Assembly: GCA_963691655.1 (NCBI GenBank)
Contig: OY829328.1
Coordinates: 76,016,400 to 76,080,399, forward strand
Length of the DNA stretch: 64,000 nt
Source: Toxonevra muliebris
Lineage: Eukaryota; Arthropoda; Insecta; Diptera; Pallopteridae
Direction: 5' to 3'
The notes under the pieces were generated by a model. It had not been told where the DNA came from and searched no databases. It saw only the letters and a list, made by a program, of their open reading frames with translations. The translations under genes and the position numbers were made by a program. Below, one piece after another: positions 1 to 64,000 of this stretch. How positions within the stretch are numbered: position 1 is the stretch's first letter; the number at the start of each line of letters is the position of its first letter.

Positions 1-815
1 AGGGCCTGCTTAAGATGAAGATTTTAAGACCCAAAATATGAAATATTTCATAAGTTAAACATTTTACATTACATACAATTTGACAAAAAATATTCTACAG
101 ACTTTAATTACTAAAAGCTGAAACACTTCAAATTCCCAGCAAAAAACAGCTCATTCCCCGTCCCAAGTAAGTTGGCATCGCTGACACACAATCACAATTT
201 ATCAACTAACGGTTACGGTATTGTAAACAGAACCCAGTAAAAATACGTTGTCTTCATGAAGGAACGCCTTAGTGACCATAAGTGAGCATGCCAATTTTGC
301 GTGATAAGTGGGTCGGAAACAAAATTTACTATTTGTTAAACAGTGTTATTAACTATAATTTATTCACGAAGAAATGTTTTTTCATTAGTGACCCGTGCCA
401 ATAATTACAATTGAGTATACTACAATTTAATTAAATTAATAAATATATGCTTATACTTCTAGGAAGTGATTCCTCTGATAAGGTGCAACCAGTGGCGGGC
501 GCATATGTTTGAGATGCTTTTAAATCTTTTATAGAATTTCGTTTAAAAAGTAATTTAAATAAGATTATATTATAGAAGCAAAAGCAAAAAACTTAGATGG
601 TCTATAAGTGTTTCACTCTATTTTCGAGCCCTACGTTTACAAATTAATTAAAAAATAACCATAAAAGATTTTGGGACCCTTTTTTTAAATTTATTTATTC
701 GTTCTTCATCTTTATACACGATTTTTCCTTGTTAAGAAGAATGAACTCATGCGACGTCTGCTGGACCTCGATCACGCCTCTCCCTAAAAATAAATAAATA
801 AAATAAACTTATTTT
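1..815. other. Gene-less AT-rich DNA
   Basis: No long open frame, RNA gene or recognisable exon was seen on either strand. The sequence is AT-rich with short A and T runs. It may be intronic or intergenic; nothing here decides between the two. Confidence 0.6.
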
Positions 816-980
816 GTGGCTGTTTACATTGGCGCAACCATGAACGCCCGTCTGAAAGAGAGAGGTGAAAAAAATAAGTAGTAAGAAAGATAGAAACTCG
901 CTTGTCTTTTTCTAACTACCTATTTTTGTACCTCTCTCTTTCAGACAGACGTTCATGCGTGCGTTAATGTTAACAGCCAC
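816..980. mobile_element. Hairpin MITE, copy 1 (165 bp)
   Basis: The element starts with GTGGCTGTTTACATTGGCGC and ends with the near reverse complement, so most of it folds into one long hairpin. It is flanked by TTT on both sides (813-815 and 981-983), a 3 bp target duplication. A second copy with the same ends lies at 59920-60080, flanked by TTA. There is no coding capacity, so it is a non-autonomous DNA element. A 3 bp duplication would suit PIF/Harbinger or CACTA, but the superfamily is not settled by the ends alone. Confidence 0.8.
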
Positions 981-1134
981 TTTCAGAAATCTCTGAGCTA
1001 AACAGTCATAATCGAGAAGTCCAATAAAAGATCTTGTTGAAGATTGAGGGTATACAGAAAGAAATATCAATTTTAAGTGTATGCCTGCTGTTCCGTTGTC
1101 TTCTTCTAACATATCGATATAAATAACATATACT

Positions 1135-1285
1135 CATTGGCTTAACTAGGTAGGGGCCGTTCCCCCCAGCTGGCCCTAGGCCCCATATTTGTTAAAAAAA
1201 AAATTACAGCCGAAAAAGTGTTAAATATTTTTTTTGGGGAGAAGGCGCCAGGCCCACCCAGAGAATAATCCTAGTTACGCCAATG
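1135..1285. mobile_element. hAT-like MITE (151 bp)
   Basis: The 16 bp terminal inverted repeats are CATTGGCTTAACTAGG on the left and the reverse complement of CATTGGCGTAACTAGG on the right. The element is flanked by a perfect 8 bp direct repeat CATATACT (1127-1134 and 1286-1293). An 8 bp target duplication is the hallmark of the hAT superfamily. There is no transposase frame inside, so it is a non-autonomous copy. Confidence 0.75.
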
Positions 1286-1293
1286 CATATACT

Positions 1294-4200
1294 GCCACTA
1301 ATGAGGGTTAAAAATGTTTTTCTTTGTTGTAGCTTTTAAGAGAATATTTATATACAACAAATGACAAAAATCATGAAAAACAACATAATGCAAACAGAAC
1401 CTCTGAAGGATATTCATTTATTACTCGTATCTATTGAAAATACCCGTTGCATTTTAAAGAAATATTTTTAGAAAATAATAATTTACACACCCTCTTGCTG
1501 AGAACTATCATTCATCGCTGCCTAGAATAGGTAGGTACATAAATATCTCAGAATTATATTAAAAGGTTTATTTGGGATTAGGTAAACATAACCTGTATAA
1601 TTATGTCGTCCTTATATATTGAGGGGTAAAAAGTAGTAAAAATTTATCGAAGAAATTTAATACATAAGATTTTTTAATTACCTAAAAACAATTTTAAGTA
1701 AAAAAGTGTTTTCTTCCAATTTATTCTCTCTGCTCTACCTTGTTATTTTTTTTCACACTCGACTGAAACGTCAAATTATTGTCCGCTTACTTTCTTCAGA
1801 AAACACAAAGACAGTGAAAAAAATATGAGTGTATTAATAAAAAAGTGTGTATGTATTGTTACTGTCTTAACAAAACTGTCTGGTGTAAGCGCTGGGTAAG
1901 GAAAAATGTAGCACAAACTGAACAGAGTATCAATGTGCTTTAATATTGATTTAAAGTTGATTTTCTTAATTCAGGAGTCAGTAAATTGAAAGCCAAGAGC
2001 GAGATATAAGAAAAATACAACAACCTGTGTCATGAACCCAAAACCCGATAAGTAAATATTATTATTTGATATTAATAATCGATAAAATATTACCTGCAGA
2101 ATTCTTATCATCGAAATGCATATTCCATATTTTTAATTCGTATATTGCGGATGAGGGGGTGAAGGCTTTTGTGTGTTTTATGGGATATTAATCGAATAGT
2201 TGGGAAGGCCTATCCCCAAAATAAAAATTAGAATTTTTCCTTTGACCGTTTATTACAAAATGCAACTCTGTAATTTAATTTTTTCTTTGCCTTCCACACT
2301 ATTCACCTTTTTGAACGCTTCCTTTCTCTTCTCTGCTAATTCCGATACGTTGAATTAAGCGAATGCATTTTATACTTGTTCTTGAAGTTGCAACAAGCGG
2401 CTGAAAAAATAAATTTCTTAAAATATATAAAATTAAAAAAAACGAATAAAAGTGTAAGGTGGCAGAAACTTGTGAAATACTTATGCAGATACTTAAAAGG
2501 ACAAAATTGTTGGCCAATGTTGTTTATGTGAAGTATATTATGTATGGAATCATTAACTTCTAAGGTATGAGGAAATATTGCCAATACATTTTCTTTATAC
2601 ATAACTATATTAGCAATGCAGCAAATTCCATAGAATAAATATTAAACATTCTTTGAGTGCATGGGGATATTGAGGAACTGCGTCAGCAATAAATGCATCG
2701 TTTCTCTCCTCGTTTTTTGGCCGAATTACTTGCTGTACCATCGAATTTAAAGCGAATTAATCGCATCTCATTACATAACACATATAAGTCCGGTTAAATC
2801 TACTGTTATAGAAATATCATAAGAGGATGCCGTGTTACTACATTTTATAGACTCTCCCGCCTATTGACTTTTCACAATTTTGGATTAAGAAATAGGAAGC
2901 CATTGCTTTTTTTCAGTTATCTAAAGAACGGAATACACGATGCAATTGCTGTACCGTTTTGTATTGTACCAATATCGATCCGATGGCTGCCAGTATACAC
3001 ACACTATGAGAGAGAAAAAAAGAAGTGACCATTCGTCTTTGGTTTTCCGATTAGAATCTTGTGCCGAAAGCATTCGATTGTGTGATACCGGGACGATGAG
3101 CATTTAGTGCACACACACACACACATGATACAATCGCTGTATGCGATGACGAAGTCTGAAAAATAGTTGTACAGCTATTTTATTCCCCCCTTAAAACCTC
3201 ACAGGGCTGTGCAATTAAAGCCTGGAACACAATGTGAAGTATGCAGCTGAAGCAGAGAATGTAGCATAGCAAACGACGTAGCAATCAGAGTGCTTTAAAT
3301 TGCAAACTAATTAAATTTTTTTGGCAAGTTCTATAAATAATTCAGTGCATTCTTCCACTTTTTTTTATTTGGACAATCAGCTATTATATTTGAAGCGCGA
3401 CAAAGTTGAAAAGTTCTTGCTTTGCGTTTCATCTTCGGCTGCAGCGGTAGAAATGTGCGCAGAAATAATCTTTAATTTCAATATATATATATATGTGTTA
3501 TATTTTGTTCCGAAAATCAGCAAAAAAAAAAAAAAGGTCACAGGGATGGGATTCCCATCCTCCTCCAAATTCTGTTCGAGGAATAGCAGAATTTTTAAAA
3601 AATTTCACTCATGTGGTTTTCTTTATTCACAACATTTTCTTGTCTCTGCTTCATATTCGCTTCAACAGGCGTCGGTTTTTGGCATTTGGATGCATCTGAG
3701 CATCCCTTAAACTGACATTCATTTGTCACATCTCGATTTCGGTTTTGGGCGTCGTCATCGTGAGTAAATATATCTGTTGTGATTGCCTGTGAAAAAAAAA
3801 ATTGTAAAAAAAAAAAATCCTTTTAAAGTAGTCGAATATATTTCATTTGTGTTGCGACAAGTGTTCTTGGTTATTTTTATTTTATTGTATGTCTTAGTTT
3901 GGCCGCATGGTCGACGCCGCAACCGGCCTTGGTAATGGCAGCGATGAATGAGGTTATGTTACCCCGCGTACTTTGGCGCACTAAACTGTAGTCCAAAAGA
4001 AAAGCTGAAAAAGTTTCAGCTACCACTATGAATATTTAGTGATAGTGGGAAAAAGTTCCCTATTGTGATTCACTATAGAAGTGGAGGAATTTTAATGGAA
4101 AACACTACAATTTTGGTAGGACTGTTACTTTTATTTTTATAGAAATTTTAACCCTCTTTTTCTTCTATGCCTCTCAAATTTGATTTACATCCTCGGTCAA

Positions 4201-6393
4201 TTTTTTACAAGTTCACGCATTATAAATTGAATTTACTACTAATTCCTAAAAATATTATTACCTAAATTGTTTTCCTATAACAAAATATTAACTTAAGTTA
4301 CTAATGGGTTAAACTTGCATATGCAATAGACAGTTATATATAATTATGCTACTTTTTTGTACTCGTTACTTCCAAACGAGTAGATATTTTCTTATCACTA
4401 ATCAGCCCTTGATTCTTAAAAGTCAAATTGATTCTTTTTCGATAAATTACACAAGTGTTTTAAATTGTATTGCAATTATTATGATTTTAACGTTTATGCA
4501 TTCGAAATAAATTATAAACCTTAAATAAATACCTATCTGTAAATATATATATTGCTTTGGCTTATTCGGTTACAACACAAAAACAACGAGAGTGTGTGCG
4601 ACGCAACACAGAGCGCTGTGTTTTGTCTGCTATTAATAAAAAAAACTATTACTAATATGAAAGACTGAAAAATTAACGCTTAGATTTAATTTTCATTATT
4701 ATTATTGGGGTAGCGCACTGTGACCTTTAAGATCTATTGTGCCCTTTAATTTTCATAGTCTACTAAAAATATATGTAGTTTTCCGAGTTTAGCACTGATT
4801 TTGGTGATTGGATTTAGTGCTTCAGTTTTGTTAATAATGCGCCCAATTGTTTTTCTGTGTCAATTGTCAATTTCGCAAGTGGCGTCGCGATGTCAGAGTT
4901 CTCATGAGAAAGCAGTTTTTGATATCATATGCATTAACAATTTGCCATTAAATGCTGAATATGCAAAATGATAAACTAAAAATAAAAAGCAAATTGCTAA
5001 TTCTGGAAAAATGAAACTGGAGCTTATTTAGCAATTGATTGAACAAAATTTTATAAATACAATAGGTGATTAGTTACATGGATCCGAAACAGGGGCTGTT
5101 TAACCAAAATGTCAAAATTCTGCCACCTCCAACTCAACGAGTTCAAATTTGATGTAGTAACTACTACTCAATAGAACTAAACTTTCTATTTTTCAACTGG
5201 GCCCCCTTCAGATGTAATCCCCCATATTCTTTTTCAGTAATTTTTTTTATTTGGGTACCATGTATTACAGTTTGAGGCGCACTGATAACATCAAATGCTA
5301 ATTTTTGATGGATTAAATACAAAAATCTGTCATTTCTTTAATGTAAACAAAAAAAGCATTTTTTAAATGCACTATTAAACATGACTAATTTACATTTAAT
5401 TTTTTCTGATTTTTCTTATCAGAAATATTCTCAGAACGAAGCGACTGGAATATTCTGATCAATCAACAATCGGCATATGTTTTCTCAATCAAAAAGACAT
5501 TTGGTATTTGGTGCATTATAATTTATTTATTTTGTTACTTCTGAGCTTTTGCCGCCAAAAACTCTAATTCTACTCCACTGGATAATTTCAAATGTATAAG
5601 TAGGTATCAAATATCGATATAAAACTATATGACTAGTAATATAGCCAAAAAAAAAAAATGGTTCTCAAATGAATAAAAGAAAACATTTGTTTGCAAGATG
5701 TGTGCAAAAAAAAAAAAAAAAGAGGGATCATTTGAAGCCACATCAAACCTTGTATTTCATATAGCAAGAACAACACGTAATGTGCCGAACAGCTTGAAAT
5801 TACATGGAGAGTTTAATGTAATACAATTATAAATAGTAAAGTTTCGTTTCATTTTGTTTGTTTAGCTGATAGTAATATAGTGAGATCTACAAAATTCTTC
5901 AATCAATTGTGAACATTTACTTAAATCTGTTGCGATTATTTTAAATATTTGACTTAAAAAATTAATGAAATATTCGGTGTGATGGTAATATAAGTGGGAA
6001 ATTTAATTCCAAAAAGAATCGATAAAAACAACAATAAATTTGTTCAACGAAACATCTACGGTCTTGTGAATTTCTAAAAATAATTTTAGTGAACTTTTGC
6101 TTTTTTTTATAATACTGGAAAAATAAAATATTGTACAAAATAGTTTTGCTGCAGGAAGTTTTAATCCAGTACGTCATGGATTTTTCTACCTGCATTTCAA
6201 GGTTAGTGGAATCCATGTCACCGTAATCAATGATTAAGTACCTCCTAATATAAATTTCAGAAATCAGAGGTTTGATGACTGAGACAAAGTCATTTCGTCG
6301 TAAAAATATAAATTTGCTTGTTACATTAACCCCGAATCACACAATTGTTTTGTTAGCAGCGCGGTTTTTGCTATTTATGAGTCGATTGCAATC
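1294..6393. other. Gene-less stretch
   Basis: Both strands are stop-dense. The longest frame (3321-3710, plus) contains a poly-A-coded lysine run and resembles no family. There are simple A and T tracts and a short CA run near 3108-3124. No exon, tRNA or element end was supported. Confidence 0.5.
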
Positions 6394-6900
6394 GTATGCT
6401 ACTTTTGCTGCTAGCTTTTCTTTCTAGTCGCACCTAAAAAATTATGCGTAAACAAAATAAATCGCATGAAACTGCATTCTTTTCGATTCAGTTTTTGTCG
6501 CTTACAGACCGGTGGCAATAGCGCGCGACTTTTGCTGCTAGCGTTTCTTTCTAGTCGCATACAAAATTATGCATAAACAAAATAAATCGAATGAAACTGG
6601 ATTCTTTTCGATTCGGTTTTTGTCGCTTACAGAGCGGTACATATCAATACCACACGACTTTTGCTGCTAGCGTTTCTTTCTAGTCGCATCCAAAATCATA
6701 CGTAAACAAAATAAATATCGCCTGAAACTGTTTTCTTCTTCACTCGGTTTTCATCGCTTATAGAGCAGTAGCAATAGTACGCGACTTTTAAGATTACCGT
6801 TTCTAGTCGCCATAAATTTAGGCGGGTTTCTAGAAAATCGAAACTGCTTACCGCATGCGACTTTTCCATTTGCGTTTTAAGTCGCGTCAAAAATCATGCG
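6394..6900. repeat. Tandem repeat, ~127-129 bp unit, cluster 1
   Basis: The motif ACTTTTGCTGCTA recurs at 6401, 6528 and 6657, and a decayed form follows at about 6784, giving periods of 127, 129 and 127 bp. A shortened last unit follows near 6859. Each unit also carries AACAAAATAAATCG, a GAAACTG stretch and GGTTTTTGTCGCTTA. The same family forms a second cluster at 9785-10320, about 3.3 kb away. There is no coding potential. Confidence 0.8.
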
Positions 6901-7880
6901 TCTTCGCACATAAAGTAGCAAATCACATCGTTTTCTATTCAATTGCACATCGAGTTTTGCCGCCTTGTGATTTGGTAGAGATTGCAAGCAGCTAAACAGA
7001 TCGTATTCACTTATAGGAGGAAACAAATCTGGTGATTTTTAATTCATAACGCTGTTTGGAAAAAATAATTAACTTTTCTCTCCCAGCTAGGGACTCAAGA
7101 AGTGTTCTAGATTAATTTTGAGGTGATCACCATTTGTGCTCAAAGATTTTATAACTCTTCATGTTTTCAAAATAAATTTGATAGATCCTGAAAAAATGGT
7201 CCTAAAATAATGTTAATTTTAAACATTATCTAAAATTTTTAATGACCATTTTTAACCCTACTGCATCAATCTCACAAGCCATTTCAAGGCACAAGTCATT
7301 TCCTCTCTTTTTGGGGGAATTAAAATAAGTTTTTCTTTTAACAAATTATATATTTTATTAATTTAATTGTTAATGATTTAAAAGTTTGGACACTTTAAAC
7401 AAATAAGCTTCTTAATACTTTTTTCCTGATATTTTTTAGTGTGTTTTCCAAAATGATGTCATTACCACCTCACACATCGCAATATATTGAAAGAAATCGC
7501 ATTTATCAACTTCATAACAGTTATGTTGGAGAGATTTTAAAACGAAATTCTTTGTATAAACAAATGCAACTGACGATTGGATATACCCAAAACCAAAACT
7601 CAAAATATGGGATCCACAAAAAAATACAAGTCTCATCATGACAAGCTTGAAATAATATCAGCTTTTTTAGGTTAAATCGTTACTATTGGGACTACAAGCT
7701 AACATGTGACAACAAAAAGAATAAAAACTGACGATAAAATATTTTATTTGTTATACAAACGATTGGGCTCTTCATACCTGGTAAAGAAAACGTGGCTAGA
7801 AATGTAGAAAACTCTAATGAGCCCAACGCAGTACTGACGAGAAAAAAACTAAATGGCTTTGAAAGAAAAGTTCCCGAAAG
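6901..7880. other. Gene-less stretch
   Basis: No supported gene. A 66-codon plus-strand frame at 7441-7641 and its antisense partner have no recognisable motif and are treated as chance. Confidence 0.45.
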
Positions 7881-7904
7881 AATCTTAGTCCCCATCCTCT
7901 AATT

Positions 7905-8500
7905 ATGCCAGCCACGTGGACGATCGAAGTAAGACTAACCCTTGATATAAATATCGAAGGTAGAAGCATACTAACTGTGAAATACCCTGGAATACTTAGC
8001 GTCACCTTCGACAATCTCCGTACCTTCTCTGCACACGCCAACAATCTACGCAATCGCTTAAAGGGACGAAATAATGTGCTGAAAGCCCTAGCTGGGAGCA
8101 CATGGAGCAGGGGCAAAGAGACCATTCTAATCACCTACAAAGCTATTGGACGGTCAGTAGCAAATTATGCGGCACCAATCCTGACTTATTATTAGTGGTA
8201 CGAAGTGGAAATGCCAGCCACCTCATGACAAATAATGAGACCAAAATGCTCAAGGTCAAGGAGCACAATACGCTGCTCGCAAAAAAGTTTCTACTCGCTT
8301 GACATAAAGAAGACCATCCCTGCATACATAGGCGATAAACTGGCCAAAGCTGCACATGCCCCAAACATAGTGCTAAACGGGCAACCACCACCCATAAACG
8401 ATGCAAAAAAAAAGGCTTTCAAGAAAACCGCAAACCACTCTTGCATAGCTCAGATCCGGATTGAGCGGCATACTAAATTGCTTCATGTTTAGAGTCAGTG
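7905..8500 (+). pseudogene. LINE reverse transcriptase, C-terminal fragment
   Basis: The plus-strand frame at 7905-8195 contains the segments GVTFD-like LSVTFDNLRTFSAHAN, RNNVLKALAGSTW and TYKAIGRSVANYAAPI. These are the conserved thumb/connection motifs of Jockey/CR1-type non-LTR reverse transcriptases. The reading continues in shifted frames with KVKEHNTLLAKKFLLA (8102-8302) and a P/K-rich end near 8490. Stops and frame changes show that it is dead. The 5' part of ORF2, including the catalytic FADD box, is missing. Family is confident; clade is less so. Confidence 0.75.
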
Positions 8501-9784
8501 AGGAAATCACCTGCCCACACTGTATCGAAAATATACTTCTATTAGTAGTAGCTGCTAAAACAACAACAACACATGTGCCAGCAACAAAACTGATTTTCAG
8601 CCCTCTTCCCCATGGACTTATTTCATATTGACAGCACATTATTTCCGGCTAAAAATGCAAAAACAAAGTTAACGATACCAAAAATTACTTCAACACGTGA
8701 TTCCATAAACAGTCATAAAATAATGAACTGAAAAAAAGATGGACAGGAATGCAAGCAGGATTTCAAGAAGGTCAAGATCCAACTAGAATTGAATTAGTTG
8801 CAGCACACAATATTTCTTTACTAAATTAATAATAAATCGATTAAAGGTAAGTGTCAATAATTATCTTTATATTATTTTATATGCCAACATACGTATTCTC
8901 ACATCCGAAATATATTAAAAATTTTGTTTGATTTTGTACTTAATATGTATTTATATTCTACCAACAGATTTCCAAAATTCTGAAATTATAAGAACGATAT
9001 TAAAGGTTAGATTATGTTACACCACGCAACGCTTTCGATACGAATATTCAGTTTGCATTGGAAATACTCATGCAGCAGCAAAGTCATCAGAAACATCAAT
9101 GCCGATATTTCAACATTAAAGTTTTGAAATCAACGAAAAAACAAGAGATATAAATGCAGCAAACTCATCAAAAATAAAATTTATCATTGCCGAAACTTTA
9201 ACTACAAAAGCCTGGTAATATTAGGAATAAGTAATTTGTAAGACTTAGGCATTAGTAGTTGAAACAACATACATGAATATATTTAGCGAGATTCACAAAT
9301 TCAAATTCAAATTAATGGCTAAATTAAAATTGAGAAAAACCTTAGTAGAATTTATACACAAAGTAGTAAGTGAATCCTGTTTTTTTTCTTAAGTTAAGCT
9401 CTATTTCATTTAACATTTATATATCTGTGGTAAAAAAGCAATAACAGCTTAAGTGTATTTTATTGTTAATCGAGCTTGATAGCTTTCATTGGAAATATTA
9501 TAGAAACTGTTGCAGTTGTTCAAAAGACAATTCTTGAAATTATAAATTTACAGAGAACAATGTATGACAAAATATTAAATAACTGCTTAGGCTGTTACTG
9601 TTTTTTTTTACCACGTATAGGTTGAATAAGATGTGATTGCTGTTGTGTAAATAATATGTGCTTGTATAGGTTTGATACTTGGCACTGGAAAATGCAGTTA
9701 ATTCATTTCCACATCTGTAAACTTAACCATCGATATGCAATTTTTATATGATTCAAATATCGAAATTTTTTTTTTATTCGCACC
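8501..9784. other. Gene-less stretch
   Basis: AT-rich DNA without supported features. The first ~130 bp may be the untranslated tail of the LINE fragment just upstream. Confidence 0.45.
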
Positions 9785-10320
9785 GCAGTTTTTGTCTTTA
9801 ACGATGCGGTAGAAATAACACGCGACTTTGCTCAAATCGTTTTTAGTCGCAACAAATTTTGGCGATTTCAAAAAACAAAATAAATCTTATGAAACTGCTT
9901 TTATCACGACTCGGTTTTTGTCACTTATATTGCTGTAGCAATAGCACACGTCTTTGCCGCTGGCATTTCCAGCCGCTGCAAAATCAAGCGGTTTCTCTAA
10001 CAAAATAAATCGCATTGAAACTGCTATACGACTCGGTTTTTGTCGCTTATGAAACTGTAGTAATACCACGCGTCCTTGCCGCTGGCGTTTTAAGTCGCGC
10101 CAAATTTTGGCAGTTTCAAAAAACAAAGCATATCACATGAAACCGTTTCAGTCATGACTTGGTTTTTGTCACTTACGTTTGCCGATAGCGTTTCTAGAAG
10201 CTGCAAAATCAGGCGGTTTCTCTAACAAAAAAAATCACATTGAAACTACTGAACGACTCGGTTTATGTCGCTTATGAAACGGCAACAATACCATGCGTCT
10301 TTGCCAAGCTGTTTTTCATA
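9785..10320. repeat. Tandem repeat, ~120 bp unit, cluster 2
   Basis: Four to five diverged units contain CGACTCGGTTTTTGTC followed by a cell of CGTCTTTGCCGCTGGC, TTTAAGTCGC or AGCTGCAAAATC, and ACAAAATAAATC. These are the same building blocks as the 6394-6900 cluster, so the two arrays share one origin. This cluster is more diverged. No protein is encoded. Confidence 0.7.
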
Positions 10321-10462
10321 CAAAATAACCAAATCGCATCCAAGAATAAAAATCGCCTAATTATTTCGGCGCCTGGACTAGCCATGAATCTGTAAATCAT
10401 ACAATCCATACAGATTAGGCACTCAAAGAGCTGTTGTGCTATAATCCCAGCATTTCTCATTG

Positions 10463-10762
10463 CTTGTCTAAAAACATCTCTAAAATAATTATAATCGCAT
10501 CTTCTTTACCATTTGGATCTCTCAATGGTAACAAACTACAAATTTTATACATGGGTGAAATTTCAATAGACATAGCTCGATAAATCATAGTAAAATCACA
10601 TGAGCTTAATCTAGTATCAATAAAAAAAGAAATTGAACGCATATTGCTACTTGAAGCAGTTGCTGGATCATATAATTTCTTAGCATCACATCTACGAATA
10701 AAATTTGCTTCGGTAAAAAATATTTCATTATCTTGAACGATTATATCAACTAAATTTGGTAC
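10463..10762 (-). pseudogene. Duplicate of the unrecognised ORF segment at 11822-12120
   Basis: About 300 bp is nearly identical to 11822-12120 and encodes, on the minus strand, the same peptide with MRSISFFIDTRLSSCDF and SLLPLRDPNGKEDA. It breaks off sharply at 10762, where a partial LTR (10763-11062) begins. The other copy continues here into different sequence. This is therefore a partial duplicate joined to LTR sequence by recombination or template switching. Confidence 0.8.
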
Positions 10763-11062
10763 TTACAACTATGGTGAGTTTCTAAACATATTTCACCAAG
10801 ATCTTATTCTAACTTACAATCTACATTCATGGATTCTATTCATTCCCCTCATTCTATCGGCAGCGCAGTTGTTCCAATACCCAATTCGATTGCCTCATCG
10901 GATTGTGTGGTCAGTTCATTGAACTATATTTACAGCAATGTTAAATGTGTGCCATCAAAAATGCAGCATAAGCATTTATGACTTGCCATAGAATCTAGTA
11001 ATACGTATGGGAATGAATAGTAAAGAGTTTGTGTGTGTGTACACATGTACGGTTGCACTACA
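10763..11062 (-). mobile_element. Partial LTR, family L1
   Basis: Matches the LTR at 14706-15160, including GGCAGYGCAGTTGT, TGTGTGGTCAGT and the stretch GTGTGCCATCAAAAATGCAG. On the minus strand it begins TGTAGTGCAACC, a TG terminus. The end that should carry the transcription start and primer site is missing and is replaced by the 10463-10762 ORF fragment. Confidence 0.75.
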
Positions 11063-11569
11063 GTGTGGTGAAAACTTATTCTAACAATAGTGAATAATCC
11101 TAATTCTCTCTTTCACTTTCTAAGCTGCACTCACGAAATTACCAAACATCGATGTCACCATCGATGACCCGCTTTCGATTGGTTTATCGAACTGTGGGGT
11201 AGGTCAGTGTAGTGCAGTCAATTCCTGATAAAAGAAACAAAGCTGAATATTCAGCAGAAATATGTTGGGTTTATATACCCTTAGAATATAACTGTTATCC
11301 CATGGATAAATTCTAAGTAAAACTCGTATTTCTGATAACCAAAAAGGACGAGTAATATCTTCTACAGCTGACAATTCATAAGTCTTATTTTGAAATCAAG
11401 AATCACAAGTGTCTAAAACTAACTCGATCTAATACTCGGGGTATTATTTCATCAATATTTCGGAGAGAAATTAAAAGTTTTTCATTTAAACATTATAATT
11501 TCAGTTCTTTAGTAATTAATTTAATTCTCCTAATAAATTCAATATTACACTTTGCACATCCTTGAATTC
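11063..11569 (-). mobile_element. LTR fragment, family L4, with unassigned sequence
   Basis: The first ~100 bp (GTGTGGTGAAAACTTATTCT through CTGCACTCACGAAATTACCA) matches 26090-26168, part of the L4 LTR. Beyond it, to about 11240, lies probable further LTR sequence. The remainder to 11569 has no supported feature. Confidence 0.5.
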
Positions 11570-12184
11570 TCAAGCTGCTGGAGCATTTACATTAATGCGC
11601 ATTATATTACTTATCTCTCGATCTGGAATGTCAATAAAAAGCGTGGGTAAATAGCTAGTGTTCGAACTATAGACTCTGTCACCACCTGGACCGATAAAAT
11701 ACATAGCACCATATCTAGTAATAAATGTATTATAATCTTTGATAAACAAAACTTTGAAACATTTAAAAAGAACATTCTGTATTTCACCTTTAATACGATC
11801 AAAATTATTCGGGAACAATATATTGTCTAAAAACATCTCTAAAATAATTATAATCGCATCTTCTTTACCATTTGGATCTCTCAATGGTAACAAACTACAA
11901 ATTTTATACATGGGTGAAATTTCAATAGACATAGCTCGATAAATCATAGTAAAATCACATGAGCTTAATCTAGTATCAATAAAAAAAGAAATTGAACGCA
12001 TATTGCTACTTGAAGCAGTTGCTGGATCATATAATTTCTTAGCATCACATCTACGAATAAAATTTGCTTCGGTAAAAAATATTTCATTATCTTGAACGAT
12101 TATATCAACTAAATTTGGTAACAAAAACAAATCAAAAGTCACTAATCTCAACGAATGATTCTTCTCATAAATGGGTGAATAATT
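11570..12184 (-). pseudogene. Unrecognised ORF (about 200 codons) fused in frame to a gypsy RNase H start
   Basis: An uninterrupted minus-strand frame runs from the gypsy RNase H motif TDASNYALGAILSQGEIG (about 12185-12240) into a protein I cannot assign. There is no ATG at its left edge; the first in-frame codons after the junction are Y-E-K-N-H-S-L-R-L. Visible pieces include FIRRCDAKKLYDPATASS, SLLPLRDPNGKEDAIIIILE, GAMYFIGPGGDRVYSSN and the end MRINVNAPAA. The character (mixed alpha/beta, no zinc finger, no protease or polymerase motif) is compatible with a viral structural protein, but that is only an impression. Part of it is duplicated at 10463-10762. It is probably a relic captured by a retroelement. 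Confidence 0.55.
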
Positions 12185-12900
12185 TCCTATTTCGCCTTGC
12201 GAAAGGATTGCTCCCAGTGCATAATTAGATGCATCAGTGGTGAGTATGAAAGGTTTGTAAGATTGGTGGTTTAATTAATTTTTCCTTCAGAGTGTCAAAC
12301 GCGTTTTGACATTCTGAGGTCCATTCAAATTTGGCATTTTTCTTTAGCAATGCATTTAAGTGCTTTGCAATGTCTGCGAAATCAGAGATAAAACTTCTGT
12401 AATAGTTGCAGAATGCTACGAATTTTCTAACTTCGTCAGTGCTTTTTGGAATTGGGTAGTTTTTAATTGTTTCAAATTTTGCAGGATCTGTTTTAACACC
12501 TTCTCTTGTTATTAAGTGTGTCCTAGGTATACGACTTCTGGTCGTAGGAAACAACATTTATCTGGGTTTAGTTTCAAATTGTATCTTTGGATGCTGCATC
12601 CAAATATTATTATATCATCGTCTACGTACAGAAATGTTTCTGATTCTAGACCTGCTAATGCAATTGTGAGCATTCTTTGAAATGAATTGGATGAAATTTT
12701 CAATCCGAAAGGGAGTCGTTTGAATTGATGATGTCCGTTTGGTGTAGAAAATGCGGTAAGTGGTCTTTATTCTTCATCAAGTCCAATTTGGTGGAACGAG
12801 CTGGTCATGTCAAGTGTCGAAAACCACTTTTCTATTCCTAATTTGTCTAGAATGTCTTCTAGTCGTGTTAGTTGGAACTTATCGTTTTTCTTTCTGTGCT
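12185..12900 (-). pseudogene. Ty3/gypsy reverse transcriptase and RNase H start, broken
   Basis: Minus-strand frames contain the RT core: SETFLYVDDDIIIFG carries the catalytic YVDD box, followed by LKLNPDKCCFLRPEVVYLGH. A shifted frame then reads ITREGVKTDPAKFETIKNYP, VRKFVAFCNYYRSFI and FEWTSECQNAFDTLKEKL, and a further shift gives PFILTTDASNYALGAIL, the start of the RNase H domain. This order is diagnostic for gypsy-type pol of the 17.6/412 group. Frame changes near 12520 and 12260 and the missing remainder of RNase H and integrase make it a pseudogene. The RNase H start is joined in frame to the unrecognised ORF at 11570-12184. Confidence 0.85.
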
Positions 12901-12976
12901 GCTTCAGCTCCTCTTCTAGTCTGTTAATTTGGGAGTAAATAAAATTCGTAGCGTTGAATTCAGGAAGCGGCTCAGT

Positions 12977-13163
12977 TTAGAGGCTTCTTCTTAGTGTTGC
13001 TAATTGTCTCTCCATAAAGTTTTGTTTGCCTCCACGTCTTTTCTTCGATATCGCCGTGTTGAAGTATGATATGGCTGTAAGGTTTTTGTCTTCTGTTGCC
13101 TGTTTCCTCTTCTGGAAGTCCGCGATTGTCAGCGGTGGTGGTCCTGGCCTATCATTCATCTAG
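12977..13163 (-). CDS. Leader ORF of an LTR element, KRGGK module, copy 1
   Basis: A frame of about 60 codons starts about 60 bp inside a primer-binding site (13216-13227), so it is the first ORF of an LTR element. It reads MNDRPGPPPLTIADFQKRK, then LTAISYF, then KKRRGGKQN and RRSL. The same layout, P-P/A-P-L-T-I-x-D, LTxIxY and KKRxGGK, recurs at five other places in the window. Small ORFs ahead of gag are known in the 412/mdg1 group of fly elements, which would fit. Function is unknown; the basic character suggests nucleic acid binding. Confidence 0.55.
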
Positions 13164-13215
13164 TGTTTATTGTGTCTGCTTTGGAGTAAATTTTATTTTG
13201 GTTTCGCCAAATTTT

Positions 13216-13227
13216 GCAGGGTCGCCA
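13216..13227 (-). other. LTR primer-binding site, TGGCGACCCTGC
   Basis: The minus strand reads TTTACA then TGGCGACCCTGC. An LTR ending in CA abuts an 18-mer-type primer site starting TGG. The same site occurs at 23875-23886, with variants at 14693-14705 and 25909-25920. The start resembles the arginine-tRNA primer sites of mdg1/412 elements, from memory. Confidence 0.65.
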
Positions 13228-13239
13228 TGTAAAGAGTGG

Positions 13240-13502
13240 AGTTTGTCTATGTATGTACGCAATCTCTGTTCTCTAGTCTTCAATCTGATAGGGATCTGAA
13301 TACCGTTCCATCCAGCGTAATACGCCTCGTGGAGTGAACGGTAACTAACGGCTGTATCAGCGTCAGCAGAGATGACTACGTTCTTCGGTAACGGAATTGG
13401 CAGACATAACGGTATCAATAATACGGTTAGCCTCTGCGGCATTTCGTCGCCTGAGAATTGATTTGGCGTATAGGTATACGAATTTGTACACACATACGCC
13501 AA
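13240..13502 (-). pseudogene. Capsid-like fragment 1
   Basis: The minus-strand frame contains PLPKNVVISADADTAVSYRS followed by LHEAYYAGWNGIQIPIRLKT. The peptide core SLHEAYYA-WNG reappears at 28260-28320, next to other capsid-like pieces, so it belongs to a repeated element protein. The open frame runs on across the LTR/primer-site junction at 13228, which shows that the open frame there is accidental. I do not recognise the family. Confidence 0.45.
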
Positions 13503-13520
13503 ATAAATTCTCAGGCGACG
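13445..13520. repeat. Inverted repeat, 26 bp arms
   Basis: CGTCGCCTGAGAATT at 13445 begins a 26 bp arm whose reverse complement, with one mismatch, lies at 13495-13520. The 24 bp loop contains TATAGGTATACG. It sits at the upstream edge of the capsid-like fragment at 13240-13502 and marks a fold-back or rearrangement junction. Confidence 0.85.
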
Positions 13521-13761
13521 ATTTGATGCAGCAAAGTTGGAAGTAGCATTACTTATTGTGTCTTCATAATTGTCGAAACTTCCAGCTTCCTCTTCGGTGC
13601 AACTTTCGCGATAAAAGTGTGCTTCAATTGAGCTATTGTAGCCCCATGGCAGTCAACTCTTCTATTAGATTTTGTTTTGCCACTTTTATTTGTGTTACAT
13701 ATTTTTTGAGTTTTTTGTTGTTATGATTAAATTATGCACTCCTCTGAACCCAATGTGATTA

Positions 13762-13975
13762 TCATTTTAATTCTTTTTCTCCTTCCATTTTCTCTACTGC
13801 CCTCATCATTAAGCATGTTTCTTCTTCTATCGTTGATTTATTGTCATAATCAGCCACTGTGGCTCTTTTATTCTTTCTTATTGTATTGAAAACAGCTTGC
13901 ATACATTTTATCTTTGCCTCGTTTATTGGAGGAGTTGGGAGTTTGAGGATCAAACTTTTTCAGTGGGTTCTTCTA
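13762..13975 (-). pseudogene. Retroelement leader/gag fragment (INEAKIKCMQAVF)
   Basis: The minus-strand frame reads LILKLPTPPINEAKIKCMQ, then AVFNTIRKNKRATVADYDN and a charged end. A related peptide, DLDNPTDLAKIRCMKAVF, lies at 21855-21930 (minus), and a weaker one, APPRINDAVCKLKNFL, at 30400-30500. It is probably an N-terminal gag or leader piece of the local LTR elements. Confidence 0.4.
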
Positions 13976-14040
13976 CCCATCATAATTTATTTATTCTTTA
14001 TAACAATTTATTAATTTACAATTTTTTTTTTTCAAACATT

Positions 14041-14155
14041 AATCACTCTAAATAGCCGTTGTCTCCAAATGGCTCTGACTCATCTGAGGTATCGCTGAGA
14101 ACATTTTCAATGTCGTCGTCAGTCAGTTTAGCTCTCTTGGGACATATAATTCAAT
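14041..14155 (-). pseudogene. Acidic C-terminal tail fragment of an element protein
   Basis: The minus strand encodes PKRAKLTDDDIENVLSDTSD followed by ESEPFGDNGYLE and a stop. Similar acidic tails with paired SD/DN motifs are read at 29780-29880 and 37830-37930. A repeated element protein is inferred; its function is unknown. Confidence 0.35.
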
Positions 14156-14337
14156 GAACTAAAAAAAACATAATTATATCAATAATAATTAAAAAAAAAA
14201 ATATTGCGTGATCAAACGAATCAACTTAAATAAATTTAGGGATTTAACATTTATTGGCGCTTATTCACAGTATTAAGATTTGACATAAGGGCGCGGATTG
14301 CAATAGACAGTGCTTAGCCGCACTTTCGACTTTTGCG

Positions 14338-14640
14338 TCACTTTATACTATACCCTAAAAGCCGCCGTTGTCTTCTTCTTCCGCAGTGTCTGCAACTCCT
14401 CAGTTTTCTGCAGCTCGCTGTCCAATTCCCATGTAGCTTGGAAAGGTAGTGGTGGGATCGCTGTTGAGGATGCGTTTTAAATCTGTTAACCTTCTTTTCA
14501 GCCGATTTTGTTTTCCAGCTCTCTTCTTCTTGCCTACCGACGTATCCACGTACGGTATCGCTGTCAGCTTGTGCTTGATCTGTGATTCGGTGCACTAACT
14601 CCTCTATGGTCAGTGCTGCAGGAACAGAAGTGTTGGGCAT
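14338..14640 (-). pseudogene. Leader ORF, KRGGK module, copy 2 (frameshifted)
   Basis: It lies 53 bp inside the primer site at 14693-14705. It begins MPNTSVPAALTIEELVHRI; after a frame change the minus strand reads LTAIPYVDTSVGKKKRAGKQ and LKRRLTDLKRILNSDPTT. This aligns with the copies at 22086-22348 and 25711-25846. One base change of frame separates the two halves, so the copy is broken. Confidence 0.6.
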
Positions 14641-14692
14641 TAATTCTTCCAGGATTTTCCTAACTGGACTCGAAAACTCTAAGTTCTAGTTA

Positions 14693-14705
14693 GGCAGGAT
14701 CGCCA
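14693..14705 (-). other. LTR primer-binding site, TGGCGATCCTGCC
   Basis: The minus strand reads ATTGTA then TGGCGATCCTGCC. By memory this is the complement of the 3' end of a fly arginine tRNA, including CCA. It borders the L1 LTR (14706-15160), whose terminal CA has mutated. Confidence 0.6.
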
Positions 14706-15160
14706 TACAATGTTCCTACTAATTCATCTGTTCTTAATAAAACTCCTGAACTTTTTCTATTGTAGATAATCGAGTTAGCTTGCTAGGACGCGTTCTCAAA
14801 AATCTACCTCTTTATTTAAAATTTCAGCCTTATATACTTACTACTTACATCTATGGTGAATTTATAAACATATTTCACCAATATCTTACTCTCTAACTTA
14901 TGTAGATTGTACTGGATTATATTCATTCCCCTTATTCTATCGGCAGTGCAGTTGTCCCAATACCCAATTCGGTGCCTCATCGAATTGTGTGGTCAGTGCA
15001 TTGTACTACATTTACATTGCATTATATTTCCACAGCAATGTTAAATGTGTGCCATCAAAAATGCAGCATAAGCATTTATGACTTGCCATAGAATCTAGTA
15101 ATACGTATGGGAATGAATAGTAGAGTTTGTGTGTGTGTACATATGTCCAGTTACACTATA
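14706..15160 (-). mobile_element. LTR, family L1 (455 bp)
   Basis: It is bounded by the primer site on one side and shares its body with 10763-11062. On the minus strand it carries TATATAAG (14829-14836) and, further on, AATAAA (14811-14816), the expected promoter and poly-A signals. This orients the element to the minus strand and makes it the 5' LTR of the leader ORF at 14338-14640. Confidence 0.75.
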
Positions 15161-15199
15161 ACATAAATATGAATCTATAGTTATTCTATTGTAATACCT

Positions 15200-15229
15200 A
15201 AACGTTCATGACAATGTGGATACACTACA
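15200..15229 (-). mobile_element. Remnant of an L3 LTR end
   Basis: GTTCATGACAATGTGGATAC followed by ACTACA is the terminal sequence of the L3 LTR family seen complete at 18390-19063. Only about 26 bp remain. Confidence 0.6.
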
Positions 15230-15499
15230 AAGATCTTTTAAATTCATATGAACCTGACTTATCTTCCATATCTCAGATGCATTGCATCAACATATTTAAT
15301 AATCATATTTCGATCGCAAATCTGGTAAGAAAAAAATTGTTTTTTCTTCTGACGTTGTCATGTCAACCAAGTTTACTTTCCAGCTGCCCAAAGCTACCTC
15401 ATCAAGTTTTGGTCTTTAATCAGTGTTTTTTATCATCATTCCTGGTAGCCAAGCAGCATAATGCATAAGAGTTAAGGGGAAATGTATAATAGTAGTATA

Positions 15500-15860
15500 A
15501 CACTACACTATATAACCTTTGATTGAGTTTTTCTTTTATGTCTAACAGAATATCATTTCTTGCTATCTCAGAGTTTGGCAGATCAATGATGAATTCTTAA
15601 CGATTTTTTCATTATTAAACATATATAATAGTTTTATTTAAAGTTTAAGATAAATATAGAAAAATATTACTTGTTAGCACAAGCTAGATGTAATACTATG
15701 AAATGTATATATATTTTATAACGTTCGAATTCGAATTTCTCCCTTACCGAATCTTCTGATTTTTCGTTAGAATTCTCAGTTGAATTTGCTGAAATTCTAC
15801 ACGATGCAATAATCAGTGTGAGCGCCATTATGGGGCTAATCTTAAGAATAGACATGAATA
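15500..15860 (-). pseudogene. Element protein fragments repeated at 27770-28010
   Basis: Two minus-strand pieces have counterparts elsewhere. FIIDLPNSEIARNDILLDIK (about 15525-15600) matches 27770-27860. A frame starting at 15855, MSILKISPIMALTLIIASCR with a hydrophobic core followed by SANSTENSNEKSEDSV, matches 27900-28010. The second looks like a signal peptide plus a short Ser/Asn/Glu-rich mature part. The order of the pieces is kept in both places, so they come from one element protein or two adjacent ORFs. Confidence 0.5.
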
Positions 15861-16049
15861 TGATATGTACTATTTAACATATATAATCCTTTAATTGATG
15901 CTGACAATACGTCAATGAGTTTGACGTCGCAATTATTTAAAGATAAGACTAATTTTAAATTTGAAAAAGGCTGTAGATTTAAAATTTTATCTTAAACAAT
16001 GCCATCTATATTTACTAAATTTGTAATCGAATCTTAGACTTTTTCATGG

Positions 16050-16530
16050 AACAAAAATATATAATGTGTTATGCAAGTACATACCATTTCTTCAAAAATC
16101 CAAGTCCAATTTATGAGAGGGACGTAAATAATTATATAAGACAAAGAGGTCTTGCTGACCACTTTCTCACTAACGCCATAATATCGGCAAACAAAATTTA
16201 ATAAGAAATTAGATGATGCAAGTACATACCATTTTATCAAAAATCCAAAGCCAATCAAAGGTACATATAACATCATAAAGGTTAGGGAAGATATGCTGAC
16301 CACTTTCTCACTAACGCCATAATATCGGCAAACAAAATTTAATAAGAAATTAGATGATACAAATGTTTATGCAAGTACATACCATTTTATCAAAAATCCA
16401 AAGCCAATCAAAGGTACATACAAAATGATGTATGATAAGGAGGTCTTGCTGACTACTTTCACACTAACGCCATACTATCGGCAAACAAAATTTAATAACA
16501 AGAAATTAGATGATACAAATGTATGACCAA
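16050..16530 (-). repeat. Three tandem ~150 bp units with exon-like cores
   Basis: The block GCAAGTACATACCATT recurs at 16073, 16218 and 16371 (spacing 145 and 153). On the minus strand each unit holds a 66-70 nt hydrophobic coding segment ending in a strong donor, AAATG|GTATGTACTTGC, and preceded by a possible acceptor in GTGGTCAG or GTAGTCAG. The segments read SLSYIILYVPLIGFGFLIKW, SLTFMMLYVPLIGFGFLIKW and SLSYIIIYVPLINWTWIFEE. They could be duplicated small exons of a membrane protein or a tandem repeat that looks coding by chance. No adjoining gene is seen. Confidence 0.5.
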
Positions 16531-17364
16531 AGCCGAAAATGTTCAAATAAAAATTAAATCAAATAATCTTTTGTTTAATTAGTAAAAGGATTATGTATGC
16601 CTGCTTGCAGAGTATATATGCCAATATATTTTACCTTCATCATAGATACATCACAGTTACATGGACGTAATGATTATGATCAATTCCATGTTAATGATGT
16701 TGCGACTTGACTTACTGTCGAGCTGAACTAAATTTGCCCGTTATTACTAGTAGAAGAGAAGCAAACAGAATTATCGTCTTTGTTTAGAACTATCCCAGGG
16801 GTGTTTTTCAATTTCTTTAGAAATCCAGCGGTGAGGATGAGGATGGAAAGAATAATAAAATTAATAAAAAACATTTTTGTTGATGTTTTTTTGTATATTC
16901 TTAATTGATGCGTCTTTGTTGAGCCTGAAATTCTTCACAAACCTTAGAGATTATTTCTTCGAAAATTTTAATTTCATTTAATTCCATGGGGAATTCTAAA
17001 GAAAATATCTGATAAACTGGTTTTTATTCTTGTACATATATATCCGACTTTCGATCGTTTGTCCATATTAAGAGGATTGCAAGCATTTCTTAACCACTTG
17101 CGTTCTATATTTAAGCATATGTTCTTCTTCTACTAAAATTACCACTGCTTCCGTGGAATTCATTTTTTTTATAGCTTATTGCACAAAAAAAAAACATCGT
17201 TTTGATTAATTTTTATATTTTATTAAAATTATTACTTTTCGTGTAAAAAGATTTGCCTTCCCGTTTTATTATAGGAATCTCCAAAATGGATTAAGCTAGG
17301 ATTACAACGTTTTTTTTTAAAATTAGATTGTATCTCGTTTTAGACCCATTGTCTGTTTCACTAT
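16531..17364. other. Mostly gene-less stretch
   Basis: No supported gene. A minus-strand frame of about 30 codons beginning MNSTEAVVILVEEEHMLKYR (about 17165 downward) may be an LTR-element leader exon but is unsupported. Confidence 0.4.
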
Positions 17365-17695
17365 AGGGTGATTCTCTAAGTCTAGTATATGCCCTTGCAT
17401 GGTAGCACGATAGCACAAATTGTAAAACTTTCCATTCCGTACAACGAAACAAAAACAAAATACACGTCAATCCATTCTGCAACACTTAAAAACTTTTCCT
17501 ACAACGATACCCATGTATATGTTCAATGCAATGAAGTGTGCAACTCTTTGCCTCTCTCTCACTCTCTGTGTTTACATTTTCTTACATATTACAGTTCTAC
17601 ATTAACGTACGCTCTGGAATCGTAATATAATTTAGTATAATATTTTTGCATTTCGTGCTATCGTGCAATTATACTAGAACATAGAGAATCACCCT
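17365..17695. mobile_element. MITE with ~30 bp inverted ends (331 bp)
   Basis: The left end AGGGTGATTCTCTAAGTCTAG and right end, read in reverse complement as AGGGTGATTCTCTATGTTCTAG, form imperfect inverted repeats of about 30 bp and continue to a shared GCACGATAGCAC. TAT flanks both sides (17362-17364 and 17696-17698), a 3 bp (or TA) target duplication. No transposase is encoded. Confidence 0.8.
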
Positions 17696-17699
17696 TATG

Positions 17700-18197
17700 T
17701 GTTGTAAAAGTATAAAAAGGAAAACACTCTGGTTGTTATAATTTGAATTTTATTGATTGGTAACTGGTAGCCGCGGGGATAGAGAACACACTAAAGTTGA
17801 TGAATTATTTGTGACAGTGCTGCTGCTCGCATTGAGAATGCGCAGAAATAGTTGCAGGTGCTCGCTGTGGAGATGCGCACTTTTCGCTGGTGCTGGCTGT
17901 GGAAAATGCGCAGAAAAAAGATGTGGGTGCTCGCTGTGGAGATATGCACATTTTTATAAATACCGGAGCTTTGATGATAGAAGAAAAAAAAAAGGAATGA
18001 CTTTTCGCGTCTAGAGGCACTTCAGTATTATGAAAGAAAAGCAGCGAGTTGCAAATGTCGTCAGTGACGACAGCGCAATTGAAATGTCACACCGGGTGAC
18101 ACATTTCTTTTCGTTTAATTATTTCTCCCTTCTGATATTTGGTGGAGGGGCCGACCAATGCGTCATCACATTAAGTGTTGCGCTTGTGTCGTAAACA
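17700..18197 (-). mobile_element. LTR, family L5, copy 1
   Basis: On the minus strand it begins TGTTTACGACACAAGCGC and contains AATAAA near 17745. It matches 30788-31366 along its length. Inside is a short repeat in which CTCGCTGTGGAGATGCGCA-type cells recur about every 40-60 bp. Neither a primer site nor a polypurine tract was found beside it, so it is probably solo or truncated. Confidence 0.65.
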
Positions 18198-18242
18198 CCC
18201 ATCCTTGAAAATGATGGAAAGGATTACGTTGTAGTAGGAGTT

Positions 18243-18389
18243 CAAAAAGTATCATGGGTGAAGAGAAAGGAGAATTTGTCAATTGAGAACCAATTTCTAG
18301 CGCAAGCGCTGTTAGCCTTACCTTGCTGGTTTCCTTTGTATGGAAAGCGAGGTAAGTCCCTAAATAGAAAAGAGTTCAAAGACCAGAAA
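18243..18389 (-). repeat. Diverged duplicate of the L3 LTR start
   Basis: Contains the L3 cells AGCGCAAGCGCTGTTAG, the CTTACCT hairpin (18317-18356) and GAGTTCAAAGACCAGAA, which recur 160 bp downstream. It is an internal duplication of the LTR edge or a second truncated LTR. Confidence 0.55.
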
Positions 18390-18475
18390 TGTAAAGGATC
18401 AATATTATTTTGTATAGAAAAGCAAAAGAGAACTAGTCAGTAGAGATATCAGAGTCTAGCGTAAGCGCTTTTAGT

Positions 18476-18515
18476 CTTACCTTGCTGGTTTCCTTAATAA
18501 GGAAAGCGAGGTAAG
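18476..18515. repeat. Hairpin in L3 LTR
   Basis: CTTACCT-TGCTGG-TTTCCTT-AATA-AAGGAAA-GCG-AGGTAAG forms two paired 7 bp arms. The same hairpin is present at 18317-18356, 20688-20727 and 24164-24203. It is conserved within the R/U5 side of the LTR (minus orientation), so a role in the element RNA is possible but unproven. Confidence 0.7.
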
Positions 18516-18669
18516 TTCCTGAATAGAAATGAGTTCAAAGACGAGAAGTCTGGTTTGAACCAAATCTGTTTTATTAATTATTTTGTATGGGTTTATATAC
18601 CCTTTTTTAAAAGTGTTATACAAAATGTTAAAACTATACTTAAACTAGTCTAATACATAAAGTTACCTA

Positions 18670-18742
18670 GGTTAGGTTAGGTTGAAGTGGCAGCCTTCTG
18701 CTTGAAAGCACACTTAAGCACATTTAGGCTCATTGTGATACC
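18670..18742 (-). mobile_element. LINE 3' tail nested in LTR, 15 bp target duplication
   Basis: A 73 bp insert begins GGTTAGGTTAGGTTGAAG and matches the 3' end of the LINE at 55568-56535. It is flanked by ACATAAAGTTACCTA on both sides (18655-18669 and 18743-18757). The same insert is in the LTR at 20605-21246, while the LTR at 24078 shows the empty site. Confidence 0.85.
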
Positions 18743-19063
18743 ACATAAAGTTACCTAAGTATAAGTGAAATAGGAATATCGATGGAGGATCGATACAAAT
18801 TCTATTGATCACTTATGTATAATATCTACATACAATATTTGGGATTGAGTGACTTTGAATTAAATTGAGTGACATTAGTTATTTTGGTTCTTACTATACA
18901 TACATACATATGTATCATAGTGCAATGCTAAGTAATGCAATACCCATTTTACATATGTTTGGTATTTAGAGTATGAGTCAAAGTAACTTATGTTGGTAGC
19001 GCACTACCGGTCACTTGTGTATCATACGGGGGGTGGCGTTCGTGACAATGTGGATACACTACA

Positions 19064-19075
19064 CCCTTACCCTTC
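19064..19075 (-). other. Polypurine tract of L3 element
   Basis: The minus strand reads GAAGGGTAAGGG directly before TGTAGTG of the 3' LTR. This is the expected plus-strand primer for reverse transcription. Confidence 0.7.
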
Positions 19076-19229
19076 AGAGCAAATTATGGGATTTTAATGA
19101 AAAAATTTGTTTTTGTGTTTATTAGATGAATTTGGAATTGAAATGCAATAATTTTTAAGTTTTTGTTTTTGTTGAGTTTGTAATACATATAAAATTAATA
19201 TATTGTGTGAAAATTTATAATTTTGCTAC

Positions 19230-19540
19230 TTAATCTATTTTAGGTTTATATAATTTTAATAGATTATTATGAAGTTCCTTATGTTTACCATTAATGTCTA
19301 CAATGCAGTTTACTTCTATTTTTTCTATAATTCTAAATGGTCCCTTATATGGACTTTGGTATTTTTTTCTATCTTGTACTCTGACTAATACTAAATCTCC
19401 TATTTTTACTTGTAATTTGTTAGTGTATTCTTTGTTTTTTTTTTTATTACCCTTTTTTCTTTTACTTTGTCTGTCATTTCTTTTGCTTTTTGTAAAGCGG
19501 TGTGTAATCTGACCTTCAATTCATTCACATAATTGTCAAA
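19230..19540 (-). pseudogene. Gypsy integrase C-terminal end (GPY/F domain)
   Basis: The minus strand reads KIGDLVLVRVQDRKKYQSPY, KGPFRIIEKIEVN, then DINGKHKELHNNLLKLYKPK and a stop at 19230-19232. The YKGPFxII signature is the GPY/F module at the end of gypsy-type integrases. Upstream, LHTALQKAKEMTDKVKEKR is joined through an A-run that shifts frame. The catalytic core is absent, deleted between this piece and the gag-like ORF at 19542-19814. With the LTRs on both sides it defines an internally deleted L3 copy. Confidence 0.85.
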
Positions 19541-19541
19541 A

Positions 19542-19814
19542 TCATAAATTGTTTTTTTTTTGTTTATTGTGTTTGTGTGCTAGTGTTAGCTGTTCTTCTA
19601 ATAGATGTTTTGTTATTGTGTATATATTCTTGAACTCTAATTTGAGTGCAGTTATAATTTTACTTTCTTCTTCTACTTTTGATGCTTCAAAGTTTAGTTT
19701 TTCTATTTCTAATTCGTCAAGTTTTTTATTAATTGTTTCTTTAGAATATATTCTTCCTGTGCTCTTTCTAAGATTTGCTAGGATTCTGGCTACATTATCT
19801 TTCGATTCTTCCAT
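19542..19814 (-). CDS. Gag-like coiled-coil ORF of the L3 element (90 codons)
   Basis: It starts MEESKDNVARILANLRKSTG and continues with heptad-like charged helices (KLDELEIEKLNFEASKVEEE, LKLEFKNIYTITKHLLEEQL). It ends in a lysine-rich stretch at an A-run that leads into the integrase remnant. Position between the leader ORFs and pol suggests the N-terminal part of Gag. There is no zinc knuckle. Family assignment rests on context. Confidence 0.5.
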   Translation of the reverse strand: MEESKDNVARILANLRKSTGRIYSKETINKKLDELEIEKLNFEASKVEEESKIITALKLEFKNIYTITKHLLEEQLTLAHKHNKQKKNNL

Positions 19815-19864
19815 TTATATCACATTTGATATTTAGAATAATTATTTTATTTTGTATTTTCGGA

Positions 19865-20062
19865 TTAAATGATTTTATACATTGGAAATTGTTCTATTAC
19901 TATTGTGCTTATGCACTTCTTAAAATATTTGTCTAATTTATATAAAATGTATAAAATTATTAATATGATGGCTACTGTTACGGTGGTGCCATTCAGGATG
20001 TTGTAGGTGGAAGTCCCTTGGTTGTTGCTGTTGATTGTTTCTTTGCTGTTGGGTTGTCCCAT
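19865..20062 (-). CDS. Small membrane ORF with myristoylation-type N terminus, copy 1
   Basis: A 65-codon frame begins MGQPNSKETINSNNQ, fitting the G-x-x-x-S N-myristoylation pattern. A Ser/Thr/Asn-rich stretch follows, then a membrane helix (TVTVAIILIILYILYKL, residues about 29-45) and a basic tail. Its ATG overlaps the stop of the upstream frame in TAATG (about 20061-20065), so it could be translated by termination-reinitiation. A second ORF of the same design, 27193-27450, also starts in a TAATG overlap. It is an accessory protein of the LTR elements; its role is unknown. Confidence 0.6.
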   Translation of the reverse strand: MGQPNSKETINSNNQGTSTYNILNGTTVTVAIILIILYILYKLDKYFKKCISTIVIEQFPMYKII

Positions 20063-20585
20063 TATTCCTTCGTCGGTCCGAAACCTAACGCTCTCATTAA
20101 TTTTATGGTTTCCACTTCACGCGTTTCCGGATTGTGGTAATCTGCTAATGTTGGATCTGCGGTAATCTGCTAATGATTATCTGCCAGATTTGCGACGTTG
20201 TTCTTGTTCCTGGGCTACTTCATGCGGCATTTTATTTCATTAATCTCTTCAAAGATTGTTTTTGGTAGATCTTCTGTTTGTCTGGTGATTTCCATTAGGA
20301 AAGCCAGTCTCTTCTTGTCCTTGACAAGCTTTCCTCCTCGTTTTGGTTTTGGTGTAGAGGAGGTCTGTGGGATCGAGATTTTTCTTTTAGGGCTTATTAC
20401 CTGTTGACGTAGTCCTTTATTGATAGTTTCTTGGTTCCTTGCCTATTTGTTGTAGGGCTTTGCTTGTATATTGGTGGTGGCTCTTTGCGTTCTTCGTTGG
20501 ATTGCGGAACATATTCCTCGTTTTGTTGTTTGGCGAACTTTACCCACTTTTGGAAAATTTTATCTATCTCCGCTTGGCTGGACAT
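20063..20585 (-). pseudogene. Leader ORF, KRGGK module, copy 3
   Basis: The minus frame starts MSSQAEIDKIFQKWVKFAKQ and stops at 20397. The adjoining frame continues with SPKRKISIPQTSSTPKPKRG and GKLVKDKKRLAFLMEITRQT, ending about 20210. A third frame, DYHNPETREVETIKLMRALG then FGPTKE, ends in the TAATG overlap with the membrane ORF. The KRGGKLVKDKKRLA core matches copies at 22086-22348 and 38052-38220. Intervening frame changes make it broken. Confidence 0.55.
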
Positions 20586-20604
20586 CTATTAGTACGGGCC
20601 ATGG

Positions 20605-21246
20605 TGTGAATTTTTATTATTTTGTATAGAAAAGCAAAAGAGAACTAGTCAGTAGAGATATCAAAGTCTAGCGCAACCGCTGTTAGTCTTACCTTGCTGG
20701 TTTCCTTAATAAGGAAAGCGAGGTAAGTTCCTGAATAGAAATGAGTTCAAAGACGAGAAGTCTGGTTTGAACCAAATCTGTTTTATTAATTATTTTGTAT
20801 GGGTTTATATACCCTTTTTTAAAAGTGTTATACAAAATGTTAAAACTATACTTAAACTAGTCTAATACATAAAGTTACCTAGGTTAGGTTAGGTTGAAGT
20901 GGCAGCCTTCTGCTTGAAAGCACACTTAAGCACATTTAGGCTCATTGTGATACCACATAAAGTTACCTAAGTATAAGTGAAATAGGAATATCGATGGAGG
21001 ATCGATACAAATTCTATTGATTACTTATGTATAATATCTACATACAATATTTGGGATTGAGTGACTTTGAATTATATTGAGTGGCAGTAGTTATTTTGGT
21101 TCTTACTATACATACATACATATGTATCATAGTGCAATGCTTTGGTATTTAGGGTATGAGTCAAAGTAACTTATGATGGTAGCGCACTACCGGTCACTTG
21201 TGTATCATACGGGGGGTGGCGTTCGTGACAATGTGGATACACTGCA
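20605..21246 (-). mobile_element. L3 retroelement, 5' LTR (642 bp)
   Basis: The partner of 18390-19063. It has the same TATATAAA and AATAAA signals, the same hairpin and the same nested 73 bp LINE tail. Together they bound a 2.86 kb internally deleted element, 18390-21246. No clean TGGCGA primer site follows it. No matching target duplication was found outside, so the outer borders may have been altered. Confidence 0.75.
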
Positions 21247-21281
21247 ATATGTAAAAAATGTGGGACTAAATGATTTTTTAC

Positions 21282-21520
21282 TTACTCGGACATTCCAGTA
21301 GGTTCTCTTCTTTGTTTTTTTTTTTTTGTTCTCTTACGTGCTGTGTGCTCTTGTTTGTTACGAGTGGTGGTGGTTCTTTTCTTTTTCGGTCCTAATCCGA
21401 TAAATTCTTTCATAATCTTTCCATTATTTTCATCTTTCATCATCCCTAAAACCTTCTTGTCTTTAAGTGGAATTTTAAAGATATTCTCGCATGGATATTT
21501 ACTGGTATCCATTCTTGAAT
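21282..21520 (-). pseudogene. Basic C-terminal fragment of an element protein
   Basis: The minus frame reads [40 protein letters not shown], then a very basic tail [20 protein letters not shown]. Its start matches the end of the frame at 26264-26479 (LNHIKDDIDSRSD), so the two are parts of one longer protein. A worn second copy of the basic tail is at 21585-21700. A nucleic-acid-binding tail is inferred. Confidence 0.45.
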
Positions 21521-21540
21521 CAATAACATCCTTGATATGA

Positions 21541-22085
21541 CCATGGTAAATATATATGTAAAAAATATGGGACGAAATGATTTTTTACTTACTCAGATAT
21601 TCCAGTAGGTTTTCTTCTTTTTTTTTTTATTCTCTTACGTGCCGTGTGCTCTTGTTGTTGCGAGTGGTGGTGGTTCTACTGCTTATGGCTCTGCTGTTGA
21701 TGGTTCTCCTTTGCATTCAATTGAGTAGCAGATCGTGAATCAATATCATCATTGTTCCTATTATATTTTATTATATAATTCGTTTAATATTAAAAGAGGA
21801 ACTTCTATTTTAAAGGCAGAGATTTCCTACAAGGCCGAGGCCGCAAGTACCAAAACTCTGAATTCTTTATTTCAAATACTGCCTTCATGCATCTAATTTT
21901 GGCTAGGTCAGTAGGGTTGTCTAAATCCATTTTACTTATTTTTAATTTTTATTTAGTTTTTAAAGTATTTTATGAAATTTTTTTTTCCTGCTGGTGTATG
22001 ATCCCATACCCATGCAGGTTTGAATTTTAAATAACAAGTAAATATTTATATTAAAACTTAATTTTTATTCATAATACAAAATTTT
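21541..22085 (-). mobile_element. L4 LTR fragments and element tail duplicate
   Basis: Contains a second copy of the basic tail (21585-21700) and the L4 LTR core AAGGCCGAGGCCGCAAGTAC (21831-21850) with AATAAA on the minus strand. It also holds a short frame reading DLDNPTDLAKIRCMKAVF. No intact ORF. Confidence 0.45.
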
Positions 22086-22348
22086 TCAGTTCTTTCCTCT
22101 GGCTTTTATATTCTTCTCAATAGCTTCGATTTGTTCCCAGAGCTCGCATGCTCGTTTCCAGGATGGTGATGGATCCTCGTTGACGATTCTCTTCAGTGCA
22201 GCTAAACGTCTTCTATCCTCAACTAGCTTCCCTCCTCGTTTTTTAATTGTTATGTCCACGTAGGGAATTGACGTAAGTTGTTCGTCCTTTGCCTTGTTAA
22301 GTAATTTCTTGTAGTCCTCCACTTATAGCGGTGCAGGACCCTTCTGCA
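22086..22348 (-). CDS. Leader ORF, KRGGK module, copy 4 (best preserved)
   Basis: The frame reads MQKGPAPL, one stop, then VEDYKKLLNKAKDEQLTSIP, YVDITIKKRGGKLVEDRRRL, AALKRIVNEDPSPSWKRACE and LWEQIEAIEKNIKARGKN. It is short, basic and predicted to be helical. It lies directly downstream of the capsid-like ORF at 22358-23647. It is the clearest example of the module and useful as a search query. No known domain is recognised. The stop after MQKGPAPL leaves only a GTG in place of the start codon. Confidence 0.6.
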
Positions 22349-22357
22349 TTCTACTGT

Positions 22358-23647
22358 TCAGTATATATTTGAGATGTCTATACGTTCTTTTGACTTATTT
22401 CTCACGTATATATCATCATTTGCATTTCCGGCCAGGAGCATAGCGTACTCGTCGATAGTCCTAAAGAACAGATTGCTAGTAGTTGTAGATGTGCCTATCT
22501 GTAAATAATCGGACTGATCGAGGGCTGGTGCCCACACCAGTTTACAGTTCTTTCTTTCGATGAACATGTTAATTGCAAAACTGTTAACAACAGATGATAC
22601 GTAGACCTGTTGTACTGCATCCATGGTTAAGGTCTGCAACAGGAGTAACCTGGAAATCGCTGCTTCATCTAGTGTCGGACCAGACTCTAGTTCGCTCATG
22701 TGCATTATCGTAGCGATGGACTTTTGGTCTTTGAGTCCAGGGATAGGCATCAAGGCACGAATCGCGCCAGTCTGTGACAGTTCAGCATCCACAATTGCTT
22801 TTATTTGCATGCCAAATGCTGACAGTTCAAGTCGGGATGTAGGGTGGAGCTTTCTGTTGTTAACATCAACACCCACAGCTGGGAATGTGTTTTTAAAGGC
22901 ATCGCCATCCGCGACTAGTACTTCATATGGAAGTAAAGGGTCTGACCACATAACAGGACTATACTTTGTGAAATTCTCTTCAAGTTTATTTCGCAGTATT
23001 TCAGTCCCGGATGGCATGTATTCAACAGAAACAGGAGCAGGTTTGGGGATAGGATCCGCGAACATCCTGGCTATTATGGCGAATACCTCAGCAGGGGCCT
23101 GAGTCAAAGCAGTAATCATGTGGGACTGAGGGATCCCTCCGTGAGATGGACCTCCTGCCCCGTCATTGTTGGGTCGGTTGTCATTCCTGTTTCCGCCACC
23201 GTTATCAGGGTTCGGGTCGGGATCACCTCCTTGTCTACCGCCTTGATTTCTTCGGCCGCTGGGATCAGCATCACCTCCTCCACCACTTCTTGAGCCAGAT
23301 GGACCCCCATCTCCACCCAATCCGTCTCCGCCTCTAGTGCTGATGGAAGCATTGCGTAGTGCGCTATTTTGACGAGTTGATCTGCCAGACGGCGCAGACT
23401 TACCACGAGTGTCGGACGATGTGACATGAAGTTTTGTCTGGTTGTTGTTGACTCTGTCGTTTCCAAGTAAACAGGGTGTCGCCAACTGTCCACCCTCCGC
23501 AACGTACGGTCTGGAGTTGTCATGGGCCGCTCCATGATCTGAGTATTCTTTCGCATATGAATCTTGCGTGCGACCAGTCTGTGAGCTATATGTGCATTCA
23601 ACAGACGACAAAATGCCCTGTGTAGAGTCAATGTTAGACGGATTCAT
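22358..23647 (-). CDS. Capsid-like ORF of an LTR element (429 codons)
   Basis: This is the longest open frame of the window. Residues 1-100 are Ser/Thr/Gln-rich. Residues 105-170 are Gly/Asp/Asn-rich (GGDGLGGDGGPSGSRSGGGG) and disordered-looking. Residues 175-429 look folded (HMITALTQAPAEVFAIIARM, SYLQIGT-type and FRTIDEYAMLLAGNANDDIY segments). There is no zinc knuckle or protease. The ATG lies 230 bp inside a primer-binding site (23875-23886) and just after an L4 LTR, the place of Gag. It resembles no gypsy Gag I know; a capsid of viral origin is possible but untested. Confidence 0.55.
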   Translation of the reverse strand: MNPSNIDSTQGILSSVECTYSSQTGRTQDSYAKEYSDHGAAHDNSRPYVAEGGQLATPCLLGNDRVNNNQTKLHVTSSDTRGKSAPSGRSTRQNSALRNASISTRGGDGLGGDGGPSGSRSGGGGDADPSGRRNQGGRQGGDPDPNPDNGGGNRNDNRPNNDGAGGPSHGGIPQSHMITALTQAPAEVFAIIARMFADPIPKPAPVSVEYMPSGTEILRNKLEENFTKYSPVMWSDPLLPYEVLVADGDAFKNTFPAVGVDVNNRKLHPTSRLELSAFGMQIKAIVDAELSQTGAIRALMPIPGLKDQKSIATIMHMSELESGPTLDEAAISRLLLLQTLTMDAVQQVYVSSVVNSFAINMFIERKNCKLVWAPALDQSDYLQIGTSTTTSNLFFRTIDEYAMLLAGNANDDIYVRNKSKERIDISNIY

Positions 23648-23874
23648 TTCTTTTATGTTTTTATGTCTAATTGTAAAGAGATGTGTTAATGAATAGACAG
23701 AATTATGTATCTATCGTTTTGTACGAATATATTTTGTGAATATTTTTTCTTTTTTATTTTCTTAAAAAGCTCGTAAAAATCTCTTTGTTCTGGCACAGGG
23801 CCTACTGTTCCGTATTATACTATTGTACTTCAATCTAATCTGCAGGAATCAGTGTGATTCAAAGTTCAGACTGT

Positions 23875-23886
23875 GCAGGGTCGCCA
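23875..23886 (-). other. LTR primer-binding site, TGGCGACCCTGC
   Basis: The minus strand reads CCTTACA then TGGCGACCCTGCACAG. It is identical in its first 12 bases to the site at 13216-13227 and precedes the capsid-like ORF. Confidence 0.7.
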
Positions 23887-24077
23887 TGTAAGGTTATTTG
23901 TATTATGTTTTCAAGAATTAAAAAGAGGAAACAAAATTATTCTTCAGTCAGAGATTTAATACAAGGCCGAGGCCGCAAGCACCAAAACTCTGAATCTTTA
24001 TTCAAAAATTTGTTTCTTTACGCTCCCAGGGTGGTGCTGGATCCTCGTTCACTATACGTTTTAGCGCTGCTAGACGT
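23887..24077 (-). mobile_element. L4 LTR, 5' part, cut by an L3 LTR
   Basis: Starts TGTAAGG at the primer site and contains CAAGGCCGAGGCCGCAAGCA with the minus-strand AATAAA. From about 24000 it reads as KRGGK-module sequence (RLAALKRIVNEDPAPPW). Its continuation is at 25711, on the other side of the inserted L3 LTR. Confidence 0.55.
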
Positions 24078-25710
24078 TGTGGAGGATCAATAATATTTTG
24101 TATAGAAAAGGAAAAGAGAACTAGTCAGTAGAGATATCAGAGTCTAGGGCAAGCGCTGTTAGTCTTACCTAGTTGGTTTCCTTAATAAGGAAAGCGAGGT
24201 AAGTTCCTCAATAGAAATGAGTTCAAAGACGAGAAGTCTGGTTTGAATCGAATCTGGTTTATTAATTATTTTTTATGGGTTTATATACCCTTTTTTAAAA
24301 GTGTTATACAAAATGTTAAACTATTCTAATACATAAAGTTACCTAAGTATAAGTGAAATAGGAATATCGATGAAGGATCGATACAAATTCTATTGGTCAC
24401 TTATGTATACATTAATATCTGTCACCGTCACTTTCGCCTTTAAGTTTTATCAAAGAAAGTACATAATCCGAATTACCGCGACTCTACTTTACAATTATTA
24501 TAAAATTCAAATAAACGAAACCGGATGACAAAGCCTGCGTTGCCAGCTATCCCAGTGGAGACGTGGTCGCAGGTTCGCGATAAAATGAAGAGAAAACAAA
24601 GAAAAATAAGTTTTTAGAAACGCTCGATTTTTGTAGCTCAATACTGGGTTTATGAACCCTTCTTTATTCGCGCACAATACCCGAAAAAGTCCCGAAAATT
24701 AAAATGCAAAGTACGCGAGTAACCTGGCTAAAAATTACTCTAACACTGTCGCTACAAATTAGCGATATAAATTTCCGATATAAATTTAACACTATTGGTC
24801 CACCACGACTTGGTGGTACCAATCACAAAATAACTAAGTTAAAATATTTTGGTTCACCCGACTTGGTGATACCAAAGTACACAAAAATTAAATTAACGCA
24901 AAAAAAAATTTAAAAAAAATATAAAAAGAATCGCAATGAAAAATAATTGCACAGAGAAAAATTCTGGTAATCGCTCTCGAAAGCTTATATTCAGCCACAT
25001 ACATTATCTTTTCGTTCGCTATGTCAGCAGGACACAATGCAGTTTCTCCAAGAAACTGGTCTCTAAACGGGAAATCATCACACCCATACATGTGTGGGTG
25101 TACATGATTACACCCTGGACAAAGTCCCCGACCCAACCAATTGTATGAGAATTGGCGGCAATGCATCTGTATTAGTGCATAGCGGAGTCATACCGTTGAA
25201 TTCTCACTAGAAAATCAACCAAACGAGAGAACCAAAGTTTTCCCGTTTTTCCGCAAATTTACAACAAATACACCTCTGCGCTCTCTTACAGAAGTCTCCA
25301 TATCCCCATTCCCAGTAGTATAATCTAGTACTAAATGGTACTCTTTTACTATTGTGAATGTGGATATCGGCCAAAAAGAAGAGGAAGAATGACAGGCAAA
25401 AGGTAAATAGAGAAAAATAAAAATAAGAAAGGTTAGGAAGTGCAACGCCGCGGAATTAAATCGCGATATATCTACATACAATATTTGGGATTGAGTGACT
25501 TTGAATTAAATTGAGTGAGATTAGTTATTTTGGTTCTTACTATACATACATACATATGTATCACAGTGCATTGCTAAGTAATGTAATGCCCATTCTACAT
25601 ATGTTTGATATTTAGGGTATGAGTCAAAATAACTTATGATGGTAGCGTACTACCGGTCACTTATGTATCATTGGGGGGGGTGGCGTTCGTGACAATGTGG
25701 ATACACTACA
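24078..25710 (-). mobile_element. Solo L3 LTR inserted in a leader ORF, itself interrupted
   Basis: In plus orientation it starts TGTGGAGGATCAAT and ends GATACACTACA. It is flanked by ACGT (24074-24077 and 25711-25714), the 4 bp target duplication of gypsy-type integration. No internal region remains. It lacks the 73 bp LINE tail found in the other two L3 LTRs and shows the empty site near 24330-24345. About 1.05 kb of unrelated sequence (24413-25466) splits it. Confidence 0.85.
24413..25466. mobile_element. Unclassified ~1.05 kb insertion inside the L3 LTR
   Basis: Intact L3 LTRs read CTTATGTATAATATCTACAT here; this copy has about 1.05 kb between TGTATA and ATATCTACAT. The insert begins near TGTCACCGTCACTTTCGCC. 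It contains two GACTTGGTGATACCA-like cells and has no ORF above 92 codons. A solo LTR of another family or a non-autonomous element are both possible. A short ATATC repeat may be the target duplication. Confidence 0.5.
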
Positions 25711-25846
25711 ACGTCTACGGTCTTCCCTCCTCGCTTTTTAACCCACACGTTCACGTAGGGAATTGATGTTAGTCGTTCGTTCTTCGCCTTGTCTTGTCTT
25801 TTTTTGTAGTCATCGATCGATAACGGGGCTGGACCCTTCTGCATTT
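25711..25846 (-). pseudogene. Leader ORF, KRGGK module, copy 5, split by the L3 LTR
   Basis: It starts 60 bp inside the primer site at 25909-25920: MQKGPAPLSIDDYKKRQDKA, KNERLTSIPYVNVWVKKRGG, then the L3 LTR interrupts. The rest (QRLAALKRIVNEDPAPPWER) resumes at 24075 and runs to about 24000. Before the insertion it was an open leader ORF. Its start position shows that the module is the first ORF of its element. Confidence 0.7.
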
Positions 25847-25908
25847 CTATGTACCAGAGATTTTAATCGTCAGGATTCAAAAAACTGGATTCAAGATTCA
25901 GCAGACTG

Positions 25909-25920
25909 GCAGTATCGCCA
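25909..25920 (-). other. LTR primer-binding site, TGGCGATACTGC
   Basis: The minus strand reads CTTTACA then TGGCGATACTGCCA, a variant of the other primer sites. It abuts the L4 LTR starting at 25921. Confidence 0.6.
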
Positions 25921-26168
25921 TGTAAAGTGCTTATCTTTTTCTTGTACGAAAAGTTTAAATGAAAAGAAGTTTATATAAAAGAACCCCTATTTTTATTTAG
26001 AGTCAGAATTTTTACAAGACCAAGGCCGCAAGCACCAAAACTCTGAATTCTTTATTCAAATTTTGGTTCTTATATACTATACAAAAGTGTGGTGAAACTT
26101 ATTCTGACAATGTTGAATATTCTTAATTCTCTCTTTCACTTTCTAAGCTGCACTCACGATATTACCAC
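25921..26168 (-). mobile_element. L4 LTR
   Basis: Starts TGTAAAGTGC at the primer site. It carries minus-strand TATATAAG (26069-26076) and AATAAA (26051-26056) beside the conserved cell CAAGGCCGCAAGCACC variant. The outer part shared with 11063-11160 ends at 26168, where element coding sequence is abruptly joined. Confidence 0.65.
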
Positions 26169-26263
26169 TCTTGTTGTTGCGAGTAGTGGTGGTTCTGCTA
26201 CTTATGGATCTGCTGCTGATGGTTCTTCTTTGCATTCAATTGCATATATTCTCAAATGGATAT

Positions 26264-27040
26264 TCACTTGGTATCAGATCTTGAATCAATATCATCCTTG
26301 ATATGATTGAGAACGACTGTCTTCACACTGACACTTCTAACCGGTATCACGTGTGAGTTGAACCTGGTTGAATCTGTTCCATCGTCGCCAGCCACGTCGT
26401 CTTGTTCGACATTCATTACGGTGCTGACAGTTGATGTAAAACTTTCGTCGGCAGTTGGCTCACTAGTGAGCATGACCAAACTGCCAGATCGGGACGACGA
26501 CGTGGAAGACGCAGCAGGGGTAGAGACTGGCTGACCGGGTGTTGGGTAGGGATGCCTTCTTTCTAGCCGCTCCGCTGGTATACAGCTTCCCTGATACTAT
26601 CTTGTTGTACTGGGAGACTCCCTTTTTAAACGAGGTGATGGCGTTTATCTCGTTGACGCTAGTGCCGACGGCGAACTCTTCAACATCGCCACACACATTC
26701 ACGTGCCCCTTACCAGCACTCAAGAGTCGAACTTCGATGGCTGTTAGCCCCTTCTGGTGTATGATGTTATGTGCGGTCGGTCCATTATGTTGAACGCAGT
26801 CACAGTACTAAGTGGACTGTATGGTGAGAAAGTCACAAGGTCGTTATCTCTAGAGTTGTTTAGGATTGAAGTTCGCATGACACCGAATTTTTAGTAAGGG
26901 TGGTTGTAGATGACGGACATCAGATTAATTGTATCAGGGTTGGGGTAAGAATAATTCTTTGGACAGCTTAGCGGTCATGGCGGCCTGCTTCGAAGCCAAC
27001 GACGCTCCGTCCACCGGAGCGGCATCCGTTGAATGGTTTT
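26264..27040 (-). pseudogene. Capsid-like element protein, C-terminal part, frameshifted
   Basis: Consecutive minus frames read DGASLASKQAAMTAKLSKEL (about 26950-27020), then INLMSVIYNHPY and KFGVMRTSILNNSRDNDLVT (26800-26930). Next come LSAGKGHVNVCGDVEEFAVG and NEINAITSFKKGVSQYNKIV (26560-26720), then a Ser/Thr/Asp-rich linker ending LNHIKDDIDSRSD (26264-26479). The end connects by similarity to the basic tail at 21282-21520. At least three frame changes and internal stops are present. Whether all pieces were one protein is an inference from their order. Confidence 0.5.
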
Positions 27041-27046
27041 GTTCCC

Positions 27047-27295
27047 TTACCACGCACACTCGTTTTCAGTCGCTTCGCGAAGGCAAATATTTCGTAGAAA
27101 ACGATGAGAGTTGGTGTTATATGCACTTAAAATTATTAGATTTGAAATTACAAGTGCTAAAGATAAAAAGGTAAGTACAAGTAAAATAAAAGTCAAAACC
27201 TCAAACTTGTATAACTCAAGAAGGACAGTAGTCGGATGTTGTTCGACGTTATCTTCTCTGAGAAACACCTCCCGGTCTGGTTCTGAATCTGGCAT
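27047..27295 (-). CDS. Small membrane ORF with acidic N terminus (82 codons)
   Basis: Begins MPDSEPDREVFLREDNVEQH. A membrane helix follows (LTFILLVLTFLSLALVISNLI, residues about 34-54), then a short polar end. It overlaps the myristoylation-type ORF at 27193-27450 by about 100 bp in another frame. Tight packing of two small membrane ORFs is unusual for a gypsy element. The true start is uncertain and the ORF may be a remnant. Confidence 0.4.
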   Translation of the reverse strand: MPDSEPDREVFLREDNVEQHPTTVLLELYKFEVLTFILLVLTFLSLALVISNLIILSAYNTNSHRFLRNICLREATENECAW

Positions 27296-27450
27296 AGAAC
27301 AGGGATTGTAAATGACATGTGATATCTATATATGATATAAATAATTAATAATATGGTGAGAAGACTTCCCACTGATGTCTTCGTCAAGCTGTTTTCTGGC
27401 GTATTTTCTGTCGTGGACGTCTGCGTTAAGTTGCTTGTGTAAGAACCCAT
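27193..27450 (-). CDS. Small membrane ORF with myristoylation-type N terminus, copy 2
   Basis: The 85-codon frame begins MGSYTSNLTQTSTTENTPEN (G-x-x-x-S pattern, Ser/Thr-rich), followed by a helix (VGSLLTILLIIYIIYRYHM, residues about 27-45) and a polar tail. The ATG overlaps the preceding stop codon as TAATG (about 27449-27453), exactly as in 19865-20062. Sequence identity between the two is low, but length, order and coupling agree, so they look like diverged members of one accessory family. Confidence 0.6.
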   Translation of the reverse strand: MGSYTSNLTQTSTTENTPENSLTKTSVGSLLTILLIIYIIYRYHMSFTIPVLCQIQNQTGRCFSEKITSNNIRLLSFLSYTSLRF

Positions 27451-28320
27451 TACACGGTTTTGTTGCTCTTCCCTCTGTGTGTGAGGTTAACCAGCATATT
27501 ATCTACTATGACTGGTTTTAAGTCATCGGGCAACTTCCAATCCGCTGCTACATCTGTGTTGTTATTCCGGGACTATATGTTTTGGCGACATCCCAGAGTA
27601 TGCAATAGATGCAAACTGCCTGTGTGAACATGGTTTCATATGCCACATGAGTTGGTTCGTTGAATCTACCATAATGTCCAGAGACTCCTAGGACGAAAGA
27701 GTTACGCAAAGTATCATGAAGTTGGAGATAGAATGGGCGGTCATTATAATCAACTACGTTTCAAATTCCTTTAACCTTTGATCGAGTTTTTCTTTGATGT
27801 CCGATAGAATATTTTTTCTTGCTATCTCAGAGTTTGGCGGATCAATGATGAATACTTAAGGATATTTTCATCATTAAAATTAAAATACTAAAAAAATTAA
27901 ATTAAATTTCACCTTTACCGAATCTTCTGATTTTTCGTTAGAATTGTCTGTTGAATTTGCTGAAGTTCCACACGATTTAATTATCAGTGTGAATCTTCAG
28001 AATAAATATGAATAGAATGCAGACATACAGTATCCACAACCTTATGATATTGTGTTACGTACTTGTAGCACGGAATGCATGCATTAGGGTGTTTGCATAA
28101 TTACATATTGCACCTTCCCTCTTTGAATTAATGGTCCTATAATGTTGATCATTCAATTCGTAATTAATGTATATTACTCTCTCTTTATGCTTCCCTCTGG
28201 CTGACAGGCATCAGAGAGTAAAGGAGTTGTACTCAATTAAGTAACAAATTCAAATATATATTGGTAGTCCCTGGTACCGTTCCATCAAGCGTAATACGCT
28301 TCGTGGAGTGAACGATAAGT
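27450..28320 (-). pseudogene. Capsid-like element protein, middle part, frameshifted
   Basis: Minus-strand pieces in order: YRSFHEAYYA and WNGTRDYQYIF (28260-28320); KERVIYINYELNDQHYRTIN and EGAICNYANTLMHAFRATST (28050-28200). A worn copy of the 15720-15855 signal-peptide-like frame follows (27900-28010), then FIIDPPNSEIARKNILSDIK (27780-27860). Next are DYNDRPFYLQLHDTLRNSFV and FNEPTHVAYETMFTQAVCIY (27590-27740), and last DVAADWKLPDDLKPVIVDNM (27460-27550). The last piece ends in the TAATG of the membrane ORF. Stops and shifts show decay. Confidence 0.45.
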
Positions 28321-28331
28321 TAATTCTATTT

Positions 28332-28756
28332 TGCCAGGATGAAGGTCAAAATAAAAGAAGAGAGCTAAGATGAGCTCGAGACAAGCATAAAGAAAAATCT
28401 GGTTGATTCATTATTTTTCTTCCTTATTTATACAATTAAAATAAGTCTTATAAACTCTTATACTAACATAAAGTGGGATCGGCTAATATGCTTCGATCCC
28501 CTATTGTTTACATTAATTTCTTATTCTACTTTCTATTTCGATTCTTTTATTAATTGAGTGACTTGTTTTGGTCACTTTGAGTTACATACATTCATATGCA
28601 CATATGTGTTATAGCGCAATGCACTGTAATGCAATGCCCTATGCATATTTTGATATGTTGGTTATGACTCAAAGTGCCTTATAATTTGTAGCGCACTACC
28701 GGTCACTTGTGTATCATAAAGGGGGGTGGCGATCGTGACAATGTGGATACACTACA
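28332..28756 (-). mobile_element. L3-related solo LTR inside the capsid-like region
   Basis: Shares the L3 terminal half (GTAGCGCACTACCGGTCACT, then GACAATGTGGATACACTACA) but has a different opposite half. It therefore represents a subfamily or a recombinant LTR. Capsid-like coding pieces lie on both sides. Left border approximate. Confidence 0.6.
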
Positions 28757-28890
28757 CTACGATTTTAGCACATTCTACTGCGCCATTGATGCCATCGATG
28801 ATCATTGCATCAAGAAGTAACGGATCATTCTTCGACGCCCGTGTCTTGGTTTTGAGAATATCATATACCCTTTTTCAAACTCTTATAGTA
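28757..28890 (-). pseudogene. Capsid-like element protein, upstream piece
   Basis: The minus frame reads YDILKTKTRASKNDPLLLDA then MIIDGINGAVECAKIVV and is cut by the LTR at 28756. It is probably the upstream continuation of the pieces at 27450-28320. Confidence 0.4.
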
Positions 28891-29535
28891 ATCTTAAACT
28901 AATTCTTATTGTGCCAATAACATAGGCTAAGTTTTTACAATCCATTCGACGTACCTCAGTCGCACATTTTTTCGAATTAAAGACGACAAGAAAAACTTGC
29001 CACAAGTACAAGGTTGTATGTCCGCCTTGCAATTTATTTTGTACAATTGACAATCAAATACGAAAAGGGAAGCGCACTCATGTGCTTGTTACAACTCACA
29101 AATGTAATGGCAAAAAACTCTGAGAATTCATTGGGCGTTTTCTCTTATTTTTTTTTTTTGTTTTTTTGAAATCTTACGTGCCGATATCGTTGTTACATAA
29201 AAGAAACTTTTGAGTTTGCAATGACTTCTCTTCCGCTAGCAGGTTCAGGTGCTTTTCGTGCTGCTTTGCCCCTTGTCCTGTTTCTTTTTCATAATTGATT
29301 TAACTGAATCTCTTACGTTATATTTGTTTTTCGCATAATTTTATAACTTTATTGATTTTCAATGTTATCTATCCATTTATTTAAATATTTTGCATTTAAA
29401 AAGATTCATTTCTCGGTTGTATAAATGTAATAAATGTGACCTGTTCTGAAAGAATTATTTGACTGAAATTATGGGTGTTTGGGGTATCCTGCTGGTGGAT
29501 GAAGTTATGGGAATAAAATATCAAAGTATTTTTCG
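28891..29535. other. Gene-less stretch within the LTR nest
   Basis: No supported ORF. Long T runs near 29150-29170. A worn basic tail similar to 21585-21700 may lie at 29160-29230. Confidence 0.35.
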
Positions 29536-29900
29536 AGAGAAACTGAATCTTAGAAACAAGGCCGAGCCCGCAAGCAATAAAATTCGGAATTCTGTATTGA
29601 AAATGTTTTCCTCATATACTATACAAACGTGTGGTGAATTTATTGTAACTGTGGTGAATATTCGGATTCTCTCTGGAGTAGTGTGTTGGTACACTACACC
29701 TGGAACATTTTTTCTATAATTTTTAACAAATCGTCCTTCGCTTTATGATTTATGGTCCACATTCAGTCAAATCTTGCCGTAATTTCTTGTATTTCCAACC
29801 TCATTATCCGAGTCACTATTATCCGTTTCATTGAATTCGCTACCAGTGACTTCATAAACCTTCTTCGGCGCTCATAAATTCGTAAAAAGCTGACTGCGAG
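29536..29900 (-). mobile_element. L4 LTR fragment and element tail
   Basis: CAAGGCCGAGCCCGCAAGCA at 29560 and GTGTGGTGAATTTATT at 29629 identify a worn L4 LTR. From 29700 the minus strand carries the acidic tail VTGSEFNETDNSDSDNEVGN, also seen in shortened form at 37830-37930. Confidence 0.5.
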
Positions 29901-30281
29901 CCTGCTTTGTTTGGTCTTCGACTGATTTTCACGTTTTTATTATATTTCATATAATTGAAATATTTTTTCAAACTTATAATTTTCTCACTTCACAGATTTT
30001 GACAATCACTTTATCTTTCTTTTGTCATGCTAGGGGTAAGCCATACAAGATGATTTTCCTATACATGTTCGACCAGGATAAAAACAAATTGTAGTGAATT
30101 ATTTTTGTTATTGCCGCCACTCCAGTGCTTCTATGTGTAACATTGATATGAAGCGCGACTTCGTCCAAAACCCATTTCGAAACTTGAAAATCCTTGATGA
30201 ATCTGTTAAAACTGATAAGTTTCGTAGGCAGTAGTCTTGGGTAGTCAGATATTTCTTATCATGAGCGTTGGCACATGACTA

Positions 30282-30575
30282 TCAGTTATTAATGAAAGGA
30301 TGGTGATTATAAAAGCTATGATAAAATAAAACTTGATCCTTGATCCTTCCATCTATGATTTCTCCATGTTTAGAAATTGTATATATGTATGCATGAAACT
30401 TACCTGAAAGAGACGGATACATGCTTTCTAATTTAAATTCAGTTAGGAAATTTTTCAATTTGCAAACTGCGTCATTTATCCGAGGAGGCGCCTTCATTGC
30501 TTTCTTCAGCAATAGTAAATACGTGCTCTACTGTTGAGTCGTCTCGTCCTTAAAGAGAATTTGACTTTTTTCCAT
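30282..30575 (-). pseudogene. Retroelement leader exon with splice donor
   Basis: The minus frame starts MEKSQILFKDETTQQ, hits one stop, and continues LLKKAMKAPPRINDAVCKLK then NFLTEFKLESMYPSLS. It ends in TTTCAG|GTAAGT at 30400-30408, a good donor. The PxINxAxxK core resembles 13762-13975 and 21855-21930. A spliced leader ORF of an element is likely. Confidence 0.35.
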
Positions 30576-30787
30576 TTTTATATATTTAATGGGAAATTAT
30601 AAAAAAAAACCAGTTGGAGATTCGTAGTTTATGTATTATTTATTTTGTATATTTATGTAAAAGATATCTAAATAATATTAGAAGTAATTAAAATTATAGT
30701 ATTTCAGCTTCGTTTCTTTTATTTGCTTAAAAATTCTTATTAATTATTTTAAAAATTAAAGAATATTTGTCTGCTTTATTATGCGAT

Positions 30788-31366
30788 TAAAATGGAGAAA
30801 AAAGAAAACACTCGTGTTGTTATAGTTTGGATTTTGTTTATTGGTAGCTGGTAGCCTCGAGGGAAGAGAAAACAATAACGCTGGTTGGTATTCGTTGATT
30901 AATTATTTTGTGACAATGCTGTTGCTCGCTATGAAGATGCTTACAGATATATACTGAAGTTTTTTGGTAGTGCTCACTATGAATATGCGCAAAGATAGTT
31001 ACTGAAGTTTTTGCTAGCGATCACTATGGAGATGCGCACTGAAAAATACTGAAGTTTTGTGCTGGTGCTCATTGTGGAAATGCGCACAGATGGATACTGA
31101 AGTTTTGTATTGTTGCCCGCACAGATAGATGCTGGAACTTTTTGCTGATTGATGAAAAGAAAAAGACTTATCGCGTCGAGAGGAACTTCAGTAATGTGAA
31201 TGAAAAGTAACGAGTTGCAAATGTCATCAGTGACGACAGCGCAAATGAAATATCACACCGGGTGACACATTTTTTTTTTTTTTTTTCAATTATTTCTCTC
31301 CGGATATTTGGTGGAGATGCCGACTAATGCGTCAACACATTGAGTGTTGCGCTTGTGGCGTAAACA
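30788..31366 (-). mobile_element. LTR, family L5, copy 2
   Basis: Minus start TGTTTACGCCACAAGCGC; same body and minus-strand AATAAA as 17700-18197. The internal minisatellite is expanded: CTCACTATGRARATGCGCA-type cells followed by GATACTGAAGTTTT recur four to five times between 30910 and 31140. Confidence 0.65.
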
Positions 31367-31612
31367 ATATACTTTTACAAAGTATTTTGCATTCACTTCT
31401 CTAAGTAATATATGACACGATTGTAAGCATGCCATTTTTAAATTAATTTTTACCATGGGCCCTACTTTAAACATTGTAAGTTTTCTCATCGGACTACGTC
31501 CTGCTCATTTGAGAAAAAATACGCTCTATCGGAGCAGTTACAGTTACACAAGATACATTGTATTCACAGTCTCCGGTGTTCGGATGTGTGAATATTTCAA
31601 TCTGTTAGAAAT
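31367..31612. other. No feature seen
   Basis: Short unique stretch between the L5 LTR and the BUD31-derived array. No ORF or element end supported. Confidence 0.4.
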
Positions 31613-31679
31613 TTGACCAATGTTCTATTGACTGATGTTTTCGTCGGAACATTGTATAAATTCAACAGTGTTGTAGAAA

Positions 31680-31720
31680 CTCTGAAACACAACGCTTCGG
31701 AGGCACTCAAGTATATATAT
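31680..31720 (-). repeat. Terminal scrap of the BUD31-derived repeat
   Basis: CACAACGCTTCGGAGGCACTCAAGTAT (read in two parts, CACAACGCTTCGG and AGGCACTCAAGTAT) matches the variant unit edge at 32630-32655. It lies 0.9 kb beyond the main array, so sequence was inserted between it and the array, or the array end was duplicated. Confidence 0.6.
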
Positions 31721-31859
31721 GCGATAGCGAGGTGGGCCTATGCACATACACGTATGGAAAAAAAAAAAAAAAAGCAGAATAGAAATTATGATAGAGTTCA
31801 CACAATTAATTTTGCGAGTATTTTTGTAGAAATAAGAAGGCAAGAGCAGGGATCCAGGA

Positions 31860-32500
31860 GCACGGATGGCCGAAAGACATCCTGTAGACGAGGCTGCGAG
31901 AAATGACGATGGCGACGGTGGCGGTGGCGGCGACGACGAAGAACAACAACAGACCACTGACGACGACGACGAACCGCTTCTGAACAGGAGCAGTGTTTTC
32001 CAGAGCCAGTGGAAAACAGCCTGACAGCAGCAGCAGTGGCGACGGCGGCAGCAGCCGCGGCGGACGCACACACGCGCGCACACGCACACAGTGTATCTCT
32101 AGTGCACGCGCAGAACGATGACAAATTGTTTTTTTTATTTATCTCTTAATTCCTTCTCACACACAGGGGTGGAGAAAGAAGCAGGCGCCAGGACCAGCGC
32201 ACACCAGACGGCAAGGCTGAACTTATTTAATTTTAAGTCACATTAATGATTCTTGGCGAATGTGTACGCACGCGGCGACAGGTCAGCCGCCGACGACGAC
32301 GGCGAAGGCAGCTGCAGAGATTACGGCAACAGAGGCGGCGGCAGCGACGATATACAAGAACAAACCACCACTACCACAGCAGTAGTAGTAGCAAAGGCGC
32401 CTCTCTTACAGCGCAAACAACTAGATCACACTACACTTCACTTTACTTTACTAAAACTTTACTTTACTTTACTTTACTTTACAGATCAACACTTTGAATT
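31860..32500. repeat. Low-complexity CAG/GACGACG-rich block
   Basis: Trinucleotide-like runs (GACGACGACGACG, CAGCAGCAG, GGCGGTGGCGG) and a TTTAC run (32445-32480) dominate. Several frames are open only because stop codons are rare in such sequence. The plus frame at 32253 crosses into the BUD31 array antisense and is not a gene. GC content is clearly above the surroundings. Confidence 0.6.
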
Positions 32501-32676
32501 TAAAACTAGATCAGGTAGTAGCAGGTTACAAGTTCAAGTCCCAAGCTCCAAAATTGGTACAGATCTGCAGTTCTCTGTGAAATGCGTTGTATATGTATCG
32601 TGTTTTTTCATGATGTATTTTGTAGAGGCCACAACGCTTCGGAGGCACTCAAGTATGTACATTGCATTTGGATGTG

Positions 32677-33018
32677 TTATCCGTTTAAAACCGATCCAAA
32701 CACCGCAAACGGTTCAAATCGGTTTTGAGATCTTCGGTACTTCTCTGCTTTATCTAAGGCGCGACATTCGCAATCAGTGCCGAAATCCGAATACGTCCGG
32801 TGAATGCAATCTAGGCAGCATAGCTTCTCGTACCCAAATTCCTTCCACGTTTCAATCAAGCTCCCGTCCGCTATATTCTCTTGAATGCAAAATTCATATA
32901 GTTAAGCAGTGATCATTTTTTCGCGATGAAATGCGTTGAAAATATATCTGGTTTTATCGTGATATATTTTATAAAGTGGCCACAAAGCTTCTGCGGCACT
33001 CGAGTATGTACATTGCAT
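32677..33018 (-). pseudogene. Bud31: BUD31-like unit 1
   Basis: Has a stop codon where others read ITAELYEF (ITA-stop-LYEF) but keeps EFGYEKLCCLDCIHRTYSDF. It is the last full unit on the minus strand. Confidence 0.8.
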
Positions 33019-33027
33019 TTGGATGTG

Positions 33028-33369
33028 TTAACCGTTTAAAACCGATCCAAACACCGCAACCGGTTCAAATCGGTTTTACGATCTTCGGTACTTCTCTGCT
33101 TTATCTAAGGCGCGACATTCGCAATCAGTGCCGAAATCTGAATACGTCCGGTGAATGCAATGTAGGCAACATAGCTTCTCGTACCCAAATTCCTTCCACC
33201 TTTCAATCAAACTCCCGTCCGCTATATTCTCTTGAATGCAAAATTCATATAGTTCAGCAGTGATCATTTTTTCGCGATGAAATGCGTTGAAAATATATCT
33301 GGTTTTATCGTGATATATTTTATAAAGTGGCCACAAAGCTTCTGCGGCACTCAAGTATGTACATTGCAT
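33028..33369 (-). pseudogene. Bud31: BUD31-like unit 2
   Basis: Open up to EKYRRS, where a point change creates an early stop; the zinc-region cysteines are kept. The CCLDC motif reads CCLHC. Confidence 0.8.
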
Positions 33370-33378
33370 TTGGATGTG

Positions 33379-33716
33379 TTATCCGTTTAAAACCGATCCA
33401 AACACCGCAACCGGTTCAAATCGGTTTTAAGATCTTCGGTACTTCTCTGCTTTATCTAAGGCGCGACATTCGCAATCAGTGCCGAAATCTGAATACGTCC
33501 GGTGAATGCAATCTAGGCAACATAGCTTCTCGTACCCAAATTCCACGTTTCAATCAAACTCCCGTCCGCTATATTCTCTTGAATGCAAAATTGGTACAGT
33601 TCAGCAGTTATAATTTTTTCCCGGTGAAATGCGTTGAATATATATCTGGTTTTATCGTGATATATTTTATAAAGTGGCCACAAAGCTTCTGCGGCACTCA
33701 AGTATGTACATTGCAT
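33379..33716 (-). pseudogene. Bud31: BUD31-like unit 3
   Basis: A small deletion shifts the frame after SLIETW (reads IETWNLGTRSYVA), destroying the cysteine region. The same deletion is present in unit 8. Confidence 0.8.
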
Positions 33717-33725
33717 TTGGATGTG

Positions 33726-34067
33726 TTATCCGTTTAAAACCGATCCAAACACCGCAAACGGTTCAAATCGGTTTTGAGATCTTCGGTACTTCTCTGCTTT
33801 ATCTAGGGCGCGACATTCGCAATCAGTGCCGAAATCCGAATACGTCCGGTGAATGCAGTCTAGGCAACATAGCTTCTCGTACCCAAATTCCTTCCACGTT
33901 TCAATCAAGCTCCCGTCCGCTATATTCTCTTGAATGCAAAATTCATATAGTTCAGCAGTTATAATTTTTTCCCGGTGAAATGCGTTGGATATATATCTGG
34001 TTTTATCGTGATATATTTTATAAAGTGGCGACAAAGCTTCTGCGGCACTCAAGTATGTACATTGCAT
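33726..34067 (-). CDS. Bud31: BUD31-like unit 4, open frame of 113 codons
   Basis: Uninterrupted, with ALSPLYKIYHDKTRYISNAF in place of ALWPLYK..YIFNAF. It carries CCLDC and CEC. It begins at an ATG but lacks the BUD31 N terminus and C-terminal cysteine cluster, so expression as a working BUD31 is unlikely. Confidence 0.55.
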   Translation of the reverse strand: MQCTYLSAAEALSPLYKIYHDKTRYISNAFHREKIITAELYEFCIQENIADGSLIETWKEFGYEKLCCLDCIHRTYSDFGTDCECRALDKAEKYRRSQNRFEPFAVFGSVLNG

Positions 34068-34076
34068 TTGGATGTG

Positions 34077-34418
34077 TTATCCGTTTAAAACCGATCCAAA
34101 CACCGCAACCGGTTCAAATCGATTTTGAGATCTTCGGTACTTCTCTGCTTTATCTAGGGCGAGACATTCGCAATCAGTGCCGAAATCTGAATTCGTCCGG
34201 TGAATGCAATCTAGGCAACATAGCTTCTCGTACCCAAATTCCTTCCACCTTTCAATCAAACTCCCGTCCGCTATATTCTCTTGAATGCAAAATTCATATA
34301 GTTCAGCAGTGATCATTTTTTCGCGATGAAATGCGTTGAAAATATATCTGGTTTTATCGTGATATATTTTATAAAGTGGCCACAAAGCTTCTGCGGCACT
34401 CAAGTATGTACATTGCAT
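34077..34418 (-). CDS. Bud31: BUD31-like unit 5, open frame of 113 codons
   Basis: Open; identical in protein to unit 7 (34779-35120). Reads HRTNSDFGTDCECLALDKAE. Confidence 0.55.
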   Translation of the reverse strand: MQCTYLSAAEALWPLYKIYHDKTRYIFNAFHREKMITAELYEFCIQENIADGSLIERWKEFGYEKLCCLDCIHRTNSDFGTDCECLALDKAEKYRRSQNRFEPVAVFGSVLNG

Positions 34419-34427
34419 TTGGATGTG

Positions 34428-34769
34428 TTATCCGTTTAAAACCGATCCAAACACCGCAACCGGTTCAAATCGGTTTTGAGATCTTCGGTACTTCTCTGCT
34501 TTATCTAGGGCGAGACATTCGCAATCAGTGCCGAAATCTGAATTCGTCCGGTGAATGCAATCTAGGCAACATAGCTTCTCGTACCCAAATTCCTTCCACC
34601 TTTCAATCAAGCTCCCGTCCGCTATATTCTCTTGAATGCAAAATTCATATAGTTCAGCAGTGATCATTTTTTCCCGGTGAAATGCGTTGGATATATATCT
34701 GGTTTTATCGTGATATATTTTATAAAGTGGCGACAAAGCTTCTGCGGCACTCAAGTATGTACATTGCAT
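34428..34769 (-). CDS. Bud31: BUD31-like unit 6, open frame of 113 codons
   Basis: Open; shares the ALSPLYK and YISNAF variants with unit 4, 702 bp away, which marks the two-unit higher-order period. Confidence 0.55.
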   Translation of the reverse strand: MQCTYLSAAEALSPLYKIYHDKTRYISNAFHREKMITAELYEFCIQENIADGSLIERWKEFGYEKLCCLDCIHRTNSDFGTDCECLALDKAEKYRRSQNRFEPVAVFGSVLNG

Positions 34770-34778
34770 TTGGATGTG

Positions 34779-35120
34779 TTATCCGTTTAAAACCGATCCA
34801 AACACCGCAACCGGTTCAAATCGATTTTGAGATCTTCGGTACTTCTCTGCTTTATCTAGGGCGAGACATTCGCAATCAGTGCCGAAATCTGAATTCGTCC
34901 GGTGAATGCAATCTAGGCAACATAGCTTCTCGTACCCAAATTCCTTCCACCTTTCAATCAAACTCCCGTCCGCTATATTCTCTTGAATGCAAAATTCATA
35001 TAGTTCAGCAGTGATCATTTTTTCGCGATGAAATGCGTTGAAAATATATCTGGTTTTATCGTGATATATTTTATAAAGTGGCCACAAAGCTTCTGCGGCA
35101 CTCAAGTATGTACATTGCAT
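34779..35120 (-). CDS. Bud31: BUD31-like unit 7, open frame of 113 codons
   Basis: Open and identical in protein to unit 5. Units 4-5 and 6-7 form nearly identical 702 bp blocks. Confidence 0.55.
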   Translation of the reverse strand: MQCTYLSAAEALWPLYKIYHDKTRYIFNAFHREKMITAELYEFCIQENIADGSLIERWKEFGYEKLCCLDCIHRTNSDFGTDCECLALDKAEKYRRSQNRFEPVAVFGSVLNG

Positions 35121-35129
35121 TTGGATGTG

Positions 35130-35452
35130 TTATCCGTTTAAAACCGATCCAAACACCGCAACCGGTTCAAATCGGTTTTGAGATCTTCGGTACTTCTCTG
35201 CTTTATCTAGGGCGAGACATTCGCAATCAGTGCCGAAATCTGAATTCGTCCGGTGAATGCAATCTAGGCAACATAGCTTCTCGTACCCAAATTCCACGTT
35301 TCAATCAAACTCCCGTCCGCTATATTCTCTTGAATGCAAAATTGGTACAGTTCAGCAGTTCTCTGTGAAATGCGTTGTATATGGATCATGTTTTTTCATG
35401 ATGTATTTTGTAGTGGCCACAACGTTTCGGAGGCACTCAAGTATGTACATTG
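35130..35452 (-). pseudogene. Bud31: BUD31-like unit 8
   Basis: Diverged first third (LSASETLWPLQNTS then stop) plus the unit 3 type deletion. The divergent variant resembles the worn fragment at 32505-32667, so these two are older than the rest. Confidence 0.75.
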
Positions 35453-35464
35453 CATTTGGATGTG

Positions 35465-35821
35465 TTATCCGTTTAAAACCGATCCAAACACCGCAACCGG
35501 TTCAAATCGATTTTGAGATCTTCGGTACTTCTCTGCTTTATCTAGGGCGCGACATTCGCAATCAGTGCCGAAATCTGAATTCGTCCGCTGAATGCAATCT
35601 AGGCAACATAGCTTCTCGTACCCAAATTCCTTCCACGTTTCAATCAAGCTCCCGTCCGCTATATTCTCTTGAATGCAAAATTCATATAGTTCAGCAGTGA
35701 TCATTTTTTCGCGATGAAATGCGTTGAAAATATATCTGGTTTTATCGTGATATATTTTATAAAGTGGCCACAAAGCTTCTGCGGCACTCAAATACAATGT
35801 ATTTGGATCTGTTATACGGTT
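35465..35821 (-). CDS. Bud31: BUD31-like unit 9 with upstream splice acceptor
   Basis: The only unit with a plausible acceptor: the minus strand reads a T-rich tract then ATTACTTTTAG|CT at about 35821. The frame then reads NRITDPNTLYLSAAEALWP, resembling KRIT-ESLWP in BUD31. The open frame runs to the stop at 35465. This is likely the ancestral exon 2, paired with exon 1 at 35909-36124. It too lacks the C-terminal cysteine cluster. No clear donor was found for the presumed intron, so the gene model is incomplete. Confidence 0.6.
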   Translation of the reverse strand, partial: NRITDPNTLYLSAAEALWPLYKIYHDKTRYIFNAFHREKMITAELYEFCIQENIADGSLIETWKEFGYEKLCCLDCIQRTNSDFGTDCECRALDKAEKYRRSQNRFEPVAVFGSVLNG

Positions 35822-35908
35822 AGCTAAAAGTAATTAAAAAAAAGGAAATGAAATAAATAGATTATTGAAACGTAAACGATATATAAAATAACATAAAAGT
35901 ATATTTTC

Positions 35909-36124
35909 TCAAAGGGTCATAGTCTGTCGCTGAAGAGGGGAAAAATGTAAATTTTTTTGTTTGATTTGTTTTTTCTGAAACCAAATATTATCATTCAATT
36001 TTGGCTCAATTAATTTCCAGCCATATGGTGTACTCATCCAGGTTACCATGGCCATTTTCCTCGTTGATTCGTGGATTTGAAAGTCTACAAATGCGACGGG
36101 ACTGTGACTTCTTTTGTTGGCCAT
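35909..36124 (-). CDS. Bud31: BUD31-like exon 1 (partial gene)
   Basis: The frame begins MANKRSHSPVAFVDFQIHES; a second ATG gives MAMVTWMSTPYGWKLIEPKL then NDNIWFQKK. The segment P-x-GW-LIEP-L matches the N-terminal PDGWELIEPTL of BUD31. The usual basic MPKVxRSRKPP start is replaced, so this is a diverged duplicate and not the conserved single-copy gene. It lies about 90-110 bp from unit 9 in the correct order. Its 3' border is unclear; the frame reads on to a stop at 35909. Confidence 0.65.
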   Translation of the reverse strand: MANKRSHSPVAFVDFQIHESTRKMAMVTWMSTPYGWKLIEPKLNDNIWFQKKQIKQKNLHFSPLQRQTMTL

Positions 36125-36465
36125 TTTGTTTGTTTTAATAAAAAATTATCACAAGTTTTGTTTTCAGAAAAAATTTAGAAGCCAAAAATTTGGGACAACC
36201 TTTTCAATCAACAATTGTTTTGTTAATGAAGCATACTTCTTATCATGTTAAATAAATTAAAAATTTGTTCGGTTTAATAATTATAATTGACACAATAAAC
36301 TACCGTTATAGAATATAGAATAGAAACAAAACTGGGGACGATTTTAATTTATTTTTTATTCAATTTTAATTTACAAACATTTTTTTCATGTTTCACATAT
36401 ACATAAGTATATTAGTATAAAGAAAATTAATTTAATTTTTTAATCCATTACATAGAGTTTTGTGT
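36125..36465. other. Possible upstream region of the BUD31-like copy
   Basis: AT-rich, no ORF. It would hold the promoter if the copy is expressed; no core promoter motif stands out. Confidence 0.35.
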
Positions 36466-37019
36466 TGTAACGAACCTTACTCCGGGGTATCACTCGCCGT
36501 GTCCGGGAAAGCGCACACAGTGTTACTTCCTGAAACGTTAGCACGAAGAGAGGGCAGCACACACAGTGCTACTGCCTGAAAACACTAGTAGGAGTGGGCA
36601 AGGAAACGCACACAATGCTATTCTCTGAAGATGCTAACGCAAGTAGAGGGGCGCCACACACAGTGCTACTGCCTAGCAATATTATCACAATAAATAGATC
36701 ACAATACTTACAGTTCACTACTATTCTTTATTGATTTGATTCTTACTCGCTAGGATTACTGATGCTGCTGGTTATTCCAGAAGTAAATGTAGAGGTCTAA
36801 AGATGTCTGCACGATGTTGGTGATCAGCGAGAGCAAAAAAGCAAAAACGTTCGCTCGTGTTAAGGAACGGAAATTAGAAAAACACGTTCTTAAGATGTCT
36901 GCAACTGTGTGTTCTCTGCCGTGTGTTCAGTGTTGTTCTCCCCAACACTATCCCAGGGTCGCATTCCTTAGACTATGTAACTTAATCTAACTTATACTAC
37001 GGGTGTATTATACATAACA
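36466..37019 (-). mobile_element. Solo LTR, family L6
   Basis: Plus start TGTAACGAACC and end TACATAACA form a TG...CA pair. Minus-strand AATAAA is at about 36728-36735. Internal cells CACACAGTGYTACTKCCTG recur three to four times between 36510 and 36690. No primer site or purine tract borders it. Ends are approximate. Confidence 0.5.
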
Positions 37020-37177
37020 AAATGCAATCAAATTTAGGAATTCATAGCATTCGAAAGTAAAATTTAATTCATAAAAGAAAAGTAATTAAAGTAGTAAGCA
37101 AAATTCTTTGATAGAGCAAAAACAAAATAACGTTAGCCCTAATAATGTTGGCCCCACTATTCAGGCTTTGTTGTTGT

Positions 37178-37440
37178 CTACGTTTGCGGGGCTCTGGTGT
37201 TGTCTGGGGGTCTATACACTGTGCAGTCAGCAATGTATTCACCCCGCTCCATCATGGCGATCTCTTGTCGTAAACGCAGTTTCTCACGCTGCTTACGCAG
37301 TCGCGCCAACTCTCGATCCAAATAATCGAGAGGGTTGTCCATATTCGTCTGCGGTTGTTGCCCACATTGCCTTACTGCTGGCGCTCTTGCTGCTTTGCTC
37401 ATTACCTTGAGCATTTTCGTTGCTAACACCCAACAACTCT
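37178..37440 (-). pseudogene. Gag-like fragment of a gypsy-type element
   Basis: The minus frame contains NMDNPLDYLDRELARLRKQR and EKLRLRQEIAMMERGEY, a charged helix. A neighbouring frame reads RRHIEELLGVSNENAQGNEQ. Short charged Gag N termini like this occur in gypsy elements. Broken by frame changes. Confidence 0.45.
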
Positions 37441-37478
37441 TCGATATGTCGGCGGTTATCGGCCTAAATACTGCGTAA

Positions 37479-38051
37479 TTGGGCTACATTTACCCGCACG
37501 GGAACGTCAATATTTTCTGCGGTGATTGCATTAAACAATTGCAACTAACTAAGGGGTCATCCAACCCCATGTACATTAATAAGAATTGGCAATATCTGAA
37601 GATTATAACTCATAGACAGTGTCAGTCCTTCTATGTTGATGTTCAGATCCAAGCGGATGCCACCAAAGTAACTTGTAAACCCCACAGTGAATTTATTCTC
37701 CCGAATCCCCCTACTTGGTGTTTCTGTTTTGGCGTATTTGTAAGAGTCCTAGAACATAAAGGAAGGAAGCGTTGGAACATATTTTTATAAAATTTTTAAC
37801 AAATCGTCTGATGATGATGTATTTCTAACAGCCATTATCCGAGTCATTATCATCCGATTAATTATTCACTGCCACCGACTTCATAACCTTCTTCGGTGCT
37901 CATAAATTCGTCAGAAGCTGGCCTGGGAGTCTCAGATACGTTCGGAACCGCTGCAAAACTTATTTGTTCTTCGATTAATTAAGAACATCCACTAACACTA
38001 TAACTTTTTTATTTTTAAAAATTCTTGTGTTGGCGTGAGCGTGTCTTTTTA
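37479..38051. other. Unassigned sequence with element tail
   Basis: A 103-codon plus frame (37479-37790) has no recognised motif. From 37800 the minus strand carries the acidic tail seen at 29700-29880 (DEFMSTEEGYEV). Confidence 0.35.
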
Positions 38052-38220
38052 GAGGTCCAAAATGTAGGCTAGTCGTTTTTTATCTTTAATGAGCTTGCCT
38101 CCTTGCTTTGGCTTAGCTATTGTGGTGTCCACGTGTGATATAGTCGTCAGTTTTTTGTGAGCTGCCGTCTCCTGTATTCAGTTATGAACAGTTTGGCTGG
38201 TCCGGGTGCCTGTGTGATTA
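38052..38220 (-). pseudogene. Leader ORF, KRGGK module, copy 6
   Basis: The minus strand reads QAPGPAKLFITEYRRRQ, shifts frame, then AHKKLTTISHVDTTIAKPKQ and GGKLIKDKKRLAYILDL plus stop. It matches the module at 20063-20585 most closely (GGKLVKDKKRLAFLMEI). Confidence 0.55.
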
Positions 38221-38262
38221 CCAATTTGTAAAAAAAAAACAAAAAAATATTTTCAATTCAAA

Positions 38263-39090
38263 CAGACTTTCTGCTATCACTTAACAGAAAGAGTTGTGGG
38301 CAGCTGGTGGGATTATATACAGGTCATTTCTCTTGGGCCAAATATTTGCATATGATTGGCCTAGTTTGGAGGAAGAACACTTTCTTAGTGTCTGCCTCGC
38401 TTTCTGCCAGATCAGAGTAAGCATATTTGGTACTGGAGTGTTGGGAGACGAACACCTGAGCTCTCTAACACCGCGGGATCTACTAAGATTTGTTAATAAA
38501 TCTGGTAGATTTAAAGAATAGCAAAAGGGAACACAGGATATAGTACAATGGACGTAAAACTTGTCTGAGTGCTGTATTTTTGAATACTTCTTTTGTCTGT
38601 TCCAACAAAAAAAAAAAAACAAAACAAAACAAAAAACTGCAGTTCAAACCATTATGTGACAGTTACCGTTGTGTCCCAGTGGTTTAAGGAAGACCAAAAT
38701 TTGTCTGTAACCCTTTAGGGCGAATATGTACTGCCCGTGGTAGGAAAAAATCGAGATGTTTATTTTCGTGTTTAGGAACCCCCAAATAGTCAAAAAAAAA
38801 AGGCTATTCACAAAATTTTACCTGGCCAAGTTTAGCCGAACGAAAAAACGTTCAGGGAGTTTTAAAATACTCCGACTTACACAAAATGTGTCTATCGACA
38901 GAGGGAGCTTTTATCTAGTATTTTTAATAATTTTTTGAAATTGACGACACAAAAAACAAAAAAGAGAACCCAAAAAAAAAGTGATGTTATCCCATAAAAG
39001 TCACAATAGTTTCGACGGTTATGCTTCGATTGTAACAGAATAGGTGCCAAACGATAGAGGAAAAACAATAAAGATGTCAATATCAAAAAG
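38263..39090 (+). mobile_element. LINE 3' end, family N1, copy 1 (5'-truncated)
   Basis: About 820 bp matches 41741-42590, from GGCAGCTGGTGGGATTATAT to the tail ACAATAAAGATGTCAATATC then AAAA. It carries the C-terminal end of ORF2 (ELGDEHLSSL-like, DLLRFVNKSGRFKE) and the 3' UTR. Relative to the other copy, about 60 bp is missing around 38365. Confidence 0.8.
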
Positions 39091-39644
39091 TTTGTTTTAA
39101 AATTTTTTTTTTTTTTTTTTTAATTCGCTACACAATTTAATAAAGTTCGTTTCGTTCGGTATAAAATCTAAAACTCTCTGTTTTGTCTTTTGAAACTCGC
39201 CTGCATAGAGCACATATGATGGCACAGAGAGAGTCGACGTTGACGTCCATCCTGGTGTCGGCTCGCTCAGTTTTATCTTATGTGGTCTATGCTCATCTGT
39301 ACGCAAACGATCGTCAAACCAAATGACGGAAACACTTTGGTTTGATATTTTAATCTTAATATTGTAATGATTTAATTTAATATAATATTAGGATCGTTAA
39401 CGCTATATAACGCTAAGTATCGGAATATTAGAAAACCAATAGTTTATTCAACAGCACATCAATCTTTTTTTTTTTTATCATTATCGCAGTCTAGACAAAA
39501 TTTCCTAATAATATAGAAAACAATTTAAAAAAATATCAAAATATGTATACAGAAAAAAAAACAAAATTGTATTATGGCACCTCAACCCCTTACTTTCTAA
39601 AGGATTGAAGACACCAAAAATGTTTATGAAAACCAATCAGCGCT

Positions 39645-39768
39645 ATTCTAAATTTTCCCGAATAATATCCCCGGGAAAATTTGTTTCTTTTTCTTTCTTT
39701 TCCTATAGGAATACGTGGGAAAGGAAACAAATTTTTCCCGGTGATTTTATTTCGGGAATATTTAGAAT
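39645..39768. mobile_element. Hairpin MITE (124 bp)
   Basis: ATTCTAAATTTTCCCGAA on the left and TTCGGGAATATTTAGAAT on the right are inverted. Pairing continues inwards through GGGAAAATTTGTTTC, giving about 50 bp arms. No coding capacity. The target duplication is unclear. Confidence 0.7.
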
Positions 39769-40889
39769 ATGTCTGAATATTTTATATATTTTTATATTCA
39801 TTTTGTTTACTTTAAAAATGTAAAAATGTATTTACTTTAAAAATTTATGTAAAATCAGTTTATTATTTATTTAGAATTGTAACTTGAATTTTTGTAAAAT
39901 AAATTTATTATTAATAATAAAGACAACAATTGTATCCTGTAAAAATTGAGATTTTATTTATTGAAACTTCGTCTTAATAAGCAACTAATTCCGAATTAAT
40001 TTTGAACCGAGTTAACTCAATTCACTAAAACGAAGGTTTGTATATGTATAGCTATTGTACATTAAATATGGTAAGTTCAAAAACTGTTTCATGGGAAACA
40101 CAGTTTGTTGATTTTAGAATTTTAAAACCTGAACTGATCTACAGCCGCCGCTTCAATGAATCCTTCCAGTAAGTAAACTCCAACTTTTTCTTTAAGAAAC
40201 ATATGACCATATGAAAACCAATAAACCTTCGACCTTAGTTCAGATTGCGAAGGTTAATATACTCCAGCTACCTTCAAAATATCCTTCCTGGTTGAAAGCC
40301 CTTAATATATATTTCGAAAAGTAAGAATCTGCAAGAATATGAAGACGACCTAAGGAGAAAATTTAAAAATTCTACGTCCACAAATATCAATTGAGCATTG
40401 TCTATGGATAGGATGCTTTTCTACAAAAACGAGCAAACCTCAAATTCCACTAGGAATGATTTTTCGAAGCGGGTTTGAAAATACTAAGAATTAAAATCTT
40501 TGGGCGAGTATTCCTATGCGATTTAGTGAACTGAAATAAATCAGAAAAATTGTGGCACTGAATTTCTCAATGAACGAGTTTTGCATGAAGCACAAATGTG
40601 GTCCTTTTTACCCACTGCGATGAATTGATTTTTAAGTGCGAATCTTTGAGTCTAAAACGCACTAAGCTAAAAACTCTAGAGGATTGGTATGTAACTGGTG
40701 CATTGAAACATCACTGTTTGCTCAAAATAAAGTGAAAAACACTTTTAAACTGTCTTGAATTTTTCAGAGACAATGCTGAATCTTTTTGCAAATTTAAAAG
40801 ACTGCTACAGGCATTAATCATCCCTTTAAAACAGTTTTCGCATATACAATGATGTTTGTCTTGAATCCAGGTTCCAAAATATCGTTCAA

Positions 40890-42590
40890 GAACGATCATC
40901 TTTACTAACTGCACCTGGCCCATCCTTGGATGCATTGCTCAACTTACCACTCCTTGATATTTTGCTAAAGGAGAGGCTGTCAAAGCCATCTGTAGGCTTA
41001 AACGCAATGGGTATTGGTATGACACTTGCTGGGATATTGGTGACATTGTTGAAGGTACTGATATGGACCTAACAGTTCTATCAATGCCATCCGATACAAT
41101 GCCAACAATTCCAGTTTTAAAACAGCGCTATACAATACAAATTCCAGAGGCCCAAACTTGGCTTTTGCCGGGACCTTGGCCGGAAGTTGATTGTAAGCGT
41201 ATTTTCACTGACGGCTCCAGAACAGGATTCGGTTGGGGTTCTAGGGTCTTTATTGAAACTGATGAAGTGCACCTTCACTTCTCCCTTGGGTTGTATGCTT
41301 CTGTTTTTCAAGCAGAAGTTTTTGCAATCATCAAAGCAATGGACCATGTTATTGATAATGGTTGGAGAGAAAGGAGTATCTGTGTATTTAGTGACAGTCA
41401 GACTGTGCTTAAATCCTTGCTTAATCTTCTAACTACATCTAAACTGGTTATGCATTGTAAATCCAAGCTCGATTGTGTTGGAAAACACAATAGCCTGCTT
41501 TTGACATGGGTTCCTGGACACTCAGGAATTTCAGGAAATGAATCGGCTGACCTTCTGGCCAGAAAAGGTTCGGAAACTGGTTATCTGGGCCCAGAACCTG
41601 TACTCTCTTTGTCGTCTACAGCCATTAAGACCATCATAAATGAGTGGGTCGACTTGACGCACAAACGTAAACGGGAGGAACTGAGGGGCTTTAGACAGAC
41701 AAAGACCATGTTACCTGTTATATCGAAGCGTCTAAAAAACTTTCTGTTATTACTTAATAGAAAGAAAGAGCTGCAGGCAGCTGGTGGGATTATATACAGG
41801 TCATTTCTCTTGGGCCAAACATTTGCATATGATTGGCCTAGAAGCTAGTGCCTTTTGTGCTTCCTGTGGTTTGGAGGAAGAATGTGAAGAGACGGCGGAC
41901 CACTTTCTTAGTGTCTGCTCCGCTTTCTGCCAGATCAGAGTAAGCATATTTGGTACTGGAGAGTTGGGAGACGAACACCTGAGCTCTCTAACACCGCGGG
42001 ATCTACTAAGATTTATTAATAAATCTGGTAGATTTAAAGAATAGCAAAAGGAAACACAGGATATAGTACAATGGACGTAAAACTTGTCTGAGTGCTGTAT
42101 TTTTGAATACTTCTTTTGTCTGTTCCAACAAAAAAAAAAACTGCAGTTCAAACCATTATGTGACAGTTACCGTTGTGTCCCAGTGGTTTAAGGAAGACCA
42201 AAATTTGTCTGTAGCCCTCTAGGGCGAATATGTACTGCCCGTGGTAGGAAAAAATCGAGATGTTGATTTACATGTTTAGGAGCCCCCAAATAGTCAAAAA
42301 AGACTATTCACAAAATTTTACCTGGCCAGGTTTAGCCGAACGAAAAAACGCTCAGGGAGTTTTAAAATACTCCGACTTACACAAAATGTGTCTATCGACA
42401 GAGGGAGCTTTTATCTAGTATTTTTAATAATTTTTTGAAATTGACGACACAAAAAACAAAAAAGAGAACCCAAAAAAAAAGTGATGTTATCCCATAAAAG
42501 TCACAATAGTTTCGACGGTTATGCTTCGATTGTAACAAAATAGGTGCCAAACCATAGAGGAAAAACAATAAAGATATCAATATCAAAATT
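40890..42590 (+). mobile_element. LINE family N1, copy 2, with RNase H
   Basis: The open frame at 41063-41848 encodes an RNase H domain: FTDGSRTGFGWG (first Asp), FQAEVFAIIKAM (Glu), VFSDSQTVLKSL (Asp) and WVPGHSGISGNESADLLAR (His/Asp). After a frameshift near 41800, ASAFCASCGLEEECEETADH then FLSVCSAF gives the C-terminal CCHC-like end. The 3' UTR reaches 42590. The RT domain is missing except for a shifted scrap from 40940. RNase H after RT is typical of I, LOA and related LINEs. 5'-truncated and frameshifted. Confidence 0.85.
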
Positions 42591-42599
42591 GTTTAGTTC

Positions 42600-43900
42600 G
42601 CATTTACTTCAAAGTCGTGAAAAATGTTCAAATTCAGTCTGTGTACGAAAATTCTGAGAGGGTTGATTAATCTCTCTTATAGGTAGGCTGGCCATCCGCA
42701 GAAGAATGAGCAGCAAATGTCCTGGTTTTGAGGATTATTTCCTGTTCAACGCCTCAAAATCCTCCTTTTCAAATCAAAATTTGATAGTGAATGGTGTTAG
42801 AACCTCGAATTATTGCTACACATATTTTAGCTGCGTTTTATTTGACACTCGCTTCTAGTTATGTATATAACTAGCTGCGTTAATTGTGTGGGAAATCAAC
42901 AATAACTCATTGATAATTTTTTTTGTAAAGAATAAAAATAATTTATTCATAACTATGTTTCGCTTTTTATTTCTTTTTAAAAATTTCTGCTTTCAACACA
43001 AAATTCCAGCTCTTCAACCTATTTAATTTTCCTATTTATTAAAACGAGTTTTCTGATGGTCATCCTACTTACAGGTAATTTTTGGTCATTCTGCCTATTT
43101 ATGTGCTGCTCGATGGGATAATTTTTTCATTACAGAAGATGACATTTCGAGAATGATCACTTTCGTGTATTATACAACTCGTTCATTAAGAGAAACTGTA
43201 ATCTGCTGCTAGTGACTATATATATAATATAAGGATGCAATTTAAAATCTATAGCTACCTCACGATAGGATGATACAATATTTCCGACATTAGGTCTCCT
43301 TCGTCTGAAATCTTCACACAAAGACACATCATACTCGTGGCATCTGATGCCGATTTTTTTTTTCTGATTTTGAAATCGGTACCTGAAATATTTTTTAATA
43401 ATGATTCCTCTTCGTAAAAACTACATCCCAAAAATTAGCTCATCTGGTATACAATTGTCTTGAAAAAACAGTTTATGAAAATGGGTTTGGCATTTTTGGT
43501 AGACCGAACTAGCCTAGTCATTTTACGCAAAGGTTCTAAACTTCGGCATTCTTGTAAACCAATCCTGAGACCACTGAAAAGATTTCCTACAATTAGTGAT
43601 GCAATTTTTGCAAAATTTTAAAACCAAAAAGCAGTATATGAAATAAAAAAAAATTGTGAAAAGCAGTAAATTGAAATAAAAATGGGTTAAAATAAGCAAT
43701 AAGTGTAAACCAACGTCATTCCACATAGCCTGCAGCATTCCCTTTCTTTTTTTCTATGTAGCACTTACTACAACGAAATATTTCGCCTTTTAAAAACCTA
43801 ACGTGTGTGTAACGGCACGAGGGCTGACTCATTTTTCTTTATTATATATAGGTAATCTAGATCAACATAGGTAAACTAGATCAACAAGTTAATTTACGAC
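42600..43900. other. Gene-less stretch
   Basis: No supported feature. The 71-codon minus frame at 43523-43738 is hydrophobic but isolated. Confidence 0.4.
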
Positions 43901-43908
43901 TTATCTAG

Positions 43909-44030
43909 ATGTCTGGTCACTGAAAAATTAGTGGAAATGAGCATGTTGATGTCCTGGCTAAGCAGGGGTCTTCGTTGGACTCATCTCAGTCAATACTAGT
44001 TCTAGTTCCTTTAAATCTGAGGTGATATTG
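43909..44030 (+). pseudogene. LINE RNase H scrap
   Basis: The plus strand reads SGH, a stop, KISGNEHVDVLAKQGSSLDS, the last catalytic motif of a LINE RNase H. Only about 40 codons remain. Confidence 0.6.
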
Positions 44031-44762
44031 GATTATTAAAATAAAACTTGCACTACAATCTTCATCGAACTTCAATCGAGCTCTGCTCTTTAGTGTTTTT
44101 AAGTTTATCACTTGTTGGAATTAAAATCAAAAGAAATTAATTACAATTTTCAAATTCAATTCCACAAAAGTAATTGATTACACAAGCGAATAGGAATTTC
44201 TCAGTTTTAAAGTACTTTTTCATTTCCTTTGAAGAAATACATATTTTTAACTACAAATTACAATCCAGTAATGGGAAATGAAAATTTTTCCATTTCTATT
44301 ACTGAGAAATTGAAATGATAATTCCCAAGAATGGAATTGACGAAAAAAACTTAATTCCATTACAAAGAATTGGAAATGTTAATTACCCATTTCAATTCCA
44401 AAGGAATTCTAATTGAACAGAAATTTAATTCACTACCCAGCAGTCCCCAAATATCACACATATTTGTGGATCAAAGACTGCCCCGAAGAGGGCACTCTCC
44501 TAAATTAGTTGAGCTACAACTTTGCCCATAACCTGAAATCTATCAAAAGATTGTGCAAATGCCGACTAAAACCTTTTTGTTTGGCATTTCAATTGTTCTA
44601 AGGAAATTAGGGGGTCAATGAGGTCATAGCTAGCTCAGAAATGTTAGGATTAAAATTTGTTTTCAGTGTGAGGATTCTTCTGTAGCACTTCTGTGCTACA
44701 TTCAAAAAATTTGCCGGTCTATTTTTTTATCATACTATTTGCTGATTTGCTTCTGACTTAAT

Positions 44763-46060
44763 ATTATCCATTGCTTGACTTGCTTCCTCTGGATCTTCAA
44801 ATCCGTAAAGAAGCGATGAGAGCGGCCTATAGACTTCGGTTAAACGAAGTCTGGGATGTCGAAGCTAATGTAGGGCACAGTCAGATATACCACCAGTTGT
44901 CAGTACAGTGCCCACTAGTTTTGATGCCCGTGAACAATCGTATGCCTTGTATCTGCTTCGGAGGATGATATGATGTCAGGTTCCCGGAAAAAGATCAATG
45001 GTTAAGTACAGAGGTCGTACTCTGGAGTCTCCGTCATGACTTCTGTGCTGACGCATACATAACCTTAAACGGTACTGGATCCCGTTAGCTCTTGGACGAT
45101 GAGACCAAGTACTCTTTTTCCACTGAAAAGATGGCGTCAGTCTTCCTAACGGAGGTTTTCGCTATCGTAGACGTGGTGGGCTGGGTAATTGAGAAGAGAT
45201 GGCGTGGGAAGTGCATAGGCATCTGCAGTGATAGCCAAGCTGTACTGAAGGCCCTTGCTAACCCTGTCAGCTGGGTAATTGAGAAGAGATGGCATGGGAA
45301 GTGCATAGGCATCTGCAGTGATAGCCAAGCTGTACTGAAGGCCCTTGCTAACCCTGTCAGCTCCTCAAAATTGGTCAGCGAGTGTAAGGCGAAGCTAAAT
45401 AGTGTCGCAAAACACAACAAGTTATGCCTTATACGAGTTCCTGGACACTCTGGTATTGCAGGGAATGAACTAGCTAATGAAGGTTCTGTAATTGCACCAT
45501 GGAGTCCGGAACCTTTTCTTGGCGTAAGTTCTGGGGAGATCATGCGTTGGATTAACGACTTCGTGGGTTCTATTCATAAAGAAAGATAGTGCTACCTTGA
45601 CTACTGCAGAACCACAAAATGCTTCGTGAGACAACCTAACAGGAAATCAGCGAAATTTCTTCTGAAACTGAAAAGGACCTGAAATTACTGGTGGGGTGTC
45701 ATCACCAGGCATAACACATGTAGTCAGCACATGATCAACATGGACGTCATCACCAATCCAACCTGCCAATTGTGTCTTGAGGACGGCAATACTACCGAGA
45801 TTATCTTTGTAGCTGTCCGGCGTTGTTGGATAGTGGTGTCTTGGGTATGAAGAATGTCCATACTCTCCCACTTCCTGAGCTTCCAAGGTTTATTAGTGAA
45901 AGAAAGAAGTTAGAAGTTGAGAGACCTTAGTCCTTTCTTCTTCCCCTCACATATCTTTCCTGTCTCTCCACTGGCTCTATCTTTGGTATAATAAAATGTT
46001 CTTTGAGATTAAATGCTTTGGTTTAGTCCAGCCCACCTTCAACTCTAAACTCTAACAATA
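44763..46060 (+). pseudogene. LINE ORF2 3' part with internally duplicated RNase H
   Basis: LDLLPLDLQIRKEAMRAAYR (44771 on) is the RT/RNase H connection. The frame at 45092-45589 reads FLTEVFAIVDVVGWVIEKRW, CSDSQAVLKALANPVS, RVPGHSGIAGNELANEGS. The segment 45181-45270 is repeated in frame at 45271-45360, so WVIEKRW through ALANPVS occurs twice. The first RNase H motif (TDGS) is missing; DDETKYSFSTEKM stands in its place. After a stop, worn NPTCQLCLEDGNTTEIIF follows. Confidence 0.8.
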
Positions 46061-46267
46061 TTCATCAATTTCCTGGTACATCGCAACTACGATTTACGAT
46101 TAAAAACACGGAAATAATAATTGATAAAAATTCAATTATGTAGGTTGGAACTGATGTCAGAAAGCACAAAAAAACCGACGGTGTCCAACCACGAAACGGC
46201 AATGGCCTAATGGTGTTATCGACCTAATCACAACTACGATTGAAGACAACGACACGGGCAACCTAAT

Positions 46268-46590
46268 AGGGACTATACACGATAAAGCATACAGCATTTT
46301 AAGTGTATTAGTGAGAAATCTTTACACGTAAATGCGGACGGTTTGTTTGATGAAAATCAAAGCCTGTTTGATATTGCTTGACGGTCCGTCAATGATGTCA
46401 TCGTATTTGATGCGTGTATTCTTGACCTGTCAGGCATATGCTTATTTTTTCGTGGTTTTCGGTGAGTAAACATCGTAACAAAATTTTTTTTCCGACGGCA
46501 GAAGATGTTCACACGCTAAAAATTACGGAGAAATGAATTTTGACGGTGCTTGCTTGACGAGTCTATACGCAACGGTCCGTCATTACTTCA
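46268..46590. mobile_element. MITE family M3, copy 1
   Basis: Shares about 280 bp with 52553-52836, including TTGATATTGCTTGACGGTCC, TCATCGTATTTGATGCGTGT and AAAATTACGGAGAAATGAAT. Ends resemble CTATACACGATAAAGCAT and the reverse complement of GCTTGACGAGTCTATACG, a loose inverted pair. No ORF. Confidence 0.65.
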
Positions 46591-46899
46591 TTCCAATCGG
46601 GAAGTTTTCTGTTAAATTTTTATTGAAAGCCAGGGCTGAAATTATATAGTCCGTTTGCCTATTTCTCACCCATGCGACATGAGCAGGCTAAAATGGCCTT
46701 GAAATTGCCGTAAATAATTTTTTTTTTTTTTTGTCTAATATCTGTAGTTTTTCAACCATTGAGCTTGTGGCAAAACCCGTCAGTTCCTTTACGCAAATGA
46801 AATATGATGTACTTAAGAGTACTACAACATATCGCGAATAAAACTGCGTATTAAGTATATATTCCGGACTGTGTCGGGTATTCACAAATTATTCTATAA

Positions 46900-47156
46900 A
46901 TAAATGAGATGACTCAATCTAATAATTAATGATTAATTTAAAAATGTTCTATCAAGAAGAAGATTTACTAGCTAGTGTATCACAAGGTCAGAACATTCTA
47001 ATTACGAAAGCTTTTCAGAAAAAAAAAAGACAAGCTAAGCCTATAGCGAACATTAAAATCTGAAATTAGTATCAAATTGTATATTGAATACACTAGAGCA
47101 AATCTACGCGGATATTATTGAACCTACATATTAATAAATACATACAAAATTACGAA
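46900..47156 (+). promoter_or_regulatory. Upstream region of the SVWC gene
   Basis: AT-rich 250 bp ahead of the start codon. TATAT and TATTGAATACA stretches are present near 47085, but no single core promoter can be chosen with confidence. Confidence 0.25.
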
Positions 47157-50100
47157 ATGTTTAAAGGTGTAAACATTTTATTTGTATTTTATATTATTAT
47201 CTTTTTCATAACACTTTGTAATGGAGGTAAGATTATATAAATTTGTTATACTCTTTGTTGTAGAAATAATAAAAAAATTTACATACTTTCAACAGATTGC
47301 AATATTTATGGATTAAAATTAAAGGAAGGAGAATCTAAAACGGTGCCAGGTAAATGCAGTCAAATTACATGCAATGGCAAAGGATCCGATGATCATTCAA
47401 TTAAAGCGTAAGTTTATGAGAAATATGAGCAAATCTCACGAAATGTGTACTCGTAAAATGGATGCAAAAATAGGTTTCTTAGAGCAGGCAGAAGAAACTA
47501 ACAATTCTACCATTGTAGAAGAAGCTCTAATAAAAATTTTGAGGTATCACACTTATGAATCACATAAGTGGTTTAGCCCCTAAAGCTAATACAAGTTTCG
47601 GTTTTCCTTCTTTTCATTTACTATACATATATGAATTCACAAAAACATGGAAGAAAAAAAGGTAAACCCATCTATGTTGTAGAGAATTACGAGTAATTAC
47701 CTTAATATCGGTTGAGATTTCGATTTTATCCAATTAATTTTATTCCAGTAAGGGCATTCTGCATCAATATCGAAATAAGTGATAGTCAGGGTCTGGTGAA
47801 TACGAAGCGTGAGGCAAAACTTCCCGTTAACCGGTCTAGTCATATGAGATCGCGCGTTGTCAAGTTGGAAAATTACGGGCTCGTGCCTTGTCTCATATTC
47901 TGGTCGTTTTTCGGTTACTGACCTCTTCAAATGAATCATTTATTTTCGATACAGCTCTCCCGTAATAGTTTCACCAGGTTTTAGCAGCTCATAATAGATG
48001 ACACCCTTTTGATCCCACCAAATACAGAGCATTACCTTGGCACCATGAATATTCTGCTTCGGTATTGATGTTCCTGGTTGGCCGGGCTTCACATACGACG
48101 ACTTCTTGCACTTCGGACTGTCGTAATAAATCCATTTTTTGTCGCTAGTAATAAATCGATGCAAGATCGCCTTTCGACGTTTCTCGGCTGTAAGTCGTAT
48201 GGCACTAGGGTGCCCAGATTTTTGTGTATTTTTATTCAATTTTTATCTACTTTAAATTCTTTTAATGAAAATGTAAACAGAAACATAGGTTTTGTGAAAT
48301 CGAATGAATGTCCACGGTAGTGGAACATTCACAACTGTAGAAAAAATGTAAAATTATTATTTCCGATTCCACTGAAAAAACATTCAATTTATTGTTCACT
48401 TTTTAGAGGAAGGAAGGAAACAGACTTGCTCTAATGAATTTATAAAGTGAACTTATAATCAAAAGTAAAAATCTATATATAGTATATATGTATATCTGAA
48501 AAATGTACTGATTTGTACAGATTTTTGTATGCATTTCAAGTCCAATGCACTGATTTTTTAGTTTCCAGTTTCCTTCCTTTTTTAATAAGCCCCAATGATT
48601 TCAGAGGCTTGGAAATTGCTGCTAGAGTAGCTCCCAATATTATTACAAGTTCACTTAGCGTTTGGCATGAGTCTTTATCAAGCAACATCTCCAATTCTTC
48701 ATAATCGAACTTTTTCACTTAACCTGGGTGTTCCTTGTCTTCCGTGTCAAAATCTCCAGTTTTAAAGCGTCGAAACTAGAATTCAAATGTTTTAATCGAT
48801 GGAGTTTATTCACCGTAAACTTCCGACAGCAATCAATGAGTTTCAGCAGCACGAAAAATTATGAAGAATCGTGCCCACGAACCAAGCGAAATAAAATAAA
48901 AGAATTTTGCGAATCTAGTTCTGAATAGGTGATACCCGATGCCGCCTTTTTTATGTTTTTAGCGAATTTTTCGCAATTCGCGTTTTTCTATGTTTTAGGC
49001 CCACAAAATCCGGTCCAGTGTTTTTTAGTATTATTTAAAGGATATGACGTATCAAAGCCTAAAGTTATAAAAGGAAGAAAGACAGAAAAGCAACCATACC
49101 CTAGCCGAGAACCGAACCCGGGTCTCTAGAGGCAAGACTCTGGCACTAGACCTCAGAGGAGATGATTTGACCTACAATTTAATGCCGTTTCCGAACGACG
49201 AAGTCCCTGGTTATAACATCATTCCATTTTGAGATAGGTTAGGTTATGTTGGAGTGGCAGCCTTCTATTTGAAAGCATACTTAAGCTCATTGTTATACCA
49301 CAGTATGGCGCGACTACCGCATTTACGAAGTGGAAAACCATGAGGATTCCATAATGAATCTGACTTTGCCGGGCAGACTAGTGAAGAAAGGTGAGCCCTG
49401 GAGTTTAAGTCTGTTCCTGGCCAGGGATGGGCGTTCACACATGAAATGGAGAACTATTTTTTCTTCTTTCTCGGAGCCGCTGCACCGACAGAAGTCATTG
49501 AATGGCAGTGCTAGTCTTACAGACATTAGGCTGTGTCCCGTGAGCTCCGAAATCGTGATGCTGGTGGAATTTGAGTAGCTGCCTAGTACGTCTATTATCC
49601 ATAGTGATCCATGTTAGCTTGGTAATGCCAAAAGTATGCTCCGCTACCTAGGATCTTTTTGCTTCTTTAAGGTAGATTAATAGACGTAAGGTCTGGTGAT
49701 ATATTGCAGGAAGGTGATACATTGGTAAACTACGAGAACTGTTAAGCCAACTCGTTGGCATTGCAGTTACCTGAAATATCCATGAGTCCAGGTACCCAAT
49801 ATCGGTGGACCTGCGAGTGATTCAACAAAAAATTGTGTGAAGATCGGCAGTCGAGAACACACTTTGATGTAGTGAAAACACCGGCAAGGGACTTGATTAC
49901 TGCTTGGCTGTCCGTGTAGATGCGGATATTCGTATCGAATGAATCGTTGCGAATAAGACACTCGGGCGCTTGATAAATAGCCATTACTTCCGCCTGAAAG
50001 ACGCTGCAATGGTCGGAAAGTCGGAAAGAAAGTCTGAGATCCAGCTTGTGCTACAGAAGATGCCACTGCCGACTCTTTCTGCCAATTTAGACCCATCTGT

Positions 50101-50924
50101 ATAGATGCCAATTGAATTGTCATTAACCCATTTCTCTCTACTGGCTATGTATGTGAAGAAAGTGTGGTTTAAATTAGGGTTAGAGCAAATATAGTCAACG
50201 TTAGTTGATACGGACGTATCGTCGATTAGAATCTTGACATGCCCCAGGTTCGACCTAGTCCAGTGAGTTAAGGCACTGTGTCTAGCAGCAGAGCACTTAG
50301 CTTGTTGCTTAACCAGAAGTTAAGTTGGCAACCAATGAAGGCTTACGAAGAGACCTTTCGTAGAGGTAGTACGGAGAGCTCCAGTAATCAATATGGCTGC
50401 CGTTCTTCTAACCTTATCCAGTAGTTTAAGGTTGACCACCTTTGCAGATATACTAGGCATCATATATTTGCTTGTCATAGATTTAAATATGCTCAGAAAT
50501 TTAAACTAAAAATATTACAACCGTTCTGAGAAAGAAACCTCCGAGCACCTACTTTGTAGGTGCAAAAACCAGATTTCGCCTGCTGGGTAAACCTTTTTCA
50601 ACGGCTTGAAGTAGATTTCAACGAACTATCATGTTCGTAAACAAAACATAATGGATTTAACCCCGTGGATAAATCCCTATCCGAATTGAAACATCCGATA
50701 TACCAGCTAATTGGACCGAGACTGTAGCGTTATGCACTCGGTCACTACCCTAACCAACCAACCAACCAACAACCGTTCTAAATTGAGTTAGAATATTTAC
50801 TAACAAATCTCTTCTTCTTTTTTCTTGCAGCTGCCCTAATGCTTATGCACCCAAAGAATGTCAATTTGTGCCAGTAAACTTAAATAAACCCTATCCAGAA
50901 TGCTGTCCACATTGGAGTTGCTAA
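47157..50924 (+). CDS. Single-domain von Willebrand factor C (SVWC/Vago-type) secreted peptide, 3 exons
   Basis: Exons 47157-47226, 47296-47407 and 50831-50924 join in phase to 91 codons. Residues 1-23 form a signal peptide (FKGVNILFVFYIIIFFITLC, then NG). The mature part has eight cysteines in SVWC spacing: DCNIYG, GKCSQITC, ACPN, KECQ, ECCPHWSC. Donors are GGAG|GTAAGA and AAGC|GTAAGT; acceptors are TTTCAACAG and TTTCTTGCAG. SVWC proteins include the antiviral factor Vago of flies and other stress-induced peptides; which one this is cannot be said. Intron 2 (3.4 kb) holds a mariner and two LINE pieces. AATAAA lies at 50954-50960. The gene converges on the trypsin gene. Confidence 0.85.
47697..48930 (-). 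pseudogene. Mariner (DD34D) transposase, decayed, in SVWC intron 2
   Basis: Minus-strand pieces in order: RRFKTGDFDTEDKEHPG (about 48760); FDYEELEMLLDKDSCQTLSE and ISKPLKSLGLIKKGRK (helix-turn-helix part, 48560-48718). Next is LTAEKRRKAILHRFITSDKK then W (first catalytic Asp), NIHGAKVMLCIWWDQKGVIY and YELLKPGETITGELY (47940-48239). Last are RPEYETRHEPVIFQLDNARS then H (second Asp, 47830-47930) and a shortened PHASYSPDPDYHLF. About 250 bp of other sequence splits the reading near 48240-48535. The last ~60 residues and clear terminal repeats are missing. Confidence 0.85.
49228..50480 (-). mobile_element. LINE family N2, copy 1, in SVWC intron 2
   Basis: Matches the copy at 55568-56535 along its length. 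It has the 3' tail CCAACATAACCTAACCTA in minus orientation, the end RFIMESSWFSTS, and RNase H pieces IRIYTDSQAVIKSLAGVFTT and HRYWVPGLMDISGNCNANEL. Several frame changes and a deletion in the tail region. It is older and more worn than its relative. Confidence 0.8.
50528..50768 (+). mobile_element. LINE 3' tail with 11 bp target duplication, in SVWC intron 2
   Basis: A 241 bp insert flanked by ACAACCGTTCT (50517-50527 and 50769-50779). It reads ETSEHLLCRCK on the plus strand, the cysteine end of a LINE ORF2, and finishes in a CCAACCAACCAACCAAC tail. It is a 5'-truncated retroposition about 60 bp ahead of the exon 3 acceptor. Confidence 0.8.
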
Positions 50925-50953
50925 GAACAAAGATAAAATAAATTCATATATTG

Positions 50954-50983
50954 CAATAAAAATAAATAAAAAATGATTTTATT
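50954..50983. terminator. Convergent poly-A signals
   Basis: AATAAA signals for the SVWC gene (plus, from 50954) and TTTATT (AATAAA on minus, 50978-50983) for the trypsin gene lie within 30 bp. The two transcripts probably end in or across each other. Confidence 0.55.
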
Positions 50984-51113
50984 TCAGTAAATACTAAATA
51001 AATGCTAATTTAAAATTTTACATACTTAAATCTAGAAAAAATATGTAAAAATTTCATAAATAACAAATTTCAAAAGTGAATTCCACCCAGAAACTCAATC
51101 ACTGCTAGATTAA

Positions 51114-52040
51114 TTAAATTTGCTTCATTGCTTGCTTGATCCATTGTTCATAAGCCGCAACACGCGTATACACACCAGGATATTCGGGATTTGCACAACC
51201 AATACCAAATGAAACAATACCAAACAATTTCCTACGACCATTTACATAGGTAATCAATGGTCCACCAGAATCACCTTTACAACTATCATGACCACCGTTC
51301 GGCGTTCCAGCGCATAACATATTTTCCGTAATATTTATGCTGACTTTATCGTAAGCTAGCGAACATTTGTTCTGATTTAGGGGCTGTATAATAGTATAAC
51401 GTAAACGTGGTGACCTCATCAATGCCTCACCGGATACTGCACCCCAACCACTAACGAACAGTTCTTGGTGTTGCTGCAGCTCTTTCAATGATATCACATC
51501 ATCATCTTCTTCCTTCGTTGCAGCAGACATCATTGCAATCGGTTGTATATTGCGATTGAATGTAAGCGGATTTTTCAAATGCACCAATGCAATATCATTG
51601 CTCATTAGTGTTGGTTTATGAAACAATTCATGTGGCATTATTTTTTTCACTTGCTCAACGACACCACCACGTGCATGTTCAGTGGAACCAGCGCGTATTG
51701 TATACAAATTCGGCTGATAATATTGTGCAGCACAATGTGCTGCTGTTAGCGCAACCTGCGATGTGATGAGTGCAGCACCGCAAATGTGTGTCTCATAAAA
51801 TTGCAGTGAAAGTTGATGAGGAAAAATGACGATAGAAGTTTCAATGCCACCGACAATGCGTCCATCCTGTTTTTGCTGTTGCTTTGGTTCTGACCCGATT
51901 GAGGTGTTGTCGTTGATTGATGCGACTGCGTCTCTAGCTGCTGCTGCTACATAGAAAGCTCCTTGCCAGTATGACAGCAGTGCAATTAGTACTAGCTTTT
52001 TTGGTATTTGCTGTTTTGTTATAATATTATAGCATTTCAT
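51114..52040 (-). CDS. Secreted trypsin-like serine protease (S1), single exon, 308 aa
   Basis: Residues about 15-35 form a signal peptide (KLVLIALLSYWQGAFYVAAA). A short Gln-rich propeptide ends in R61, followed by IVGG, the activation site. The catalytic triad is H102 (LTAAHC), D149 (NDIALVHL) and S258 (GDSGGP). D252, six residues before the serine, predicts trypsin specificity for Arg/Lys. Cysteines 87/103, 226/243 and 254/282 are present in usual positions. A Glu/Asp-rich insert (KEEDDDVISLKELQQHQE, about 176-193) lengthens one surface loop. There is no clip domain. The frame is intact. It could serve digestion or haemolymph proteolysis; the sequence does not decide. Confidence 0.95.
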   Translation of the reverse strand: MKCYNIITKQQIPKKLVLIALLSYWQGAFYVAAAARDAVASINDNTSIGSEPKQQQKQDGRIVGGIETSIVIFPHQLSLQFYETHICGAALITSQVALTAAHCAAQYYQPNLYTIRAGSTEHARGGVVEQVKKIMPHELFHKPTLMSNDIALVHLKNPLTFNRNIQPIAMMSAATKEEDDDVISLKELQQHQELFVSGWGAVSGEALMRSPRLRYTIIQPLNQNKCSLAYDKVSINITENMLCAGTPNGGHDSCKGDSGGPLITYVNGRRKLFGIVSFGIGCANPEYPGVYTRVAAYEQWIKQAMKQI

Positions 52041-52114
52041 GGTGCTAACTGACAGTCTCTCTTTGTTGTCTGAGTTGGTGAATTGTTTGTTGCCGATATT
52101 TTCACTTACCTGTG

Positions 52115-52122
52115 CTTAAATA
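52115..52122 (-). promoter_or_regulatory. TATA-like box of the trypsin gene
   Basis: TATTTAAG on the minus strand, about 75 bp ahead of the start codon, followed after about 40-60 bp by purine-rich leader and a TCAGTT initiator-like stretch. Position and sequence suit a core promoter. Confidence 0.35.
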
Positions 52123-52552
52123 CATTTTCTGAGCAACTATTTCCTTTCTCACATTTTATCTTATCTAAAATTGTTTTCGGAGGTACTATTTCACACTATT
52201 TATGCGCCTACCATTTATAAATTTATAGTGGAAAAAAAAATGGTAGTTTAGTTAAGTTCAATGTAATGTTACATATGTTTAGCTTATGTTACCATTGTAA
52301 TCTTTTTCTTATCAATTACTAATCATTTTTACTGCTGACCTCTAAATTTTGTATAGTATGTAAACAACCTTTTGAGATTTAAGTACGTTGCCCTCACAAC
52401 AAGTTATTAGACTTCATCAATGTTACACGCTTATGATAAATAGTTCCGTCTCACAATCACAGTTTCAATTGTACTGAAATGGATTTAAATTATACCATAT
52501 TTACTTTCTGAGAAAGCTAGAAAGATATTTGAATGAACTTAATATTAATAAG

Positions 52553-52836
52553 GAGTATACACGATCAAGCATCGTATACAGCATTTTAAGTGGCTTAGTG
52601 AGAAATTTTCACACGGCTTGTTTGATATTGCTTGACGGTCCGTCAACGGTCTCATCGTATTTGATGCGTGTATTCTCGACCTGTCAAGCATATGCTCATT
52701 TTTCGTGGTTTTCGATGAGGAAACATCGTAACAAAATTATTTTGCCGACAGCAAAAGAGGTTCACACGCTGAAAATTACGGAGAAATGAATTTTGACGGT
52801 GCATGCTTGACGTATACGCAACCATCCGTCATTCTT
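52553..52836. mobile_element. MITE family M3, copy 2
   Basis: Second copy of 46268-46590. Ends GTATACACGATCAAGCAT and, inverted, GTATACGTCAAGCATGCA, with small indels. The two copies enclose the SVWC and trypsin genes. Confidence 0.65.
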
Positions 52837-53041
52837 TATCTATGTGTTAGTTATGCTTGAAACTGAATTTTATATGTGTATACCCCACTTAAAGTTTGAT
52901 AGAAAACGATTCGTATCTTAGCTGGAGTAGGTTTATGTTTAGAGGGATGTGCTCTGAAATACTGAGCGTACCCGGAGGCAGAAAATTGGTCCATTATGAT
53001 GTCCCTATGCATTTGGAATCCTCCACCTACGAACCACATTT

Positions 53042-54290
53042 CAAAGGACTCTACTCATCCTGAAACCACTTAGTACTATTAATGAACCTTACAAGGTCAG
53101 TTGGCGGAATCTCCGCTAGGTCCTCCAGTTCTACAAATAGTCTGTCTCCTAGAAAGCGAAGTCGACGGATTTGGAGATTGGGACATTTACAGAGAAAGTA
53201 GTGGATAGTCTCATGTGTTTCTTCATCTTCACAGCTTCTACAGTAGTTTGGTGCTGCGACTCCAATTCTCAAGGCCATTGCGCCAGTAGCACAAAAGCCT
53301 GTGAGTATTCCAACTAGAACTCAAATTTCTTTTCTTTTTAAACAGAGAAAATTCTGAATTCTTTTCTTATCAAGAGAATGACATAAGTTTCAGACTATCT
53401 TACAGTCACTTCGGGCTTGCCAGGATTGGTTGATTGTTTCCTCCGCTTTTTACTCTAAGTTTGATTTCATGGTTCCAATTGGTATATTTAATGACACCAT
53501 TTCATTTTCAGGATCTAAGGCTGCTCCCAATACGCGCTAGTTCATCAGTCTTTTCGTTTCCCTCGATATTGCTATGTCCGGGAACCCAGCTGAGTGTGAC
53601 TTGATGGGCATTGCTTGTTTCCTTAAGTGCGTTAAAGCAGTTTAATACTGCTTTAGGTCTTATAGTTGTATTATCCAGTGCCTTGATTGCTGCTTGGCTA
53701 TTCACAAAGATGGTGGTCCGCGAGGAATTAAGGTTCCTTGTGATGATACCTTGAGCAGCATTGTCGATAGCGAGGATCTCTGCTTGAAAGACACTACAGT
53801 AATCAGGGAGTTTATAAGATTCCATGATTTTTAGTGAATCGAAAAAAACTCCAGATCCAACACCCTCTTCCGTTTTAGACCCATCAGTGTAGAAATGAAG
53901 ATCGTTGCTGGTAATGACCGCATTATCTTTCCATTCCTGTCTGCTGAGTATAATGGTCAAGAAGTTTCTTTTTACTACCACTTGTGGTGTGATATAGTCC
54001 ATAGCGTTTTGCTTCCAAAACTGCGATTCCTTTAATCTGATGGCTGTTTTGGCTGCTCTACACTTGAGGTATTCGTCCAGTGATGGAAAGTAAAGAATCA
54101 TTTTCATTTCCGCTTGAGGCGTTTGGCTCCTGTAACTCCTAAGCATGCTAATCTCTGAACTTTTACAAGCTGATTGAGATAACTAATCTTGTTTGCTGCA
54201 TTCCACCATACCAACGATCCATAGGTAAGTACAAGACGTATGACGGCTGTGTACATCCAATGGATTAGACGTGGACGTACGCCCCATCAT
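53042..54290 (-). mobile_element. LINE family N3, copy 1, RT end and RNase H
   Basis: Minus order: WMYTAVIRLVLTYGSLVWWN and QLVKVQRLACLGVTGA (RT thumb, 54150-54285). After a frameshift, a 212-codon frame (53508-54146) gives FYTDGSKTEEGVGSGVF, FQAEILAIDNAAQG, FVNSQAAIKALDN and WVPGHSNIEGNEKTDELARI, a complete set of RNase H motifs with VNSQ in place of the usual DSQ. After another break, NYCRSCEDEETHETIHYFLC then KCPN ends ORF2 (53051-53278). 5'-truncated and dead. Confidence 0.85.
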
Positions 54291-54479
54291 TTACCAGCTG
54301 TAGCTAGAGTAAACACAGGACATCGTGTTTGACCGAAGTCCGAAATACTCGTTATAACGCCAATTTTAGTCTGGTGCGGTGCGAGGAACTGAATTTTGAA
54401 ATTGATATATTTATAGCAACTAATGATAACACACAGCAATTTTTCCTGCAGCATTAGATTTCGAGCATCCACGGGCATC

Positions 54480-55552
54480 AAAAATCATACCATTGTAATA
54501 TCCCTATACAACTGTGAGGCAATTTTGATTTGCCTAGTCACATGTAAATTAGCTCACATTCGCTGCCGATGCAACACGTACAGTGATATTACATTAAAAT
54601 TGCAAAATTACTGTCTGCTTTCAAAAAATTATGTTTTTTCGAACAAAATTACTGTACGTTTGAAAAAATTCTAGATTAGCAAAACTTTTTTCTAACGATT
54701 CTGGAAGTTGTGACAAAACGTATGAAGCACATAAATGAAAGGAATAGCCACAAATTTTATACTAAATAAAGAATAATTTCCTTAAATCTCAAACTTACAG
54801 AGTTATGTGGCCGGGTCATATTCTTTGCACTGTCTGCTGCAATTTCGATTAAATTTTGTTTGTATGGGATATTGTTTTGGCGGAAAAAAAAATTTTTAAG
54901 TATAATGAAAACAAAGCTTCAGCAGCCGCTTCAGTCACCTCAATCAACCCTAAAATTTTGTCTTCGGCCTTTACAGTTCATCATTGAAAAGGCGAACAAC
55001 TAGAGCCAACTGCTATAAGTTTTCTATATTGGTGAACTTTGGTCAATTATAAGCGAAAATATATTTTGTTGTAAGCGACTTATTAATTTATCCCTTTCAC
55101 ATCTGCCCAAAATATTTTTCAAAATCGAAGTTGCTTTATACCGTCCACATGATGAATTTTCAATAGATTTACATTTTAGAGAAATTCTTTACAATAAAGC
55201 TGGCAATAAGGAGCTCAGATTTTTTTTTTCATTTCGTTTACCGCCGCCTCTTATGGCATCAGAAATCGTAGTTTGCTTTTTAAGAGAACTCTCATTTTTA
55301 ATGTGACGTAGACTCTGGGCGTGGTTCTTAATTTTACTCATACCGGCTTTTCATCAACCGACAAATTTTGCATCTATGAAAAAACACACATTTTGGGCTT
55401 TGACATAAAAATTTGAAGGTTTTTTCCACGAAATGCAATACTTCTGTATTCTTCTATTGAATTTCGTTGTTTGTAGAGCGGCAAGTCCCACAGAGCTATC
55501 ATTCCAGCTTATTTTTTCTGGAAAAATAATATGCTTTTATATGCAATCACCA
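54480..55552. other. Gene-less stretch
   Basis: No supported gene or element end. AT-rich, scattered T runs. Confidence 0.4.
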
Positions 55553-55567
55553 TACAAATGTATTTAG

Positions 55568-56535
55568 GTTAGGTTAGGTTGGAGTGGCAGCCTTCTGCTT
55601 GAAAGCACACTTAAGCACATTTAGGCTCATTGTGATACCACAGTACGGCGCGACTCACCCATTTACGGAGTGGAGAACCATGAGGATTCCATAATGAATC
55701 TGGCTATGTCCTTAATATTTATGGATGTTAGCTCGGACTGACTAATGAAGAAAGGTGAGCCCAGGAGTTTTAGTCTCCTCCTGGCCAGGGATGGGCATTC
55801 GCACATGAAATGCGAGCCCTGTTTTGCTAACTCGTCGGCATTGCAGTTACCTGAAAAATCCATATGTCCAGGTACCCAATATAGGTGGACCTGCGAGTGA
55901 CTCGACAAAATGTTGAGTGAAGATCGGCAGTCGAGAACAAGCTTTGATGTAGTGAAAACACCGGCAAGGGACTTGATTGCTGCTTGGCCGTCCGTGTAGA
56001 TGCAGATATTCTTATCGAATGAATCGTTGCGAATAAGCCACTTGGACGCTTGATAGACGCTAACAAAGACGCTGCAATGGTCAGGAAGTCGGAAAGAGAG
56101 TCTGAGATCTAACTTACTAGAGAAGATGCCACAGCCGACTCTTTCCTCCGATTTGGATCCATCTGTATAGATGTCAATTGAATTGTCAGTGACCACCTCG
56201 TCATTAACCCATTCCTCTCTACTGGGGATATGGGTGAAGAACATATGGTTTAAATTAGGGGTAGAGCAAATATAGTCTACGTTAGTTGAAACGGACATAT
56301 CGTGGATTAAAATATTGGCATGGCACAGGTTTGACCGGGTCCAGCGAGTTAGGGCATTGAGTCTGGCAGCAGAGTACTTAGCTTGTTGCTTAACCAGAAG
56401 TAAAGTTGGCAACCAATAAAGGATTGCGAAGAGAGCTTTTGTGGAGGTAGTACGGAGAGCCCCAGTAATCAATATGGCTGCCGTTCTTCTAACCTTATCC
56501 AGTGGTTTAAGATTGACCGCCTTTGCAGTAGCTGG
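55568..56535 (-). mobile_element. LINE family N2, copy 2, 15 bp target duplication
   Basis: Flanked by TACAAATGTATTTAG on both sides (55553-55567 and 56536-56550). The long minus frame (55663-56556) reads AILITGALRTTSTKALFAIL, IYTDGSKSEERVGCGIF, CIYTDGQAAIKSLAGVF, HLYWVPGHMDFSGNCNADEL and CECPSLARRRLKLLGSPFF. The 3' tail on the minus strand ends CTAACCTAACCTAA. The long frame suggests a young copy, but it is 5'-truncated and carries an internal deletion after ELAKQGS. Confidence 0.9.
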
Positions 56536-57139
56536 TACAAATGTATTTAGTTTCATTTAATTTATTTTAGTACCAGTTTTTTTTATGTATAAAAGACGTT
56601 TTAAGCATCAGTATATTTACGCAGCGAAGACAAATTTCTTACGAAGCGCGCGAACCAACAACGGAGGACTCTTTGATCGCCATTACATTTATGCAGTGAT
56701 GCAATGTGGGGTAGCCCTGTACCTTTTCAGAAAGGCAACCTCGCAAAAAGCACTAAAACAAAAGCTAGTGGTTTCCTCCTCTAAAAAATTATTATGTATA
56801 GCATGTGTGTTAAGGGTTTCTCTTGAATTTTTAACAATTTTTACCTTACATTTTTGAAATTACGTTACTTTTCAGAGCAATTACCGTCTTACTATACGTT
56901 ACCCCAAATTACCCCGTACAAAAACGTAATGACTGTACGTATAACATCAATGAAATTCTAAGTAAAAGAGTTGAGACTGAGTTGTTCATTGGAGAAAGTA
57001 ATATACTTTCAAATGGAGAAGGAGATAAGATACGTCGTTATATTGTTTCTTATAACAGATTAGGTTAAAGGGAAGTAATCAGAAAAACTGAGCTTCTACG
57101 AGGTCCAAAAATCGTCCCATTGTGATATCTCTACACACG

Positions 57140-57620
57140 TAACACCTACAAAAATTATCTTCTCAAATATCTAACCATCCTGAAACCACTCAGTACTCGT
57201 GATGCACCTTATAAGGTCGGTTAGCGGAATCCCAATCAGATCCTTCAGTTCTTCAAATAGTCTGTATCCAGACTAGACAGATCTGAAGATTAGGGCATTC
57301 ACAGAGGTGGTGGTGGATGATCTTCATTTTCGCAGCTTTTAGATGCTGTAATTCCAATCCACAAGCCCATTTTACCATTAGCACAAATTGCTGTCAGTAC
57401 TCCAGTCAGAATTCGAGCTTGTTTTCTCAAGACAAAGGAAGCTTTGAATTATCTTCTTATCAAGAATAGGTCATAAACTTCAGACTATCTAACAGTCGTT
57501 CATGGTCTGTTTTCTGGTCTAGACTTAATTTTGCTCTTTCTGTGGATATGTTGAGTGACATCAGTATATTTTCAGGACCTAAGGCAGCTCCCCTTCTCGG
57601 AAGTTTATCAGCTTTATCTT
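57140..57620 (-). mobile_element. LINE family N3, copy 2, badly worn
   Basis: Plus-strand cells such as TGAAACCACTCAGTACT, TTATAAGGTCGGTTAGCGGA and CACAAGCCCATTTTACCATT parallel 53050-53290. It continues through the equivalent of 53400-53510. No open frame remains. Confidence 0.6.
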
Positions 57621-59919
57621 TCTTATGATAAACCATACCAAAAACTAACTTCGATATTTGGAGAGAAACAGGTAAATTCGGGCGCGGCCGAACTTTATAT
57701 ACCCTACACACTAGCACTAGAGTTAATTGATTTTGTAACTCCCATCATGAAAGAGCAAAGAAATTTTTCATATTCATATTTTGTGTGTGCCTCGCATTTT
57801 TTTTTTGTCAGTCTATGCTCGCTCTAGAAATTTCTAAATGTTTTTGTTTGAAATATCAAATTTGACGAGAAACTGATGGAGGCAGTATGACGCAAAATCA
57901 TATGTAGTTGGAGCTCGGAGCGGAGCCGAAGCTACACTTAAGAGGTTGGAGCAACCCCAAAATTTGGCTACTCCAAAGACTTGATTTCAACACAATTCTA
58001 TCTTTAGCTCCGGAGCCCCCTTTGAATTTTTTTATAATAAAAATAGATGCCAAAAATGAATTCCTCGGATTAAAAATTTTATTTAAAGGGAGCCCCAAAG
58101 CAAAGGTTAGAAAAATTAAGAAAAAGTGAAATTTATTCTTGTACTGGAGCGGCAACTATGGACCGACCGATTGTGTTGAAATTGCATACAAGGGTCTTTT
58201 GGGCTCTCTGGGTATAGGAGCTCACACCAATAAAGACAAAGAGAAGATTAAAGAGCTCCCACGTGACAAATTTAAGCTTAGGAAACTGCCGAAATGTAAG
58301 ATTGGTTCAATATCATCTTTTGAACTGCATGCTAGCTGGTTGTCAGTGAAATACTCGACTAATTATAGAACCCAGTCAAGATATACACATTGAGACGACT
58401 ATCAACTATGCTGCTTTCTATATAGCCATCCCCTCTTTTTGAAAGAAACTAAAGTTATCAGGCAGACGAAGGGATAAGCTGAACCCAAATTTTTCATAGA
58501 ATATCTGCCTATCAATTTTCTAACCGACGCGTCGGTATACATTTATCACAACGTTTTATTGACATTGACTCTTAACCACCTCTTGTCTCGTAGGAATGGA
58601 AGTGATAAATTGATTGTGAGAAGGATGTAATCAATGTTTTCACTTTTTTAACTTCCACTAAAAATATATTCGTCATAAATACTTGCCCCTGGAAACCTTG
58701 TGCTGGTAAATAAAATTAAAATAAGAAATTAACTTGAAAAACTACTTTACTTTGCTTACAAAAATTGAATTTTTTGATGTGGAAATTTATGAGTTTTTAT
58801 TTATATATGACATGCTTTAATTTTATCATTTATAGGTAAGTAAAATTTATGATAATTTTGAACTTGGCTAAGGTCAGTGGTAATACATCACCATTTATTT
58901 ATATCTTGCACACGCGAACTAATTTCAATTTGTTATCAAATTACAAATATGTAATTATCAAAGCATTAATTATCTCGAGATATTTTTATAATCCCGGGAT
59001 TTCTAAGTATTTAAAAATGGATTTTCCGGGGACTTCTGCCATTGAGAAGCTCATTTCGGACTCAACAGTAGTTGAAGAAATTGAAATTAAAAAGTGCTAG
59101 GTACATATAAATCACTTTTTTGGGGTATAACACTGTCCGACAAAAATTTGGGAAAAGGCAATATAAAATTTATATATTTGAAATCAGAAGTGCTTGGAAC
59201 TCGTATATATTTTATTGGGCAACATGTAGGATTAGGCAGAAAAAAAAGGAAGAAAATTCCTCTTAATTTGCTCCCTGCTTATGAGACTATGACTAGATAA
59301 AAGCATTACTAATTTCTTTTTATAATTAAGATTTTATTAAAGCATCTTTTGTAACACCATTTGGCATGTTTATAATATAAATTGTTATTGATAATAATTA
59401 GGGAATTTCCCTAAAATTATTTAAATAACAAAACTAACAACTACATATTTGAATATTTAGAGAAATAACTTATATATAATACATACGAGTATAAAAAAAA
59501 AAGTTTCTTATTTATAAGTTCGAAGATTCTAGTGAGACCTTAAAAAATATTAGAATTCATAAATTTAATTTGAAATTAAAATAAAACTAAATAAATACAT
59601 AACCTCGAAATGAAAAACTTCATTATTATTAGGTTATCGTAGTTTCAGAGGCAAATTTCACTAAGTTACTTTTAGAAAACGCTTGTCTTTTACACCAAGC
59701 TCCATAGTTCAAAACTCATATTAGGAAAAGGTAATTTTTAGCCATAGATTCCACAAATTTGTGCATAGTATTTTATATGCTAAAAGTCATCAAATACGCT
59801 TTTTAAAAACAAATAATGTTAAAATTTAATTATTTCACTTTTTAAAATATGTTACTTAATGAGTTTTACTTCCGAACCGATGATATTTAAATTTTACAGT
59901 CCTAATCTATATGATGTTA
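57621..59919. other. Gene-less stretch
   Basis: Open frames at 57908-58129, 58139-58393 and 58849-59100 show no recognisable motif, start context or splice signals. The piece TTCGGGCGCGGCCGAACTTT near 57680 is strikingly GC-rich, but only one copy is here. Confidence 0.4.
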
Positions 59920-60080
59920 GTGGCTGTTTACATTGGCGCAAGCATGAAAGCCTGCCTAAGAGAGGTAGAAAAATTGAGTAGTTAAAAAAAGACAGGAGGA
60001 GTTTCTCTTTCTTACTACTTATTTTATCTACCTCTCTCTTTTAGACAGTCGTTCATGCTTGCACCAATGTAAACAGCCAC
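59920..60080. mobile_element. Hairpin MITE, copy 2 (161 bp)
   Basis: Same ends as 816-980 (GTGGCTGTTTACATTGGCGC) with TTA flanking on both sides (59917-59919 and 60081-60083). Long inverted arms. It ends 30 bp from the BORCS7 stop codon, so it lies in that gene's 3' UTR or just beyond. Confidence 0.85.
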
Positions 60081-60110
60081 TTACTAATTTTTAATATTAT
60101 TCTCTTCTAA

Positions 60111-60492
60111 TCATCTTTCCATTGCTGTTACTTGTTCCCTCAAGTAATCCAAATGATTAACACAATCATTCATTGCCTCATGCTGATAGCCAACGTGCTG
60201 TAAAATTAATTCCATTTTACGTAAATTTTGGCTGCTGTAATCCGAAACAATATCAACTTGAGTGAAATTCTTGATAGTCTGTCCCAAGATCTGTAAATAT
60301 ACGAGGGAATTTAAACCATATTACATTACAACAAATTCAAAATGTAAAGCTTACCTCATTTGATTTAGAACCACGGACAATTTGTCGTGCCACCGAACCT
60401 AAATTGTTAACATTAACACCAACGCGGTCACATAAACGTTTTTTACTATCACCAAATAGTTGGCGAGCGCTGCTACTCGATGCTGATGCCAT
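60111..60492 (-). CDS. BORCS7: BORC complex subunit 7 (BORCS7/diaskedin homologue), 2 coding exons
   Basis: Coding exons 60355-60492 and 60111-60290 (minus) join in phase 0 across a 64 bp intron with GTAAGC donor and TTTACAG acceptor, giving 105 aa. That is the length of the human protein. Matching features are FGDSKKRLCDRV, ARQIVRGSKSNEILGQTIKN, and LRKMELILQHVGYQHEAMND (human: KQVLKGSRSSELLGQAARN, LRKMAIITTHLQYQQEAI). Two helices are predicted, suited to coiled-coil assembly. BORC acts on the lysosome surface and recruits Arl8 for kinesin-driven lysosome transport. An acceptor (CATTCATAG) directly before the ATG and a donor at 60720 indicate a 5' UTR intron. Confidence 0.9.
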
Positions 60493-60720
60493 CTATGAAT
60501 GAATAAATGAAATAAAAATGTATTTGCATATATGGTGAAAATGGAATGAATGCGTGTGGTCAAATTGGTTGCATATGAGTGGTGTAAACGTAAAATCAAT
60601 AAGAATTCATTCGTTGCGAATACAAACATAAAATGGAATTTATAAAAGTGAATTATTTGCAAAAATGATAGCTAAGCTACTTTTGAATCCACGTCCAGTT
60701 AAACTAATATAAAAACTTAC
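60493..60720 (-). other. BORCS7: 5' UTR intron of BORCS7
   Basis: The minus strand reads TATTCAA|GTAAGTTTTT at 60720 and TTCATTCATAG|ATG at 60493. Both sites are strong. The leader exon would lie at about 60721-60850. Confidence 0.7.
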
Positions 60721-60928
60721 TTGAATAAGATTCTCTTAGTTGGGAACAAACTTTTTTAATTCTTGTTTTTTCTTAATCTGCTGAAATATTGAGATTTTCG
60801 GCTACTGAAACTTTCGATGAGTACTCAACAATTGCTTGAATTTTATATATCAACAGCTGATTGTTTTGAAATGAATCTCATCAAATACTTGCTGTTCTAG
60901 CGGCACTGCCAGTTTGAACTATTTAACA
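60721..60928. promoter_or_regulatory. Divergent intergenic region, BORCS7 and IR pseudogene
   Basis: About 200 bp between a minus-strand leader exon and the plus-strand receptor pseudogene. TTTTATATATCAAC at 60840-60853 is the only TATA-like stretch. Shared regulation is possible only historically, since the receptor is broken. Confidence 0.35.
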
Positions 60929-62594
60929 ATGGTTCTCTGGTTAGCTCCATTTCTAAATTTACTGGCAGTGAACATCTGATTTTGTTTTACTGTCACAACC
61001 AAGACGCGGGGGCTCACCAATCTTCCGGGACTGAGGCAATTCAAAGCGCTTCTAGGTAACTATAATAAGAGTAGATATGCAGTCAGCATTGGTTTCTACA
61101 AAAACAGAGATGACTTAAATAACGATATACTTGTAGTTTATTGTATTGATGAAAGTTTCCAGACTCACATGCTACAAAAACTGCTAAATTTCTTGGGTAT
61201 GAAAATGAAAGTCAAGGAGTGCAACTACAACAATTGTTCGAATACTCTAAGCAGAATTATCTACTAAATACCGTTGTCGTTTTTAAGGATTTTATAACAA
61301 GTCAACATTTCTATACCTATACGCAATTCCCGATATTCAGTATAGAAAGGAAGCAATTACATGAGATCTTCTTTCCTAATCGTTTGTCGGATATGAAAGG
61401 TGGCGTGATACGCTCAATGCCATTTCAAAGTGCAATACGTACTTTAATATATATTGAGGAAAACGGAAAATTTAATGTTAAGGGATATGTGGTTAAAATT
61501 ATAAAAGCTTTCGTTAGAAACCACAATGCAATATTAGTGTATCATATCAAAAAAGAAATCACTAAATTGTCCAATGAAATGTACAACATGATAATGAATG
61601 GGACGTTTGATATGGCGTTAAATGTTTGGGCCCTTAGTAGTTCACAGAACAGTTATGAAATTTCAGCTACATTGGAACAGGGCTCTTATTATCCAATGTT
61701 ACCATTTGCTCCTCCTTTAACTATGGCAGACATTTTTCCATACATATTCAATACATTATTCACTATAATCATTATACTGCTGTTGCTAATATTATCTACT
61801 TTGCTTACATTTGAAAATATGTATGTTAAGGATCAAGAGAGAAGAATTGTTCCCACTTTTTCATATATAATAACAACGATAACACTTCGTGGCATATTAG
61901 AGCAAACTATGCATTTTAAACTCTCAACACTCACAAATTTCAAAAAGTTAATTTATACATTAATATTTGCTATTGGAATTTTGGTGAGCACGCATATTTG
62001 AAAACATATTTCACCAGTTCTCCACCGGTCAAACCTATTAAAACATTAGAGCAGCTACTCAAGATACAAGTTACTCCAATACAGTATTTTTTTCTGGATT
62101 TTGACACCTACAATCAACCGGATATTAGAGAATGTATTATTGCATATAATCGAAGTGAATATAATCATCTGTTATACTCAATGAACACACAATATGGCTA
62201 TATTGTCACGCAACTGGTTTGGTTAGTAATGTCAAGGCAACAACAAATTTTATCGCATCCACTTTTTTATAGAGAGGAAAAAATTAACATTGGCAAATAC
62301 TATTTCGCTCTCCCTCTACATCCGCATTCTATCTATCGTTATGCGCTTAATATTTTGATATCGCAATTACAGGAATCTGGTTTAATCACTTTATGGAAAG
62401 AAATGTCTTAAAATGAAATTAAAGCAGCTGGTTTAATTAAAAGTAATACATTTCTGAATGTGAATAATGTAAAACCTTTAATGATCCAGGACCTTTATTG
62501 GATATGGTGGATGTATAGTACAATTGTGACAGTTGCTATTGTGGTGTTTATTTCGGAATATGTCTACTTTAGAAGGAGCACTGAACACAAGTGA
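60929..62594 (+). pseudogene. Divergent ionotropic receptor (IR), broken
   Basis: Intronless, about 555 codons if whole. It starts MVLWLAPFLNLLAVNI with a stop at 60977. It then reads GLTNLPGLRQFKALLGNYNK and ESFQTHMLQKLLNFLG up to a frameshift near 61200. The next frame gives LQQLFEYSKQNYLLNTVVVF, a ligand-binding half (SMPFQSAIRTLIYIEENGKF), and a first membrane span FPYIFNTLFTIIIILLLLIL. A pore-loop region with LRGILEQTMHFKL and a second span follow. A one-base loss near 61991 precedes LKTYFTSSPPVKPIKTLEQL, a typical IR motif. A further stop at 62409-62411 precedes the last span (YSTIVTVAIVVFISEYVYF). It belongs to the fly Ir20a/Ir52/Ir94-type divergent receptors (taste). Confidence 0.85.
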
Positions 62595-64000
62595 TTTCGT
62601 AAATAAGGCAAGGTATACATGAAGAAAAATTGGCAATCAGATTTAAAAAACTGGACTATCCAATATGGCAGACTAAAACTTAAGAGTTTATGAAAATCAG
62701 TATCGTTAGTTTGCTTTGTTAAAATATTCGTAATTCATGTTTTAATAATCAAATAGCTGACATTTTCAAACATTACATAAATATTTTAATTATCTTAATG
62801 TTACGAGAAGCACTGTTCTTTTTTACTTTTAAATAAAATTTATTCTTTCTTGCTGTAAACTAAACTGATACTGTTTTGTGTTAATGTAAGAATTAAAACA
62901 GACGGTTATTTAGTAGTGTCCGATAGAAGGCCGGTCCTAACCACGGACGAAGCTGAAGTCTGAAGGATTACAGAGTACCTCCTTAACTTGATATGTGATG
63001 TGAGCTAAAAAAAGAAGTAGAAGTAGAAGCTTAAACAATATTTGTAAACGAAGTATAAAAAATAAGCTAAATTTACTTAGTTGGAAAATAGCTTAACTGG
63101 TAACACTGTAAACCACAGCTGCCGATTTCAGGCGCCGCACAGTAGAGTATTTAAATTCAAATTCTGGCCAAAATATGAAGGTGTGTTTCAATTCACTTGA
63201 AATTTTCCATGCAGGTATTCTTTAGGTCACTGACCATAAATCCAGTTAAACAAATTAAAAATTCAAGATGGCTGCTACAATATGGTTGCCATGTACTAGC
63301 TAATTTCAATGATCACGAAAAAAAATATTAATAACAGTTTTTTAAGCTTTTTGATGTGTAAACATTTTAGCTCACGGTATGGGCAAAATTTCAAATGTGT
63401 AAAATGTAAGAATAATTGTAATGTAAGATAACTGTAACGTCCAGTTCACCTCTCGCTCACACTACTGTGCGGCATGACTGTGCTACTCTAAACAACAAAG
63501 AGAAGAAGAGAGGGAGAAATTAAAATACGAGCGGAGTTTGTTTGTTTATGTTTCGATCAATTTACTCACACATATATGCACATACGATGACAAAATGTGT
63601 GTGTACATTTATTCGTGGCAGAATTATTTGTTGGTGTTAAACGTGTGGAAATCGACTATTCCATACAAGCAGAGAAGTCGACGTAGCGAACACAAACGTT
63701 TGATAGGTTTTGAATTCGGTTAGTTAGATTGGATTAAAATTAAATATTTTTTAAAATATAAAAACAATACAAAATGATAATAATAAAGAATCTAGGTTTC
63801 AATAAATGTATAAACAAAATGTAGTAATAATGATAGCAAACAACGGCATTATAAAAATTTTGCTTTGAACATTAACCTTAGAAAGGCAACACTTTTTTAT
63901 CTATGTAAATAGCAAAACAGAAAAAATCAAACTTATTTATTATAAAATCACTTATTTACTTCAAAGAAAATACATTGTTTCTTATTTTTATTAAATGCAG
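62595..64000. other. No gene seen at right edge
   Basis: AT-rich; the frame at 63538-63723 has no recognised motif. The GC-richer stretch 63430-63535 (CTCTCGCTCACACTACTGTG) could be an untranslated exon or promoter of a gene beyond the window, but this is not supported. Confidence 0.4.

Follow-up and report, generated by a model that had tools for sequence, protein, structure and literature searches.

The window, by which we mean the whole stretch of 64,000 nucleotides analysed here (C3:76016400-76080399, in an assembly of 491 Mb and 96 contigs), carries a tandem array on its minus strand at approximately 32549-35808. It consists of nine near-complete units of 335-351 bp and a truncated tenth, numbered U1 to U10 in the direction of the minus strand. 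Tandem Repeats Finder placed the array at 32578-35791, with a period of 351, 9.2 copies and 94% matches, and splitting it at a recurring head gave lengths of 347, 335, 351, 351, 351, 351, 347, 351 and 351 bp for the nine units. Upstream of U1 lie the remains of a gene related to BUD31 and to two intact paralogs, P1 and P2, found elsewhere on the same contig. The features are listed below; A-type and B-type denote two sequence lineages among the units.

35991..36124, minus strand: decayed exon 1 of the third BUD31 paralog (MANKRSHSPV...PYGWKLIEPKLND), with P1/P2 homology extending through the 5' flank to 36246
35989..35991, minus strand: deletion junction, with ~590 bp missing relative to P1, so that positions 1821 and 2411 of the P1 piece used for comparison meet
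35824..35988, minus strand: 3' part of an intron that shows 84% identity to the intron of P1 across 132 aligned bases; it includes the acceptor AG (35825-35824), which aligns with those of P1 and P2
35462..35823, minus strand: U1, exon 2 of the dead paralog and first unit, without the 4-bp insertion present in U2 to U10
35476..35518, minus strand: 43-bp dispersed-repeat fragment within U1, with a matching piece in U2 to U9 (39 bp in U8)
35127..35461, minus strand: U2, 335 bp, with a B-type left half and deletions breaking the frame
34776..35126, minus strand: U3, 351 bp, with a 113-aa open frame starting at its own ATG
34425..34775, minus strand: U4, 351 bp, with a 113-aa open frame
34074..34424, minus strand: U5, 351 bp, same sequence as U3
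33723..34073, minus strand: U6, 351 bp, with a 113-aa open frame
33376..33722, minus strand: U7, 347 bp, frameshifted, with a B-type middle
33025..33375, minus strand: U8, 351 bp, with an open core and a premature stop past the BUD31 part
32674..33024, minus strand: U9, 351 bp, with a TAA within the BUD31 part
32549..32673, minus strand: U10, truncated B-type unit, with the right array edge near 32549 (edge taken from the sequence; blastn match to P1 over 32680-32578)
31688..31715, minus strand: outlying B-type fragment past the array, with a 25-base exact match

The units encode part of BUD31, a highly conserved spliceosome protein (PMC4471582, in part). U1 matches the Pfam profile PF01125 with an E value of 7.8e-31 (107.2 bits, curated cut-off 23.8) and U3 with 9e-29, and human BUD31 also matches U1 (PDB 5mqf_Q; E 4.5e-30, 55.7% identity over human residues 43-121), the match of the units being a single core region that spans these residues. 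Scores of this order exclude a chance similarity. The first-pass annotation had described nine minus-strand copies of 351 bp encoding the centre of BUD31 and had suggested searching each unit against fly proteins; the copy number, with a truncated tenth added, the period and the similarity were all borne out. The nine cysteines of BUD31 are described as absolutely conserved (PMC4471582, in part). P1 and P2 encode all nine zinc cysteines and the array frames five of nine, so that a complete Zn3Cys9 cluster would be impossible for an array product. At E ≤ 0.001, relatives were recovered neither from a protein collection (5 candidates), nor from viral contigs (7 stretches), nor from bacterial and archaeal genome contigs (46 stretches), the last having little bearing on animals.

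A genome-wide search with the PF01125 profile gave 12 matches: the two exons of the normal BUD31 gene on contig C1, P1, P2 and eight in the array. Normal BUD31 encodes 144 aa in two exons and is 86% identical to the human protein over residues 32-144; it also resembles the Drosophila protein. P1 and P2 are two intact copies at C3:76.34 Mb, about 285-290 kb from the array, in a 2.5-kb block, 94% identical. Each splices from two exons with GT-AG sites to a protein of 183 aa, and the two proteins differ at one of these 183 residues. As members of the BUD31/G10 family (PF01125), both keep the domain along with the nine zinc cysteines, and their intron has the position and phase of that in normal BUD31, which argues that the paralog arose by duplication of DNA and not via RNA. 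Of the 79 residues in the core of normal BUD31, P1 retains 44. The identity of U1 is 81% to P1/P2 over 106 residues and 54% to normal BUD31 over 81; the source of the array is a strongly diverged two-exon paralog, not the normal gene. To our knowledge, BUD31 is normally single copy. We consider P1 and P2, as intact and far-diverged BUD31 paralogs, a more interesting find than the repeat itself. Titles and abstracts in the literature on BUD31, duplication and tandem repeats, a survey that took in part of the largest result set and mostly fell outside subscription journals, gave no report of such a paralog or array in flies, and BUD31 is not mentioned in the main text of a paper on fly Y genes (PMC5627270).

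The sequence upstream of U1 points to how the array locus relates to these genes. A genome search with the exon-1 peptide returned three matches in all, namely P1, P2 and the array locus. By blastn the locus is collinear with P1, through the 5' flank and exon 1 (36246-35991, 71.5% identity over this interval), a gap of ~590 bp, and the intron end with exon 2 (35989-35520). The missing ~590 bp comprised the end of exon 1, the splice donor and the 5' part of the intron, and the single GT that remains before an in-frame stop (TTG|GTTTCA) is in the wrong phase. Simple decay of the donor was considered and rejected, as the deletion relative to P1 accounts for its loss. This collinearity makes the array locus a third copy of the paralog, now dead.

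The unit is not made of exon sequence only. Searching the genome with unit DNA gave 17 matches, of which ten are in the array, two are P1 and P2, and five lie at dispersed places on C1 (two), C2, C3 and C4. P1 and P2 match unit bases 1-293 only, and the five dispersed places match only bases 295-337 or 295-336, with 88-91% identity to unit bases 295-337. The flanks of these five places also match one another, which identifies the 43 bp as a fragment of a dispersed repeat. The fragment sits where P1 and P2 encode their last four zinc cysteines, a stop follows shortly past it, and it is predicted to fold into a stem-loop of -17.5 kcal/mol (fold of the U3 stretch). Two other readings of the unit tail were rejected: an out-of-frame remnant of the cysteine-rich end of BUD31 (P 0.00065 in an anchored test, not significant in a free test, where 60 of 500 shuffles were equally good) and a scrambled P1 tail (P 0.006). 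Both were dropped because a dispersed repeat present at five further places matches bases 295-337 and because the preceding codons (KAEKYRR) match P1 in frame. As these alignments place it, the unit is a chimera of exon 2 and a dispersed-repeat fragment, and it contains nothing else; no unit after U1 has the upstream region that belongs to the gene.

Several statements of the first-pass annotation are modified by these comparisons. Its description of the repeat as purely coding does not hold, given the dispersed-repeat fragment and the in-frame TAA at which the open units stop. Absence of an intron is true of the unit and not of the locus, where U1 is preceded by an intron end and a decayed exon 1. 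The source was said to be a coding exon of BUD31: the homology and the tandem growth from one exon stand, with the diverged paralog in place of the conserved gene. Its suggestion of a multi-copy duplicate agrees with the finding of two intact extra genes.

The gene that fed the array was a real one, as indicated by a signature of purifying selection in the comparison of P1 with the array copy. Over 79 codons, P1 and U1 differ by 22 synonymous and 12 nonsynonymous changes (dS 0.80, dN 0.065), giving an omega of 0.081 (bootstrap 0.028-0.186), and for exon 1 the omega is 0.10 over 36 codons with a synonymous divergence of 1.06. In the same comparison of P1 with the array copy, the intron has diverged by 0.18 and the 5' flank by 0.30, both well below the synonymous values of 0.80 (exon 2) and 1.06 (exon 1). 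If these lower values are taken as the neutral scale, omega rises to ~0.2-0.4 in exon 2 and to 0.35-0.6 in exon 1 and does not reach 1. Since intron and flank have diverged less than synonymous sites, the true omega is uncertain (0.08 to ~0.4 for exon 2, up to ~0.6 for exon 1), and the selection is accepted with its scale uncertain.

Comparison of A-type with B-type segments extends this picture. U1 and U2 differ by 12 synonymous and 8 missense changes and one stop (P 0.0006 and 0.0019), and U1 and U10 by 14 synonymous changes to 7 (0 of 20,000 and P 0.00005), the paired values being obtained against neutral simulation at two transition biases. This synonymous excess indicates that the A and B lineages split while still protein-coding. 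Within the set of seven A-type units, which excludes U2, U7 and U10, the changes that newly arose over the first 93 codons comprise 11 missense, 7 synonymous and 1 stop, and three further synonymous changes are common to type B. The pattern after amplification thus looks looser, and some remaining constraint may persist.

The state of the units is mixed. Five of nine (U1 and U3 to U6) are open to the final TAA; four of these (U3 to U6) have an in-frame ATG and encode 113 aa, and U1 is open without that ATG. The BUD31 core is open in six of nine units and broken in the other three: U2 and U7 are frameshifted and U9 has a stop inside the core, while the stop of U8 falls just past it. A 4-bp insertion common to U2-U10 and absent from U1 and P1 suggests that U2-U10 probably derive from one changed unit and that U1 is a relic of the original exon. 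The identity of U3 and U5 and the presence of B-type segments in U2, U7 and U10 are marks of exchange between copies.

We think it probable that the array is non-functional, satellite-like DNA that grew from the second exon of an old BUD31 paralog in its third, dead copy, and amplification of a pseudogene exon by unequal exchange is the most likely route. The open core of six units, the 113-aa products that U3 to U6 could each give and the uncertain neutral scale speak against this reading. In such a history, BUD31 would have been duplicated together with its intron and the copy would have diverged under purifying selection, the selection being visible in the comparison of P1 with the array. 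P1 and P2 stayed intact; in the third copy a deletion removed the exon-1 donor and the dispersed-repeat fragment took the place of the 3' end of the coding sequence, changes that are seen in the comparison and whose order is conjectural. The end of the fragment resembles the beginning of exon 2 over a few bases, and a join of the two may then have yielded a first direct duplicate. Unequal exchange and conversion, including the older paralog type B, would have produced the ten units, several of them damaged; the mosaic pattern is seen in the units and the process is presumed.

As a repeat, the array belongs to a known kind. Satellites seeded from other sequence classes (PMC5615363, in part) share with it head-to-tail units, exchange between copies and, partially, a dispersed-repeat seed. 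The first two are hallmarks of satellite DNA; many copies or several genomic arrays are not found here, since the search with unit DNA gave one ten-unit array (repeat counts being lower bounds), and the seed is mostly a protein-coding exon. Drosophila tandem duplications overlapping exons (PMC7919458, in part) are alike in being tandem duplications over exons, whereas the array has ten units that are chimeric and of pseudogene origin. The cysteine-rich domain of BUD31 alone occurs in tandem repeats in some species, most of them protozoa (PMC4471582, in part). The array is the reverse of that case: its repeats are DNA units that each end in a stop, with the helical core kept and the cysteines partly lost.

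The closest parallel is the Stellate / Su(Ste) system and CK2beta-tes of D. melanogaster, in which a conserved gene likewise had a diverged paralog that gave rise to tandem repeats after joining foreign sequence (PMC7874207, in part). CK2beta-tes is 45% identical to CK2beta in the same account, to be set beside the core retention of P1 given above, and the origin from a diverged paralog holds here (81% identity of P1/P2 to U1, omega 0.08). The Stellate repeats are described as having an acquired promoter, intact frames, sex linkage and piRNA control (PMC7874207, in part), whereas the array unit lacks the gene's upstream region and several copies are damaged. The path from paralog to tandem repeat resembles that of Stellate by analogy, and it is doubtful that the array units have promoters of their own.

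There are three alternatives to non-functional DNA, each of which we consider unlikely. The units could form a working multi-copy family like Stellate, whose truncated BUD31-like product would be a competitor of P1/P2 or of BUD31. The four units open from ATG to TAA, the open frame of U1 and the parallel origin of Stellate fit such a family, but the upstream region is missing after U1, four of the nine zinc cysteines are gone, and U2, U7, U8, U9 and U10 are damaged; on balance we doubt it.

Sense or antisense transcripts of the array might instead give rise to small RNAs that repress P1 and P2. Repeats are frequent sources of small RNAs. The longest exact stretch shared with P1/P2 is 32 bases in U1, 22-27 in seven of the eight other units and 20 in U2, and the minus strand has no AATAAA or ATTAAA within the array. 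Against this, all exact matches of at least 21 bases are confined to one short P1/P2 region, and the overall DNA identity of full units to P1 is 76-85%. Regulation of P1/P2 by the array is a possible function on these matches, although we judge repression through small RNAs improbable.

The third alternative gives both components a role: P1/P2 would be a second, tissue-specific (perhaps germline) BUD31, old and strongly selected, and the array an evolving suppressor or antagonist, in a Stellate-like conflict on a core splicing factor caught at an early or relic stage. We hold it as a long shot. As to sex linkage, we take RpS3A and ephrin to be marker genes of the ancestral fly X (Muller F). 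RpS3A is on C1 and ephrin on C5 and C27, and neither is on the array contig C3; this is weak evidence, since the two markers are not even on one contig.

Two further explanations fare worse. Tandem arrays are hard to assemble, U3 equals U5, and private changes are missing from U4 and U7, as could be expected if the array were an assembly artefact. We find this hard to credit, as U1-U9 differ among themselves by up to 8.7%, private changes are present in U1, U2, U6, U8 and U9, and the passage from the array into the intron end and the exon-1 remnant is smooth. As for the first-pass proposal of a decoy or a source of small RNAs, such action on the normal BUD31 gene is very unlikely to the point of dismissal, despite the 54% protein similarity over 81 residues, since exact matches to the BUD31 coding sequence reach no more than 10 bases on the same strand and 11 bases on the other, with DNA identity of 66-69% in the five longer aligned stretches.

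With non-functional satellite-like DNA as the preferred reading, the array preserves intermediate states on the way from an exon and a scrap of dispersed repeat to tandem repeats. Beyond the repeat, an animal with a conserved yet far-diverged second BUD31 would prompt one to ask whether some spliceosomes are specialised, a question that P1 and P2 make testable.

Two intact, diverged BUD31 paralogs, one of them designated P1, lie in L025, a stretch of the same contig (C3) outside the window, and further BUD31-like remnants were found both near P1 and beside the array:

C3:76337146-76338376, diverged BUD31 paralog, intact, 183 aa, two exons
C3:76342796-76344052, second intact copy of this paralog, likewise with two exons encoding 183 aa
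C3:76344870-76344971 (L025 9371-9472), decayed exon-1-like stretch near P1, PDDWEVIGPTVQEY*, matching weakly (E 0.01)
window 31688-31715, 25-base fragment of older, B-type BUD31 sequence, standing alone ~0.8 kb beyond the array

For the decayed stretch, no exon 2 partner was found in the next 9.9 kb (L027), and an intact B-type gene was absent from the matches of a BUD31 profile search of the genome. Each array unit also contains 43 bp of a repeat common to five dispersed loci (L038-L042).

Elsewhere in the window, a trypsin-family gene lies at 51114-52115 (minus strand; Pfam E 6e-53), and a 450-aa open frame (22358-23710, minus strand) had no match in Pfam or PDB. Four RNase H frames are probably retrotransposon-derived:

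40958-41848, plus strand, RNase H frame
45089-45589, plus strand, RNase H frame
53508-54182, minus strand, RNase H frame
55663-56556, minus strand, RNase H frame

One of them contains a 90-bp tandem duplication (45180-45362). In the wider assembly, ephrin matches of equal score occur on two contigs (C5:2542075-2542383 and C27:273080-273388), possibly representing an unmerged haplotype copy.

P1 and the dead copy at the array differ less in their intron and flank than at synonymous sites (window 36246-35834 versus L025). Comparison of the intact copies with the array copy shows purifying selection on the BUD31 paralog.
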